A stretch of 53,563 bases of DNA from the NCBI GenBank assembly GCA_027491165.1, contig JAIXWS010000088.1, positions 1 through 53,563 on the forward strand, in the 5' to 3' direction. Under the pieces are notes generated by a model. It did not search any database. It was given only the letters and a program-made list of their open reading frames with translations, and was not told where the DNA came from. Positions 1-53,563 of the stretch are shown one piece after another. The stretch is from Sphingobacteriales bacterium (GTDB lineage: Bacteria > Bacteroidota > Bacteroidia > Chitinophagales > Chitinophagaceae). Both the position numbers and the translations under genes were made by a program. How positions within the stretch are numbered: position 1 is the stretch's first letter; every line of letters begins with the position of its first letter.

Positions 1-303
1 ATTCATCAGCAAAGTGATTTTAACGAAGCTGTTTTGCAAGCTGTAAACTTTACTGATGGGCAGCCAACAGGCATCGAGCTTGATCTAGATTGTATTCAAA
101 ATGTATTGAGTAGTGCGGCCACGCCAGTAGGAATCAGCACCCTACAAGCCCGACAATTTGTTGCATTGGCTGCCGATAAATGTCATCCCGCCTATTTGCA
201 TCTTTGCGAGGGCGCAACACAATTGGCCAATGGTAAATCAGATACGAGTACGGGAAAGTTGATTGCCTATTTAATTAGTGATTTTGTAAAGAATTATAGC
301 TAG
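1..303 (+). CDS. Arginase/formimidoylglutamase family hydrolase, C-terminal fragment
   Basis: The reading frame is open from base 1, so this is the 3' end of a gene cut by the window edge; a TTG inside it at 34 is unlikely to be the true start. The visible 100 residues carry a G-I-E-L-D-L-D segment, which fits the second metal-binding Asp motif of the arginase/agmatinase/formimidoylglutamase fold. They end with a HPAYLHLCEG block and a GKLIAYLISDF tail that I associate with Bacteroidota formimidoylglutamase-like proteins. Such enzymes hydrolyse guanidino or formimino groups with a binuclear Mn centre. The N-terminal metal ligands lie outside the window, so substrate cannot be judged. There is no clear terminator before nusB. 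Confidence 0.6.
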   Translation: MHQQSDFNEAVLQAVNFTDGQPTGIELDLDCIQNVLSSAATPVGISTLQARQFVALAADKCHPAYLHLCEGATQLANGKSDTSTGKLIAYLISDFVKNYS

Positions 304-474
304 CAAATACAAATGCTCCTTGTTTTGATTCTTTCTTGTCCCTTGATTAGACAGTTCAATATGGATATCAGAACCCTAAAACTATCAATAAATGGCAATT
401 GGCACGATTAAAGCAAGAAAATTGCGCTACATTTGCACACTCAAAAAAACACTCAAACGCTCTTTTAAGGCATT

Positions 475-1410
475 ATGATCAGTCGTAGAAATATTCGGGT
501 AAAAGTGATGCAAACTTTATATACCCTGCATGCTGCCCAACCCGATAATAATGATATCGCTACCACTTTAGGCTTAAAAATCCTAAACGAAAAACTAGCC
601 TTATCGCTTGAATTATTCACCACCACTATTGCTTATGTAGCTTCAATAGCGCAATACGCTGAAATTGATGCACGGTTTCGTTCCTCGAAATATGTACCTA
701 CAGAGGCTGATAAAAATGTAAATACCAAAATTGCAGGCAATGAGTTTATTTGGAAAACCCTAAGCAATGAAACCTATCAACAAAAACTTACTTCTTCAAA
801 TATCCTCCAAGGTGTAGATCAAGATTGGGTAAAAAAACTATACCAACAACTATGTACCTCTGCTCTTTATCAAACGTATATTGCTGTTGAAGGGCGAGAT
901 GCTAAATCAGAAAAAGCAATCATTCGATATATTTGGACAGAGCTTATCATCAATAATGAAGATTTTCAATCTTATCTCCAAGACGAAATTTCAGGCTGGG
1001 AAGATGACAAAGAAATGATTTATATTTTGATGGATAATTTTTTCAAAAATAGTGCGAGCATCAATTTTATGGCCTTGCTGACAGGCGAAAAATTAGAATA
1101 TGCAAAAAATCTATTGGTAACGGCTATTGAAAAAGCCGATTATTGCATGGAATTAATCGAGCCAAAACTCATTAATTGGGAATCGGATCGTGTGGCGCAG
1201 ATTGATTTGATTTTACTACGTTTAGGCCTTTGTGAACTTTTGTATTTTGAAACCATACCCACTAAAGTTACCATCAACGAATATATTGAAATCGCAAAAC
1301 AATACAGTACGCCACAAAGTGGACATTTTGTCAATGCTGTACTAGATAAGATTTTAAAAGATCTCGAAAAAGATAAAAAAATCAGTAAGCAAGACCGCTT
1401 AGCTCACTAA
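475..1410 (+). CDS. nusB: Transcription antitermination factor NusB
   Basis: A 311-residue protein opening with MISRRNIRVKVMQTLY, the RNA-binding N-terminal helix typical of NusB, and closing with the conserved ending around KQYSTPQSGHFVNAVLDKIL. It should bind the boxA RNA of rRNA leaders together with S10 (NusE). It is about twice as long as the E. coli protein. The extra length lies in the N-terminal and central part, which I regard as normal for Bacteroidota NusB. It is the first gene of a same-strand run with a DUF1573 lipoprotein, yajC and coaE. A TACATTTG box at 428-435 fits a Bacteroidota -7 element, but the nearest TTG (399-401) is 26 bases away, wider than usual, so the promoter is uncertain. 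Confidence 0.93.
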   Translation: MISRRNIRVKVMQTLYTLHAAQPDNNDIATTLGLKILNEKLALSLELFTTTIAYVASIAQYAEIDARFRSSKYVPTEADKNVNTKIAGNEFIWKTLSNETYQQKLTSSNILQGVDQDWVKKLYQQLCTSALYQTYIAVEGRDAKSEKAIIRYIWTELIINNEDFQSYLQDEISGWEDDKEMIYILMDNFFKNSASINFMALLTGEKLEYAKNLLVTAIEKADYCMELIEPKLINWESDRVAQIDLILLRLGLCELLYFETIPTKVTINEYIEIAKQYSTPQSGHFVNAVLDKILKDLEKDKKISKQDRLAH

Positions 1411-1450
1411 TACTTTATTTTATTAATTCTCTATATTCAATTTTTGCTTT

Positions 1451-1936
1451 ATGAAACATTGGAAAATAGCAAATCTTGCTTTGGTCAGTTGCCTAGCGCT
1501 ATGGGCTTCCTGCAGTGGAGAGACATCCGAAAAGGAATTGTCTTCTAAAAAGAAATTAAACACTTCTTTAATCAACAATCCACGCACAGCTCAATCTGGA
1601 GAAGAAGCAACTCGAAACTTGGCTACAATGGATTTTACGGACACGAGCCACAGTTTTGGAAAAATGTATGAGGGAGAATCTGCTTCCTACGACTTTGTCT
1701 TTAAAAATAATGGTCAGTCTCCCCTACTGATAACCAATGCAGCGGGTGCATGTGGTTGTACCGTACCGAATTATCCCCACGAACCTATTGCTCCTGGAGC
1801 ATCTGCTGTTATCAACGTTAAATTCAATTCTACAGGTAAGGTTGGGCTGCAAAATAAAATTGTGAATATCTTTACCAATAGCAATAAAGGTACCCATAAC
1901 CTCTATATTGATGCTGAAGTGATGGAAAAGCAATAA
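1451..1936 (+). CDS. DUF1573 domain lipoprotein
   Basis: A 161-residue exported protein. Residues 1-20 form a lipoprotein signal ending at a lipobox (LWAS before Cys21), so the mature protein is probably membrane-anchored by lipid. Residues about 60-157 match the DUF1573 Ig-like fold: a GACGCTVPNYP motif followed by PIAPG and a TGKVGLQNK strand. The function of DUF1573 proteins is not established. The gene lies 40 bases after nusB and 46 bases before yajC on the same strand, so co-transcription is likely. Confidence 0.85.
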   Translation: MKHWKIANLALVSCLALWASCSGETSEKELSSKKKLNTSLINNPRTAQSGEEATRNLATMDFTDTSHSFGKMYEGESASYDFVFKNNGQSPLLITNAAGACGCTVPNYPHEPIAPGASAVINVKFNSTGKVGLQNKIVNIFTNSNKGTHNLYIDAEVMEKQ

Positions 1937-1982
1937 AAACTAAACAATTAATCTAATACACAAACACAAAAAACAAAACAAA

Positions 1983-2327
1983 ATGACAATGAACACAATT
2001 ATGTTACAAGCTGCTCCTGCACCTGGCGGCGGATTAGGTTTTCCTTTAATGATGTTGGCCATGGTAGTCGTGATGTATTTTTTCATGATTCGCCCTCAGG
2101 CCAAAAAAGCTAAAGAACAAAAGAAGTTTACAGAAAGTATTGCTGCTGGCGAACAAATTATTACTACTGCTGGTATACACGGTAAAATTGCCAAAGTAAA
2201 TGATGACGGAACTTTGAAATTAGAAATTAGCAACAACAATTATATTACAATTGAGCGTTCTGCAGTTTCTATGGACATGACTATGGCTTACCGTAAAAAA
2301 AATAATACAATTGCTGTTGCAAGCTAA
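1983..2327 (+). CDS. yajC: Preprotein translocase subunit YajC
   Basis: A 114-residue protein with one transmembrane helix (about residues 17-36), followed by the family hallmark FFMIRPQ and a basic KKAKEQKKF stretch, then a small beta domain (EQIITTAGIHGKIAKV). YajC associates with SecDF and the SecYEG translocon in the inner membrane. The start at 1983 gives MTMNTIML; the second Met at 1989 is an equally good start. The coaE start lies only 5 bases after the stop. Many Bacteroidota carry a YbbR-domain gene between yajC and coaE; none fits here. Confidence 0.93.
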   Translation: MTMNTIMLQAAPAPGGGLGFPLMMLAMVVVMYFFMIRPQAKKAKEQKKFTESIAAGEQIITTAGIHGKIAKVNDDGTLKLEISNNNYITIERSAVSMDMTMAYRKKNNTIAVAS

Positions 2328-2332
2328 TCAAA

Positions 2333-2923
2333 ATGCTTAAAATAGGCATTACAGGAGGTATTGGCTCCGGAAAAAGTACAGTATGCCAAGTGTTCGAAAC
2401 ACTTGGCATACCTATATTATATGCAGATGGGATTGCCCGAAAATTAATGGAAAGTGACCCATTGTTGCGCAAGCAAATAATAGACCTATTCGGCAATGAT
2501 GCCTATACAGACCATCAAGTCAATAAAACGTTTTTAAGTCAAATTGTTTTTAAGGATAAGGTGAAATTATCGCAACTGAATGCGATAACTCATCCAGCTG
2601 TTATTGCTTATGGTGAAGAGTGGATGAATGCACAAGAAAAGGCTCCCTATGTACTCAAAGAAGCAGCCTTGTTTTTTGAAAGTGCTAGCGATAAAAATAT
2701 GGATCTTATGATTGGTGTTTCTGCACCATTAGATTTACGCATTCAACGCGTTATGTTGCGCGATAACTTAAGTGCAGATGAAGTCTCCGCTCGCATAGCA
2801 CAGCAAATGAATCAGGAAGAAAAAATGAGTCGATGTCAAAAGGTCATTTATAATGATGGTCAAGAATCTATAATCCAACAAGTATGGTCTATTCATCAGG
2901 ATTTGATGGCTATGTTGGGCTAA
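2333..2923 (+). CDS. coaE: Dephospho-CoA kinase
   Basis: A 196-residue P-loop kinase with GGIGSGKST at residues 8-16 near the N-terminus, as in all CoaE proteins. It phosphorylates the 3'-hydroxyl of dephospho-CoA in the last step of coenzyme A synthesis. Other family marks are ILYADGIARKLM (the Asp that activates the ribose hydroxyl), a THPAV motif in the CoA domain, and the lid region around LRIQRVMLRDNLS. The length matches the family (about 200). It follows yajC by 5 bases, so translation is probably coupled. Confidence 0.95.
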   Translation: MLKIGITGGIGSGKSTVCQVFETLGIPILYADGIARKLMESDPLLRKQIIDLFGNDAYTDHQVNKTFLSQIVFKDKVKLSQLNAITHPAVIAYGEEWMNAQEKAPYVLKEAALFFESASDKNMDLMIGVSAPLDLRIQRVMLRDNLSADEVSARIAQQMNQEEKMSRCQKVIYNDGQESIIQQVWSIHQDLMAMLG

Positions 2924-3069
2924 TAGTCAATTATTTAATGCTATTTGTATAGCCTTATTTGTGAATAAAAAAAACAGATTTTTAAAGGTCTGAACTGTGG
3001 TTTCCCTCATACAGAATTCGATCATAGATTATCCCAGAAAATTCTAATTGCTTTCCTTATATTTGTCCG

Positions 3070-3615
3070 ATGGATGTACAAGCTATTTTCGAGATTTTAA
3101 AATATACTTTACCAGCCCTTATAGTATTGGCAGCGAGTTATTTAATTGTTCAGAAATTTTTGGTTTCTGAGTTGCGTCGTAAACAAATTGCTTTGCTTCA
3201 CGAAACGCAAAATATCACGATTAGGATGCGCTTGCAAGCTTTTGAGCGACTAAGCTTGCTAATGGAGCGCGTACATCCTCGTCAAATGATGCCTAGGGTT
3301 TACAATAGTGCCATGACGGTTTCTTTGCTGCAACAAGTATTAGTGACCACCATTCGCACAGAGTATGAACATAACCTCAGCCAACAGGTTTATGTTAGTC
3401 GTGAGGTATGGGAAAGCGTAAAAACTGCTATTGAGCAAGAAATCGGCATGATTCACCAAATTGCCCAAAGGCTTAATCCTGATGCACCAGCTAAAGAACT
3501 CAATCATTTTATATCAGATTATTTAATGAGCCAATCGGATGATTTACCTAGTGAGATAGCTTTGAAAATCATTCATGATGAGGCTCGTAGGGTATTGTCT
3601 TATGGTGCCATATAA
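3070..3615 (+). CDS. Conserved Bacteroidota membrane protein (DUF7935-like)
   Basis: A 181-residue protein with one N-terminal membrane helix (about residues 12-30) and a long, mostly helical cytoplasmic part rich in charged residues (QAFERLSLLMERVHPRQMM). I recognise it as the widespread uncharacterised Bacteroidota family I would label DUF7935; no biochemical role is known to me. It sits alone between coaE and uppS and is followed by a hairpin terminator at 3657-3688. A TATATTTG box at 3058-3065 resembles a -7 element but lies only 4 bases before the ATG, so it may be chance or give a leaderless transcript. Confidence 0.7.
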   Translation: MDVQAIFEILKYTLPALIVLAASYLIVQKFLVSELRRKQIALLHETQNITIRMRLQAFERLSLLMERVHPRQMMPRVYNSAMTVSLLQQVLVTTIRTEYEHNLSQQVYVSREVWESVKTAIEQEIGMIHQIAQRLNPDAPAKELNHFISDYLMSQSDDLPSEIALKIIHDEARRVLSYGAI

Positions 3616-3656
3616 TCAATTAGCCACCCATCCGTTAAACTATTGAAAAGACTTGT

Positions 3657-3688
3657 ATAGGCTTGCTTTATAAGCCTATTATTTTTTT
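3657..3688 (+). terminator. Rho-independent terminator after the DUF7935-like gene
   Basis: Inverted repeat ATAGGCTT (3657-3664) and AAGCCTAT (3672-3679) with a 7-base loop, followed by a run of seven T at 3682-3688. It lies 42 bases after the stop of the upstream gene and overlaps the putative uppS promoter. Confidence 0.7.
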
Positions 3689-3695
3689 ATCTTCG
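3663..3695 (+). promoter_or_regulatory. Candidate uppS promoter
   Basis: TTG at 3663-3665, 22 bases, then TATCTTCG at 3688-3695. The second box is the Bacteroidota -7 element TAnnTTTG with C in place of the last T; the same variant precedes pdhA, rpsA and the second Skp gene here. It predicts a start of transcription near 3702, 45 bases before the uppS ATG. Confidence 0.4.
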
Positions 3696-3746
3696 CCCAC
3701 CTAATTTTTTTTAAATACACAACGCGTTTCGATTTTTTTATAAGCT

Positions 3747-4505
3747 ATGCAATTAGAGCCTCTAGACAAAGCAACTTTACCTAAGCATATTGCTATCATC
3801 ATGGATGGCAATGGCAGATGGGCCAAAGAGCGTGGTCAGGATAGAATTTACGGCCATCATGAGGGAGTATTAAGTGTACGTGAGGTAGTCAGTGTTGCAG
3901 GCGAAATTGGTATTGAATACCTTACCCTTTATGCATTTTCTACCGAAAATTGGAATAGACCTAAAGCTGAAGTGGATGCTTTAATGGAACTTTTAGTGGC
4001 CACCATTCGCCAAGAGGTAGACGAATTAAACAGGAGGAATGTTCGCTTGCATGTTATTGGAGACTTTGCCGCATTACCCCAATTATGCCAGCAGGAAATG
4101 CAAGAAGCCATTGACCTTACCAATAAAAATAATGGTCTTAACCTAATTTTAGCACTGAGCTATAGTGCTAAATGGGAAATGATTAATGCTATAAAAAGTA
4201 TTGCCCAACAAGCTCTTGACGGCAAAATAAATCCAAACGAAATTAGCGATGAACTTTTTCATCAACATTTGTGTACCCATCAATTTCCTGATCCGGAGTT
4301 GATGATACGCACTAGTGGTGAATGTAGAATCAGCAATTTTTTACTCTATCAACTCGCCTACTCCGAACTTTATTTTACACCGATCCATTGGCCCGATTTT
4401 CGTAGGGAACAATTTTTGCATGCCATAGCCAACTATCAGCAACGTGAAAGAAGATTTGGAAAAACCAGCGAACAAATTCAACCATCAGAGCATGCTCCAA
4501 AATAA
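3747..4505 (+). CDS. uppS: Isoprenyl transferase (undecaprenyl diphosphate synthase)
   Basis: A 252-residue cis-prenyltransferase that adds isopentenyl units to farnesyl diphosphate to make the C55 lipid carrier for peptidoglycan and O-antigen. The catalytic IMDGNGRWA motif is at residues 18-26 with Asp20 as Mg ligand. YAFSTENWNRP follows, then the C-terminal substrate motif IRTSGECRISNFLLYQLAYSELYF. The usual NYGGR segment is LSYSAKWE here, a change I think common in this phylum. The stop overlaps the bamA start by 14 bases, so the two are probably translated from one message. With bamA and two skp genes it forms an envelope-biogenesis cluster. Confidence 0.95.
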   Translation: MQLEPLDKATLPKHIAIIMDGNGRWAKERGQDRIYGHHEGVLSVREVVSVAGEIGIEYLTLYAFSTENWNRPKAEVDALMELLVATIRQEVDELNRRNVRLHVIGDFAALPQLCQQEMQEAIDLTNKNNGLNLILALSYSAKWEMINAIKSIAQQALDGKINPNEISDELFHQHLCTHQFPDPELMIRTSGECRISNFLLYQLAYSELYFTPIHWPDFRREQFLHAIANYQQRERRFGKTSEQIQPSEHAPK

Positions 4506-7149
4506 TAAGCATCTTTTTTTAATTGCCTTTTCTTTTTGTGCATTGGGTTTTACAAGCGCCATAGCACAAATTGCCATGCCTATGGGTACTTCAAATAGCT
4601 TTTCGAGCAGCACGCCCCAAAGCCCTAAGGAATATACCATCGGAGGAATGAGCACTACTGGAGCCAACTTTCTCGACGAGGATTTATTGGTAGCAGTAAC
4701 AGGTCTTTCTGTTGGAAAAAAAATTAAATTACCCAATGATGAATCGATCTCAAAAGCTATTAAAAACCTTTGGAAGCAAGAGTTGTTCTCGGATGTCAAT
4801 ATAATCATAGAAAAAATTATTGACGATAAAATTTTCCTTCAAATTAATGTAGAAGAACGCCCAAGGTTAAGTAGGTATAATTTTAGGGGAATCCGAAAAG
4901 GGGAAGCTCAGGAGATCAAAAACAAACTAAATCTTGTAAAAGCTAAAGTAGTCACCGAAGCTGCTAAAAAAGAATCCATTGTTCGCATTAAGAAGTTTTT
5001 CGAAGAAAAGGGATATGGCAGTACATTGGTAAAAATCAAAGAAAAGAAAGATTCCGTTATAGTGAATTCTGTTATCTTAACTTTTGATATTGAGGTTGGG
5101 AAAAAAACAAAGGTTAATCAAATCAATTTTTCGGGTAATCAAAATGCCAGTGAAACCAGACTAAAACGTGCCTTAAAAAGCACCAAAGAATCAGGTAGGA
5201 TTTCGTTACACCGTTCAGATGATATATCCATTTTTGAAGATAGTAGCAAACGGTCCTTTGGGAAATATGTGCGTAATTTTGGATTCTTATCGCTATCTAA
5301 AACTTTAGATGCAGTTGACCCTTTTTTCCGACCAAAATTTTTAAAATCTTCTAAATTCAACGAGAAAAAATTTGAAGAAGATAAAGAGGCTATTGTAGAA
5401 TATTACAATACGCTGGGTTACCGTGATGCAAGCGTAATAGATGATACTATTTATGCTGTTAAAAATGGTAATATCAACGTAGATATTAAAGTAAATGAAG
5501 GTCGTCGCTACTATTTTGGCGATATGAATTGGAAAGGGAATACTAAATACAGTAACGAAATGCTTACTAAACTTTTAGGCATCAAACGGGGTGATATTTA
5601 TGACCAAGAACTCTTAGCCAAAAGAATCGGTACCATTCCTGACCCAGCCGGACAAGATATCAGTAGTTTGTACATGGATGATGGTTATTTATATTTTAGA
5701 ATTGAACCCGTTGAAACCTCAGTAGCAAAGGATACCATTAATTACGAAATTCGAATTACAGAAGGAACACAAGCCACCATCAATAACATCACCATTGAGG
5801 GTAACGATCGTACAAATGAAAATGTAATTAGAAGGGAAATCACAACCTATCCGGGCAGTAAATTTAGTCGTGCAGATATCATGCTCACAACACGTAGAAT
5901 TGCAGCTTTAGGTTTTTTTAATCCCGAAAAAACTATTCCACAACCCAAGCCCCGACCAGACGGTACAGTAGACATTAATTATTCAGTTGAAGAAAAATCG
6001 AGCGACCAATTGCAAATGTCCATGGGTTTTGGAGGAGGTGTAAACTTCTATGGACAAGTCGGCATTACCTTTAACAACTTCTCTTTAAGAAACATATTCA
6101 AGCCCAAACTTTGGGATCCTTTACCTGTAGGTGATGGGCAGCGCTTTGCGGTCAATTACTCTTCAAATGGTCCCCTTTTCAATTCACTTAATGTATCGTT
6201 AACCGAACCATGGCTCGGAGGAAAGAAGCCAAATTCTTTGACGACAAATTTTATTTACTCGCGTTTTGCATCCAACCTTAATGACGGTTCCCAATCCTTT
6301 ATTAAAGTATTAGGTGGCGGTGTAACATTGAGTAAAAGGGTTAAATGGCCTGATGATAATTTTATAGTTAGCTATGGTTTGAATTATCAAAATTATCAAT
6401 TGGAAAAGTACACTGGCCTCATTGCAGATTTTACCAATGGTTTTAGTAATAACCTGCATTTTAAATTCTCTATCCAGCGCTATTCACTTGATCAACCGCA
6501 ATACCCACGTAGTGGTTCTGACATTAGTTTTAGTTTTCAGTTTACCCCTCCCTATAGTAGTTTTAGTGGAACTGATTTTGCTAATGCGAGTCAAGACGTT
6601 AAATACAAGTGGATAGAGTACCATAAATATCGTTTCAAGGCTGATTGGTACAAAACCGTCGTAGGCAATATGGTCTTCAAATTTTCAGCCAAACTTGGAT
6701 TTTTGGGTTATTACAATCCCGATATTGGTCTTTCTCCCTTTGAGCGCTTTCAATTGGGTGGTGATGGTCTTTCTGGTCAAAATTTCTTTATTGGTCGCGA
6801 CGTTATTTCACAACGTGGATATGACGTGTATGCCCAGAATGCAACCATTTTCAATAAATATATTGCCGAAATTCGCTATCCATTTTCACTCAATCCCACC
6901 ACTACCATATATGGTTTATTGTTTGCTGATGCGGGTAATGCCTGGAATAATTTTAATAGTTTTAACCCAACACGGCTTAATCGAGATGTGGGTGTAGGCA
7001 TTCGCCTATTCCTGCCTATGTTTGGATTGTTAGGTTTGGATTATGGTATTGGTCTTGATCGAAACAATTTTATTCCTAACGGTAATAGTAGAACCAGTCT
7101 TAAAGACATGTCTAAAATTACCTTTATGCTCGGTTTTGAACCAGAATAA
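4492..7149 (+). CDS. bamA: Outer membrane protein assembly factor BamA
   Basis: An Omp85 protein of 885 residues from the ATG at 4492. An in-frame GTG at 4444 would add 16 residues ahead of a normal signal peptide, so I prefer the ATG. The signal peptide ends at a TSAIAQ cleavage site. POTRA repeats fill about residues 60-500 (for example a FRGIRKGEAQEI and an INFSGNQNASETRLKRAL unit). A C-terminal beta barrel follows, with the loop-6 type motif QRGYD near residue 770 and a final barrel strand ending MLGFEPE. It inserts outer membrane proteins and is essential in Gram-negatives. It overlaps uppS and is followed by two Skp-type chaperones, the usual gene order. Confidence 0.95.
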   Translation: MLQNNKHLFLIAFSFCALGFTSAIAQIAMPMGTSNSFSSSTPQSPKEYTIGGMSTTGANFLDEDLLVAVTGLSVGKKIKLPNDESISKAIKNLWKQELFSDVNIIIEKIIDDKIFLQINVEERPRLSRYNFRGIRKGEAQEIKNKLNLVKAKVVTEAAKKESIVRIKKFFEEKGYGSTLVKIKEKKDSVIVNSVILTFDIEVGKKTKVNQINFSGNQNASETRLKRALKSTKESGRISLHRSDDISIFEDSSKRSFGKYVRNFGFLSLSKTLDAVDPFFRPKFLKSSKFNEKKFEEDKEAIVEYYNTLGYRDASVIDDTIYAVKNGNINVDIKVNEGRRYYFGDMNWKGNTKYSNEMLTKLLGIKRGDIYDQELLAKRIGTIPDPAGQDISSLYMDDGYLYFRIEPVETSVAKDTINYEIRITEGTQATINNITIEGNDRTNENVIRREITTYPGSKFSRADIMLTTRRIAALGFFNPEKTIPQPKPRPDGTVDINYSVEEKSSDQLQMSMGFGGGVNFYGQVGITFNNFSLRNIFKPKLWDPLPVGDGQRFAVNYSSNGPLFNSLNVSLTEPWLGGKKPNSLTTNFIYSRFASNLNDGSQSFIKVLGGGVTLSKRVKWPDDNFIVSYGLNYQNYQLEKYTGLIADFTNGFSNNLHFKFSIQRYSLDQPQYPRSGSDISFSFQFTPPYSSFSGTDFANASQDVKYKWIEYHKYRFKADWYKTVVGNMVFKFSAKLGFLGYYNPDIGLSPFERFQLGGDGLSGQNFFIGRDVISQRGYDVYAQNATIFNKYIAEIRYPFSLNPTTTIYGLLFADAGNAWNNFNSFNPTRLNRDVGVGIRLFLPMFGLLGLDYGIGLDRNNFIPNGNSRTSLKDMSKITFMLGFEPE

Positions 7150-7274
7150 TCCCTTAAAGCGCTTAAATTTGTTAAAAGAATTTTCTTATTAAACCCCTAG
7201 CGAAATAAGAGGTCTTAAGTAAAAATACAGTCAAAACCATTGACCTAATACTAAACATTAAAATTAAAAAAAAC

Positions 7275-7790
7275 ATGAAAAAACTCTTTTTTTCTCTTTT
7301 GCTCTTGGTAGCAAGTTTTTTGAATGCAGATGCACAAAAATATTGCATTATTGATTCCAAGTATATTCTAGAAAAAGTACCCGATTACACGATTGCCCAA
7401 ACCCAATTAGATGCCCTTTCAAAAAATTGGCAATCTGAAGTGGATAGTAAAATGAAGGATGTAGATAGAATGTATAAAAGCTATCAAGCTGAGCGTGCTA
7501 TGCTCAATGAAGATATGCGTAAAAAACGTGAAGACGAAATTATGGCAAAAGAAAAATCTGCAAAAGATTTACAAAAGCAATATTTCGGTTATGAGGGTGA
7601 TCTATTTAAAAAACGCCAAGAATTAGTCAAACCAGTACAAGACAAAGTTTACAATGCCGTCCAAAAAATGGCTGTAGCACGTGGTTATGATTTAGTATTA
7701 GATAAAGCAGGTGGCGTAACCATGTTTTATGCCGACCCTAAGTTAGATCGAAGCGACGAAGTGTTAAAATCTTTGGGTATAAGTAAATAA
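7275..7790 (+). CDS. OmpH/Skp-family periplasmic chaperone, copy 1
   Basis: A 171-residue exported protein: signal peptide ending at NADAQ, then a short beta segment (KYCIIDSKYILEKVPDY) and a long charged coiled coil (about residues 50-130) as in Skp/OmpH. Such trimers hold unfolded outer membrane proteins for BamA. It lies 125 bases after bamA and 70 bases before a second copy. The copies share the layout and the C-terminal motif (YDLVLDKAGG here, FDYVFDVSTG in copy 2) but are well diverged, so this is an old duplication. Confidence 0.88.
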   Translation: MKKLFFSLLLLVASFLNADAQKYCIIDSKYILEKVPDYTIAQTQLDALSKNWQSEVDSKMKDVDRMYKSYQAERAMLNEDMRKKREDEIMAKEKSAKDLQKQYFGYEGDLFKKRQELVKPVQDKVYNAVQKMAVARGYDLVLDKAGGVTMFYADPKLDRSDEVLKSLGISK

Positions 7791-7860
7791 TAAGGTCGAA
7801 ACCCAAGGAATAATTTATACTTTCGCAACTCTGTAAAAATAAAAATTCACAAACATCCTA

Positions 7861-8364
7861 ATGAAAAAAATCATTTTAGTTGCCTGTTCCTTCGCACTAT
7901 TTAGTTCAGTTAAGGCCCAATCACTCAAAATTGGTCATATCAACTCGCAAGAATTGTTATCTCTCATGCCCGAAATAAAAAAAGCAGAAGCGGATCTTAA
8001 GGTCTATGCCAAATCTTTTGAAGATCAATTAGAGACGATGAGTAAGGAATATCAAAAGAAAATGGGTGATTATCAAGCCCAAGAAAAAACAATGACCGAT
8101 GCCGTTAAAGAAGTAAAACAAAAAGAAATTACTGATTTGGGCGCACGTATTGAATCTACCCAAAAAAGTGCTGAAGAAAAAGTAGTAACCAAAAAACAAG
8201 AACTATTCAAGCCTATTTTGGATAAAGCAGAAAAAGCAATTAAAGAAGTTGCAAAAGAAAAAGCCTTCGACTATGTATTTGACGTATCAACAGGTTCTGT
8301 TCTAGTAACTCGTGATGCAGACAATATGTTGCCACTTGTAAAAGCTAAATTAGGTATCAAATAA
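7861..8364 (+). CDS. OmpH/Skp-family periplasmic chaperone, copy 2
   Basis: A 167-residue exported protein with a signal peptide ending SVKAQS, the family N-terminal strand IGHINSQELLSLMPE and a long Lys/Glu-rich coiled coil from about residue 40 to 125. It is the second Skp-like chaperone after bamA. A TACTTTCG box at 7818-7825 resembles the TAnnTTTG -7 element with one change, but I see no matching TTG upstream. A strong terminator follows at 8387-8416, closing the envelope cluster. Confidence 0.88.
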   Translation: MKKIILVACSFALFSSVKAQSLKIGHINSQELLSLMPEIKKAEADLKVYAKSFEDQLETMSKEYQKKMGDYQAQEKTMTDAVKEVKQKEITDLGARIESTQKSAEEKVVTKKQELFKPILDKAEKAIKEVAKEKAFDYVFDVSTGSVLVTRDADNMLPLVKAKLGIK

Positions 8365-8386
8365 GCATCCACAAAAATGAATTTAT

Positions 8387-8416
8387 AAAAGCCTTCAAGT
8401 TATTGAAGGCTTTTTT
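8387..8416 (+). terminator. Rho-independent terminator after the second Skp gene
   Basis: Perfect 12-base inverted repeat AAAAGCCTTCAA (8387-8398) and TTGAAGGCTTTT (8403-8414) with a GTTA loop, running into TTTTTT. It lies 22 bases after the stop codon. Confidence 0.9.
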
Positions 8417-8534
8417 GTGTAAATCCTTTATGGCAACATTATAAAATGACCCAAGTGCAGCTTAGTGCATGCCTGTGAAAATTCAACATGAATCTTTTGC
8501 GTATAAACTCTATTTTTGTTCCTTAATTTTATCT

Positions 8535-9398
8535 ATGAAAGTATTTATAGTTGGGGCGTCTGGCCTAGTAGGTAGCAATTGTATGCTGCATTTTGCTGCA
8601 AAGGGTTGGGAAGTTAAAGGTTCTTATTTTTCCTATCCTACCCAAGGCACAGTCTTTTACAATACCCTGGAGCCCCAACACCCTGAAAACTTTGATATCA
8701 AAGCTTGGCAACCTGATGTGCTTGTCCATTGCGGAGCCTTAACGCATGTCGATTATTGCGAAGAACATGTCGATGAGAGTTATCAAAAAACCGTGCAAAG
8801 CACAATCAATATCATTAACATAGCGAAACAATGTGGCGCCAAATTGGTCTATATTTCCACAGATTATGTGTTTGACGGCAAAGAAGGTCCCTACACAGAA
8901 GAGGCAGCATTGAATCCGTTAAGCGTATATGCACGCCATAAATTAGCGGCAGAACAATTGGCTTTGGCAGAGGTATCTAACACATTAGTGTTGCGTGTTA
9001 CCAATATTTATGGCCATGAAGAACGAGGAAAAAACTTTGTTTCCCGCATTATACAACAATGCCAAGAAGGCCAAAAACTGATCTTAAAATTACCCTACGA
9101 CCAATTTGCATCGCCTACCAATGCCATGGATATTGCCCGTGCAATGTATGTATTGCTGCGTGATGCTAAGAGCGGTATTTATCATATTGGAAGTACAGAT
9201 TACATGAACCGAGTGGCACTAGCCTTAAGGGTTTTGCACTATTTCCCGAATGCAGCGTATGATTTAATACCATTATCTACAGCCGAACTTAATCAACCAG
9301 CTGCACGTCCGCTATTGGGTGGTTTTGTTACAGCGAAATTCAGCAAAGAATATCCCGATTTTCTATTCAGTAATATTGATGACTTTTTAAAGCAATAG
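8535..9398 (+). CDS. RmlD-like NAD(P)-dependent sugar-nucleotide reductase (SDR family)
   Basis: A 287-residue extended short-chain dehydrogenase. The start at 8535 puts the Rossmann motif GASGLVGS directly after the first strand, as the family requires; the longer frame from 8469 adds an unlikely 22-residue leader. The segment STDYVFDGKEGPY and the catalytic Tyr-x-x-x-Lys (YARHK) are those of dTDP-4-dehydrorhamnose reductase (RmlD), and LRVTNIYG and YHIGS also fit. No other rhamnose genes are adjacent, so the substrate is open; S-adenosylmethionine-synthetase beta-subunit-like proteins share this fold. It ends 36 bases before mutS2. Confidence 0.75.
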   Translation: MKVFIVGASGLVGSNCMLHFAAKGWEVKGSYFSYPTQGTVFYNTLEPQHPENFDIKAWQPDVLVHCGALTHVDYCEEHVDESYQKTVQSTINIINIAKQCGAKLVYISTDYVFDGKEGPYTEEAALNPLSVYARHKLAAEQLALAEVSNTLVLRVTNIYGHEERGKNFVSRIIQQCQEGQKLILKLPYDQFASPTNAMDIARAMYVLLRDAKSGIYHIGSTDYMNRVALALRVLHYFPNAAYDLIPLSTAELNQPAARPLLGGFVTAKFSKEYPDFLFSNIDDFLKQ

Positions 9399-9434
9399 GC
9401 TTTTACCTTTGCGCCGTTCCGGAAGAAATAGATT

Positions 9435-11552
9435 ATGCTGCAATTGTACCCTGCCAACGCAGGAGATTCATTAGAATTTAGTAAAGTCAAACAATTATTA
9501 TTGGAGAAATGCCGCACTGATGCGGCTAAAGAACGCGTGCGTGAACTCAAAATTAATTCACGAATAGACTTTATTGAAAAAGCTTTATTGCAAACATCCG
9601 AATACCGTTCTATTATGAGCGGTAGCGATTATTTTCCCAACGATTTCACCAAAAATGTTCAGAAGGAATTGCAGCTTTTAGCCATTAGTGGCGCCAGCCT
9701 TTCTGGTGAACAGCTAATCTCCTTAAGTAATTTAGCAACGAGTATCAAGAGCATACTCAATTGGTTTGTTAGCCACAATAAGCTATTTCCCCAGCTGCAG
9801 GCCTTGGCGGATAAAGTTCATTATTACAAAGAAGTTGCTGAAATCGTCAATGCGGTAGTTGATGAACAAGGTAATGTTAGGGACAATGCCTCTAAGGAAT
9901 TGATGAACATCAGGATGGACCTGTCTAAACAACGCAATCAATTGAGGAAGTTGTTTGAAAACATCCTGCGCAAACTGAATAAACAAGGCTATCTAGCTGA
10001 TATTTCAGAAGGATTTTTGAACGGAAGAAGAACTGTGGCTATTACAGCGGAACATAAGAGAATTGTCAAAGGAATATTGCATGGAGAAAGTGATACCCAA
10101 AAAACAGTGTTCATCGAGCCAGAAGAAACCATTGAAATCAATAATGAAATCTTCTCTCTAGAACGGGCAGAATCTCGCGAAATACACCGCATTTTATCCC
10201 AAACCACTGCCAGTCTCTCGGGCTTTCAACCCCAATTATTGAGCTACTATCACCTCTGTGGTTTGTATGATTTTATTCGTGCCAAAGCGCTGCTAGCAGC
10301 TGACATGAATGCTTTTATGCCAAGATTGAGTGCCCACCCTAGTCTTGATTTGATTAAAGCATACCACCCTATTCTTTTGCTCAATAATAAAAGAAGTAAC
10401 AAAATAATTGTTCCGACTAATATTAAGTTAAACCGCGAAGATCGAATACTCATCATTAGTGGACCCAATGCTGGCGGTAAAACAGTAACTATGAAAACGG
10501 TAGGTCTCCTGCAATTGATGCTGCAGTCAGGACTTTTAGTACCTGTAGATCCGCGATCCGAGATGGGTATATTCAAGCAAATCATGATTCATATCGGAGA
10601 CACCCAATCCATAGAACATGAATTGAGTACCTATAGTGCTCATTTGCGGGATATGAAGTACTTTATGGATTTTGCGAATGGCAAAACCTTGTTTTTTATT
10701 GATGAATTAGGTAGTGGTTCCGACCCAAATTTGGGAGGTGCTTTTGCCGAAGCTATTGTGGAAGAACTATCGCGCAAGCACGCTTTGGGTATCGTTACTA
10801 CGCATTACCTTAACCTCAAAGTGATGGCTGGAAAAGTAAATGGCATCATGAATGGCGCAATGGCTTTTGACGAAGAAAAACTGGAGCCATTATATCAATT
10901 GACTATAGGAAAACCCGGCAGTTCATACACCTTTGCTATTGCACAACGTAGTGGATTGGATGCCAAAATTATTCAGCGTGCAAAACAATTGACCGAAAGA
11001 GGGCATTTTAAATTGGATAAGATGCTCTTGCAAACAGAGCAGCAAGTCATTCAATTATCCGATAAAGAAAAGGCACTCAATAAATTACTGAAGGATAATG
11101 AAAAGCTGAAAAAAGAGTTTGAACATTTAAATGATAAAGAACGAGTCAAACAGCAGCAAGATGCTTTAAAATTACAGAATCTCATTAAGAAGGAAGAACT
11201 CGATTATCTAAGGGAAATGGAGCGTAATTTCAAGCAAATCATTATGGATTGGAAGAAGAGCGAAAACAAAACTGAGGTGATAAAGAATGCCGAATCGGTA
11301 TTGTTTAAAAAGAAACAGATCCAAAGCAACCAGAGCGCAGCGCGCAAAGCGGATAAGAATTTTGAAATAGTAGGAGGAGATGCCAAAATTGGTGATTTAA
11401 TGCGCCATAAAGCCAATCATCAAATTGGCATTTTAAACGAATTAAAGGATAAATATGCCCTAATCTTGATTGGAAAAATGCCCTTTAAGGTACTTATTGA
11501 AGAATGGGTAGTGGTGCGCAAAAAGGAAGAAGATGGGAAGAAAAAAAAGTAG
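9435..11552 (+). CDS. MutS2-type DNA-binding ATPase lacking the Smr domain
   Basis: A 705-residue protein of the MutS2 lineage. It has a clamp and lever region (residues about 1-300), Walker A GPNAGGKT at 342-349, Walker B FFIDELGSGSDP at about 420-431, and the TTHY motif of the ABC ATPase. A coiled coil (about residues 520-610) follows, then a short beta region ending in a lysine-rich tail. Typical Firmicutes MutS2 proteins run to about 780 residues and end in a Smr nuclease domain, which is absent here; the stop falls where that domain would begin. The protein could still act on branched DNA or collided ribosomes. TACCTTTG at 9404-9411 is a good -7 box, with the nearest TTG 25 bases upstream. 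Confidence 0.85.
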   Translation: MLQLYPANAGDSLEFSKVKQLLLEKCRTDAAKERVRELKINSRIDFIEKALLQTSEYRSIMSGSDYFPNDFTKNVQKELQLLAISGASLSGEQLISLSNLATSIKSILNWFVSHNKLFPQLQALADKVHYYKEVAEIVNAVVDEQGNVRDNASKELMNIRMDLSKQRNQLRKLFENILRKLNKQGYLADISEGFLNGRRTVAITAEHKRIVKGILHGESDTQKTVFIEPEETIEINNEIFSLERAESREIHRILSQTTASLSGFQPQLLSYYHLCGLYDFIRAKALLAADMNAFMPRLSAHPSLDLIKAYHPILLLNNKRSNKIIVPTNIKLNREDRILIISGPNAGGKTVTMKTVGLLQLMLQSGLLVPVDPRSEMGIFKQIMIHIGDTQSIEHELSTYSAHLRDMKYFMDFANGKTLFFIDELGSGSDPNLGGAFAEAIVEELSRKHALGIVTTHYLNLKVMAGKVNGIMNGAMAFDEEKLEPLYQLTIGKPGSSYTFAIAQRSGLDAKIIQRAKQLTERGHFKLDKMLLQTEQQVIQLSDKEKALNKLLKDNEKLKKEFEHLNDKERVKQQQDALKLQNLIKKEELDYLREMERNFKQIIMDWKKSENKTEVIKNAESVLFKKKQIQSNQSAARKADKNFEIVGGDAKIGDLMRHKANHQIGILNELKDKYALILIGKMPFKVLIEEWVVVRKKEEDGKKKK

Positions 11553-12383
11553 TTATTTCTTGAAAATTTTTTGATATAGCTCTTTCGATTTTTGATTACC
11601 AAAATAATGTTGTTCTATTCGTTCTACCCATTTTATTTGCCGAATACTATTGGTCAAAAAAACTTCATCGGCTTCAAACAACTCATGCTGGCTCAGTTTT
11701 TTTTCGATGATTTCATAGCCATTATTGCGTAGTTGCAATAGAAGCCAAGCCCGGATAGTCCCTTCTAAACAGCCTTCAGATAGTGGTGTTGTGTATATTA
11801 CATCATTCTTTATCCAAAACAAATTAGCAATTGAACTTTCAATAATTCTATCTTCTGTGTTTAAAAGGAGTGCATCGTCCCAATTATTTTCAACCATTGC
11901 CTTTTTGGCCAAAGGGATGTGGAGACTATGATTGATTTTGCAATTACTTTCTTTTATTATTGGTTTCTTAAAATCTTTTAATATCCCTAATACAAGTCCC
12001 CTTATATTCCATTCATTTAGGGATTTGTTGATTGAAATAGCTTCCATAAAATAAAAGGGCATCAGGGGTTTTTGAGCTTCGAGTGCAAAAAATTGAATTC
12101 TAATTCTGCCTACATCTTTGAGCCTATTGAGCCTTGCCAATTCATGAATTTGTGCTTCAAAAAATGAAGGAGTATAATCTTCAGGTATGATAAAACCTAA
12201 TTGAGTCAAACTTAGCCAAAGCCTTGCCCAATGATACTCTGCTTGTTCAATCGCCCCGTTTTTATATAGAATTGTTTCATACAAACCGTATCGACTACGT
12301 ACAGATTCATTGCTGCTATACATGTCCGTTTCATTGGTCGGAACTATACTTCCGTTGATATTGCTAAATAAATTTTGAGCCAC
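11553..12383 (-). CDS. Class IV aminotransferase, aminodeoxychorismate lyase-like
   Basis: A PLP enzyme of the branched-chain aminotransferase/PabC fold, 276 residues from a GTG at 12383. I chose this start because it places the family opening (NINGSIVP, then RYGLYETIL) at the usual distance; the longer frame to 12527 runs into lpxD. The PLP lysine is expected in NCKINHS. Other marks are DALLLNTEDRIIESSIANLFWI and GCLEGTIR. This pattern fits 4-amino-4-deoxychorismate lyase, which releases p-aminobenzoate for folate, but branched-chain or D-amino acid transaminases cannot be excluded. It is convergent with mutS2, whose stop abuts its own, and divergent from lpxD. Confidence 0.72.
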   Translation of the reverse strand: MAQNLFSNINGSIVPTNETDMYSSNESVRSRYGLYETILYKNGAIEQAEYHWARLWLSLTQLGFIIPEDYTPSFFEAQIHELARLNRLKDVGRIRIQFFALEAQKPLMPFYFMEAISINKSLNEWNIRGLVLGILKDFKKPIIKESNCKINHSLHIPLAKKAMVENNWDDALLLNTEDRIIESSIANLFWIKNDVIYTTPLSEGCLEGTIRAWLLLQLRNNGYEIIEKKLSQHELFEADEVFLTNSIRQIKWVERIEQHYFGNQKSKELYQKIFKK

Positions 12384-12435
12384 AAAAAAAATTATGAACT
12401 GATTGCGTGTATTTTTGTGCAAAATAGGAAACAAT

Positions 12436-13386
12436 ATGCGTTTTGAGCAAGGAATATCTGTACAATGGTTAGCCGATTTTATTGGTGCAAAACTGCTTGG
12501 CAATCGAGAACAAATTTGTACCGGCATTAATGAAATTCATAAAGTAATGCCCGGTGATATTTCTTTTGTTGATCATGAGAAGTATTATAACAAATGTCTT
12601 TTTTCACCTGCAAGTACCATTATCATCAACAAAGAAGTTGATTGCCCAGAAGGTAAAACATTACTCGTTCTTGATGATCCATTTGCAGCCTATGTCCAGA
12701 TAGCCAAACATTTTCGACCCTTTGAAGCCGCTTCCAAAATGATTAGTGATACTGCGCTGATTGGCGAAGGAACCCATCTACAGCCTAATGTTTTTATAGG
12801 TAATCACGTAAGAATTGGTAAGAATTGTTTGATTCATCCCAATGTTTCTATTTACGATCATACCATTATTGGTGATCATGTAATCATTCATTCGGGTACA
12901 GTTATTGGATCAGACGCCTTTTATTATAAACGCAGAAAAGAACGCGAAATCCAATACGATAAGATGGAATCTTGCGGTCGTGTAGTAATTGGCAATGGTG
13001 TAGAGATTGGGTCTAATTGCAGCATCACTAGGGGTGTTAGTGGGGATACCATTATTGGGGATGGCAGTAAATTGGATAATTTAGTTCACATCGCCCATGG
13101 TGTAGTTTTGGGTAGTAATTGCCTCATCGCTGCCCAGGTAGCGATTGCAGGAAAAACCATTTTGGGCGACGAGGTAACGCTATGGGGGCAAGTGGGGCTT
13201 AATAAATCCTTACTTATCGGAAAGGGTGTCGTGGTTAATGCGCAAAGTGGTGTTGGCTTTAATGTGCCCGAGGGCCAAACCGTATTTGGCACTCCTGCCC
13301 TACCCGCTAAAGAAAAAATGAAGGAACTATTTTGGACCAAGCAGATTCCTGAAATATGGGAGAGATTAAAGAAAGTAACTGAATAG
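12436..13386 (+). CDS. LpxD-family UDP-3-O-acylglucosamine N-acyltransferase
   Basis: A left-handed beta-helix acyltransferase, 316 residues from the ATG at 12436. Residues 1-95 form the LpxD N-terminal uridine-binding domain (MPGDISFVDHEKY). Residues about 100-290 are hexapeptide repeats, with the catalytic His in HIAHGVV (His221). A C-terminal helix ends the protein. LpxD adds a hydroxyacyl chain to the glucosamine amine in lipid A synthesis. Bacteroidota often carry a main lpxD beside lpxC/fabZ and lpxA plus a second paralogue; this isolated gene could be the paralogue. A TATTTTTG box at 12410-12417 is a good -7 element but lacks a visible -33 partner. Confidence 0.82.
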   Translation: MRFEQGISVQWLADFIGAKLLGNREQICTGINEIHKVMPGDISFVDHEKYYNKCLFSPASTIIINKEVDCPEGKTLLVLDDPFAAYVQIAKHFRPFEAASKMISDTALIGEGTHLQPNVFIGNHVRIGKNCLIHPNVSIYDHTIIGDHVIIHSGTVIGSDAFYYKRRKEREIQYDKMESCGRVVIGNGVEIGSNCSITRGVSGDTIIGDGSKLDNLVHIAHGVVLGSNCLIAAQVAIAGKTILGDEVTLWGQVGLNKSLLIGKGVVVNAQSGVGFNVPEGQTVFGTPALPAKEKMKELFWTKQIPEIWERLKKVTE

Positions 13387-13393
13387 AAAATGT

Positions 13394-13422
13394 AAGCCCC
13401 AGCCAAAAGCTGGGGCTTTTTT
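13394..13422 (+). terminator. Rho-independent terminator after lpxD
   Basis: Perfect 10-base GC-rich stem AAGCCCCAGC (13394-13403) and GCTGGGGCTT (13409-13418), loop CAAAA, followed by T to 13422. It lies 8 bases after the lpxD stop and insulates the phototrophy cassette from lpxD. Confidence 0.93.
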
Positions 13423-13708
13423 AATTTGATAACACAATGGACTATTTGAATTTTCCCTGTATCGTTTTATAGTATGGGCTTTATACAGATTATTGGTACT
13501 CTTTTTTAATTTTGGTTTAAAAATTTTAATATATAAAAAGGTCAATAATGTTACTTACAATATATTAATTAAGAAATTAGAATTTTATTAATTCAAGAAA
13601 AAAATCCAGGACAATAAACCCATTTTATTTGTAATTATTAAAAAAAATGCTTATTATTACATATGACTTGCTTTTGTCAAAATTCAAATAAATATAAATC
13701 GGTCTCTT
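13423..13708. other. AT-rich gene-free leader upstream of the Crp-type regulator
   Basis: A very AT-rich stretch of 286 bases with no ORF longer than about a dozen codons. It should hold the promoter and operators of the regulator. The only notable element is a TGAC (13664-13667) and GTCA (13676-13679) inverted repeat with an 8-base spacer, about 30 bases before the TTG start. No exact TAnnTTTG box is visible. Confidence 0.5.
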
Positions 13709-14287
13709 TTGGATAATTTAATTACTCATTTTAATCAATATCTGCCCCTCAATGAATTGGAGGTGGAAGCTTTGGGTATTAGGGTAATTGAAAAAACAAT
13801 CAAGCGAAGACAATTTATCCTTAATAAAGGCGACACTTGTAGGCATTATAGCTTTGTTTCATCTGGTTTATTGAGGAAGTACGCGATTGATAAAAATGGC
13901 TGTGAATTCAATATTCAGTTTGCCACCGAAAATCAATGGATACAAGACTTAGGAAGCTTCAATAACAATACGCCCAGTCAATTTTATATTGAGGCTATCG
14001 AACCCTCTATTCTATTCCAACTCGATAAAAATAGTTTGCTTTATTTATTGCAGAATTTCCCAAAATTCGATCGAAATTTTAGGGTTATCATGGAAAATAA
14101 ATTTATTAACCTAGAAAATAGGATCTTTCAAAATATCAGCTTAAGTGCTGAAGAAGGCTATAAAAAATTCTTGAACGAATATCCTGAGCTATATAACCGT
14201 CTACCAAACACCCAAATAGCCTCCTATCTTGGCATTACACCAGAATTCCTCAGCAAGGTTCGCCGAAATATCTCTCTTAAGGACTAA
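13709..14287 (+). CDS. Crp/Fnr-family transcriptional regulator
   Basis: A 192-residue regulator read from a TTG start; no ATG lies early enough to keep the first helix. Residues about 20-120 form the cyclic-nucleotide-binding-type beta roll (FILNKGDTCRHYSFVSSGLLRKYAI). A dimer helix follows, then a C-terminal helix-turn-helix (TQIASYLGITPEFLSKVRR). There is no N-terminal cysteine cluster, so it is not a classical Fnr Fe-S sensor. It lacks an obvious cAMP-binding RTA motif, as is common for the short Bacteroidota Crp-like proteins. It lies 98 bases before the rhodopsin on the same strand, so it could regulate rhodopsin and blh; that is inference from position only. Confidence 0.85.
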   Translation: MDNLITHFNQYLPLNELEVEALGIRVIEKTIKRRQFILNKGDTCRHYSFVSSGLLRKYAIDKNGCEFNIQFATENQWIQDLGSFNNNTPSQFYIEAIEPSILFQLDKNSLLYLLQNFPKFDRNFRVIMENKFINLENRIFQNISLSAEEGYKKFLNEYPELYNRLPNTQIASYLGITPEFLSKVRRNISLKD

Positions 14288-14292
14288 TTTAT

Positions 14293-14308
14293 CTTAACTT
14301 AGTTTAAG
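14293..14308. promoter_or_regulatory. Inverted repeat between the regulator and the rhodopsin gene
   Basis: CTTAA (14293-14297) and TTAAG (14304-14308) are separated by 6 bases, 6 bases after the regulator stop and about 25 bases before the proposed rhodopsin -33 box. It has the size of a Crp/Fnr-type operator, but the arms are short and AT-rich, so chance is possible. Confidence 0.25.
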
Positions 14309-14333
14309 AAAATTTATTACACTAGTTTATTCT

Positions 14334-14361
14334 TTTGTTGTTTATTTTGTTTGAATATTTG
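14334..14361 (+). promoter_or_regulatory. Candidate rhodopsin promoter
   Basis: TTTG at 14334-14337, 16 bases, then AATATTTG at 14354-14361 (7 of 8 matches to TAnnTTTG). It predicts a transcription start near 14368, 18 bases before the ATG. The spacing is one base below the usual 17-23. Confidence 0.35.
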
Positions 14362-14385
14362 TTAAACAAAAAAACTTAAAAAATT

Positions 14386-15105
14386 ATGGAAAATTTAAAA
14401 ATTGCGAGTGACAATTACGTGGCCTTTACTTTCTTTATCGGCACGATGGCTATGATGGCCGCATCGGTATTCTTTTTCTTTGAGCTAAACAACACCTCAA
14501 AAAAATGGAGAACTTCAGTTTTGGTTTCTGGATTAATCACTTTCATTGCAGCAGTGCATTACTACTACATGAGAGGGTATAATTTAGCAACTGGTGAATC
14601 ACCTACATTCTTTAGATATGTAGATTGGATTCTAACCGTGCCTTTGATGTGCGTGGAATTTTATTTAATAACCAAAAAAGCTGGTGCAAAAATTGGTTTA
14701 TTATGGAAATTAATTGCCGCTTCATTGGTAATGTTAATTACAGGTTACATTGGAGAAGTTATTGATCCAACACAAAGCGTTCTTTGGGGAGTAATCTCAG
14801 GAGCTGCTTATTTCTATATTGCATACTTAATTTGGTTTGGTGAGGTTGCAAAACTGTCACAAACAGCAGGTCCACAAGTTGCAAAAGCAACTCGTATCCT
14901 TGGTTGGTTCGTATTAGTAGGATGGGCAATCTATCCTTTAGGATACATCCTAGGAACAGAAGGTGGTTTATTCGGAATGAAATTGGTTCAAGACAAAGCT
15001 GCTGCTTTGCATTCTATGGACATTGTTTATAACATCGCTGATGCTATCAACAAAATTGGATTTGGTTTGGTTATTTATGCACTGAGCAGAAATAGCGAAG
15101 ACTAA
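14386..15105 (+). CDS. Light-driven proton-pump rhodopsin (proteorhodopsin/xanthorhodopsin type)
   Basis: A 239-residue seven-helix microbial rhodopsin. Helix C reads RYVDWILTVPLMCVEFYL: Asp80 (proton acceptor), Thr84 and Glu91 (donor) form the DTE triad of outward proton pumps. His58 matches the acceptor-pairing His of proteorhodopsin and Arg77 the conserved Arg. Lys223 in DAINKIGFG is the retinal Schiff-base lysine, with Asp219 as second counter-ion. Met88 sits at the spectral tuning position (105 in green proteorhodopsin), which predicts green absorption. Gly135 in helix E (LWGVIS) aligns by my reading with the glycine that lets xanthorhodopsin and Gloeobacter rhodopsin bind a carotenoid antenna. 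There is no cleavable signal peptide. A regulator precedes it; a terminator and then blh follow. Confidence 0.96.
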   Translation: MENLKIASDNYVAFTFFIGTMAMMAASVFFFFELNNTSKKWRTSVLVSGLITFIAAVHYYYMRGYNLATGESPTFFRYVDWILTVPLMCVEFYLITKKAGAKIGLLWKLIAASLVMLITGYIGEVIDPTQSVLWGVISGAAYFYIAYLIWFGEVAKLSQTAGPQVAKATRILGWFVLVGWAIYPLGYILGTEGGLFGMKLVQDKAAALHSMDIVYNIADAINKIGFGLVIYALSRNSED

Positions 15106-15127
15106 TCTTTCTGATAATTATATGTAG

Positions 15128-15172
15128 AATAAGGAGGCTTCAAAAATAGATTGAATGCCTCCTTATTTTTTT
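15128..15172 (+). terminator. Terminator between rhodopsin and blh
   Basis: An 11-base perfect stem AATAAGGAGGC (15128-15138) and GCCTCCTTATT (15157-15167), extendable inward by TTCA/TGAA across a one-base bulge, followed by seven T at 15166-15172. It lies 22 bases after the rhodopsin stop and 19 bases before the blh start, so blh is reached only by read-through or a promoter of its own. Confidence 0.85.
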
Positions 15173-15190
15173 GCCTTTTCCTAAGGCCAA

Positions 15191-16174
15191 TTGAAAGTAA
15201 ATCATAATGATGAGTCCATAAAGGAAACTTCCTCAATCATTGAGCGCATAGAAAAAAATTACCTAAGGAAAATCACTTCAAGATTCAGAAAATACATGGG
15301 GCGGTATAGATACATCATTTCAACAGCATTAATCATACTATACGCAATAGTATCCCTCTACAGTAATACCATTGCACAATATTACAGCTATAGTATAGTT
15401 TTAGCAGGGCTTTTTGTGGTGGGTATACCTCATGGCGCTGTGGATCACTTGCTCATTGCAAACAAGAAAAATGTTTTGGTAGCATTTATTTTGAAGTATT
15501 TGCTAATCATTTTAGCTTATTTTATCCTTTGGTTAAGCTATCCAATGGTTGCCTTGGTCATCTTTATAGCTTACTCAGCATTTCATTTTGGTGAATCAGA
15601 GCTGGAAGAACTTGGAATAAAAAACACTTCTGTGAAAATTTATGGTAAGGCTTTTCTTATGGGCTTATCCATACTGATGTTCATAATCTGTATGCACTTC
15701 AATGAATCAATTCAGCTCCTGTCGAAAATTAGTGGTCTAGACTCACTTTTATCCTTAAAAGAGATTAGTCCTTACCAATTGTATATAATACCAAGCTTAG
15801 CCTTTCTGTACATCCTATTTCAAGCCGTTTTTCAAAAACATTACTCCCTTCTAGCCGTTTTAATGCTCTTGATAATTGGTATTTTCGTTCCACTCTTATT
15901 ATCCTTTGCCCTATATTTCATTTGTCAACATAGTTACAATGCATGGAAGCATGTACAAAAACAGCTGGATATTCCGCATTTTGCTTTATACAAGAAGACC
16001 ATACCTTATACAATAGGTGCTTTATTTATCTTCTTGATTATCTTAGTTTTTGTCAATATCAACTCAAGCTATTTACAGCTTATGTCAACAAACTTCTTTA
16101 TATTTCTAGCTTGTATTAGTTTGCCTCATTTCCTGCTGATGCATGTATTCTACAAAAGCGGTTTTCAACACTAA
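15191..16174 (+). CDS. blh: Brp/Blh-family beta-carotene 15,15'-dioxygenase
   Basis: A 327-residue integral membrane protein of the Brp/Blh family, which cleaves beta-carotene into two retinals for microbial rhodopsins. Iron-binding histidines of the family are visible: His81 and His86 (GIPHGAVDH), His132 (FHFGESE), His247 and His254 (ICQHSYNAWKH), and His313 and His318 (SLPHFLLMH). About eight hydrophobic helices span residues 40-320. The frame begins at a TTG (15191); the first ATG (15296, Met36) would still keep every helix, so the start is uncertain. It is the only carotenoid-processing gene here; phytoene synthase, desaturase and cyclase genes must lie elsewhere. Confidence 0.92.
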   Translation: MKVNHNDESIKETSSIIERIEKNYLRKITSRFRKYMGRYRYIISTALIILYAIVSLYSNTIAQYYSYSIVLAGLFVVGIPHGAVDHLLIANKKNVLVAFILKYLLIILAYFILWLSYPMVALVIFIAYSAFHFGESELEELGIKNTSVKIYGKAFLMGLSILMFIICMHFNESIQLLSKISGLDSLLSLKEISPYQLYIIPSLAFLYILFQAVFQKHYSLLAVLMLLIIGIFVPLLLSFALYFICQHSYNAWKHVQKQLDIPHFALYKKTIPYTIGALFIFLIILVFVNINSSYLQLMSTNFFIFLACISLPHFLLMHVFYKSGFQH

Positions 16175-16233
16175 ATTTTACACCAATCCCATTACCTTCT
16201 TTAAAGAGATCGTCATCAAAAATTAATGATGGC

Positions 16234-16268
16234 AAAAAAAAGGAATAGCCATAATGAATGCTATTCCT
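16234..16268 (-). terminator. Terminator of the cyclophilin gene (minus strand)
   Basis: Stem AGGAATAGC (16241-16249) and GCTATTCCT (16260-16268); read on the minus strand it runs into eight T (A run at 16234-16241). It lies about 80 bases after the cyclophilin stop. A second small hairpin (AGGCTT/AAGCCT, 16289-16304) lies nearer the stop without a proper T run. Confidence 0.65.
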
Positions 16269-16346
16269 AAATAACCCTTGACTCAACTAGGCTTTTATAA
16301 GCCTTATGGATTTTTTCAATGATATTTATATTGAAGTAAATCTGGT

Positions 16347-17033
16347 TTAAAAGACACCCAAAAATTTCTTTTTCTTTTGAGATGCCTTGGGCTCTATCAC
16401 TTCTACTTTCAGCATACGCATATCTTTATTGGGACGATCCATTTGGTTGCGCGGTTCCTTAGATATTTTTTCAACAATATCCATTCCTTCAATCACTTCA
16501 CCAAAAACTGTGTATCCCCCATCTAAAAAGGCAGTACCTCCTTTTGTCTTGTACATTTCTCTTTGACTAGCAGAGTATTTGCGGTTGTTCCTTTGCTCCA
16601 GAGCATTCAATTCGTCATCCGTTAATTTTTTACCGGTAACGATATAAAACTGGCAACCTGAAGAGGCTTTAGCTGGGTTATTATCACGCGCCATAGCAAG
16701 GGCACCGTATTTATGTATGAGTGAATCATTAAATTCTGCATCTACACGATACCCTGTTTCGCCATTACCGAGCATGGCACCAGGAGCAGCATTTTTAGAA
16801 TTGGGATCGCCACCTTGAATCACAAAATTGGGTATGCATCTATGAAACAAAGTACTGTCAAAGAAATGTTCTTTGGCAAGTTTAATCATATTGTCGCGGT
16901 GCTTGGGCGCCTCGTTATACAACTCCATTACTATTGTACCCATCTCGGTCGTGATGGCAATTTTTGTGCGTTGTGCAAAGGATATTGTAGTGCTGAGCGC
17001 CAATGTAATTAAGAATAATGTGCGTTTTTTCAT
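16347..17033 (-). CDS. Exported cyclophilin-type peptidyl-prolyl isomerase
   Basis: A 228-residue protein with a signal peptide ending ISFAQ, then a cyclophilin domain. Visible active-site motifs are FHRCIPNFVIQGGDP (catalytic Arg with Gln), SSGCQFYIVTG, FLDGGYTVFGEV and the MARDNNP segment. It should speed proline cis-trans isomerisation of secreted proteins in the periplasm. An insert rich in Lys and Arg (about residues 138-165) is common in this group. TACTTTTG on the minus strand at 17064-17071 fits a -7 box 31 bases before the ATG, but I see no -33 partner. Confidence 0.93.
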   Translation of the reverse strand: MKKRTLFLITLALSTTISFAQRTKIAITTEMGTIVMELYNEAPKHRDNMIKLAKEHFFDSTLFHRCIPNFVIQGGDPNSKNAAPGAMLGNGETGYRVDAEFNDSLIHKYGALAMARDNNPAKASSGCQFYIVTGKKLTDDELNALEQRNNRKYSASQREMYKTKGGTAFLDGGYTVFGEVIEGMDIVEKISKEPRNQMDRPNKDMRMLKVEVIEPKASQKKKKFLGVF

Positions 17034-17146
17034 TTGTTTATTTTATTTAAAATCTATTGATGTCAAAAGTAAATTGAGGAAAGGTGATGATTTTTAAATC
17101 GCATCATGAGTTGCTCATCAACATTATTATGCGTAGTGTAAAAACA

Positions 17147-19138
17147 TTATCTGTCTACCCAAGCGCCATTGTCTTTCAGCAATTGGATCAACTCATCTAC
17201 GGCTATTTCGCTCGGAACATTTTTCTTTACCACATCCTTGTTTTTATACAAGGAAATCTTGCCCACACCAGAACCTACATATCCAAAATCGGCATCAGCC
17301 ATCTCGCCCGGACCATTAACAATGCAGCCCATAATGGCAATTTTCACGCCTTTGAGATGATGTGTTGCTTCACGAATTTTGGCTGTAGTTTCCTGTAGAT
17401 CAAACAAAGTACGGCCGCAACTGGGGCAAGAAATATATTCTGTTTTCGAAATTCGAGTCCGCGTAGCTTGTAAAATAGAGAAAGCAGTGTTGTTGCTGAA
17501 TTGATTCAAATCTTTTACCGGCAAATAGGTTCTGCCTTTGGTTTGTACATCATCCATCGTAGCGCCAGCAGCATAACCTAGGCAAATACCATCTCCTAAA
17601 CCATCCAATAAAAGTGCACCTGTATCCGTTGCTAATTGTACCAAATGCTCATCAGGAGTATGGCCATTGCTATCACTAATAATAAGCACAGGGTTTTGAA
17701 TCTTGCGTTGCATCAGTTCTATAAACACCCTACGAATACTTTGCATCGCATTATCGTTTTTGCTGCTGAGGCAAAGCACAACAGTTGGGTCTAAATGCTG
17801 CACTAATTCAAGATGTGAACTGGTTTTATCATCACTATAACAATCCATCATCACAAAATTGAGTAGATGATTTTTATGCTCTGAAGCAGCATATTCAGCG
17901 ATATCAAAAATGGGCAAAACCTTTTGCTGGTCAGTATCTGCATTGATTGCTGATGGATAAACAATCACACGCAAAGTGCCAGGCAATGCAAATTCAGGAA
18001 TTTGATTTCCGGTAAAAATAAAGTCAGCCGCTTGATCGCCAATATTCCATTTATCACTTGGCTCGTCATAATGATAACCAATGCTTTCTAATGTTTTAGG
18101 CGTAATTTTTTCTTCTTTGCTGAGGTCGGCAATAACCACGGGAACTTGCGTTCCACCAATATTTTGCACAGCAAAGCTTTTTCGACGTTGGTAGGCGAAT
18201 GGATCGTAAGGTAGCTTTTCAATTGAGGGTACAATGATTTTTTCGGAGGCTGGAGCAGCATATTTGGCAATAATATCGCGGCAAACCGGCACCTCAAATT
18301 CGGGGTCTTCGGTAAGCGAAACACGAATCGTATCGCCAATGCCATCTTCTAGCAAAGTACCAATACCCACAGCGCTTTTGATACGGCCATCTTCACCATC
18401 GCCTGCTTCTGTAACACCCAAATGCAAAGGGTAACATTCTCCAAATTCTTCATCCATTTTTTGCACCAAAAGTCGGTAGGCCTGAACCATTACTTGCGGA
18501 TTGCTGCTCTTCATACTGAGCACAATTTGATGGTAATTTTCATCACGGGCAATACGCAAAAATTCAAGTGCAGATTCTACCATTCCAATTGGCGAATCGC
18601 CATAACGGCTCATAATCCTATCGCTTAGAGAACCATGATTGGTTCCAATGCGCATAGCAGTTCCGTGTTCTTTACAAATCTTTACTAATGGGGTAAATCG
18701 TTCTCGTATACGCTCTATTTCGGCAAAATATTCGGCATCGGTATAATTGATGAAGTCAAATTTCTTCTTATCGACATAATTGCCTGGATTCACACGTACC
18801 TTTTCAATCAATCTAGCGGCTATTTCGGCCGCATTGGGCGTAAAATGGATGTCGGCTATAAGGGGTGTTGTAAAACCAGCAGCACGAACCCGCTTTTTGA
18901 TTTCGAGCAAATTTTCAGCTTCTTTTTTACTAGGGGCGGTAATACGCACCAACTCTGCACCCGCTTCAATACAACGAATGGTTTGGGCCACTGTGGCCTC
19001 AGTATCCATTGTGTCGGTAGTGGTCATTGTTTGTATGCGAATAGGATGATTACCCCCAAGCATCAAATCGCCAATGGGAACTTCGCGGGTTACTAATCGT
19101 TTGTATTGTGTCAGCGAAGGCGTATAATGGTGTAGCAT
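17147..19138 (-). CDS. ispG: 4-hydroxy-3-methylbut-2-enyl-diphosphate synthase (long form)
   Basis: Converts methylerythritol cyclodiphosphate to HMBPP in the MEP isoprenoid pathway. The ATG at 19138 gives 663 residues; a GTG/ATG-less extension to 19177 is unlikely. The N-terminal TIM barrel (QTMTTTDTMDT, VRVNPGNYVD, RIGTNHGSLSDR) and the C-terminal [4Fe-4S] domain (CPSCGRTLFD and MGCIVNGPGE, giving three Cys and the Glu ligand) are separated by an insert of about 250 residues. E. coli IspG has about 372 residues; the long form is known in Bacteroidota, Chlamydiae and plant plastids. Its product feeds both UppS and carotenoid/retinal synthesis. TATCTTTG on the minus strand (19158-19165) is a good -7 box 20 bases upstream. 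Confidence 0.96.
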   Translation of the reverse strand: MLHHYTPSLTQYKRLVTREVPIGDLMLGGNHPIRIQTMTTTDTMDTEATVAQTIRCIEAGAELVRITAPSKKEAENLLEIKKRVRAAGFTTPLIADIHFTPNAAEIAARLIEKVRVNPGNYVDKKKFDFINYTDAEYFAEIERIRERFTPLVKICKEHGTAMRIGTNHGSLSDRIMSRYGDSPIGMVESALEFLRIARDENYHQIVLSMKSSNPQVMVQAYRLLVQKMDEEFGECYPLHLGVTEAGDGEDGRIKSAVGIGTLLEDGIGDTIRVSLTEDPEFEVPVCRDIIAKYAAPASEKIIVPSIEKLPYDPFAYQRRKSFAVQNIGGTQVPVVIADLSKEEKITPKTLESIGYHYDEPSDKWNIGDQAADFIFTGNQIPEFALPGTLRVIVYPSAINADTDQQKVLPIFDIAEYAASEHKNHLLNFVMMDCYSDDKTSSHLELVQHLDPTVVLCLSSKNDNAMQSIRRVFIELMQRKIQNPVLIISDSNGHTPDEHLVQLATDTGALLLDGLGDGICLGYAAGATMDDVQTKGRTYLPVKDLNQFSNNTAFSILQATRTRISKTEYISCPSCGRTLFDLQETTAKIREATHHLKGVKIAIMGCIVNGPGEMADADFGYVGSGVGKISLYKNKDVVKKNVPSEIAVDELIQLLKDNGAWVDR

Positions 19139-19229
19139 AAATCTATCTGAGTAGCAACAAAGATAAGGCTTGAGCAATAGCCGTGGATAGACTTTTTATT
19201 GATAGGTATGAGAAATTTTTATTAAAATA

Positions 19230-19961
19230 TTAAAGCCCGAACATGCCCATTGCGAGCACATCTGCAATGTGAATCGTCTTGATAGGCAAATTGTTTTTGT
19301 CGATATAGCCTTGAATGTGCATCATACAGCTTACATCGGTAGAGATGATGTATTCGGCACCAGTAGCTAAGGCACTTTGTACTTTTGTTTGGGCCATACC
19401 TATCGAAATAGGTTCGTATTTAATGGCAAAAGTGCCACCAAATCCGCAGCAGGTTTCACATTCGAGCATTTCTATCAGTTCAAGACCTTTTACTTTTTCG
19501 AGTAATTTTCTGGGTCCGGCCTTGATACCACATTCGCGCAGGGCTCCGCAGGCATCGTGATAAGTGGCTTTTATGTTGAGGCTGGCACCAAGGTCTTCCA
19601 CTTTTAATATATCCGTCAAAAACTCGGTAAACTCATACAAATAGCCCCTAATCTTTTTGCTATTGCTGGCTTCGCTACTATCGGCAAACATCTCTTCAAA
19701 GGCGCTGCGCACATAGCCAGTGCAAGAGCCGCTGGGTGCAACGATATAATAATCTTCTTGAAAGTCGTGTATAAATTTAGTCGCTACTTTTTTCGCTTCC
19801 TCTTTATAACCTGCATTGTAAGCTGGCTGTCCGCAACAAGTTTGTTTTGCATTATAATGCACGGTGCAACCTAATTTTTCTAAAATGCGCACCATATTCA
19901 TACCTGTTTCGGGGTAGAGCTGGTCAACAAAGCAAGGGATAAAGATTTGTACTTGATGCAT
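19230..19961 (-). CDS. LutA/YkgE-like (Fe-S)-binding protein
   Basis: A 243-residue protein with two cysteine-rich (CCG) domains: QTCCGQPAYNAGY near residue 40 and CETCCGFGGTFA near residue 175, plus YHDACGALRECG. These motifs bind an Fe-S centre or a flavin-linked redox partner in lactate utilisation protein LutA and in heterodisulfide reductase-like subunits. LutB and LutC partners, normally adjacent, are absent. It starts 2 bases after the ribH stop, so the two are almost surely co-transcribed. The role in lactate oxidation is therefore uncertain. Confidence 0.85.
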   Translation of the reverse strand: MHQVQIFIPCFVDQLYPETGMNMVRILEKLGCTVHYNAKQTCCGQPAYNAGYKEEAKKVATKFIHDFQEDYYIVAPSGSCTGYVRSAFEEMFADSSEASNSKKIRGYLYEFTEFLTDILKVEDLGASLNIKATYHDACGALRECGIKAGPRKLLEKVKGLELIEMLECETCCGFGGTFAIKYEPISIGMAQTKVQSALATGAEYIISTDVSCMMHIQGYIDKNNLPIKTIHIADVLAMGMFGL

Positions 19962-19963
19962 TA

Positions 19964-20470
19964 CTATTTATTCGAAATTGAACGGTTAAACTGAATCATT
20001 TTTAATGCTGCTATCGCAGCTTCTTCGCCTTTATGACCATGAACCCCGCCTAGCCTTTCCCAAGCTTCGGCTTCGGTATTGAGAGTAAGTACGCCAAAAA
20101 TTACGGGTATATGTAAAGTAATATTTAGGTTTGTAATGCCCTCCACTACAGCCTGACAAACATACTCAAAATGTGGAGTTCCGCCCCGAATTACTGCACC
20201 AAAAGCAATAATGGCTTCGGGAGCCTCTGCACTACCCTTTTTGCTTTCGGCTATTTGCTTGCAGGCAAAGGGAATTTCAAATGCACCAGGTACTAAATAA
20301 TTGTTGACGCAAAGGGCACCCACTTGATTCAAAATTGTAGTAGCACCTTCTATTTGAGCAGCTACAATTGTATCATTCCATTCGGTACTCACAATGGCTA
20401 TCCGAGCGCCTTTAAGCCCTTCAAGACCTTGTAAGGATAATAGAGATTCACTGTCGGAGGATAAAGCCAT
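19964..20470 (-). CDS. ribH: 6,7-dimethyl-8-ribityllumazine synthase
   Basis: A 168-residue lumazine synthase, the penultimate riboflavin enzyme, which condenses ribitylaminouracil with dihydroxybutanone phosphate. Family motifs are visible: STEWND, PGAFEIPFA, FGAVIRGGTPHFEYV (with the catalytic His), PVIFGVLTLNTEAEAWER (phosphate-binding Arg) and HKGEEAAIAAL. It is placed between a TPR membrane protein and the LutA-like gene, with no other rib genes nearby. Its 5' flank carries a short AT-rich repeat (20477-20511). Confidence 0.96.
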   Translation of the reverse strand: MALSSDSESLLSLQGLEGLKGARIAIVSTEWNDTIVAAQIEGATTILNQVGALCVNNYLVPGAFEIPFACKQIAESKKGSAEAPEAIIAFGAVIRGGTPHFEYVCQAVVEGITNLNITLHIPVIFGVLTLNTEAEAWERLGGVHGHKGEEAAIAALKMIQFNRSISNK

Positions 20471-20476
20471 TTGGAA

Positions 20477-20511
20477 AATGTTGAATGTTTAATGTTTAAT
20501 GCTCAATGCAT
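20477..20511. repeat. Short degenerate direct repeat upstream of ribH
   Basis: Four to five imperfect copies of a 7-8 base unit (AATGTTGA, ATGTTTA, ATGTTTA, ATGCTCA, ATGCA) in tandem. On the minus strand it reads as repeated CATTAAA. It sits 6 bases upstream of the ribH start, so it forms part of its leader. I believe similar CATTAAACATT strings are common between genes in this phylum. Confidence 0.5.
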
Positions 20512-20529
20512 TCCTTTCTTCTTTTTACA

Positions 20530-20562
20530 AAAAATCCTCTTTCGATTAAAAAGAGGATTTTT
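20530..20562 (-). terminator. Terminator of the TPR membrane protein gene
   Basis: Stem TCCTCTTT (20535-20542) and AAAGAGGA (20550-20557), extended by A/T pairs on both sides, 7-base loop. Read on the minus strand it ends in a T run (A run at 20529-20534). It begins about 23 bases after the stop at 20585 and separates that gene from ribH. Confidence 0.8.
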
Positions 20563-20584
20563 AAATGTTTTGGGTTCAAGCAAA

Positions 20585-21250
20585 TTAATCTAAAACACCC
20601 AACATGGCCAATGATTTTTCTACATCACGGCTTTGGAAGCTGCGTGGAAATTCATCACGGATACGGATGTATGCTTTTTTAGCATCTTCTACTTGATTGT
20701 TTTTTTCATAAGCAATAGCTAAACGTTGCAAGTACATTGGCGTATAAACATCATCATCTGCATCAACTGTTGCTGCGTTAAAATTTTCGATAGCATTTTT
20801 AATATCCTTATTTTCCATGTAAGCATCGCCCAATAAACCGCTTTTGGCGTGTTCGAGCACGGTGCCTTTAGCATCAAAAGCTTTTAATTGTTTAATAGCA
20901 TTGGCATAATCACCCATTTTCATATAGCAAGATGCCGCATAAAAATGTGCCACGTTTGCACTTGCCGTTCCTTCAAATTTGTTGATGATTTTTAAGAAGC
21001 CTGCATTTTGGGCATCACCATTTAGGGCAAGATTTACGGAGTCGATAGCAAACATTTGCTCAGCACGCATCATGGCTACAGAAGCTTTTTCTTCATTAGG
21101 CTGCTGTACTAAATATTTATAAGCAAAAAAACCAGCTACGGCCAAGGCTATGGCTAATACCACAGTGTTGATTGTTTTCTTTTTGTTCTCGTAAGCAAGG
21201 GCTATTTTTTCTAAAGATGATAAGCCTTCGGTAGATTCTATAATTGACAT
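20585..21250 (-). CDS. TPR-repeat inner membrane protein (YfgM-like)
   Basis: A 221-residue protein with a short cytoplasmic N-terminus, one membrane helix (about residues 29-47, TVVLAIALAVAGFFAYKYL) and a periplasmic domain of tetratricopeptide repeats (about residues 75-215; ASCYMKMGDYANAIKQLKAF is one unit). This is the layout of YfgM, an ancillary protein of the Sec translocon and periplasmic chaperones, but general TPR scaffolds look the same. It lies 55 bases downstream of pdhA on the same strand. Confidence 0.75.
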   Translation of the reverse strand: MSIIESTEGLSSLEKIALAYENKKKTINTVVLAIALAVAGFFAYKYLVQQPNEEKASVAMMRAEQMFAIDSVNLALNGDAQNAGFLKIINKFEGTASANVAHFYAASCYMKMGDYANAIKQLKAFDAKGTVLEHAKSGLLGDAYMENKDIKNAIENFNAATVDADDDVYTPMYLQRLAIAYEKNNQVEDAKKAYIRIRDEFPRSFQSRDVEKSLAMLGVLD

Positions 21251-21305
21251 TTTTGAGATTGATTTTTATTTTTAATAGGGATAAACTTAAGGGACAGAAG
21301 TTCAA

Positions 21306-22298
21306 TTAATCGGTAATATAAGGATAATTTTCGTCGACATAAATATCTTTATACAATTCCGAATCATCTGGCCAAGGGCTATCTTCGGCGAACTGTACAC
21401 ATTCCTCTACTTGAAGACGTACTTTTTCATTGATGGCCTCGATTTCTGCCTCAGTAGCCCAAGCATTGGTTTCAATAACCTTTAAGACTTCTGTAATGGG
21501 ATCCTTTTCTTTATATTCTTCTACTTCGTCTTTGCTGCGGTATTTTGCAGGGTCACTCATGGAGTGTCCACGGAAACGATAAGTTTTAATTTCAAGGAAA
21601 GTTGGACCATCACCTTCACGGGCACGCTTAACAGCACGCTCTATTCCGCGATGCACATCTTCGCAGCTCATACCATCTACACTATCACCAGGCATATCAA
21701 AACCATCTGCAAGGCGATAAATATCAGATACTTTTGAGGTGCGCTCCACAGAAGTTCCCATTGCATACCCATTATTCTCACAAATGAAAATAACGGGTAA
21801 TTGCCACAATACAGCCATATTAAAAGCTTCGTGAAGCAAACCTTGACGTGCTGCACCATCACCAAAATAGCAAAGGGTAACACTATCTGTACCTTTATAT
21901 TTTTCGGCAAATGCGATACCTGCACCAAGACCAATTTGACCACCTACAATACCGTGGCCACCAAAAAATCTTTTTTCTTTAGAGAAAAAGTGCATCGAAC
22001 CACCTTTTCCTTTGGTACAGCCTGTTGCTTTACCATAAAGTTCGGCCATACATTCATTCGCACTCATGCCTTTGGCTATCGCAATAGCGTGATCACGGTA
22101 GGCAGTAATTATATTATCACGATCTGTAATGGCTGACATAGTGCCCGCTGCTACTGCTTCTTGACCAATATATAGATGGCAAAATCCACGAATTTTTTGC
22201 ATTCCGTATAACTGTCCTGCTTTCTCTTCGAAGCGGCGCATCAACAGCATACTTTCGTACCAATACAGGTAAGTTTCTTTATTGAATTGAGTCTGCAC
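21306..22298 (-). CDS. pdhA: Pyruvate dehydrogenase E1 component, alpha subunit
   Basis: A thiamine-diphosphate enzyme subunit that decarboxylates pyruvate. I chose the GTG at 22298 (330 residues) over the ATG at 22346. It gives an N-terminus a few residues before FNKETYLYWYESMLLMRRFEEK, as in relatives, and a promoter (22317-22347) then fits just upstream. Motifs: IRGFCHLYIGQEA, the ThDP signature GDGAARQG to ENNGYAMG, and the phosphorylation-loop type RFRGHSMSDPAKYRS. The E1 beta and E2/E3 genes are not adjacent. Confidence 0.93.
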   Translation of the reverse strand: MQTQFNKETYLYWYESMLLMRRFEEKAGQLYGMQKIRGFCHLYIGQEAVAAGTMSAITDRDNIITAYRDHAIAIAKGMSANECMAELYGKATGCTKGKGGSMHFFSKEKRFFGGHGIVGGQIGLGAGIAFAEKYKGTDSVTLCYFGDGAARQGLLHEAFNMAVLWQLPVIFICENNGYAMGTSVERTSKVSDIYRLADGFDMPGDSVDGMSCEDVHRGIERAVKRAREGDGPTFLEIKTYRFRGHSMSDPAKYRSKDEVEEYKEKDPITEVLKVIETNAWATEAEIEAINEKVRLQVEECVQFAEDSPWPDDSELYKDIYVDENYPYITD

Positions 22299-22314
22299 AG
22301 TTTTAGTAAATTTG
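22287..22314 (+). promoter_or_regulatory. Candidate recF promoter, interlocked with that of pdhA
   Basis: TTG at 22287-22289, 17 bases, then a perfect TAAATTTG at 22307-22314. It predicts a start of transcription near 22321, 34 bases before the TTG start of recF. The -33 box lies inside the 5' end of pdhA. Confidence 0.55.
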
Positions 22315-22316
22315 TG

Positions 22317-22347
22317 CGAATTTATTGTTTTTTCCAATCCGCTCAAA
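22317..22347 (-). promoter_or_regulatory. Candidate pdhA promoter, interlocked with that of recF
   Basis: On the minus strand TTTG (22347-22344), 19 bases, then TAAATTCG (22324-22317), a one-base variant of TAnnTTTG. It predicts transcription from about 22310, 12 bases before the GTG at 22298. Its -7 box is 2 bases from the recF -7 box. Confidence 0.5.
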
Positions 22348-22354
22348 CTTCATT

Positions 22355-23440
22355 TTGACATTACTTCGTAAAATTTCACTTTTTCAGTTTCGGAACTACC
22401 CGGAAGCGGCCTATAATATTGAGGCTAAGCTTATTTGTATATGCGGAAAAAATGGTTCAGGTAAAACCAATCTTTTAGATGCAATATATACCCTTTGTTA
22501 TACTAAGAGCTATTTTTCAGCTACCGTACAAGCGACCATTTTACATGGTGCTGATGCATACCGTATCGAAGGCTTATTTGAAAAGGACCACAAAAAAGAG
22601 TCTGTAATCTGTAAATATAAAAATGGCAAAAAAGAAATAAGCTGTGCCGGCATTATCTACGATAAACATGCCGAACATATTGGAAAATATGCAGCAGTAA
22701 TGGTGGCTCCAGACGATATTGAAATGATAAATGAGGGAAGTGAATGGCGCCGAAAATTTATGGACAGCATTTTGGGGCAAAGCAATAGTCAATATTTAGA
22801 CAATCTACTGCAATACCAAAAAGTGCTTCAACAGCGTAATGCATGGCTAAAAATGTATGCAAACGACTCCAAAATTGACGCTTCCTTAATTGATTACTAC
22901 AACGCTTTAATGGCCCCTGCCGGGAATTATATTCACCAGGTTCGTAGGCAATTTTTAAAGGAGTTTGTACCCCTTCTGCAAAAATATTATAGCCAACTTT
23001 CGGCTGATAAAGAAATGGCTACCATTGAATACCAAAGTGATTTGAGTAATTTTTCTCTAGAGCATTTATTAGAGCAAAATGTACAAAATGACTTGCGGTT
23101 TCAACGAACATTAAAGGGTATTCATAAAGACGAATTGGTCTTTCTTTTGAATGGAAATAGCCTCAAAAATTATGGGTCTCAAGGTCAGAAGAAAAGTTTT
23201 TTATTCTCACTCAAATTGGCCCAATATGAGTACTTAAAAACAAAAATGAATAGTAGTCCCATTTTATTACTTGATGATGTTTTTGAAAAACTAGATCAAC
23301 AAAGAATGGAGGCTCTTTTGAACATCATCAGCACTCCTATGTTTGGGCAGGTTATATTAACCGATACTCATGAGCATAGGGTTAAAGATGCATTTGGTAA
23401 CGATTCAGAAATCGACTTTATTAGATTGAATCAAATCTAA
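22355..23440 (+). CDS. recF: DNA replication and repair protein RecF
   Basis: An SMC-like ATPase of 361 residues that loads RecA at gaps with RecO and RecR. The start is a TTG at 22355, which gives the usual short lead into RKISLFQFRNY; the frame also reaches a TTG at 22325. Walker A GKNGSGKT is at residues 31-38. The ABC signature is seen as GSQGQKKSFLFSLKLAQ and Walker B as ILLLDDVFEKLD. RecF length is normal. It is divergent from pdhA, and dnaA or dnaN are not adjacent. Confidence 0.95.
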   Translation: MTLLRKISLFQFRNYPEAAYNIEAKLICICGKNGSGKTNLLDAIYTLCYTKSYFSATVQATILHGADAYRIEGLFEKDHKKESVICKYKNGKKEISCAGIIYDKHAEHIGKYAAVMVAPDDIEMINEGSEWRRKFMDSILGQSNSQYLDNLLQYQKVLQQRNAWLKMYANDSKIDASLIDYYNALMAPAGNYIHQVRRQFLKEFVPLLQKYYSQLSADKEMATIEYQSDLSNFSLEHLLEQNVQNDLRFQRTLKGIHKDELVFLLNGNSLKNYGSQGQKKSFLFSLKLAQYEYLKTKMNSSPILLLDDVFEKLDQQRMEALLNIISTPMFGQVILTDTHEHRVKDAFGNDSEIDFIRLNQI

Positions 23441-23476
23441 GCTTAGTTGTTTTTTTTTCTTTAGTTTGCAAACACA

Positions 23477-25501
23477 ATGCTATTCTTATATTTTTTTATT
23501 GCTCTGATTGTATCTGCCGCAGCTGCGGGACTCGTGTATCGTGCTGATAAAAAGCGTGGAGTACCCAAACCTTTGCTTACTGCTCTATTAAGGGCTTTGG
23601 TTATTTTCTTGACTTTGATGTTGATTATATCGCCTAAAATCAAAAAGCGTATTGTAGAAGAACAAAAACCCATTGTTTTACTGCTACAGGACAATTCTAG
23701 CTCCATCAAAAAAGCCCTTGGAAATGATGCGGGTAGTTATCAAAAAAAATTACTCGAACTCCAAAATAAATTAGATAAAAGCTACCGACTCGTTTCATAT
23801 AACCTTGATGGCCCTTATCCAAAAGATAGTTTGCCAAGGTATACCGTAGGAAGCACTAATCTTACAAAAGCCATCAGTGATGCTACCGAGCTCTATAGCC
23901 AACAGAACCTAAGTGCCATCATTCTCGCATCAGATGGATGGTATAATGAGGGTAATAATCCGCTTTATGCAGAGATACCCCTAAATGCTTCTTTATATAG
24001 CATAGCTATTGGCGATTCCGCTATACCGCAAGACATCCGTATTGCCAAATTGTATGCCAACAAAAGCACTTCGCTTAATAGTCAATGGGAAGTAAGAGCA
24101 GACATCGTGGCTACACGATGTACAGGTGTTCAGCAAAATGTAGTATTGTGCAACGCCGAAGGAGATATAGTGGCAACGGCACCCATTAGCATCAATAGCA
24201 ATCAGTTTGATGCTAGTGTGGTATTCTCTGTAAAAGCTACCAAAGCAGGTTTACAACAATTCAGCCTAAGGACTGCAAAAATTGGTAAGGAATCAAACAT
24301 AGCCAACAATACAGCCAGCATTTTTGTGGAGGTTCTCGAAGAAAAAAAGAAAATTTTATTTTTGGCAGCTGCAGCTCATCCCGATATCAAAGCCATAAGT
24401 GATGCGCTAAAAGGCCTTGACCAGTATGAGTTAACGATTAAAATGGCGGATGAACTACCGAATAACCTTCAAGAATACGCTGCTATCATCTTGCATCAAA
24501 TCCCCTCTAACAATAAGTCAATTTCTCCTGCAAATTTCAAGAATAAGAATCTGTGGCTGATAACTGGGCTTCAAAACAACTATTTCGAAACAAACCAATT
24601 ACAAAAAGCTGTTTCCTTTGGTTTAGGCATTGCCACACGTAGTATAGAACCGGTTTTTAATAATAGTTTTAGCAGCTTTAGTTTACCCAATAATATAGCC
24701 ACCGTTAGCGATATTTTACCACCATTAAGTGTAAGTGCAAGCGATTTCAATGCAAATACCAACTGCCAAGTTTTATTCAATGATAAAAACGGGAAAGCAT
24801 TATGGGCAATGCTTTCGGGCCAACATAATAGTGCTGTTCTTTGTGGAGAAGGTCTTTGGCGTTGGCGATTGTATGAATACAAAAACACGAAGCAGCATCT
24901 TGTGGTAGACGAATGCATTCGACAAACACTAAATTTTTTGACGGCAAATAACCATGCTAAACCTTTCCGAACCGAATTGGCAAAATACATTTGGAATAAC
25001 CCCGAACATGTTTCTATCAACGCTTTTTTGTACAATGCCAATAATGAGCAAATCAATAAACCGGAAGCTACCCTGATAGTGAAAGATAGTATTGGTCGAT
25101 CCATGAATTTCTCCTTTGAACGCAATGGCAATGCTTATCGACTCGATATTGGGGCCTTAGCTCCAGGTACCTATAATTATGAAGCAAGTACCAACTATGA
25201 GGGCAAAAGGCTAAGCGATCAAGGCAAATTTATGGTTAGCTCTAGCACACTCGAAGATCAGGAGAATGGATGTAATTACCCCTTGATGTATGCCCTTGCC
25301 GCAAAGCATAAGGGTATATGTTTCCATACACAAAACATGCTATCCGTTTACGATTCAATTGCCCGTAATCAAGACATAAAGACATTACTGAATGAACAGA
25401 TAGAACAAACAGATCTGATTGATTGGAAATGGCTTTTTGCAATCATTTTAATTATTGCTACGGCAGAATGGTTGTTGCGGAAGTATTGGATGGCGATGTA
25501 A
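23477..25501 (+). CDS. Large membrane protein with VWA-like domain
   Basis: A 674-residue protein. Two N-terminal membrane helices (about 1-20 and 33-52) are followed by a von Willebrand A-type domain with a MIDAS-like DNSSS at 72-76, a GSTNLT Thr site and an ASDGWYNEGNNP Asp site. A long periplasmic region with Ig-like and glutamine-amidotransferase-like parts follows (about 200-600). One C-terminal helix (about 652-672) ends the protein. This layout resembles the BatA/BatB-like VWA proteins found throughout Bacteroidota, whose substrate is unknown. It starts 36 bases after recF. No MoxR ATPase or other Bat genes are adjacent. Confidence 0.7.
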   Translation: MLFLYFFIALIVSAAAAGLVYRADKKRGVPKPLLTALLRALVIFLTLMLIISPKIKKRIVEEQKPIVLLLQDNSSSIKKALGNDAGSYQKKLLELQNKLDKSYRLVSYNLDGPYPKDSLPRYTVGSTNLTKAISDATELYSQQNLSAIILASDGWYNEGNNPLYAEIPLNASLYSIAIGDSAIPQDIRIAKLYANKSTSLNSQWEVRADIVATRCTGVQQNVVLCNAEGDIVATAPISINSNQFDASVVFSVKATKAGLQQFSLRTAKIGKESNIANNTASIFVEVLEEKKKILFLAAAAHPDIKAISDALKGLDQYELTIKMADELPNNLQEYAAIILHQIPSNNKSISPANFKNKNLWLITGLQNNYFETNQLQKAVSFGLGIATRSIEPVFNNSFSSFSLPNNIATVSDILPPLSVSASDFNANTNCQVLFNDKNGKALWAMLSGQHNSAVLCGEGLWRWRLYEYKNTKQHLVVDECIRQTLNFLTANNHAKPFRTELAKYIWNNPEHVSINAFLYNANNEQINKPEATLIVKDSIGRSMNFSFERNGNAYRLDIGALAPGTYNYEASTNYEGKRLSDQGKFMVSSSTLEDQENGCNYPLMYALAAKHKGICFHTQNMLSVYDSIARNQDIKTLLNEQIEQTDLIDWKWLFAIILIIATAEWLLRKYWMAM

Positions 25502-25561
25502 ACATGTATGCGCTTTTGAAGTAACTGCATTGCCCAATACAAAAATCCAATTGAACCTATT

Positions 25562-26581
25562 TTAACTCAACATTCCTTCGATGCTTTTGAAAACATCAGA
25601 CGGATTTTTTTGTTGCCATAATATCTCATAAATGCATTGTGTAATGGGCAAATCAATTTGATACTGTGCAGCAACCACAGTCATGCATTTAGAGGCAAAA
25701 TAACCTTCTGCTACCATATTCATTTCTAATGTAGTTGCAGCAACACTATAACCTTTACCAATCATAACCCCAAAACGGCGGTTACGACTATGCATAGAAT
25801 ATGCCGTAACTAATAAATCACCAAGATAGGCGCTGGTGTGAAAGTCGGGTCTGTTTTCTGAAGGATGTACCTTATCAAAATGTTGGTTAAGAAAATGATA
25901 CATTTCGCGATAACAGTTTGTAATGTATACACTCAAAAAATTGTCTCCATAATCTAATGAATGGGCAATGCCTGCCCCTAAGGCATAAATATTTTTGAGC
26001 ACTGAGGCTAATTGTGCGCCCCAAATATCGTGGTTAAAGCTGGTGCGCATATAATTATTGGTAAACAAGGCCGCAATTTGCTCTGCTTTGTTTTCATCAA
26101 GGCAAGAAAAAGTAAGGTAAGAAAGTCGCTCTGAAGCTACCTCTTCGGCATGGCAGGGGCCTGTAATGGAAACGTAATTCTGAATATCAAAATTAAATTG
26201 GCTTACCAAATAATCATTCAATAGTTGGTTATGCTCAGGCAATATTCCTTTGATGGCAGAAATAATGGTTTTTCCCATTAACTGTTCTTTTGAAAATTGT
26301 TGGAGCACATTTTGTGCATAGGCAGCTGGTACACAAAAAATAATGGAATCACATTGCGCAAAAATATCTGCAAGATTTGAGGTGGGCTGTAATGTACCTT
26401 CTTGAAATTTTACGGTTTTGAGGTAATGTGGATTTTGTCGCCGTGTTTTAAGATATTCAATGGCATCTTCATTTCTTATCCACCAACAAATCGAATGACC
26501 ATTATCCGTTAAGATTTTAGCCAAAGCGGTTCCCCAACTTCCATTACCTATAATACCAATTTGCTTTTTGATAGCTTGCAA
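25562..26581 (-). CDS. gpsA: NAD(P)H-dependent glycerol-3-phosphate dehydrogenase
   Basis: A 339-residue enzyme that reduces dihydroxyacetone phosphate to sn-glycerol 3-phosphate for phospholipids. It has the N-terminal Rossmann motif GNGSWG (12-17). SAIKGI and SITGPCHAEEVA follow, then the catalytic lysine in LKNIYALGAG. A C-terminal helical domain (TSAYLGDLLVTAYS, NRRFGVMIGKG) completes the fold. It is the last gene of a minus-strand run metG, efflux adaptor, gpsA, with 23 bases before it. Confidence 0.95.
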   Translation of the reverse strand: MQAIKKQIGIIGNGSWGTALAKILTDNGHSICWWIRNEDAIEYLKTRRQNPHYLKTVKFQEGTLQPTSNLADIFAQCDSIIFCVPAAYAQNVLQQFSKEQLMGKTIISAIKGILPEHNQLLNDYLVSQFNFDIQNYVSITGPCHAEEVASERLSYLTFSCLDENKAEQIAALFTNNYMRTSFNHDIWGAQLASVLKNIYALGAGIAHSLDYGDNFLSVYITNCYREMYHFLNQHFDKVHPSENRPDFHTSAYLGDLLVTAYSMHSRNRRFGVMIGKGYSVAATTLEMNMVAEGYFASKCMTVVAAQYQIDLPITQCIYEILWQQKNPSDVFKSIEGMLS

Positions 26582-26604
26582 AGCACTAATTTTTAGGTGA
26601 ACAA

Positions 26605-27906
26605 TTACTCTTCTTTGTCTTCAAATAACTTGTCTTTGGACACAGACTGAACACTAGTATTATCTTTCAATAAACGAGCAATAGCGCCATAAGGGGCTAC
26701 TACAACTTCTTCGTTTGCCTTGAGACCATTAATAATTTGAATAAATTTATTGTCTTGGATACCTGTCTGGACATCGCGTAGCATGACCTTCTTCTCTGTG
26801 GCATTGTATACAAAAACTACTTGTCTGATAGAATCATCGTTTTTGAGCGAATCAGCCCAATCCCTTGTTGTAACTGCATTTACAGGAACAGATAGTATGT
26901 TGTACTCCTTACGAGTTTGGATATCCACGGAGGCCGACATTCCTGGTTTGAAAGGATATTTATATTTTCCAGTACTGACAATATCACTGTAGGATTGAGG
27001 TAGAATTAAAATATGCACGGTATAATTGGTTACTTGATCACTGCTCCCTGTGCTAGCTGTAGTGCTGGAGACCGCAATTTTAGAAACCACTCCGGTAAAT
27101 TTTCTATTACGATAAGCATCAGCAGTAATGATACTGGTATCGCCAATTTTAACCTTTGCAATATCAGTTTCACTAACATCCACGCGTAGTTCAATGCGGC
27201 TCATATCAGCGATACTCAACAATTGCGTACCCTGCATTTGTGAAGTGCCTAAAACACGCTCACCTTTCTTGACAGAAAGCGCAGAAATGATTCCTGAACG
27301 GGGAGCAATAATGCTTGTTTTCAATAAGTTTTCCCGTGCTTGATTCAAGCCTGCTGCCGAAGCTTTGACACCATAATTTCCTCCAGCAATATTAGCTTGA
27401 GCAGCCTCAAAACTCGCTTTGGCCGCCTTATAGGTAGCCTCAATTTGTTCAAATTCGGTTGCACTAATTACTTTGTCTTTAAAAAGTTTTTTGTTTCGAT
27501 TGTAATTTGCTTGTGCTTGTTCAAAATTGGCTTTTGACTGTGCAGACATTTGTTGCGCATTAGCTACACCCGACTGAGTTTGTTGCATAGATGCCTCAGC
27601 TTGTTGAACTTGAGAGCTATAAATTGCTGGATTAATTTTCACCAATAATTGACCCTTAGCTACCGAATCACCTTCATTAATGTTGAGTTCTATAATTTCA
27701 CCACTAACCTCCGGACTGATTTTGACTTCTGTTTCAGGGTAAATCTTACCACTTGCCGTTACCGTTTCGGTAATGGTGTGGGTAGCTACTTTTTCAACAG
27801 TCACCTTTGTTCCTTCATCGTTATTTTTGCCAAAAGCAATCAGCAATGCGAGCAATATTATTGCCGAAATACTGGTCCAAAGCCATTTGCGTTTTTTATT
27901 TTTCAT
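26605..27906 (-). CDS. Efflux-pump periplasmic adaptor (HlyD/MacA type)
   Basis: A 433-residue membrane fusion protein: an N-terminal membrane helix (about 7-24), a split lipoyl domain (GEIIELNINEGDSVAKGQLLVKI), an alanine/glutamine-rich coiled-coil hairpin (about 100-185), the second lipoyl half (IIAPRSGIISALSVKKGERV), then beta-barrel and membrane-proximal domains. It would bridge an inner membrane pump and an outer membrane TolC-like channel. MacA-type adaptors normally neighbour an ABC or RND permease; here the neighbours are metG (40 bases upstream) and gpsA. The partner must be elsewhere. Confidence 0.88.
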   Translation of the reverse strand: MKNKKRKWLWTSISAIILLALLIAFGKNNDEGTKVTVEKVATHTITETVTASGKIYPETEVKISPEVSGEIIELNINEGDSVAKGQLLVKINPAIYSSQVQQAEASMQQTQSGVANAQQMSAQSKANFEQAQANYNRNKKLFKDKVISATEFEQIEATYKAAKASFEAAQANIAGGNYGVKASAAGLNQARENLLKTSIIAPRSGIISALSVKKGERVLGTSQMQGTQLLSIADMSRIELRVDVSETDIAKVKIGDTSIITADAYRNRKFTGVVSKIAVSSTTASTGSSDQVTNYTVHILILPQSYSDIVSTGKYKYPFKPGMSASVDIQTRKEYNILSVPVNAVTTRDWADSLKNDDSIRQVVFVYNATEKKVMLRDVQTGIQDNKFIQIINGLKANEEVVVAPYGAIARLLKDNTSVQSVSKDKLFEDKEE

Positions 27907-27946
27907 TTGATTGAGCTGTATCTCGATTTTTTTAAAAAACAGTGAA

Positions 27947-30064
27947 TTATTTAACGCTTGCTCCGTTGTTGACTATATTTTCTGGCGAAACAAATTCTAA
28001 TTTCCCTTCTGCGTTTTCGGCCATCATTATCATCCCTTTGCTTTCAATTCCCCGCATTTTTCTTGCTGCAAGATTGGCCACCACTACAACTTGCTTGCCA
28101 ATGATTTCTTCGGGCGAAAAGTGCAAGGCAATACCAGAAAGAACTGTTCTTTTCTCAAAACCCAAATCAATTTCCAATTGTAAGAGTTTATCCGCCTTTT
28201 CTACTTTCTGTGCAGATATAATAGTACCGGTGCGTAAATCGATTTTATTAAAATCGTCAATGCTGATTTCGGGTTTCAATTCTTGCATTTGATCTTCAAG
28301 TTTTGGGGCTTCAGGTTTTGCAAGTTCTTGGGCTTGGACACTCGCTACCAATCCTTCTTTTAACTTATTCATTTGTGCTTCTATTTCGCTGTCTTCGATT
28401 TTACGAAAAAGTAATTCAGGTGGGCGAAGTGAGTAGCCCATTTTTAATAAATCAATTTTGCCAGCATTCTCCCAATCCAATATTCTATCGACAACCTTTA
28501 CCAAACTGCAAATCTTCTTTGCGGTAAACGGTATAAAAGGGTTGGATAAAATTGCTAAATTGGCTGTCAATTGCAAAGCGAGATACAGACAATTATCGAT
28601 TCTTTGTTGCGCCTTTATTTTTTCTTCATCATTAAAAACACCCTTTTCAATAGCGGAAGCCTCTTTCCACGGCGCTTTTTCCTGCAAATACACATTTCCT
28701 TTGCGGGATAATTCTATTATTTCAAAAAGGCCGTCACGAAATTTATAACTTTCAATATTGTTTTCGACTTTGCCTTTTGCAAGCCTTATTTCTTCAACCA
28801 AATTTTTATCCTGTTCATCAGCAACAGATTCGTGCCATTTGGGAACTTTGCCAGCACATAGCTTATGGCTAAGCACCATTACACGATTAATGTAATTGCC
28901 TAATTTATCGACCAATTCGCTGTTATTGCGGGTTTGAAAGTCCTTCCAGGTAAAATCATTATCCTTTGTCTCAGGTGCATTGGCACAAAGCACATAGCGC
29001 AATATGTCTTGTTGCTCTGGAAAATCTTTGAGGTATTCGTTAACCCAAACAGCCCAATTGCGCGAAGTAGAAACCTTTTCTCCTTCAATATTTAGAAATT
29101 CATTTGCAGGTACATTATCAGGAAGTACAAATCCTCCATGCGCTTTCAGCATTGCTGGAAAAATGATGCAATGAAAAACGATATTGTCTTTACCAATAAA
29201 ATGAACGAGTTTGGTATCTTCTTTTTGCCAGTAATCCGCCCAATTGGGCGTAAGTTCTTTAGTAGCCGATATATAGCCAATAGGCGCATCAAACCAAACA
29301 TAAAGTACTTTTCCGTCGGCACCATCTATAGGTACAGGAACCCCCCAATTGCTATCACGCGTCATAGCACGAGGCTGCAATCCACTATCCAACCAACTTT
29401 TGCATTGTCCATAAACATTGGCTTTCCACTCCTCTTTTTTGCCTTCTACAATCCATTCTTTTAGAAAAGCTTCGTATTTATTTAATGGGAAATACCAATG
29501 CGTCGTTGGTTTTTTCACCAAAGGTGCATTACTCAGAGCGCTTCGGGGACTAATTAATTGTTCGGGTGAAAGGGTCGAGCCACATTTTTCGCATTGGTCA
29601 CCATAAGCATTGGTATTACTGCATACCGGACAAGTACCAACAATATATCTGTCTGCTAAGAAAACCTTTTTTTCTTCATCGAAATATTGTTCCGTTTCTT
29701 TAGTTTCAAAGGCCCCATCATCATATAATTTCTTAAAGAAAGCCTGTGCAGTAGCATGATGCGTAGCATTAGAAGTTCGTGAATAGATATCAAAGGAGAT
29801 ACCCATTTCGGCAAAACTGTCTTTAATAATGGTATTATATTTATCCACCACTTGTTGCGGTGTAATACCTTCTTTCATGGCTCGAATGGTTATAGGTACA
29901 CCATGTTCATCACTTCCACAAACAAATTGCACATCACGTTTTTGTGCACGTTGATAACGCACATAAATATCTGCAGGTAGATAACAGCCTGCTAAATGAC
30001 CAATATGTACCGGCCCATTTGCATAAGGCAAAGCGGCTGTAACTAAAATTCTTTTGTGATCCAT
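27947..30064 (-). CDS. metG: Methionine-tRNA ligase
   Basis: A 705-residue class I tRNA synthetase charging tRNA-Met. The HIGH motif is at residues 20-23 and the KMSKS loop appears as EKVSTS, which I regard as normal for this phylum. The zinc knuckle CPVC...CEKC (about residues 145-160) is of the four-cysteine type. The C-terminal 110 residues form the EMAP/Trbp111 tRNA-binding domain (DLRTGTIISAQKVEKADKLL to ESKGMIMMAE). Length equals the usual long bacterial form. Confidence 0.97.
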   Translation of the reverse strand: MDHKRILVTAALPYANGPVHIGHLAGCYLPADIYVRYQRAQKRDVQFVCGSDEHGVPITIRAMKEGITPQQVVDKYNTIIKDSFAEMGISFDIYSRTSNATHHATAQAFFKKLYDDGAFETKETEQYFDEEKKVFLADRYIVGTCPVCSNTNAYGDQCEKCGSTLSPEQLISPRSALSNAPLVKKPTTHWYFPLNKYEAFLKEWIVEGKKEEWKANVYGQCKSWLDSGLQPRAMTRDSNWGVPVPIDGADGKVLYVWFDAPIGYISATKELTPNWADYWQKEDTKLVHFIGKDNIVFHCIIFPAMLKAHGGFVLPDNVPANEFLNIEGEKVSTSRNWAVWVNEYLKDFPEQQDILRYVLCANAPETKDNDFTWKDFQTRNNSELVDKLGNYINRVMVLSHKLCAGKVPKWHESVADEQDKNLVEEIRLAKGKVENNIESYKFRDGLFEIIELSRKGNVYLQEKAPWKEASAIEKGVFNDEEKIKAQQRIDNCLYLALQLTANLAILSNPFIPFTAKKICSLVKVVDRILDWENAGKIDLLKMGYSLRPPELLFRKIEDSEIEAQMNKLKEGLVASVQAQELAKPEAPKLEDQMQELKPEISIDDFNKIDLRTGTIISAQKVEKADKLLQLEIDLGFEKRTVLSGIALHFSPEEIIGKQVVVVANLAARKMRGIESKGMIMMAENAEGKLEFVSPENIVNNGASVK

Positions 30065-30303
30065 TCAGTTAATTAAGACTGCAAGATAAGCAATTAGCAG
30101 CATCTTAGCGGTTATAGCCCCTCAAAATATTGCAATTTAACTGGGCTGCACCACCACCACGCTAACTAAGACCAAGGGAAAGCAGACCGACTCTGATTGA
30201 ACATAGAAATAACACTAATTCAAGCTCCTCCAATATTACACCAATTAGTAGTAAAGACATTGGGATCAAAGGCCTATGATATTTTGCTCGATATACAAAT
30301 GGA
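30065..30303. other. Gene-free stretch between metG and ispE
   Basis: A stretch of 239 bases with no convincing ORF, hairpin terminator or RNA gene on either strand. It is locally more GC-rich (around 30140-30190) than other spacers here, and translation in all frames is interrupted by stops. It may be a decayed remnant, but I cannot identify it. Confidence 0.3.
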
Positions 30304-31119
30304 CTAAAAAACCTCCATTAATTCATTTGTTTCAAAACTTGGTGTATTCCCTTGCTCAAAAATGCCATACAATGCGCTTCCACTGCCACTCATAGCGGCA
30401 TAAAGGGCGCCATCCTGATATAATTTTTGCTTGATATCAGCAAGTATGGGATAATCTTCAAAAATGGGTTTTTCGAAATCATTAAAAACGAAATCCTTCC
30501 ATTTTTCGATGGGCAAATCGGATAAGTTTTTTAGGGAAAAGGATGCAGGTTTTGGGCTGATTTTTCCAAACGCTGCTCCAGTATTCACATGAACTTTGGG
30601 ACAAATAATTTGCAAGTCGTAATTACTTAAGTCTAGATTAATGGGGCTTAATACTTCGCCCCTTCCTTGCGCAAAATGTGGGCTATTGTGAATAAAAAAG
30701 GGGCAATCGCTACCCAGTTCTAGTGCATATTCAGCTAAAGTTGCGTCAGCGATATTCAATTCAAAAAATTTATTGAGCAAGCGCAACATAAAGGCTGCAT
30801 CTGCGGAGCCTCCTCCTAATCCAGCACCCATAGGAATAGATTTGAGTAGATGGATGTTTACAGGGCTTAACTTTCCGGGATATTTATTTTGTATCAACTG
30901 AAAAGCCTTCCAAACAAGGTTGTTATAAACATCACCCTCGATTGTTTTACCCGAAATGCGCAGGGATGAGGCTTCATTTTGTGGGGCAGCCAATAGCTCC
31001 AATGCATCTTTGAGCCTTGGTACTGGATAAAAAATAGTTTCTAAATTATGATAGCCATCTGTCCTTTTTTCAGTAACAAAAAGACCGATATTAATTTTAG
31101 CGTTGGGAAAATGTAACAA
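30304..31119 (-). CDS. ispE: 4-(cytidine 5'-diphospho)-2-C-methyl-D-erythritol kinase
   Basis: A 271-residue GHMP kinase in the MEP pathway. It opens with the family motif PNAKINIGLFVTEKRTDGYHNLET and has the phosphate-binding loop PMGAGLGGGSADAA at residues 96-109. The third GHMP motif appears as AAMSGSGSALYGIF. It phosphorylates CDP-methylerythritol. Together with ispG and uppS it gives three isoprenoid genes in this window, although they are not an operon. Confidence 0.96.
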   Translation of the reverse strand: MLHFPNAKINIGLFVTEKRTDGYHNLETIFYPVPRLKDALELLAAPQNEASSLRISGKTIEGDVYNNLVWKAFQLIQNKYPGKLSPVNIHLLKSIPMGAGLGGGSADAAFMLRLLNKFFELNIADATLAEYALELGSDCPFFIHNSPHFAQGRGEVLSPINLDLSNYDLQIICPKVHVNTGAAFGKISPKPASFSLKNLSDLPIEKWKDFVFNDFEKPIFEDYPILADIKQKLYQDGALYAAMSGSGSALYGIFEQGNTPSFETNELMEVF

Positions 31120-31154
31120 TGGATAAATTTTGTGGAAAGATAATGCAAGTGCTA

Positions 31155-32012
31155 TTATTTAAGCAATTCACAGGGTTTCATGTTGGTTGCTTTTTTAAAA
31201 GCAGTACTAAAATGCGAGATACTGCTGTAGCCTAAAGTATTGGCAACTTCACTAACGGTTAGGCCATCTATCTGCAACAAGTTTTTGGCTTTTGAAATAC
31301 GTAATTGTTGTTGAAATTCGTTGATGGTTTTGCCAAACATGGCTTTAAAGCCCTTTTTGAGGTAACATTCATTTATGGCTACCCTACGCGCAAGTTCTTT
31401 AATAGAGAGCATTTGGTCGAATGCTCCTTCTAAGATTTCGCGGGCTTGCAATACCTTATCCCGCTCTGTGTTATTGCTTAAAAAGCCGCAAGCAGGTACT
31501 GTATAGGTGTCATTTGCAGCTCCAATATGATCAATGGCTTTGCGCATTAATTGCACCGAAAGTTCCATTTGACGAAGTTTTTGCGAAAAATTGGATACAG
31601 GATTGCAATTGCTTAATTCTTCAATTATTGCTTGAGTTTCGGGACAAAATGCTACCTGAAGTCCTGCATTGTTTTCATTCAAAGCTTCTTCTGAAAAAAT
31701 ACTTTGTTCGTCCCATTGGGCTAGAAATTCAGGTTCAAAATAAATAGAATAAATTAGTGCGGTGCTTTTGGCTGTAACATGATGCTTGAGGTACATCAAT
31801 TGAATGGCAGCATCTTTATGGTCCATTTTGGGACAAATGATTTGCCCAAATTGTATGGGTAAATGTTGCTCAGGGTAATTTACCATCCAACTCTGAATCG
31901 TGATGTGTTGGTTAGGTGTCCAATTTTGAGCATCAACCACCAAAACATCCGAACCCAACAAAAATTGAGCAGCATTTTGTGTTTTCATTTGTTGGATGAT
32001 ACTCTTGTTCAT
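31155..32012 (-). CDS. AraC-family transcriptional regulator
   Basis: A 285-residue regulator. The C-terminal 100 residues carry two helix-turn-helix units (MLSIKELARRVAINECYLKKGFKAMFG and LTVSEVANTLGYSSISHFSTAFKKATNMKPCELL), the AraC/XylS DNA-binding domain. The N-terminal 170 residues do not resemble a sugar-binding cupin I recognise, so the ligand is unknown. This C-terminal type is common in Bacteroidota siderophore-linked PchR-like regulators. A TATTTTTG box on the minus strand at 32020-32027 fits a -7 element, but its -33 partner is not visible. Confidence 0.85.
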   Translation of the reverse strand: MNKSIIQQMKTQNAAQFLLGSDVLVVDAQNWTPNQHITIQSWMVNYPEQHLPIQFGQIICPKMDHKDAAIQLMYLKHHVTAKSTALIYSIYFEPEFLAQWDEQSIFSEEALNENNAGLQVAFCPETQAIIEELSNCNPVSNFSQKLRQMELSVQLMRKAIDHIGAANDTYTVPACGFLSNNTERDKVLQAREILEGAFDQMLSIKELARRVAINECYLKKGFKAMFGKTINEFQQQLRISKAKNLLQIDGLTVSEVANTLGYSSISHFSTAFKKATNMKPCELLK

Positions 32013-32065
32013 GGAGCAGCAAAAATAGTCTATTGATTATTGTAAATGAATAAGAAAGTTAAAAC

Positions 32066-32105
32066 AAAAAGTCGCTCGAATGTCATTTTTTTCGAGCGAC
32101 TTTTT
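32066..32105 (-). terminator. Strong terminator of the T9SS-exported protein gene (bidirectional shape)
   Basis: A 15-base perfect inverted repeat with core AAGTCGCTCGAA (32069-32080) and TTCGAGCGACTT (32091-32102), flanked by A and T runs on both sides, 10-base loop. It lies 25 bases after the stop at 32130 and can end transcription in either direction. Confidence 0.9.
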
Positions 32106-32129
32106 TCAAGAGTAATAACCCGATTAATA

Positions 32130-33134
32130 TTACTGCTTGGTTAATTTATAGAGAGCCTTACCATCATTATGAGCTATTTCTAGTACATAATTACCCGAAG
32201 CTAAGTGGCTTAAATCGATGGTGTTTTTGCCATTTTCGATGCGTTGAATTAAGCTTACTACTTTGCCATTCATATCCATAATTCTTCCAGATGTGTTAGG
32301 TATATTCTGGGCAATTACCGTAACATTATCGGTAATCACTGTTGGATAAACCTGCAATTGACTAGCAATACTAGATTCACCGATAGCGTTTGCAACTGCT
32401 TTGGGAATAAAACGATAAACAGTCCCATTTGAAGGGTAAGCGTTTACACTGGATGTAATACCAGCAAGACTTGTGGCACTGTCGATGGTAGGCATTGATG
32501 GATTTCCTTTCAGAAAATAGGATTTTGTAAAACTTGCTGCGTCCACATCCGCATCTTTAAAATATCCAATCACAGGTGCATTTCCTGTAACAAAGAAATA
32601 ATCATCAGGATAGGAAATTAATGAAGGGCCGAAGAGAATTTCTACAATATTACTGGTTTCATAAAGCCAAATTTGAAAATTAGCAGAGTCTTTTAAGGTG
32701 CCATATAAGCTTTCTTCGTCATAAAATCCAGCATTGAATACCTCAAATTTAAAAATTCGATTGGGGCTTGTACCACTAACCAAATAACGTAAAGGTGATT
32801 TGGCTGTTCCGCTAATCCAACCTCTATCTACAAAGTCGGCATCAAAAAATGGGCAAAAAGTATTTACTACGCCCATAGTATCTGATGATACACCTAATGT
32901 GCCACCAAACAATATTGAAAAATGACTCGTGGTTTTACCTCCAATATTTGAAGTGAAACCCAAGGGGATTTTGAAACTTTCTTCATCCCAAATTAAACCT
33001 GAGGTAAGGTTTGTACCCGTTGTAAGAGGAGTATAGGCTTTGCCAGTTTCAACTTTAAAAATGTAAGAGTCAACTGACTGCGCATGAGCTAAATGTATGC
33101 CACAAATGAATAAGGCTAATAAAATTTTTTTCAT
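32130..33134 (-). CDS. Secreted protein with T9SS type A sorting domain
   Basis: A 334-residue protein with a signal peptide ending LAHAQS. The C-terminal 75 residues form a type IX secretion sorting domain: LQVYPTVITDNVTV, GRIMDMNGKVV, then LSHLASGNYVLEI and a basic end (LYKLTKQ). It should be carried across the outer membrane by the T9SS and then attached or released. The middle part (about 30-240) is beta-rich and I do not recognise an enzymatic domain. It has its own promoter and terminator. Confidence 0.85.
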   Translation of the reverse strand: MKKILLALFICGIHLAHAQSVDSYIFKVETGKAYTPLTTGTNLTSGLIWDEESFKIPLGFTSNIGGKTTSHFSILFGGTLGVSSDTMGVVNTFCPFFDADFVDRGWISGTAKSPLRYLVSGTSPNRIFKFEVFNAGFYDEESLYGTLKDSANFQIWLYETSNIVEILFGPSLISYPDDYFFVTGNAPVIGYFKDADVDAASFTKSYFLKGNPSMPTIDSATSLAGITSSVNAYPSNGTVYRFIPKAVANAIGESSIASQLQVYPTVITDNVTVIAQNIPNTSGRIMDMNGKVVSLIQRIENGKNTIDLSHLASGNYVLEIAHNDGKALYKLTKQ

Positions 33135-33151
33135 ATTTCGTTTCTTTTGAA

Positions 33152-33184
33152 CAAAGATAATGTTGAGTAACAGAACAGAATCAA
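33152..33184 (-). promoter_or_regulatory. Promoter of the T9SS-exported protein gene
   Basis: On the minus strand TTG (33184-33182), 22 bases, then a perfect TATCTTTG (33159-33152). It predicts transcription from about 33145, leaving a leader of only 11 bases before the ATG at 33134. Confidence 0.5.
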
Positions 33185-33204
33185 GTGTCTAATTTAAAAA
33201 AAAG

Positions 33205-34476
33205 CTAAAACTCAAATCCTATATCCCTGCGATAATTCTTTCCATCAAACTGAACCCGTTCAGCATTTTGATAACTCATACTTAACGCAGTTTTTAAATC
33301 ATCTGCTAATGAAGTAATGGCGATCACTCGCCCACCAGATGTTTCAATTTGTCCGTTATTGCTTTTGCTTCCTGCGTGAAATAAAAGGGAGTCCTGCACT
33401 TTATCCAAACCGCTAATCACTTTGCCTTTTGGATATTCGCCCGGATAACCAGCACTAACCAACATCACTGTGGCTGCAGCTTTTGGGCTATGTAGTATGC
33501 TTACCTCGTTTAATTTTTGTTCATTCATTTTCAGCACCAATTCTACTAAGTCGTTTTCTAATCGAGGCATCACTACTTCAGTTTCAGGGTCGCCCATGCG
33601 GCAATTGTACTCAATGACGTATGGATCGCCTTGTACATTGATCAGCCCAAAAAATATAAAGCCATTGTAAATGATATTTTCACTGCGCAGGCCATTGATG
33701 GTGGGTTCTACAATGCGTTCTATTACTTTCTGCATAAATTCAGCTTGAGCAAATGGAACGGGGGAAATAGCACCCATTCCACCAGTGTTTGGGCCTGTAT
33801 CACCCTCTCCTACCCGCTTATAGTCTTTGGCCTCTGGTAACAACACATAATGTTTACCATCGGTAAAAGCGAATACAGACAACTCTATTCCAGTCAAAAA
33901 CTGTTCTACCACTACCGTTTTACTTGCATCACCAAATTGTGCATTCCGAATCATTTCGGTAAATACCTCTTTGGCTTCTGCAACATCAGAGGTAATCACA
34001 ACGCCTTTACCCGCAGCCAATCCATCTGCTTTGAGCACAATGGGGCTGCTGTGGTTTTCAAGATATTGTAATCCTTCTTCAAAATTTGATTCATCAAACT
34101 CGGCATAAGCTGCTGTAGGAATATTATGCCGCGCCATTAGTTTTTTAGAAAATGCTTTGCTGCCTTCCAATTGAGCTCCTTCTTTGCTTGGACCTGGGAT
34201 GATGATATGCTGGAGCAATGCATCTTTTTTAAAAAAATCATATACGCCATTGACTAGAGGCTCTTCAGATCCTGGAAAAAGAATATCAATTTTTTCGGCC
34301 AGGCAAAAAGTTTTAAGTGCTTCAAAATCGTTGATACCTATTGCCACATTAGTTCCATAGGCTGCGGTACCCGCATTGCCTGTGGCTATAAATAGTTTTT
34401 TGCATAGAGGGCTTTGGCTTAGTTTCCAACTAAGGGCACACTCCCTACCACCCGAACCTAAAAGAAGTATATTCAT
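33205..34476 (-). CDS. purD: Phosphoribosylamine-glycine ligase
   Basis: A 423-residue ATP-grasp enzyme of purine synthesis that joins glycine to phosphoribosylamine. Visible marks are the N-terminal LLLGSGGRECALSWKL, ATP-grasp lysines in PIVLKADGLAAGKGVVI, the signature RMGDPETEVVMPRL and the final loop YPKGKVISGL. Length is that of the family. The start at 34476 is fixed by the first-strand motif. No other pur genes are adjacent. Confidence 0.97.
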   Translation of the reverse strand: MNILLLGSGGRECALSWKLSQSPLCKKLFIATGNAGTAAYGTNVAIGINDFEALKTFCLAEKIDILFPGSEEPLVNGVYDFFKKDALLQHIIIPGPSKEGAQLEGSKAFSKKLMARHNIPTAAYAEFDESNFEEGLQYLENHSSPIVLKADGLAAGKGVVITSDVAEAKEVFTEMIRNAQFGDASKTVVVEQFLTGIELSVFAFTDGKHYVLLPEAKDYKRVGEGDTGPNTGGMGAISPVPFAQAEFMQKVIERIVEPTINGLRSENIIYNGFIFFGLINVQGDPYVIEYNCRMGDPETEVVMPRLENDLVELVLKMNEQKLNEVSILHSPKAAATVMLVSAGYPGEYPKGKVISGLDKVQDSLLFHAGSKSNNGQIETSGGRVIAITSLADDLKTALSMSYQNAERVQFDGKNYRRDIGFEF

Positions 34477-34591
34477 CTTATTGTAGCATTAAGGCTGCAA
34501 AGTAACTAAAAAATCCCCCTTTTTGGTTTGCATTTTTACAGTATCTTGGCAACTTGAAACAACTCATTTATTCACTTTTTTAAATTTAATT

Positions 34592-36127
34592 ATGACAGAA
34601 ACGACGACTCCTAAACAAGGGCATCCAAAAGGATTATACTTCTTGTTTTTTACTGAAATGTGGGAACGATTTAGTTATTATGGAATGAGGGCCATCTTCA
34701 TCTTGTTTATGACTAAAATACTGTTAATGAATGATGCCAGTGCATCCGAGATTTATGGTAGTTACACAGGTTTGGTGTATTTAACACCATTATTAGGTGG
34801 TTATTTATGTGATAAGTTTCTGGGAAATAGAAGAAGTATTGTTATAGGTGGATTATTGATGGCCTTGGGGCAATTTTTCATGTTTTTGAGTGCCAGCGTG
34901 GGTGCTGATGGCGGAACCACAATCATGTGGCTAGGCTTAACGGCCATTATTATTGGTAATGGATTTTTCAAACCCAACATCTCTACCATGGTTGGTCAAT
35001 TATATCCTGCAGGTGATAGAAGAATTGACAGCGCCTTTACGATTTTTTATATGGGTATTAATTTGGGAGCATTCTTTTCGCCCTTAGTGTGCGGATCAAT
35101 GGATTTCAAATGGGGTTTCCTTGCAGCTTGTATCGGTATGCTATTGGGTTTATTAGCTTTCATTTGGGGTCAGAAAAAATACCTCATCTCAGAAGAAGGA
35201 AAACATATTGGTTTGCCTGTGAAGAAATTAGATCTGAAAGCGATTTTATCCATTATTGGTTCTATAGGTATTATCTTTTTCATGCTCAATTTTAAGCAAA
35301 TGTTTAAAAGCGACATAGACATCATTAGCTATTTTATCTATGGTGCCATGATATTGATGCCTATTATTATCCTGAGTGATAAAAGCCTAAAGGCTTTTGA
35401 AACTAAGCGAATCATCGTGATTTTTATATTGGCTTTCTTCGTTATTTTCTTTTGGGGTGCCTTTGAGCAAGCCGGTGCATCATTGACCTTGTTTGCAGAC
35501 CGTCAAACCGACCGTAATCTTTTTGGATGGGAAATGCCTGCTTCTTATTTTCAATCGGTAAATCCTTTATCTGTAATCATATTAGCCCCTATTGTTTCTT
35601 TGATTTGGGGCTTTCTATACCAAAGAAAACTAGAACCCTCTTCTCCTTATAAAATGGCTATTGGTTTGGCTTTGGTGGCTTTAGGTTATTTGGTCATTGC
35701 CATTGCTGTAAAAGGTTTGGGTATCGGAGATAAAGTAAGCATGTGGTGGTTATTTGGACTTTATGTTATTCACTCTTTAGGTGAATTGTGTTTATCTCCA
35801 ATTGGGCTTTCAATGGTTTCAAAACTAGCTCCGTTGCGACTATCCTCTTTGATGATGGGAACTTGGTTTTTGGCAAATGCTGCAGCCAATAAATTTGCAG
35901 GAACCTTAAGTGCATTGATTCCACCAAGTGGCGAAGGTATCGATCCAAATGCACCAGTGGTTTACCCTTCCTTTATGGGTTTTGCCATTACCAACTTATA
36001 CGAATTCTTTATGTTGTTTATTGTAATGACAGGCGTTGCAGCCGGTATTTTATTCGTACTGAGCTCTTGGCTTCAAAAAATGATGGACGAAAAACATGTG
36101 GAACAGATTCCAGAATTAGACAAATAA
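34592..36127 (+). CDS. POT-family proton-coupled oligopeptide transporter
   Basis: A 511-residue major facilitator protein with about 12-14 helices that imports di- and tripeptides with protons. From the ATG at 34592 the ExxER motif of helix 1 is at residues 22-26 (TEMWERFSYYGMR). The POT signature FYMGINLGAFFSPLVCG follows. FEQAGASLTLFADRQTDRN carries the second substrate-site region. The frame extends to 34523, but that leader has no family likeness. A terminator follows at once. Confidence 0.93.
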   Translation: MTETTTPKQGHPKGLYFLFFTEMWERFSYYGMRAIFILFMTKILLMNDASASEIYGSYTGLVYLTPLLGGYLCDKFLGNRRSIVIGGLLMALGQFFMFLSASVGADGGTTIMWLGLTAIIIGNGFFKPNISTMVGQLYPAGDRRIDSAFTIFYMGINLGAFFSPLVCGSMDFKWGFLAACIGMLLGLLAFIWGQKKYLISEEGKHIGLPVKKLDLKAILSIIGSIGIIFFMLNFKQMFKSDIDIISYFIYGAMILMPIIILSDKSLKAFETKRIIVIFILAFFVIFFWGAFEQAGASLTLFADRQTDRNLFGWEMPASYFQSVNPLSVIILAPIVSLIWGFLYQRKLEPSSPYKMAIGLALVALGYLVIAIAVKGLGIGDKVSMWWLFGLYVIHSLGELCLSPIGLSMVSKLAPLRLSSLMMGTWFLANAAANKFAGTLSALIPPSGEGIDPNAPVVYPSFMGFAITNLYEFFMLFIVMTGVAAGILFVLSSWLQKMMDEKHVEQIPELDK

Positions 36128-36147
36128 TCCCTTTTTCAACTTGTATT

Positions 36148-36179
36148 AAAAAAGCACCACATTATTGTGGTGCTTTTTT
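36148..36179. terminator. Bidirectional terminator between the POT gene and a convergent lipoprotein gene
   Basis: A 14-base perfect inverted repeat with core GCACCACA (36154-36161) and TGTGGTGC (36166-36173), flanked by six A and six T, 4-base loop. It serves the transporter (stop 36127) and the minus-strand lipoprotein gene (stop 36212). Confidence 0.92.
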
Positions 36180-36211
36180 AGTTTGTACGCTATATAAATC
36201 TAATCATTTTA

Positions 36212-36628
36212 CTACTCTACAATTATTTCAGTGTCACCACTAACTTTCGATATATGGCAGCAATCGGCAGTGACTACATATTTTACTATTTTGACAACAG
36301 CGCCTGCTTTATAAATTTTAAAATCCAATGTGGTGTGTACATTTTTTGTTAGGTCTTTCATATTATTATCGTCAATGACAACATAACTAGAATCGGGCAA
36401 AAAACTTGGTGAGCTTTGACTGAAGATCATTTTTCCCGTTGGGGTATAGGTTTCCACTTTGTCGGCCTTGTAAAAATTTCCTGCCTTATCTTTAATAGTA
36501 ACCGTCAGCATTCGGAATTCCATAGTACACAGTACAAGGGCACAGTTACCCTTTGTTGTTTCTTTTTTGCATTGAACCAATGACAAGATTGAAACTACAA
36601 AAAGGCTTTTGAAGAGTATATTGCTCAT
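36212..36628 (-). CDS. Small lipoprotein of unknown function
   Basis: A 138-residue exported protein with a lipoprotein signal (LSLVQ before Cys20), followed by KK. The mature part is short, beta-rich and holds four more cysteines (two near residues 28-34, and a CC pair near 124), which may form disulfides. I recognise no domain. It lies 46 bases downstream of tamL on the same strand, so it may share its message. Confidence 0.6.
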   Translation of the reverse strand: MSNILFKSLFVVSILSLVQCKKETTKGNCALVLCTMEFRMLTVTIKDKAGNFYKADKVETYTPTGKMIFSQSSPSFLPDSSYVVIDDNNMKDLTKNVHTTLDFKIYKAGAVVKIVKYVVTADCCHISKVSGDTEIIVE

Positions 36629-36674
36629 GGTAAAATATTTTGATAAAATTAAACGTTTTTGCTTTAAAGAAATA

Positions 36675-39080
36675 TTAAAAAGGCATACCGATTGCTAAAT
36701 GCACGATTACATTATTGCTTCTCCAGGTCTTATTACTCAGGTCTACCTGCTGGATTTGCCAGCCATTATTTACAGGATTGTAAGGGTTTTTAATGGGAAA
36801 AGCAGCATCTAAACGAACAGTAAAAAATCCGGCTACAATTACACGCAAACCGGCACCAGTACTCACTGCAATGTCGTGACCCAAACGGCTAATATCAAAA
36901 TGCCCAGTAGGGAAATCACTCGATTTTTTGGCTAGCCATGTATTGCCTGCGTCAGCAAATAAAGCGCCATTAAGGTTGAGGGTACCCGAAAATAATTGAA
37001 TCATATCGAAACGATATTCGGTACTCAATTCTAATTTTATGTCACCAGTAATATCAATATTATTTGCACCACTTTTGACATTCTTAGGTCCTAAAGTACG
37101 AGGCCTCCAACCTCTTATACTAAAGGGCCCACCCACAAAATATTGTTTGATATAGGGCAAGGTTTTAGAATCACCATAAGGGCTACCGACGCCTGCCAAA
37201 AAGCGAATTGCCATCAATGAATGTCGTGCATTAAAATAACGTCTAGCATCCAAATCAAACTTAAAATATTGGTCAAAGATAAAATCCTGCCTTGGACCAA
37301 AATTTTTTTGAATCGAATTGAGCCCTGCCATGATTAGGCCCGCTTCCTCCAATCCGATACGGAGATAATTAAAATTTTTATTTTGTTTTTTCTCTTGATC
37401 AGAAAAGGTGAAAGAAATATTTTCTCCTTGAATAAATGTTCTTCGATAGGTATTTCGGAGTACCTCACTAGAATCCAGGCGCAGCTGAAATGCAGGGCTA
37501 ATTTGTCGCAATAAAATATTGGCAAATACGGGTGAAAAATCCCAAGTTTGGGTTTTGGTTCTGCGCCAATTGTAGGCAAAGGAAGAGGAGATATTGGTGA
37601 GCCTAAATAAGTCAATCCTATTCAAAACATTAACCCCTAATAACAACTGTGTTCGAGGAAGATTGCGTTTATCAATCCATTTGGGTTTAAAAGGTGATAA
37701 GAATTTGGGAAATAAAAGGGATGAATTCAAAGAGAAATTGGTGCTTTGTAAAAACAAATGCTCTATAAAATTATTACCAACACTATCATTACTCCCCATT
37801 TCCACCCCACCGGTTGCCGAAAGCGAAAAAAGATTGGCTCCTTTAAAAAAGTTTTTATCCCTGTAAACGGCTCCGATTGAATTTCCTAGTATATAGGTTT
37901 GTGCGTTAGCAATTTCTAGAGAGCCTGTTGCGTCTAATCTTTTGGAGGGACTTAATGCTATGTAACAATCCAGCAGATGCTCCCCCTTGACACTGGTATC
38001 TATTACAAAATAGACATTAACCATCTGAAAAATCCCCAATTCATTTAACTTAGTAATGGTAAACTCGTGGTTACTTCGGGAATAGGATTCACCAGGTCGC
38101 AAAAATATTTGTTTGCTTAATACAGCCTCTTTGATAAAATATTTATGATAGCGAAACTGAATGCCATCATAATCCTTGATGATCATTGAGGAATCAAAAG
38201 AAACCGAACGATCAATAAAATCGGGTAAAACTACCATTTTACCAATCTTATACTTCAGGTAAGATTGATTGTCAAAAGTATCACTGATTATGACCTTTAT
38301 ATCGACGGATAATTTCTTTTGTTTCTTCTGTAGGGTAATAAAATTAATGGCACTTTCAAATAAACCATCAGCATCACGCAAAGATTCTTTATTGACCGTA
38401 TCCAATTCAAAACTTACATTCTCTTGGCTAAATTTAAAATACCCATTGTTCTGCATCAAGTTGATAATGCGACTGCGCTCCTCATCAATTAAAGGCTTAG
38501 TATAGGGTACTTCTTTTTGCAATAAGGTGTATTTCATACCTGCCTTAATGATATTTCCAACAGTACTATCATCGGCATCTACAGAAACCCTGTCAATTAA
38601 ATAATTGACACCAGTAACAATTTTATATTGGGCATAAGCTCTTTTATCAGTATAGCGAACAGTATCGGTTACCCTAGCCTTAAAATAACCTTGGTTGATT
38701 AAAAAATACTGCATATTAGCAACGCTGCGTTTTTGCAAAAGACTATCGTATAATACTGGACGCTCTATTGAGTTGGGAATTTCGCTTTGTTGATTTCTAA
38801 TGTACTTTTCTGAACGCCAATTGTATTTCCATAATTTCAAAGGAAACCAACCACTCCAATAAGTATTTGTTTTTTGAATCACCAATACATTAAGCTGATC
38901 CTCTAAAACACCCTTATTGGTAATCGTTCTATCCGACTTAATTTTTAAGGAGTTTTTACGCAACAAATGCGCGCCATTGGGCACGTGTTTGGTGGTGTTA
39001 CAACTCTGTAGCCAAATAGCTAGAGTGCAACAGCAACATAGCAATAAAACTTTGAGATTTAGCGCTCTCTTTTCAATCAT
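36675..39080 (-). CDS. tamL: TamL-type BamA-superfamily outer membrane lipoprotein
   Basis: An 801-residue Omp85-family protein from the ATG at 39080; the frame also reaches 39098. It differs from BamA by a lipoprotein signal with Cys27 (LQS before it), the hallmark of Bacteroidota TamL. The mature start NTTKHVPNGAHLLRKN is typical. POTRA-like repeats fill about residues 30-390. A C-terminal beta barrel carries the loop motif SIRGWRPR near residue 655 and ends HLAIGMPF. TamL with TamB is thought to assemble outer membrane or surface components. A tamB gene is not adjacent; the divergent gene is an RNA methyltransferase, a pairing I have seen often in this phylum. Confidence 0.85.
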   Translation of the reverse strand: MIEKRALNLKVLLLCCCCTLAIWLQSCNTTKHVPNGAHLLRKNSLKIKSDRTITNKGVLEDQLNVLVIQKTNTYWSGWFPLKLWKYNWRSEKYIRNQQSEIPNSIERPVLYDSLLQKRSVANMQYFLINQGYFKARVTDTVRYTDKRAYAQYKIVTGVNYLIDRVSVDADDSTVGNIIKAGMKYTLLQKEVPYTKPLIDEERSRIINLMQNNGYFKFSQENVSFELDTVNKESLRDADGLFESAINFITLQKKQKKLSVDIKVIISDTFDNQSYLKYKIGKMVVLPDFIDRSVSFDSSMIIKDYDGIQFRYHKYFIKEAVLSKQIFLRPGESYSRSNHEFTITKLNELGIFQMVNVYFVIDTSVKGEHLLDCYIALSPSKRLDATGSLEIANAQTYILGNSIGAVYRDKNFFKGANLFSLSATGGVEMGSNDSVGNNFIEHLFLQSTNFSLNSSLLFPKFLSPFKPKWIDKRNLPRTQLLLGVNVLNRIDLFRLTNISSSFAYNWRRTKTQTWDFSPVFANILLRQISPAFQLRLDSSEVLRNTYRRTFIQGENISFTFSDQEKKQNKNFNYLRIGLEEAGLIMAGLNSIQKNFGPRQDFIFDQYFKFDLDARRYFNARHSLMAIRFLAGVGSPYGDSKTLPYIKQYFVGGPFSIRGWRPRTLGPKNVKSGANNIDITGDIKLELSTEYRFDMIQLFSGTLNLNGALFADAGNTWLAKKSSDFPTGHFDISRLGHDIAVSTGAGLRVIVAGFFTVRLDAAFPIKNPYNPVNNGWQIQQVDLSNKTWRSNNVIVHLAIGMPF

Positions 39081-39083
39081 TGT

Positions 39084-39111
39084 TTTGTATGTCGGCAATT
39101 AATTAGATTTG
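39084..39111 (+). promoter_or_regulatory. Candidate promoter giving a leaderless methyltransferase message
   Basis: TTTG at 39084-39087, 16 bases, then a perfect TAGATTTG at 39104-39111. Transcription would begin about 7 bases later, at or next to the A of the ATG at 39118. Confidence 0.4.
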
Positions 39112-39117
39112 CAAAAT

Positions 39118-39858
39118 ATGCTCTCCAAAACGCAAAGTAAATACATTCGCTCGTTAGCACTGCAAAAATTTCGAAAAGAATACGAAAGCTTTCTTGCTGA
39201 GGGCGAAAAAATTGTAGCTGAATGGCTTTTGTCTGCACATAAAATAGAGATGATTGTTGGAGTGGACGAATGGATACAATCTAATCAAGTGCTTATTAAC
39301 AAGCACCCAGAAGCACTTTTAATTGGTGTTACTGAAAAAGAATTACAACAAATTTCTAGCCTACAAACAGCAAACAAAACCCTGATTGTTGTCAAAGATC
39401 AGGCCCCAAATACTATACATCATGTTCGGGATTGGTGTATTGCCTTAGATGGCATCCGAGATCCCGGGAATATGGGCACTATTTTGCGCATTGCCGATTG
39501 GTATGGTATTCAACATGTTGTATGCGCGCCAGACTGCGTGGATGCTTATAGTCCGAAAGTGGTGCAAGCAGCTATGGGAGCTCATTTACGGATTTCTATT
39601 TATGAGTCTGACATAGCAACATTTATCGCAAGTAGTCCCTTACCAACTATTGCTGCCACGCTAGGAGGTACTAATGTATATGATATGCCCAAATTGGATA
39701 AAGGCATTATTATTATTGGCAATGAGGCGAAAGGGATTCAGGGCAGCATTATTGAAAAAGCCAGTTACAATGTAACCATACCGCGTATTGGTGGTGCAGA
39801 ATCCTTAAACGCAGGTGTTTCGACGGGTATTTTATGCGCCTTGCTGGTTGGAAGATAA
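39118..39858 (+). CDS. TrmH/SpoU-family RNA 2'-O-methyltransferase
   Basis: A 246-residue SPOUT methyltransferase from the ATG at 39118 (an in-frame TTG lies at 39109 within the promoter box). The N-terminal substrate-binding domain covers about residues 1-90. The three SPOUT motifs follow: DGIRDPGNMGTILRIADWYG, IIIGNEAKGI and IPRIGGAESLNAGVSTGI, which form the trefoil knot that binds S-adenosylmethionine. It methylates ribose in rRNA or tRNA; the exact target cannot be told. It is divergent from tamL, with 37 bases between the starts. Confidence 0.92.
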   Translation: MLSKTQSKYIRSLALQKFRKEYESFLAEGEKIVAEWLLSAHKIEMIVGVDEWIQSNQVLINKHPEALLIGVTEKELQQISSLQTANKTLIVVKDQAPNTIHHVRDWCIALDGIRDPGNMGTILRIADWYGIQHVVCAPDCVDAYSPKVVQAAMGAHLRISIYESDIATFIASSPLPTIAATLGGTNVYDMPKLDKGIIIIGNEAKGIQGSIIEKASYNVTIPRIGGAESLNAGVSTGILCALLVGR

Positions 39859-39945
39859 TTATTTTATAGAATACTTTTAATCGGCACATCAACTATTTGG
39901 TCATCGTAAAAACTAAAATTCCAATTCCAATAAATAATCTAAATA

Positions 39946-41052
39946 ATGAACATGAAAAATTTAGGACTAATTCTATTACTCTTCGTTAGTATCAGTCACA
40001 GTTCTTGGGCGCAGCTAGGACATAGTGATATTCAGTTTAAATTACGCAATGACAAATTACTGACCGTAGTGATGGACGGAAGACATTACAAGCGATATGG
40101 TCGAAGCATCGCCTTTATAGATGTACCTAGTGGCATACATGAAATAAAGGTTTATCGATTTTACCCCAATGACGATAATCCTTATGGTGTTCATAATAGA
40201 GCTAGGGCTGTATTGATTTATAAAGGAAAAATGCGGGTAGATGCCTATACCACCTATTTCTGTACTATAGACCCACAATATAGGACTATGAGCATCCGCG
40301 AAAGCAAAGAGGCTTTGTATAGTAAGGATAAAAGCCAAATAATAGAAGAAAAACCGGACTTTGAAGAAGATGCTGAAGACAACTGGAAGAACCGAGATAC
40401 GGATCAATTGGAAGAGCAAAATAGGCCCTTTGAAAGCATAGACAACAATGTGCTGACCAATGAGCAGTTATACACCTTAAAGTCATCCGTTGAAAAGCGC
40501 ATGAGTAGTGGCGACAAAGTGAATTTGATTCAAAGTTTTTTAGAAACCAAAAAGGTACAAACAGAGCAAGTAAAAACTATATTGACTTGGTTAAGCTTTG
40601 ATAACAGCAAATTGCAAGTGGCTAAATTCTGTTATCCCCGAACAACAGACCCAAGCAATTATTTACAATTGAGTAGTTATTTGAGTTTACAGCATTCAAA
40701 AAGCGAATTAGAAAAATTGATGTCTGATGCATCAACAAAAACAGATGAAGATGTTAAACCAAACAACAAGAACTTAAATAATGAACAAATTAATCAACTA
40801 GCCAGCGCAGTGATTGAAAAGATCACAGACACTGATAGAATGAAATTGATGCAACAAAGCCTTATGGATCATACAGTTCAAACAACGCAATTAAGTGAAA
40901 TGTTGGATTGGCTAACCTTTGAAGGATCAAAACTAGAATTTGTACAATGGGCGTATTCTAGAACGTCAGATCGCAGCAATTTTGAACAATTAAAGAACAA
41001 ATTCAGCTTTTTAAGTTCTAAAAAAGCTATTGATGATTTGATGAAGAAGTAA
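39946..41052 (+). CDS. Exported protein with two DUF4476 domains
   Basis: A 368-residue protein with a signal peptide (cleavage after SWAQ). Residues about 30-120 are beta-rich (a PEGA-like segment). Two tandem DUF4476 helical domains follow at about 170-260 and 277-367; both open LNNEQ/LTNEQ and share a WLxFxxSKL core and a TDPSNY/SDRSNF turn. The function of DUF4476 is unknown to me. The start could be 39946 or 39952. A terminator follows at 41079. Nothing in the neighbourhood suggests a pathway. Confidence 0.8.
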   Translation: MNMKNLGLILLLFVSISHSSWAQLGHSDIQFKLRNDKLLTVVMDGRHYKRYGRSIAFIDVPSGIHEIKVYRFYPNDDNPYGVHNRARAVLIYKGKMRVDAYTTYFCTIDPQYRTMSIRESKEALYSKDKSQIIEEKPDFEEDAEDNWKNRDTDQLEEQNRPFESIDNNVLTNEQLYTLKSSVEKRMSSGDKVNLIQSFLETKKVQTEQVKTILTWLSFDNSKLQVAKFCYPRTTDPSNYLQLSSYLSLQHSKSELEKLMSDASTKTDEDVKPNNKNLNNEQINQLASAVIEKITDTDRMKLMQQSLMDHTVQTTQLSEMLDWLTFEGSKLEFVQWAYSRTSDRSNFEQLKNKFSFLSSKKAIDDLMKK

Positions 41053-41078
41053 ATTAAAAATTTCGGCCCCTTATAATG

Positions 41079-41109
41079 ATAGCCTGCGAATAAGTGCAGG
41101 CTATTTTTA
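41079..41109 (+). terminator. Terminator after the DUF4476 gene
   Basis: Perfect stem ATAGCCTGC (41079-41087) and GCAGGCTAT (41096-41104), 8-base loop, followed by TTTT. It lies 26 bases after the stop. Confidence 0.75.
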
Positions 41110-41185
41110 TAGCCTATTTTAATTGACAAACAAACAGTTACCTACAATCTCTTTAAGCAATGGTTAAATTGAAAATATGGTGCAT

Positions 41186-41213
41186 AAAAAAAAAGCATCC
41201 CAAAAGGGATGCT
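41186..41213 (-). terminator. Terminator of rpsA
   Basis: Perfect stem AGCATCCC (41194-41201) and GGGATGCT (41206-41213), AAAA loop. On the minus strand it runs into a nine-base T run (A run at 41186-41194). It begins about 31 bases after the rpsA stop. Confidence 0.9.
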
Positions 41214-41244
41214 CTTTTTTTATAGATACAAAATTGGAGAAAGA

Positions 41245-43053
41245 TTATTTATCTTCTTCGTCTTGTTTCATTTTGTCTTTCAAAGCAGCCAAGGCGCCGA
41301 TATCACCCAAAGTTGATTTCTCTACTTTAGCTTGGATGTTTTTAACGGCAGATTTGGTTTTATCAGAATCGGCTTTTGCTTCCTTCTTTACTGCTTCTTT
41401 TTCTTCGATTTTACCTTGCTCCCATACTTTGGTATGAGAAACCATGATGCGTTTGTCGTTACGATCAAATTCGATAATTACGAATTGAATCGTTTCGTCT
41501 GCGCTCACCATTGATTCGTCTTCTTTGCGGAGGTGACGGATAGGGGCATAACCTTCAAGACCATACTGTAGCTGTACTGTAGCTCCTTTATCGTCTTTCT
41601 TGGTTACTGTACCTTCATGTACCGAACCGATTGGGAAAACGGTTTCAAATGTATTCCAAGGATCATCTTCAACTTGTTTGTGGCCCAAAGAAAGTTTACG
41701 GTTTTCTTTGTCGATACCCATAATAATCACTTCGATTTCTTCACCAACTTTAGTGAATTCGCTTGGGTGATTAAAACGTTTGATCCAGCTAAGGTCGCTG
41801 ATGTGAATCATACCACCAATACCTGTTTCAAGCTCAACAAACACACCATAAGGAGTCAAGTTTTTCACTGTTCCTTTGTGGCGGCTATCGATTGGATATT
41901 TGTTTTCGATTGTTTCCCAAGGATCTTCTGTCAATTGTTTGATAGAAAGACTCATTTTGCGCTCTGATTTATCAAGCGTCACTACTGAAGCTTGGTATTC
42001 GTCGCCCATTTTGAAGAATTCTTTTGCATTGATAGGCTGAGACGACCATGTAATTTCTGATACGTGCACCAAACCTTCAACACCTGGCATAATCTCAAGG
42101 AATGCGCCATAATCTTCGATATTGACTACTTTACCCGCTACAGAGCTACCTTCAACGATTTCGTCAGAAAGGTTATCCCATGGGTGAGGAGTTAATTGTT
42201 TTAAGCCAAGGCTGATACGCTTTTTCTCATCATCAAAGTCTAGAACAACTACGTTCAATTTCTGACCGTTGCTCAATACTTCTGTTGGATGAGTAATACG
42301 TCCCCAGCTGATGTCAGTGATGTATAGTAAACCATCAACGCCACCAAGGTCGATAAATGCACCGAAGTCGGTTACATTTTTCACGGTACCTTCAAGGATT
42401 TGTCCTTTTTCAAGTTGGCCAATGATAACGCTACGTTGTGCTTCCATATCGCTTTCGATAAGTGCTTTGTGCGATACCACAGCATTACGGATTTGTTCGT
42501 TGATTTTCACCACTTTGAAATCCATTGTTTTACCCACATACTGGTCGTAATCCGTAACTGGTTTTACGTCAATTTGTGAACCGGGCAAGAATGTTTCCAA
42601 ACCATGAACGTCTACAATCAAGCCACCTTTTGTTTTTGAGGTAATGTTACCCGTAACAATTTCGCCTGTTTTGTAGAATTCTACGATTTGCATCCAGCTG
42701 CGCGCAGCTCTTGCCATTTTGCGGCTAAGGTGAAGATGACCATTACGATCTTCTTTCTCTACCACCATTACTTCGATTTCGTCACCGATTTTCACGTCTA
42801 AATCACGGAATTCGTTTAAAGAAATCATACCATCAGATTTAAATCCGATGTTCACGATAACATCTGTGTTGGTTTTACCCACCACGATACCATTCATCAC
42901 CGCAGACTCGTCTATCGGTGTAAATGTGTTGTCGTACACCTCAGCGTATTTTACGCGATCCTCTTTCGAGTAAGATGCAACATTGCGTTTGTCAACGCTC
43001 CAATCGAAATCATCATGAGCCGACTGTACTTGTGGAATTGTGTTTTCTTCCAA
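41245..43053 (-). CDS. rpsA: 30S ribosomal protein S1
   Basis: A 602-residue protein made of six consecutive S1 (OB-fold) RNA-binding domains over about residues 45-550; repeats such as EGTVKNVTDFGAFIDLGGVDGLLYITDISW are plain. A Lys/Glu-rich tail (about 555-602) follows. S1 binds mRNA at the ribosome and is especially important where Shine-Dalgarno pairing is not used. The start is a TTG at 43053, supported by the family opening (MEENTIPQ, then DDFDWSVDKRNVASYSKEDR) and by a strong Shine-Dalgarno at 43062-43069. TACCTTCG on the minus strand (43090-43097) is a variant -7 box that would give a leader of about 30 bases. Confidence 0.97.
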   Translation of the reverse strand: MEENTIPQVQSAHDDFDWSVDKRNVASYSKEDRVKYAEVYDNTFTPIDESAVMNGIVVGKTNTDVIVNIGFKSDGMISLNEFRDLDVKIGDEIEVMVVEKEDRNGHLHLSRKMARAARSWMQIVEFYKTGEIVTGNITSKTKGGLIVDVHGLETFLPGSQIDVKPVTDYDQYVGKTMDFKVVKINEQIRNAVVSHKALIESDMEAQRSVIIGQLEKGQILEGTVKNVTDFGAFIDLGGVDGLLYITDISWGRITHPTEVLSNGQKLNVVVLDFDDEKKRISLGLKQLTPHPWDNLSDEIVEGSSVAGKVVNIEDYGAFLEIMPGVEGLVHVSEITWSSQPINAKEFFKMGDEYQASVVTLDKSERKMSLSIKQLTEDPWETIENKYPIDSRHKGTVKNLTPYGVFVELETGIGGMIHISDLSWIKRFNHPSEFTKVGEEIEVIIMGIDKENRKLSLGHKQVEDDPWNTFETVFPIGSVHEGTVTKKDDKGATVQLQYGLEGYAPIRHLRKEDESMVSADETIQFVIIEFDRNDKRIMVSHTKVWEQGKIEEKEAVKKEAKADSDKTKSAVKNIQAKVEKSTLGDIGALAALKDKMKQDEEDK

Positions 43054-43061
43054 TTTTTGTT

Positions 43062-43069
43062 TCCTCCTT
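43062..43069 (-). promoter_or_regulatory. Strong Shine-Dalgarno sequence of rpsA
   Basis: On the minus strand AAGGAGGA, with GGAGG ending 9 bases before the TTG start at 43053. Near-perfect anti-Shine-Dalgarno complementarity is unusual in Bacteroidota, whose 16S tail is generally held occluded on the ribosome. Apart from a GGAGG inside folC coding sequence at 53470, I saw no comparable site before the other genes here. Confidence 0.8.
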
Positions 43070-43149
43070 TTAAGTGAAATTTTGGATGGCGAAGGTAAGG
43101 CTTTAATTTATTGTGGAAAAAAATATTTTTTTGTTCTCCAAAAAATATT

Positions 43150-43287
43150 TTAAGTGATCCCAAAGCTTATGCCAACCGCTGTGATGATTGTACCATTTGT
43201 ATTGGTCCCTTGGGTATTTTTAGCCCACATTTTTGGTTGCTTCCTCATATATCCGTAAACGAACAGAAGCCCCAATAAGCCTAGCAT
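43150..43287 (-). CDS. Possible 45-residue membrane protein between meaB and rpsA
   Basis: An ATG-to-stop frame of 46 codons: a hydrophobic start (MLGLLGLLFVYGY), a basic turn (MRKQPKMWAKN), then a polar TQGTNTNGT stretch and a second hydrophobic part (TIITAVGISFGIT). The basic residues just after the helix fit a single-pass protein. The frame stays open upstream to beyond 43340, so a longer form from a non-ATG start would strengthen the helix (ECIPYF precedes the Met). It lies in a 281-base gap between meaB and rpsA on their strand. I know no family for it. It could be a chance ORF, but composition and placement look genic. Confidence 0.45.
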   Translation of the reverse strand: MLGLLGLLFVYGYMRKQPKMWAKNTQGTNTNGTIITAVGISFGIT

Positions 43288-43334
43288 AAAATAAGGAATA
43301 CATTCAAGGCCCTTTAGAAATTTAATATTTATTT

Positions 43335-44306
43335 TTAATTTAATATTAGACCAACTGCAGTATAGGGACTGATATTTCCTTCAGTAATTTGTTGTTCAAG
43401 GGATTTAATCTGTTCGTTTAGGCCAGGCTTGCGCAATAATGTATCGCGCAATTGTTCTTGTAATAATCGATGAAAAGCGAAAATATTTTGTTGTTGTCGA
43501 TTTTCATAAAAAAACCCATTAGTGCTTTGATGTTGAGCAAATTGATTAATCATTTCCCAGACTTCCGTGATACCTTCATTTTGATAAGCCGAGCATACTT
43601 TTACTTGAGGTATCCAACCAGATGTTGTTGGTGGCATAAAATGCAATGCGCGGGCATATTCGTTGCGCGCTGCCTTAGCTTTTTCGGCATTACCCGAGTC
43701 GGCTTTTGTAATCACTACCCCATCTGCTAATTCCATTATACCTCGCTTGATACCTTGTAATTCATCTCCTGCCCCAGCCAACATAAGCAACAGAAAGAAA
43801 TCGCAAATCTGGCTTACCTCGGTTTCGCTTTGGCCGACACCCACTGTTTCTACAATGATCACATCAAATCCTGCGGCCTCACAAAGCAAAATAGTCTCGT
43901 GCGTTTTATAGGTTATACCTCCAAGGCTACCGCTACTTGCCGATGGGCGAATAAAGGCATGGGGATGAACAGAGAGTTGTTCCATTCGGGTTTTATCACC
44001 CAGAATACTTCCATGGCTAATGCTACTACTCGGGTCGATGGCCAAAACGGCGACTTTTTTCCCCATTGCAATCAGTGCCATGCCAAATGCTTCAATAAAG
44101 GTGCTTTTACCCACACCTGGAACGCCTGTAATACCTATTCGTATAGAATTCCCGACATAAGGGAGCAAACTGTCAATTAATTCGCTCGCGCGTTTTTTAT
44201 CATCGGCACGAGTGGATTCAATCATCGTAATAGCACGACTAAGCATCGCTATATCTTTTGCTAAAATCGCTTCTTTAAATTGTTCAGCACTGTAGGAATT
44301 GGCCAT
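43335..44306 (-). CDS. meaB: Methylmalonyl-CoA mutase-associated GTPase MeaB
   Basis: A 323-residue G3E GTPase (ArgK/MeaB) that protects and loads adenosylcobalamin-dependent methylmalonyl-CoA mutase. The P-loop GVPGVGKS is at residues 61-68. Further motifs are VLAIDPSSSISHGSILGDKTRM, DVIIVETVGVGQSE (Walker B region) and VVITKADSGN (base recognition). It begins 8 bases after the stop of the TPR gene, so the two probably form an operon. Mutase subunits are not in the window. Confidence 0.95.
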   Translation of the reverse strand: MANSYSAEQFKEAILAKDIAMLSRAITMIESTRADDKKRASELIDSLLPYVGNSIRIGITGVPGVGKSTFIEAFGMALIAMGKKVAVLAIDPSSSISHGSILGDKTRMEQLSVHPHAFIRPSASSGSLGGITYKTHETILLCEAAGFDVIIVETVGVGQSETEVSQICDFFLLLMLAGAGDELQGIKRGIMELADGVVITKADSGNAEKAKAARNEYARALHFMPPTTSGWIPQVKVCSAYQNEGITEVWEMINQFAQHQSTNGFFYENRQQQNIFAFHRLLQEQLRDTLLRKPGLNEQIKSLEQQITEGNISPYTAVGLILN

Positions 44307-44314
44307 AAAAAAAC

Positions 44315-45832
44315 TTAGTGTGTGAGCACATCTTTTTTAAACTTTCTTATTTCTTGAGCTCGTTTACTATCACCCAATTCTTCGGCAAGATGAATAGCTT
44401 GATCTAATTGCAAGGTAGCAATATTGTTTTTAAGCTCCCAAGCATTCAAAGTTCCATTTTGTATCAGAATATCAATGTATGCTCTTTTGTTGTTATTGGG
44501 TGCTAATTTAAACAGTTCTTTGCGGACATTGAGTGATTTCATGAAAAATGGAAGCGCTTCTTTTCGCTTTTTCAAACTCAAGTTTGATCCACCTAATTTA
44601 TACAAAACAGCACACAAATCTTGCCCAGCAAGTAAGGGGGCTCTATTGTACAGCGAGTCAAATACCTGAGTGGATTTCAACCATTCCTCTTGGGCCAAAA
44701 AAACCTTAAGATCTGTATTCATTTTTTTATGCCCAAGTAGGTTGTGCACATTTCCAATATGATATAAGTTAAAAGGTTCTTGTGGAGCCGTCAAATTGCG
44801 GCGCATATCTATGATAGCATATAGATTTTTTTCGTAGGCTTCGTGCCAATCAAAATACAATTGTACTTGAGCAAAATCTTCTAATACGCTAGCAAGCATG
44901 GGTTGAAACCTTTGCGGATATGCTGTACTCAATTGTTTGTATTGGGCAATGGTTTTATTAAAATAGGTTTCAGCTTCTTTGTTGGCTCCAGCTGTTTTAT
45001 ACACTAGTGATAAGGTATGTAACGCTTTGGCATATGCTACCTGCAGCCTTTCATCCATTAAGTTTTCGTAAATTTCCGTTGCTGTTTTGGCATTTTTATA
45101 GGCATTATCAACATCTGATTTACTCAATTGCAAAGTGGCCAACAATTGCGCTATCTGAGCTTTACGGATCTGCTGGGCTATATCTTTGAGTACTAATTCA
45201 TCATTCCATTTTTGGGCTTCTAGTAAAGTAGCAATAGCCGATTCCAATTGTTTTTCATTTTCAAATAATTGCGCGATATAGATTTTTCGATCTACAAAGG
45301 AAGAAGTGTCTGTACCCTCAATTGTTTGAAATCTATTTTGAGCAATTGCAGCTAATGAATCTTGCACCTCTTTGCTTAACAAGGCATCGGCGTGTTGATG
45401 ATCGCCCACAAATAAAAAAAGATCTCTGTAAAAATCTTGCTCTAGTCGATTTAATTGATCCTTTTTAGATTGCAACAAAGCAAAAGCCCTAGAGCATTTA
45501 TTGTCATTAATAGCGGAAAGAGCGGATTTAAGTGTTCGAGATGGCCTTTGCTGCATCATCAATGTCCATTTTTCAGCAATACTAGCCACCAGATCAGCTT
45601 GTGCCTTATAACGCTTTTCTATTTGTTCGTAAATTTCTAAAAAAGCAGTTTCATTTAATTTGTTTTGATGCCTAAGTCCGATATTATACTGGAATATTGA
45701 GTCGAAATGCTTAATAGACTGGGTCATACCTACCCAATAATACTGTGCCCTTTGTGTATTAAAACGCTGATCGGGCTGCGCATAAGCAGTAGCACCAAAC
45801 AACAGAAGCATAAGAGAACAGATGTATTTCAT
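44315..45832 (-). CDS. Exported TPR-rich protein of unknown function
   Basis: A 505-residue protein from the ATG at 45832, chosen because it begins a clean signal peptide (MKYICSLMLLLFGATAYAQ); the frame upstream to 46009 is an unlikely 59-residue leader. The rest is nearly all alpha-helical with tetratricopeptide-like repeats (for example KALHTLSLVYKTAGANKEAETYFNKTI near residue 300). It is probably a periplasmic scaffold. It is followed by meaB at 8 bases, though no functional link is evident. Confidence 0.7.
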   Translation of the reverse strand: MKYICSLMLLLFGATAYAQPDQRFNTQRAQYYWVGMTQSIKHFDSIFQYNIGLRHQNKLNETAFLEIYEQIEKRYKAQADLVASIAEKWTLMMQQRPSRTLKSALSAINDNKCSRAFALLQSKKDQLNRLEQDFYRDLFLFVGDHQHADALLSKEVQDSLAAIAQNRFQTIEGTDTSSFVDRKIYIAQLFENEKQLESAIATLLEAQKWNDELVLKDIAQQIRKAQIAQLLATLQLSKSDVDNAYKNAKTATEIYENLMDERLQVAYAKALHTLSLVYKTAGANKEAETYFNKTIAQYKQLSTAYPQRFQPMLASVLEDFAQVQLYFDWHEAYEKNLYAIIDMRRNLTAPQEPFNLYHIGNVHNLLGHKKMNTDLKVFLAQEEWLKSTQVFDSLYNRAPLLAGQDLCAVLYKLGGSNLSLKKRKEALPFFMKSLNVRKELFKLAPNNNKRAYIDILIQNGTLNAWELKNNIATLQLDQAIHLAEELGDSKRAQEIRKFKKDVLTH

Positions 45833-45881
45833 AGCACCAATTATAGTGTAAGTTATAAAATTGAATAGGGATAGTATTGCG

Positions 45882-45909
45882 CAAATATAATCTTGTTGCT
45901 TATTTGCAA
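45882..45909 (-). promoter_or_regulatory. Promoter of the TPR-meaB unit
   Basis: On the minus strand TTG (45909-45907), 17 bases, then a perfect TATATTTG (45889-45882). It predicts transcription from about 45875, 43 bases before the ATG at 45832. Confidence 0.5.
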
Positions 45910-45916
45910 GGCATCT

Positions 45917-45952
45917 AAAAAAAATGAGCCAACTAATTAGATTAGTCAGCTC
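45917..45952 (-). terminator. Terminator of the SRPBCC/GyrI-like gene
   Basis: Imperfect stem: GAGC (45926-45929) pairs with GCTC (45949-45952) and AACTAAT (45931-45937) with ATTAGT (45941-45946). On the minus strand a T run follows (A run at 45917-45924). It lies 23 bases after the stop at 45976. Confidence 0.7.
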
Positions 45953-45975
45953 AATCATCAAGTATATTATGGGTA

Positions 45976-46971
45976 TTATTTGATAAGATAAACCACATTG
46001 GTCAACCATTTGTTGGAATCGGCCTCATTGGCTGGTCCCAACTGGTATTGCTCAATAACATAACTGAGCTGAATACCTTTTTCTGCAATATACTGTCCCA
46101 TAATCTCATGAGCTCTTCCTAAACCAGCATAAGAACCTTTTACGGCCAATTGGCAGGATTTAGTAGCAGGGATATGGACCATAATTATCTCTGGAGAGTT
46201 GCTTGCTGCGCTGACTGGAAATGCAGGAGCCATATCGGTCATTTGATTTTGATCATCCCAATCATAATAAATAGTGGATGCAGCACCCAGAATTTTATTA
46301 TGATTAAGCTTGGCCAATTTCTGAAAAGCTTCGCTTGAAAAAGCCTGCATTTCACTAAAGGGGATTTTTTTTCGTATGGTAGCCAGTTGTGTTGCAGGAA
46401 ATTCCTTTTCTACAATATCATGAACGCTTAAGGCAATCGTTTGGTTGCTTTCTGCATATTTTTTCAGCAGCGACAAACCATTTTCAAAATCTTTTCCAAT
46501 TATTTTTTCGATAAAATAATTAAAGGCGTTAAAGGGAAAAGTACCATGTTTGACCATTTTCCATGTGACTTTACTATTGTTGTTGCCCAAATCTTCCGTT
46601 ATGAAACTACCATCAGCATTGCTCTCCCATGGACTTATAAATTGTACATTATAATCCAACCGATTATTGAAAATGCCCGTATTGCTTACTTCCCCTTCAC
46701 CCAAATCATCACTTTTCCATTGAAAGGAACTACCAAATTGTCCATCTAAACCTAAATAGCTTATTTTGATATTGGGTTCTTTATCCACCATAGGACTCCA
46801 ATTTGTCCAATTTTTAAAAAATTTAATTTGGTTAAAAACCACATTATGGGAAGCATTAATGGAAACAGAACGCTCTATAGACAAATCTTTAGGCTGCATG
46901 AAACCTGCGATGAGGATTATCAGTACCACAATAACTAAAGATATTCCCAAGAAAGAAATCAGCTTCTTCAT
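45976..46971 (-). CDS. Membrane-anchored SRPBCC plus GyrI-like domain protein
   Basis: A 331-residue protein from the ATG at 46971. An N-terminal membrane helix (about 5-24) is followed by a SRPBCC/polyketide-cyclase-like domain (IERSVSINASHNVVFNQIKFFKNWTNWSP, about 32-175). A C-terminal GyrI/Rob-like small-molecule-binding domain follows (about 185-330, with CQLAVKGSYAGLGRAHEIMGQYI). Such two-domain proteins are frequent in Bacteroidota; the ligand is unknown. It is transcribed separately, with terminators on both sides. Confidence 0.8.
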   Translation of the reverse strand: MKKLISFLGISLVIVVLIILIAGFMQPKDLSIERSVSINASHNVVFNQIKFFKNWTNWSPMVDKEPNIKISYLGLDGQFGSSFQWKSDDLGEGEVSNTGIFNNRLDYNVQFISPWESNADGSFITEDLGNNNSKVTWKMVKHGTFPFNAFNYFIEKIIGKDFENGLSLLKKYAESNQTIALSVHDIVEKEFPATQLATIRKKIPFSEMQAFSSEAFQKLAKLNHNKILGAASTIYYDWDDQNQMTDMAPAFPVSAASNSPEIIMVHIPATKSCQLAVKGSYAGLGRAHEIMGQYIAEKGIQLSYVIEQYQLGPANEADSNKWLTNVVYLIK

Positions 46972-47005
46972 ATCAAATAATTTGTAACAAGATAACAATT
47001 TATTG

Positions 47006-47040
47006 AAAAAAAAAGCACTGTAACAAAATTGTTGCAGTGC
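47006..47040 (-). terminator. Terminator of the DUF2795 gene
   Basis: Stem GCACTGTAACAA (47015-47026) and TTGTTGCAGTGC (47029-47040), with one mismatch (or G-T on the minus strand). On the minus strand it ends in a nine-base T run (A run at 47006-47014). It lies 35 bases after the stop at 47076. Confidence 0.8.
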
Positions 47041-47075
47041 ATTAAGTACCGTTCAGGCAAGCTATTGACTAAACC

Positions 47076-47297
47076 TTAATATTCATCTTCATTAAAGAAG
47101 AAATCTTCTTGTGTTGGATAATCAGGCCAAATATCCTCAACGCCCTCATAAACCTCTCCTTCGTCATCCAATTCTTGCAAATTTTCTACCACCTCTAATG
47201 GTGCACCAGAACGAATTGCATAATCAATCAACTCATCTTTTGTGGCTGGCCAAGGAGCCTCTTCCAAGTGGGATGCTAATTCTAATGTCCAAAACAT
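47076..47297 (-). CDS. DUF2795 domain small acidic protein
   Basis: A 73-residue protein from the ATG at 47297; the reading frame runs on to 47492, but the promoter at 47334-47363 rules that out. Residues 1-45 match DUF2795 (LASHLEEAPWPATKDELIDYAIRSGAPLEVVENLQEL), a small helical fold. A very acidic tail with VEDIWPDYP and FFFNEDEY follows. It is strongly conserved in Bacteroidota as I know it, but its role is not established. It has its own promoter and terminator. Confidence 0.88.
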   Translation of the reverse strand: MFWTLELASHLEEAPWPATKDELIDYAIRSGAPLEVVENLQELDDEGEVYEGVEDIWPDYPTQEDFFFNEDEY

Positions 47298-47333
47298 ATT
47301 AATAATAATTTTGTTTTTATTGTTTACTTGCAG

Positions 47334-47363
47334 CAAATGTAAGGTTTGAAAGTTAAAAACAAA
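47334..47363 (-). promoter_or_regulatory. Consensus Bacteroidota promoter of the DUF2795 gene
   Basis: On the minus strand TTTG (47363-47360), 18 bases, then a perfect TACATTTG (47341-47334). It predicts transcription from about 47327 and a leader of 30 bases. This is the best promoter match I found in the window. Confidence 0.65.
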
Positions 47364-47542
47364 TTTTTTTTTAGATAGAAGTAAAATCTGAGGATAAAAT
47401 GGGTAAAATCCAAGCGTCTTAAGTGTTGCAGGTATCTTAAAAAAAATGAGGATACTTCTATAATATTCAATTTGTACTCTATGATACAGCAATTTCTTTT
47501 AAAGGCTAATAAGGAAACTAGTCCTTGCCATTTAATAGACAA

Positions 47543-47568
47543 TTGCACAAAAGTATTCCTTATTTTTG
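47543..47568 (+). promoter_or_regulatory. Candidate promoter of the SprE-like gene
   Basis: TTG at 47543-47545, 15 bases, then a perfect TATTTTTG at 47561-47568. The spacing is short. It would give a leader of about 110 bases before the TTG start at 47685. Confidence 0.3.
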
Positions 47569-47684
47569 GCCACCTTATGCATTCAGTAAGATTTGAAAAC
47601 CATTGTACCCAAATAAACACAATACAATAAGAAAAGAATTAAAACGTTAAACGAAAAGACAATAAAACCCACTCAATAGCACAC

Positions 47685-50600
47685 TTGAATTCCAAAAGAA
47701 TTATTCTTCCCTTTCTGTTTTTTATTGCCTGTATTTTTACTGGGCTTCAATCACTTGCACAACAAAAAAAACCATCAGTCGCCAATAAAAAAGCCGATAG
47801 CATTGCAGCAGTTCGTCGATACAAGGATAGCAAGGTGTACAAAGACAGCATAGCCAAGCAACGCAGACAAAAATTAGAAACTTTACAAGCAAATCGAAAA
47901 CACTATTATGATTCTCTTAGTGCTGCGCGCAGGAATATTTTGGACAGTGCCATTAAGATTCGAAAAATAGCAACAGAAAAGCTCCAACAAAAATTAAAAA
48001 GAAAAACAGATAGCCTTGCTGCCATTCGAAAATATAAAGAAAGTAGAAGATACCAGGATAGCCTCCGTAAAAGCCGAAATGCTCGAATAGATAGTATGCG
48101 CAATTTTCGTACCCGTTATTTTGATTCTTTAAAGTTGATACGACAAAAAGGATTTGACAGCGCATTTCAATCACGTAAAAAAATTACAGATTCCTTACGC
48201 AGCAAACAAAAAAACAAATCAGATAGTCTCAGTAAAATTAGAAAATACAAAGAAAGTAAGCGTTACAGGGATAGTGTACAAGTAACCCGACAATCGCGTT
48301 TAGATAGTATTCGCATTGTACGCAAAATATACAGCGATAACATTATCTACAAACGTAAAAAAACACTGGACAGTTTAACTAAAATAAGAACGCAAAAACT
48401 AGATAGCCTCAGCAAAATACGTAAAATAAAAGCGGATAGCTTGCAAAACGCAAGAGATTTAAGAGCGGATAGTCTTGCCAAAAAGAAAGAATTACGGGAA
48501 CAACAAATTAAGGCCGAACAAAAGAAGAAAGAAGATAAAATGAAACTTCAGTTTGAGCTGAAGATGAAAAAGAAACATGAAGCTTGGAGTAATGAAAAAA
48601 TGCTCAAGAAAAAATGGGGATTTGTTCGTCGTAGTTTTCAGAACATGTTTACGCGCTACAACTATTATTTTAATGCTAGGCGTAAAATGATGGAAGCAAA
48701 TGGCAATATGACTCGCAGAAAAAAAGACAATTTTGAACAATTAATTGACCTGTTTCCATTCGACCCTAACAAAGATTCGACAGTCTTTGCATCGGATATG
48801 GACACCATTATCCGCAAAGCATCAGTGGGTCTTCAAATCCACGACCCAAGAACAAAATGGGCTGATGACCTTTATTTATTAATGGGTGAAGCTTATTATT
48901 TCAAGGGTGATTATGCGCGAGCAGAGTCTTGCTTCAAATATATTGTGGGCATGAACAAGGCGCTAAAGTTGAAGAAAAACCTAGCAAAAGAAAGTAACAA
49001 TGGGCAGCTTGTAAAAAAGGAACAAAGCAAATTAGCAAAATTTTTCATGCACCAACCTGCACATAATGACGCTATTCTTTGGCTAACCAGAACCTTTGCT
49101 GATAGTAAACGTGAATCTGATGCAGAGGCAATTTTAGATTTGATAGATGCCAGTAGCACATTATCTAGTAGTATGAAGGCAAAAATAGCTCTGGAACGCG
49201 CAAATTTAGATACCCGAAGGGCTGAATATGCAGATGCAAGCAAACAGTTAGGATTAGTACTTCATTCAAAATCTATCTCTAAATATACCCGACAAAGAGC
49301 TTCTTTTTTGAATGGTCAATTATTTGCCCAAATAAGCAAACATGATAGTGCAGCCAATAGTTTCAGCTATAATATTTCACTACACCCGCCTATTGAAATG
49401 GATTTTTATGCTCGAAAATACAAGGCAGAATCCATAGCACAAGGTGGTGGTAATCAGTCTAAGTCCATTGCCTCACTAAAATATTTACTGAAAGATGGAA
49501 AGTATGCCCCTTATCATGAGCAGGTATATTATATTTTAGGGAAGCTGTCTGCTAATGAAAATAATTACACAGAGGCCATCAAATATTACCAAAAAAGCAT
49601 TGAGCAGTCAAAAACGACGCCTAAACAAAAGGCTATTTCATTTGCCTCTATGGGTAATTTGCAATACAAAAAAGGAATGTACAACCTTGCCAAAAAATCA
49701 TTTGACAGTGCATCGTATTTTGCAAAAAATATAAAGGATAATCCTGAGTTAGATTTAGCAATTAAACGTGGGAAATCTTTAGATAAAATTGAAGAACCCT
49801 ATTACGTATTGCGCCACAATGACAGCCTTTTACGACTTTCTTTAATGAATGAGAAAGAACAAAAAAATGTAATCAAAAAGTACCTGAAATATCTTGAGAA
49901 ACTAAAAGAAGATTCTATATTCAACGCCCAGAATGCTGCTAATGCAGGATCTTTAGCTAATAACACCAATTTGGGTAATACGAACAGCAGTTGGTATTTT
50001 GGCAGTACAGTTGCCGTGCAACAAGGGTATAACGAATTTAAACGCAAGTGGGGAAATAGGACCCTAATAGATAATTGGCGCAGAGCATCAGCCAGCAATT
50101 TTGGCAATGATGCCTCTGAATCTATATCTGATACCTCTGAAATAGAAAAAAATAGCGGTGATGGCCTTACAGAAGAATCTTTGTTGGCTGCCATACCCAA
50201 AACAGAGCAACAAAGGAACAACCTCAATAAAAAAATTAAACGAGCCTATCTAAACCTAAGCACTGCTTATATTAAGGACCTAGAAGAATTTAATGAAGGC
50301 CTAGCAAATTTAGATTCTTTAGACAAAAAATATCCGAATCATGAATTTCAAGATGAGGAACTATCTATAAAATATACCGCTGCATTGCGACAAGGTCATT
50401 TAGAAGATGCGGAGCAAATCAGGCAAGATTTAATAAGCAAATACCCCAACTCTACTTTTGCCATTGCCCTAAAAGTAGATAATACATTGGATAAGGCTGC
50501 CCTTTCAGAAAATAGTGTAGAAAGCGTAGGCACTTATTATCAACAAACCTATGAACTTATTGATGAAAGAAAATATACCGAAGTTATTAAACGCGTTAAC

Positions 50601-51284
50601 ATTGCCAAGCGCATCTATGGTGATTTGAGTTATAGTAGAAAATTCAGAATTCTAGAAGCCCAATCATTTGCTTCTCTTGGCAATTATAGGAAAGCAGATA
50701 CGCTTGTAAATGATTTCATAAGAGAATATCCCTCTGACTCTCTAAGGCCCTGGATTGATGCCATCAGCCAAAGCATTAATGAGCAAAAAGCAGCAGATAC
50801 ATTAAACAAAGACAGTAGCAAAAACAGTATCAATACCAAACAGCTTGGCACGATTGATAGCTCGGGCCCTAATGCGGCTATCGATACGAATAATAAAAAA
50901 TCACCAATTCCGAATACATACCAATACGCAGCCAAAGAAGGTCATTATTGCATTTTTATTTTTGGCAAACCCGAGGCGAGCATAGCAGGATTCCGATCTG
51001 GATTACGCGATTTCAGTACCGTTAAATTTAGTGGTATCAGTATCAATTCAGATATGGAAATGCTCAATCCAGACCAGGCAATGGTGATCACCAAAACTTT
51101 TGGAAATGCAGGACAAGCCAAAATATTTATGAACGCCGCCCGAAATGAAAAATTATTATTTAGAGAAATACCTGCTGGGTCTTATCAGTCTTTCATTATT
51201 TCTGAACAGAATTTTTTAAGATTAAAAGCGGATAAAAAGCTGGACAATTACCTGCTATTTTATCAAAAAAATTATAAACAATAA
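47685..51284 (+). CDS. SprE/PorW-like TPR protein (putative T9SS/gliding component)
   Basis: A 1199-residue exported protein read from a TTG start, with a signal peptide ending SLAQ. Residues about 37-265 are a highly charged helical region with Asp-Ser pairs every 11 residues, in three units of exactly 71 residues. Tetratricopeptide repeats follow (about 375-720 and 860-1050). A C-terminal domain near 1080-1199 (HYCIFIFGKPEA, MEMLNPDQAMVITKTF) is of the kind seen in SprE/PorW. SprE/PorW is a periplasmic lipoprotein of the type IX secretion system. This protein lacks a good lipobox (FIAC is poor), so the assignment is by architecture and remains tentative. Confidence 0.6.
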   Translation: MNSKRIILPFLFFIACIFTGLQSLAQQKKPSVANKKADSIAAVRRYKDSKVYKDSIAKQRRQKLETLQANRKHYYDSLSAARRNILDSAIKIRKIATEKLQQKLKRKTDSLAAIRKYKESRRYQDSLRKSRNARIDSMRNFRTRYFDSLKLIRQKGFDSAFQSRKKITDSLRSKQKNKSDSLSKIRKYKESKRYRDSVQVTRQSRLDSIRIVRKIYSDNIIYKRKKTLDSLTKIRTQKLDSLSKIRKIKADSLQNARDLRADSLAKKKELREQQIKAEQKKKEDKMKLQFELKMKKKHEAWSNEKMLKKKWGFVRRSFQNMFTRYNYYFNARRKMMEANGNMTRRKKDNFEQLIDLFPFDPNKDSTVFASDMDTIIRKASVGLQIHDPRTKWADDLYLLMGEAYYFKGDYARAESCFKYIVGMNKALKLKKNLAKESNNGQLVKKEQSKLAKFFMHQPAHNDAILWLTRTFADSKRESDAEAILDLIDASSTLSSSMKAKIALERANLDTRRAEYADASKQLGLVLHSKSISKYTRQRASFLNGQLFAQISKHDSAANSFSYNISLHPPIEMDFYARKYKAESIAQGGGNQSKSIASLKYLLKDGKYAPYHEQVYYILGKLSANENNYTEAIKYYQKSIEQSKTTPKQKAISFASMGNLQYKKGMYNLAKKSFDSASYFAKNIKDNPELDLAIKRGKSLDKIEEPYYVLRHNDSLLRLSLMNEKEQKNVIKKYLKYLEKLKEDSIFNAQNAANAGSLANNTNLGNTNSSWYFGSTVAVQQGYNEFKRKWGNRTLIDNWRRASASNFGNDASESISDTSEIEKNSGDGLTEESLLAAIPKTEQQRNNLNKKIKRAYLNLSTAYIKDLEEFNEGLANLDSLDKKYPNHEFQDEELSIKYTAALRQGHLEDAEQIRQDLISKYPNSTFAIALKVDNTLDKAALSENSVESVGTYYQQTYELIDERKYTEVIKRVNIAKRIYGDLSYSRKFRILEAQSFASLGNYRKADTLVNDFIREYPSDSLRPWIDAISQSINEQKAADTLNKDSSKNSINTKQLGTIDSSGPNAAIDTNNKKSPIPNTYQYAAKEGHYCIFIFGKPEASIAGFRSGLRDFSTVKFSGISINSDMEMLNPDQAMVITKTFGNAGQAKIFMNAARNEKLLFREIPAGSYQSFIISEQNFLRLKADKKLDNYLLFYQKNYKQ

Positions 51285-51353
51285 ATCATGCCGATTCTTA
51301 AAATAAAGAATCAACTAACTTTATCGTGGAATTGTTTTGAAAAAAAATCAATA

Positions 51354-52163
51354 ATGAATAAAAATTTTAATCCAAAAGCTGCAATAATTAGTATTGGTGC
51401 CCACATTGCACTGTTGCTTTTATGCTTGTTTATCGGATACACCTTACCTGCTAGCTCTGCACCACCAGAAGAAATGGGTATGGAGGTAAATCTTGGCAAT
51501 AGTGAAGATGCCTATGGCCTAGATCAGACATATTCGACAGACAATCCCGCCATTCAGCCCGAAGAATCCGAATTAAATAATACAGACAACAATAATACTG
51601 AAACACCCAATGATTTAATCACCGATGAAAATGATGTAGATGCTGCAGTGGTCAAAACAAATCCCATTGCCCATAAAAAACAGAACAACCCAAATCCTGT
51701 TCAGGACAAAAACAAAGCGCCACAAAAACCCAAAATATTATTTCCATCTTCCAATGGACCAGGAGGAAACGCTGCCAGAATAGATAAAAATGGGGGAAGT
51801 GAAGGAAATGGAACGGGCAATGGAGATAAAGGTGTTGCAGGTGGAGCAGAGGGTGCAGCTGATTACACAGGAATTCCTGGCAATGGAACAGGCGGTATGG
51901 GACATTCTTTTACCGATAGAAGTTTGGTCGCTAAACCTACACCAGAGGCTGAATTCCGTGAAGGCGGTAAAGTCGTTGTCCGTGTTACTGTTAACCGTGC
52001 TGGAGCAATTATTGACAAACGCATTAAAAGCCAAGCCAATGCAGAATTGGGTAGAATTGCGCTAAAAAAAATAGAAGAAGTTCGCTTTAGTAAAAGCGAA
52101 ACAGCACCACCAGAACAATTTGGTGATATTACTTTTGTATTCAAATCACGCGCACACAAGTGA
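51354..52163 (+). CDS. TonB-like energy transducer
   Basis: A 269-residue protein from the ATG at 51354: one N-terminal membrane helix (about 11-30), an extended periplasmic linker rich in Asn, Pro, Gly and Asp (about 40-190), and a C-terminal TonB-type domain (GGKVVVRVTVNRAGAIIDKRI to ITFVFKSR). TonB passes proton-motive energy to outer membrane receptors. ExbB and ExbD, often adjacent in Bacteroidota, are not between it and the SprE-like gene. It overlaps folC by 4 bases (GTGA), so the two are translationally coupled. Confidence 0.82.
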   Translation: MNKNFNPKAAIISIGAHIALLLLCLFIGYTLPASSAPPEEMGMEVNLGNSEDAYGLDQTYSTDNPAIQPEESELNNTDNNNTETPNDLITDENDVDAAVVKTNPIAHKKQNNPNPVQDKNKAPQKPKILFPSSNGPGGNAARIDKNGGSEGNGTGNGDKGVAGGAEGAADYTGIPGNGTGGMGHSFTDRSLVAKPTPEAEFREGGKVVVRVTVNRAGAIIDKRIKSQANAELGRIALKKIEEVRFSKSETAPPEQFGDITFVFKSRAHK

Positions 52164-53491
52164 ATTTAAGCATTCAACAACAATACCAGCAAAGCCTAGA
52201 TTATTTATACGCCCAATTACCCGTATTTTCCAAATATGGCAAAAGCGCTATAAAAGTTGGCTTGGATAATATCAAATTGCTTTGCGATGCACTAGGCAAT
52301 CCCCAAAATAAATTTAAAAGTATTCATATTGCTGGAACCAATGGCAAAGGAAGCACCAGCCATATGCTTGCCGCCATTTTGCAAGAAGCTGGATACAAGA
52401 CGGGCCTCTATACTTCCCCTCATTTGGTCAACTTTGGCGAACGAATTAAAATCAATGGCGCCGAAGTAGACCCACAATGGGTGATTGATTTTGTAGCAAA
52501 AAACAAAGGCCTTTTCGAAAAAATAGGACCTTCTTTTTTTGAAGTATCCGTAGCCATGGCTTTTCAGTATTTTGCCGACCACGAATGTACAATGGTAATT
52601 GTAGAAACAGGTCTGGGTGGACGGCTAGATAGCACCAACATTATCACGCCAATACTTTCCATTATTACCAATATCAGTTACGACCATATGGATGTATTGG
52701 GAGAAACCTTGGCAGAAATCGCCGAAGAAAAGGCAGGTATTATAAAAAATGCGGTACCCTTTATATTAGGCGAAAGAGATAAAGAAACCGAAAGAGTGTT
52801 CTTTGAGCATGCCATCCACAAGCAATGCAATAGCTTTAATGCAGATGCTCAATGGGCTTTAGTTAAGATACAGCAAGATGATGAGTACCAATACTTGAAA
52901 GCTGTGAAATTAGGTGCCCAAGAAATGTATGATTTAAAAACAGACTTAATGGGCTCTTACCAATTGCATAATATAAAAACAGTCCTAACAGCTAGCGAAG
53001 TACTGCAGAGCATGGGCTATCATACTCATTTAGAAACTACTATTAGCGCCTTATCCCGTGTTAAAAAACGTACTGGTTTACGTGGTCGTTGGGAGAAATT
53101 ACAAAACAAACCACTCATAATTGCAGATGTTGGCCACAATAAGGCTGGCGTAAAAGAAGTGATGAGTCAATGGCAATTGATCAGTGCACGACAAAAAAAT
53201 ATTGTTGTCGGATTTGTAAAAGACAAAGACGTTCATTCAGCCATGTTGCAGTTTCCAACTGATTGCAAATACTATTTTTGCAATGCTCAAATCCAAAGAG
53301 CCTTGCCTGCAACAGAACTTGAAGCTATAGCGCAAGAACTAAATTTACAAGGGACATCCTATTCGACGGTTGCCGATGCTGTAAAAGCAGCAAAAGAACA
53401 TTTACAAGAACAAGACGCCTTATTAATCACAGGTAGTTTTTTTGTAGTGGGCGAGGCATTAACTTATTTGGAGGGAAACAACCATGACTAA
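52160..53491 (+). CDS. folC: Folylpolyglutamate synthase/dihydrofolate synthase
   Basis: A 443-residue Mur-ligase-fold enzyme that adds glutamate to dihydropteroate or folate. The GTG start overlaps the TonB-like stop. Residues 1-50 carry YLYAQLPVFSKYGKSAIKVGLDN; the P-loop GTNGKGST is at 59-66; TSPHLVNFGERIKING and VETGLGGRLDSTN are further Mur-ligase motifs. The C-terminal domain has RGRWEKL and ADVGHN. Length fits. With the class IV aminotransferase at 11553 (if PabC) two folate genes lie in the window, far apart. Confidence 0.95.
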   Translation: MNLSIQQQYQQSLDYLYAQLPVFSKYGKSAIKVGLDNIKLLCDALGNPQNKFKSIHIAGTNGKGSTSHMLAAILQEAGYKTGLYTSPHLVNFGERIKINGAEVDPQWVIDFVAKNKGLFEKIGPSFFEVSVAMAFQYFADHECTMVIVETGLGGRLDSTNIITPILSIITNISYDHMDVLGETLAEIAEEKAGIIKNAVPFILGERDKETERVFFEHAIHKQCNSFNADAQWALVKIQQDDEYQYLKAVKLGAQEMYDLKTDLMGSYQLHNIKTVLTASEVLQSMGYHTHLETTISALSRVKKRTGLRGRWEKLQNKPLIIADVGHNKAGVKEVMSQWQLISARQKNIVVGFVKDKDVHSAMLQFPTDCKYYFCNAQIQRALPATELEAIAQELNLQGTSYSTVADAVKAAKEHLQEQDALLITGSFFVVGEALTYLEGNNHD

Positions 53492-53563
53492 ATCCCGCGT
53501 TTTTTTAATAACTCCACCTTTTACCCAACTCAATACACCCTACCCTGCTACTGCATACTTAAA
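53484..53563 (+). CDS. B12-binding radical SAM protein, N-terminal fragment
   Basis: An ATG overlapping the folC stop by 8 bases opens a frame to the end of the window. The 26 visible residues read MTKSRVFLITPPFTQ then LNTPYPATAYLK, the start of the cobalamin-binding domain found in a large family of Bacteroidota radical SAM proteins. A GGAGG lies 9 bases upstream but is inside folC coding sequence. The SAM cysteine motif and the function lie outside the window. Confidence 0.6.
   Translation, partial: MTKSRVFLITPPFTQLNTPYPATAYL

Follow-up and report, generated by a model that had tools for sequence, protein, structure and literature searches.

Two-pigment light pumps of the kind considered here were described in 2023–2025, and zeaxanthin binding is already established for close relatives of the rhodopsin analysed below. 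The window glycine is the primary criterion for carotenoid binding, and a polar pocket bottom has been tied to 3-hydroxy carotenoids (PMC12308411). Table 2 of the same paper gives four helix-F residues near zeaxanthin, which are Y/A/S/Y in Kin4B8, Y/M/M/A in xanthorhodopsin (XR), Y/L/M/L in Gloeobacter rhodopsin (GR), Y/M/T/D in KR1 and Y/I/T/E in EinA29G6. The last two (KR1, BAN14807; EinA29G6, UJI09384) are proteorhodopsin-family binders of the 3-hydroxy xanthophylls lutein and zeaxanthin; KR1 does not bind canthaxanthin (PMC12308411). Blue-light harvesting and photocycle acceleration have both been reported for such proteins. According to a 2026 paper, every proteorhodopsin in its Bacteroidota subtree has the diagnostic glycine (PMC13043013).

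The rhodopsin and its clade

The sequence window (the whole stretch of 53,563 nucleotides that was analysed) encodes a proteorhodopsin of 239 amino acids at 14386–15105 on the forward strand (PF01036, 152.5 bits), the only rhodopsin in the source genome. Its translation agrees with the residues named in the original prediction: H58, D80, T84, M88, E91 and K223 are all present, and Gly135 lies within L133-W-G-V-I-S138, followed by Y144-x-x-Y147-x-x-W150. In a MAFFT alignment with PDB chains, D80 (14623), T84 (14635) and E91 (14656) of helix C (14623–14658) fall on the DTE motif in every reference chain. M88 (14647) occupies the spectral-tuning site, which is Leu in green proteorhodopsin and Gln in blue proteorhodopsin, and Lys223 (15052–15054) is the retinal Schiff-base lysine. 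The proposed green-tuned DTE pump is supported by this alignment, and outward light-driven proton pumping is predicted. The host is a freshwater-type Bacteroidota bacterium with this predicted light-driven proton pump. Directly upstream, on the same strand, lies a Crp/Fnr-type regulator (cNMP_binding, 13709–14287); in L006, L007, L068, L069, L083 and L085 a homologue with 55–58% identity likewise precedes the rhodopsin at close range.

Phylogenetically, the protein groups with the Bacteroidota proteorhodopsins, NM-R1 among them. In a quickly built tree with SH-aLRT supports only, it sits in a 45-row branch (support 93) with 9JOV and Bacteroidota rows, apart from the XR branch (support 100) and the gamma-proteorhodopsin branch (support 96). 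The predicted structure (pLDDT 87, pTM 0.84; modelled from 40 sequences of the window and the genome contigs) best matches zeaxanthin-bound NM-R1 (9JOU; 60% identity, TM 0.89, rmsd 1.7), a superposition of the overall fold; XR and Kin4B8 follow at 27–28% identity. NM-R1 (9JOV is a near-identical chain) shares the clade, the DTE motif, Met at the tuning site, the window Gly and the Tyr and Thr of the helix-F pocket, but has Pro at 192 (Glu here) and Met at 188 (Ile here). XR (3DDL) and GR (6NWD) are likewise DTE-type proton pumps with the window glycine and the pocket Tyr; they differ in forming their own clade, at about 27–31% identity, and in a hydrophobic pocket bottom fit for 4-keto carotenoids (PMC12308411). 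Membership of the XR/GR/Kin4B8 clade was rejected on the separate tree branch and the low identity. The original comparison with xanthorhodopsin gives way to one with NM-R1, KR1 and EinA29G6, all of the proteorhodopsin family. Green proteorhodopsin (7B03) has the same fold and DTE motif at about 41% identity, but its window is closed by Phe, with Tyr at the T191 position.

Contigs assigned by binning to Myxococcales, Proteobacteria and Bdellovibrio also bear Bacteroidota-type rhodopsins (L079, L084 and L089), by gene transfer or mis-binning. The rhodopsin of one Bacteroidia relative (G206:C1:1676779-1677499) is in two pieces with internal stop codons, either a decaying gene or an assembly error.

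Retinal and carotenoid supply

Next to the rhodopsin, at 15191–16174 on the forward strand, lies blh, encoding a β-carotene 15,15'-dioxygenase for retinal synthesis (TIGR03753, 141.1 bits against a cut-off of 95.25; PF15461). Between the two genes, on the same strand, a strong hairpin with a T run resembles an intrinsic terminator (15126–15172; −21.6 kcal/mol, z −5.35). Of 15 relatives examined, 14 have a similar hairpin, different in sequence, behind the rhodopsin, which suggests that more transcript is made of the pump than of the retinal enzyme. Blh stands alone in the window, with no CrtY remnant. Among genome-contig relatives with a Blh frame, 44 of 60 carry a CrtY-Blh fusion, in which lycopene cyclase and the dioxygenase that forms retinal make up one protein (e.g. 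L027:4805-6850 and L068:4791-6830), mostly of 600–690 amino acids and usually just downstream of the rhodopsin; PF05834 and PF15461 were confirmed by Pfam in two. Our literature search found no description of a bacterial CrtY-Blh fusion; the only fusion containing Blh that it turned up is from a protist.

The prediction that the host makes carotenoids is borne out by contig C27 of the source genome, where a CarH-like MerR/B12 regulator is followed by crtI, crtB, idi, a CrtZ-like hydroxylase and, at the contig end, a CrtYcd-type lycopene cyclase (PF18916, 64.6 bits). The name CrtZ-like rests on Pfam family, motif and gene neighbours, with no NCBIfam model matched. CrtI scores above the NCBIfam cut-off for a bifunctional phytoene desaturase/3,4-desaturase (NF058655, 734.8 against 640), so zeaxanthin is one possible end product and a 3',4'-didehydro monocyclic 3-hydroxy carotenoid another; each bears the ring that the pocket would hold. 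The genome's three FA_desaturase-family proteins match fatty-acid desaturase models, below the curated cut-offs of those models, and no CrtW-like ketolase was found among them. At L022:3767-4648, a CarH-like MerR regulator containing a B12-binding domain lies next to the crt cluster and might switch carotenoid synthesis in response to light.

A proposed two-pigment pump

In helix F, Y187, I188, T191 and E192 (14944–14961, forward strand) correspond to Kin4B8 positions 204/205/208/209. They reproduce the Y/I/T/E set of EinA29G6 exactly, and resemble the Y/M/T/D of KR1, when the proteins are compared by these four residues. Y187 stands at the tyrosine of XR 207 and Kin4B8 204, which is not diagnostic, as green proteorhodopsin has Tyr too. 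T191 and E192 provide polar residues at Kin4B8 208/209, the mark of the 3-hydroxy type. Of 97 relatives, 95 retain T191; at position 192, which varies, 79 have Pro and 5 have Glu. The polar pocket bottom, the presence of crtZ in the genome and the failure to detect a CrtW-like ketolase there make a 3-hydroxylated carotenoid, and not a keto one, the expected ligand. The original prediction had allowed for either type; the hydroxylated half agrees with T/E and crtZ, and the keto half is made unlikely by the rejection of canthaxanthin by KR1 (T/D) and by the lack of a CrtW-like protein among the three desaturase-family proteins.

The best overall explanation, which we consider highly probable, is a Bacteroidota-clade pump that holds retinal and, through the Gly135 gap, a 3-hydroxy carotenoid. 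Blh would make retinal from β-carotene for binding on Lys223, and the crtI-crtB-idi-crtZ-crtY cluster would make a 3-hydroxy-β-ring carotenoid, either zeaxanthin or a monocyclic 3-hydroxy compound such as one of the saproxanthin/myxol type. The carotenoid would lie along the outside of the protein with its ring inserted beside retinal through the Gly135 gap, held by Y187, T191 and E192, and would pass blue-green excitation to retinal and/or speed the photocycle. What the sequence shows directly is which residues are present and how well they are conserved, which pathway genes the genome has, and the likeness to a zeaxanthin-bound structure. From them we infer carotenoid binding, the probable identity of the carotenoid, and energy transfer or acceleration. 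The match of the full pocket to EinA29G6 and the zeaxanthin-bound state of the closest structure strengthen the two-pigment reading.

A variant compatible with this pump is that the carotenoid binds mainly as a photocycle accelerator or stabilizer, with light harvesting a minor role. We regard it as a serious possibility, though one that falls well short of probable: the title of Fujiwara et al. 2025 and NM-R1 as the closest structure speak for it, and against it KR1 with 3-hydroxy xanthophylls resembled Kin4B8, energy transfer included (PMC12308411).

Conservation of the window glycine

The hand alignment behind the original prediction had set Gly135 on the window glycine of XR and GR, where green proteorhodopsin has Phe. 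MAFFT alignment with PDB chain sequences agrees: Gly135 (codon GGA, 14788–14790, forward strand) falls on the glycine of XR (3DDL, G156), Kin4B8 (7YTB, G153), GR (6NWD) and the Bacteroidota proteorhodopsin 9JOV, and the position is Phe in green proteorhodopsin (7B03) and Trp in Med12 blue proteorhodopsin (4JQ6). The glycine is kept in 96 of 97 close-relative rhodopsins and in 82 of 83 rhodopsin loci taken from 395 genomes sampled across the class, two sets that overlap in that both include the window protein and the same lone exception. Over the 97 rhodopsins, position 135 has an entropy of 0.08 bits, against 1.88 at 133 and 1.40 at 136, which argues against chance. Given these counts and the same glycine reported in PMC13043013, Gly135 is ordinary for the group. 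The carotenoid-antenna glycine is present as predicted; it is a class-wide trait, already published, and no distinguishing mark of this protein.

The glycine might then simply be inherited among Bacteroidota proteorhodopsins, with no carotenoid function here and a window that is empty or filled by lipid. Its class-wide presence indeed says little about this species, and a 98% complete genome (G310) keeps Gly in its rhodopsin, yet crtB and crtZ were undetected there; both points weaken the two-pigment reading. We nevertheless judge mere inheritance improbable, against which stand the complete 3-hydroxy carotenoid pathway in the source genome, the retention of the full pocket and not of the glycine alone, and the near-zero entropy at 135 beside variable neighbours. 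Least probable by far is a keto-carotenoid antenna like that of XR or GR, with which the protein shares Tyr187: the pocket bottom is polar T/E and not M/A or M/L, KR1 (T/D) rejects canthaxanthin (PMC12308411), and the search for a CrtW-type ketolase found none among the three desaturase-family proteins.

Returning to the two-pigment pump, CrtZ and rhodopsin tend to occur together. Retinal synthesis requires β-carotene but can do without CrtZ. Across the class sample, 83 of 87 rhodopsin-bearing Bacteroidia genomes have CrtZ versus 167 of 308 others, and among crtB-positive genomes only, 82 of 83 versus 163 of 179 (Fisher p 0.015), both counts being uncorrected for kinship. Among 101 near relatives, CrtZ is present in 14 of 16 proteorhodopsin-type carriers versus 49 of the remaining 85. 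One locus (L091) has the rhodopsin beside crtI, crtB and crtZ, and in two genomes (G098 and G065) the two genes are no more than about 2 kb apart, crtZ being the partner.

Scanning the 101 relatives and the class-wide sample gave a single closed window. The rhodopsin at L096:4001-4717 (= L109; genome G101/G239), the sole one in the set with Phe135, also carries G139M, A140F, F143G and T191A, and thus a remodelled pocket. The 25 pocket positions account for eight of its 15 private residues (hypergeometric 1.9e-5, for a pocket delimited after seeing the case). The protein nests inside the Gly clade, which makes the Phe135 change derived. Neither crtB nor crtZ was detected in its genome (95% complete), and no Blh in the flank reaching about 1.2 kb behind the rhodopsin. 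Phe135 is one case, and the counter-case G310 keeps Gly although neither crtB nor crtZ was detected there. We suggest only tentatively, at somewhat less than even probability, that nearly all Bacteroidia proteorhodopsins may be two-pigment pumps maintained by selection, in which loss of the carotenoid pathway from a lineage is followed by closure of the window.

The present locus adds a freshwater-type member of this kind, one whose own genome encodes the full ligand pathway. Together, the class-wide counts and the one natural Phe exception make it simple to test whether carotenoid binding is what preserves the window.
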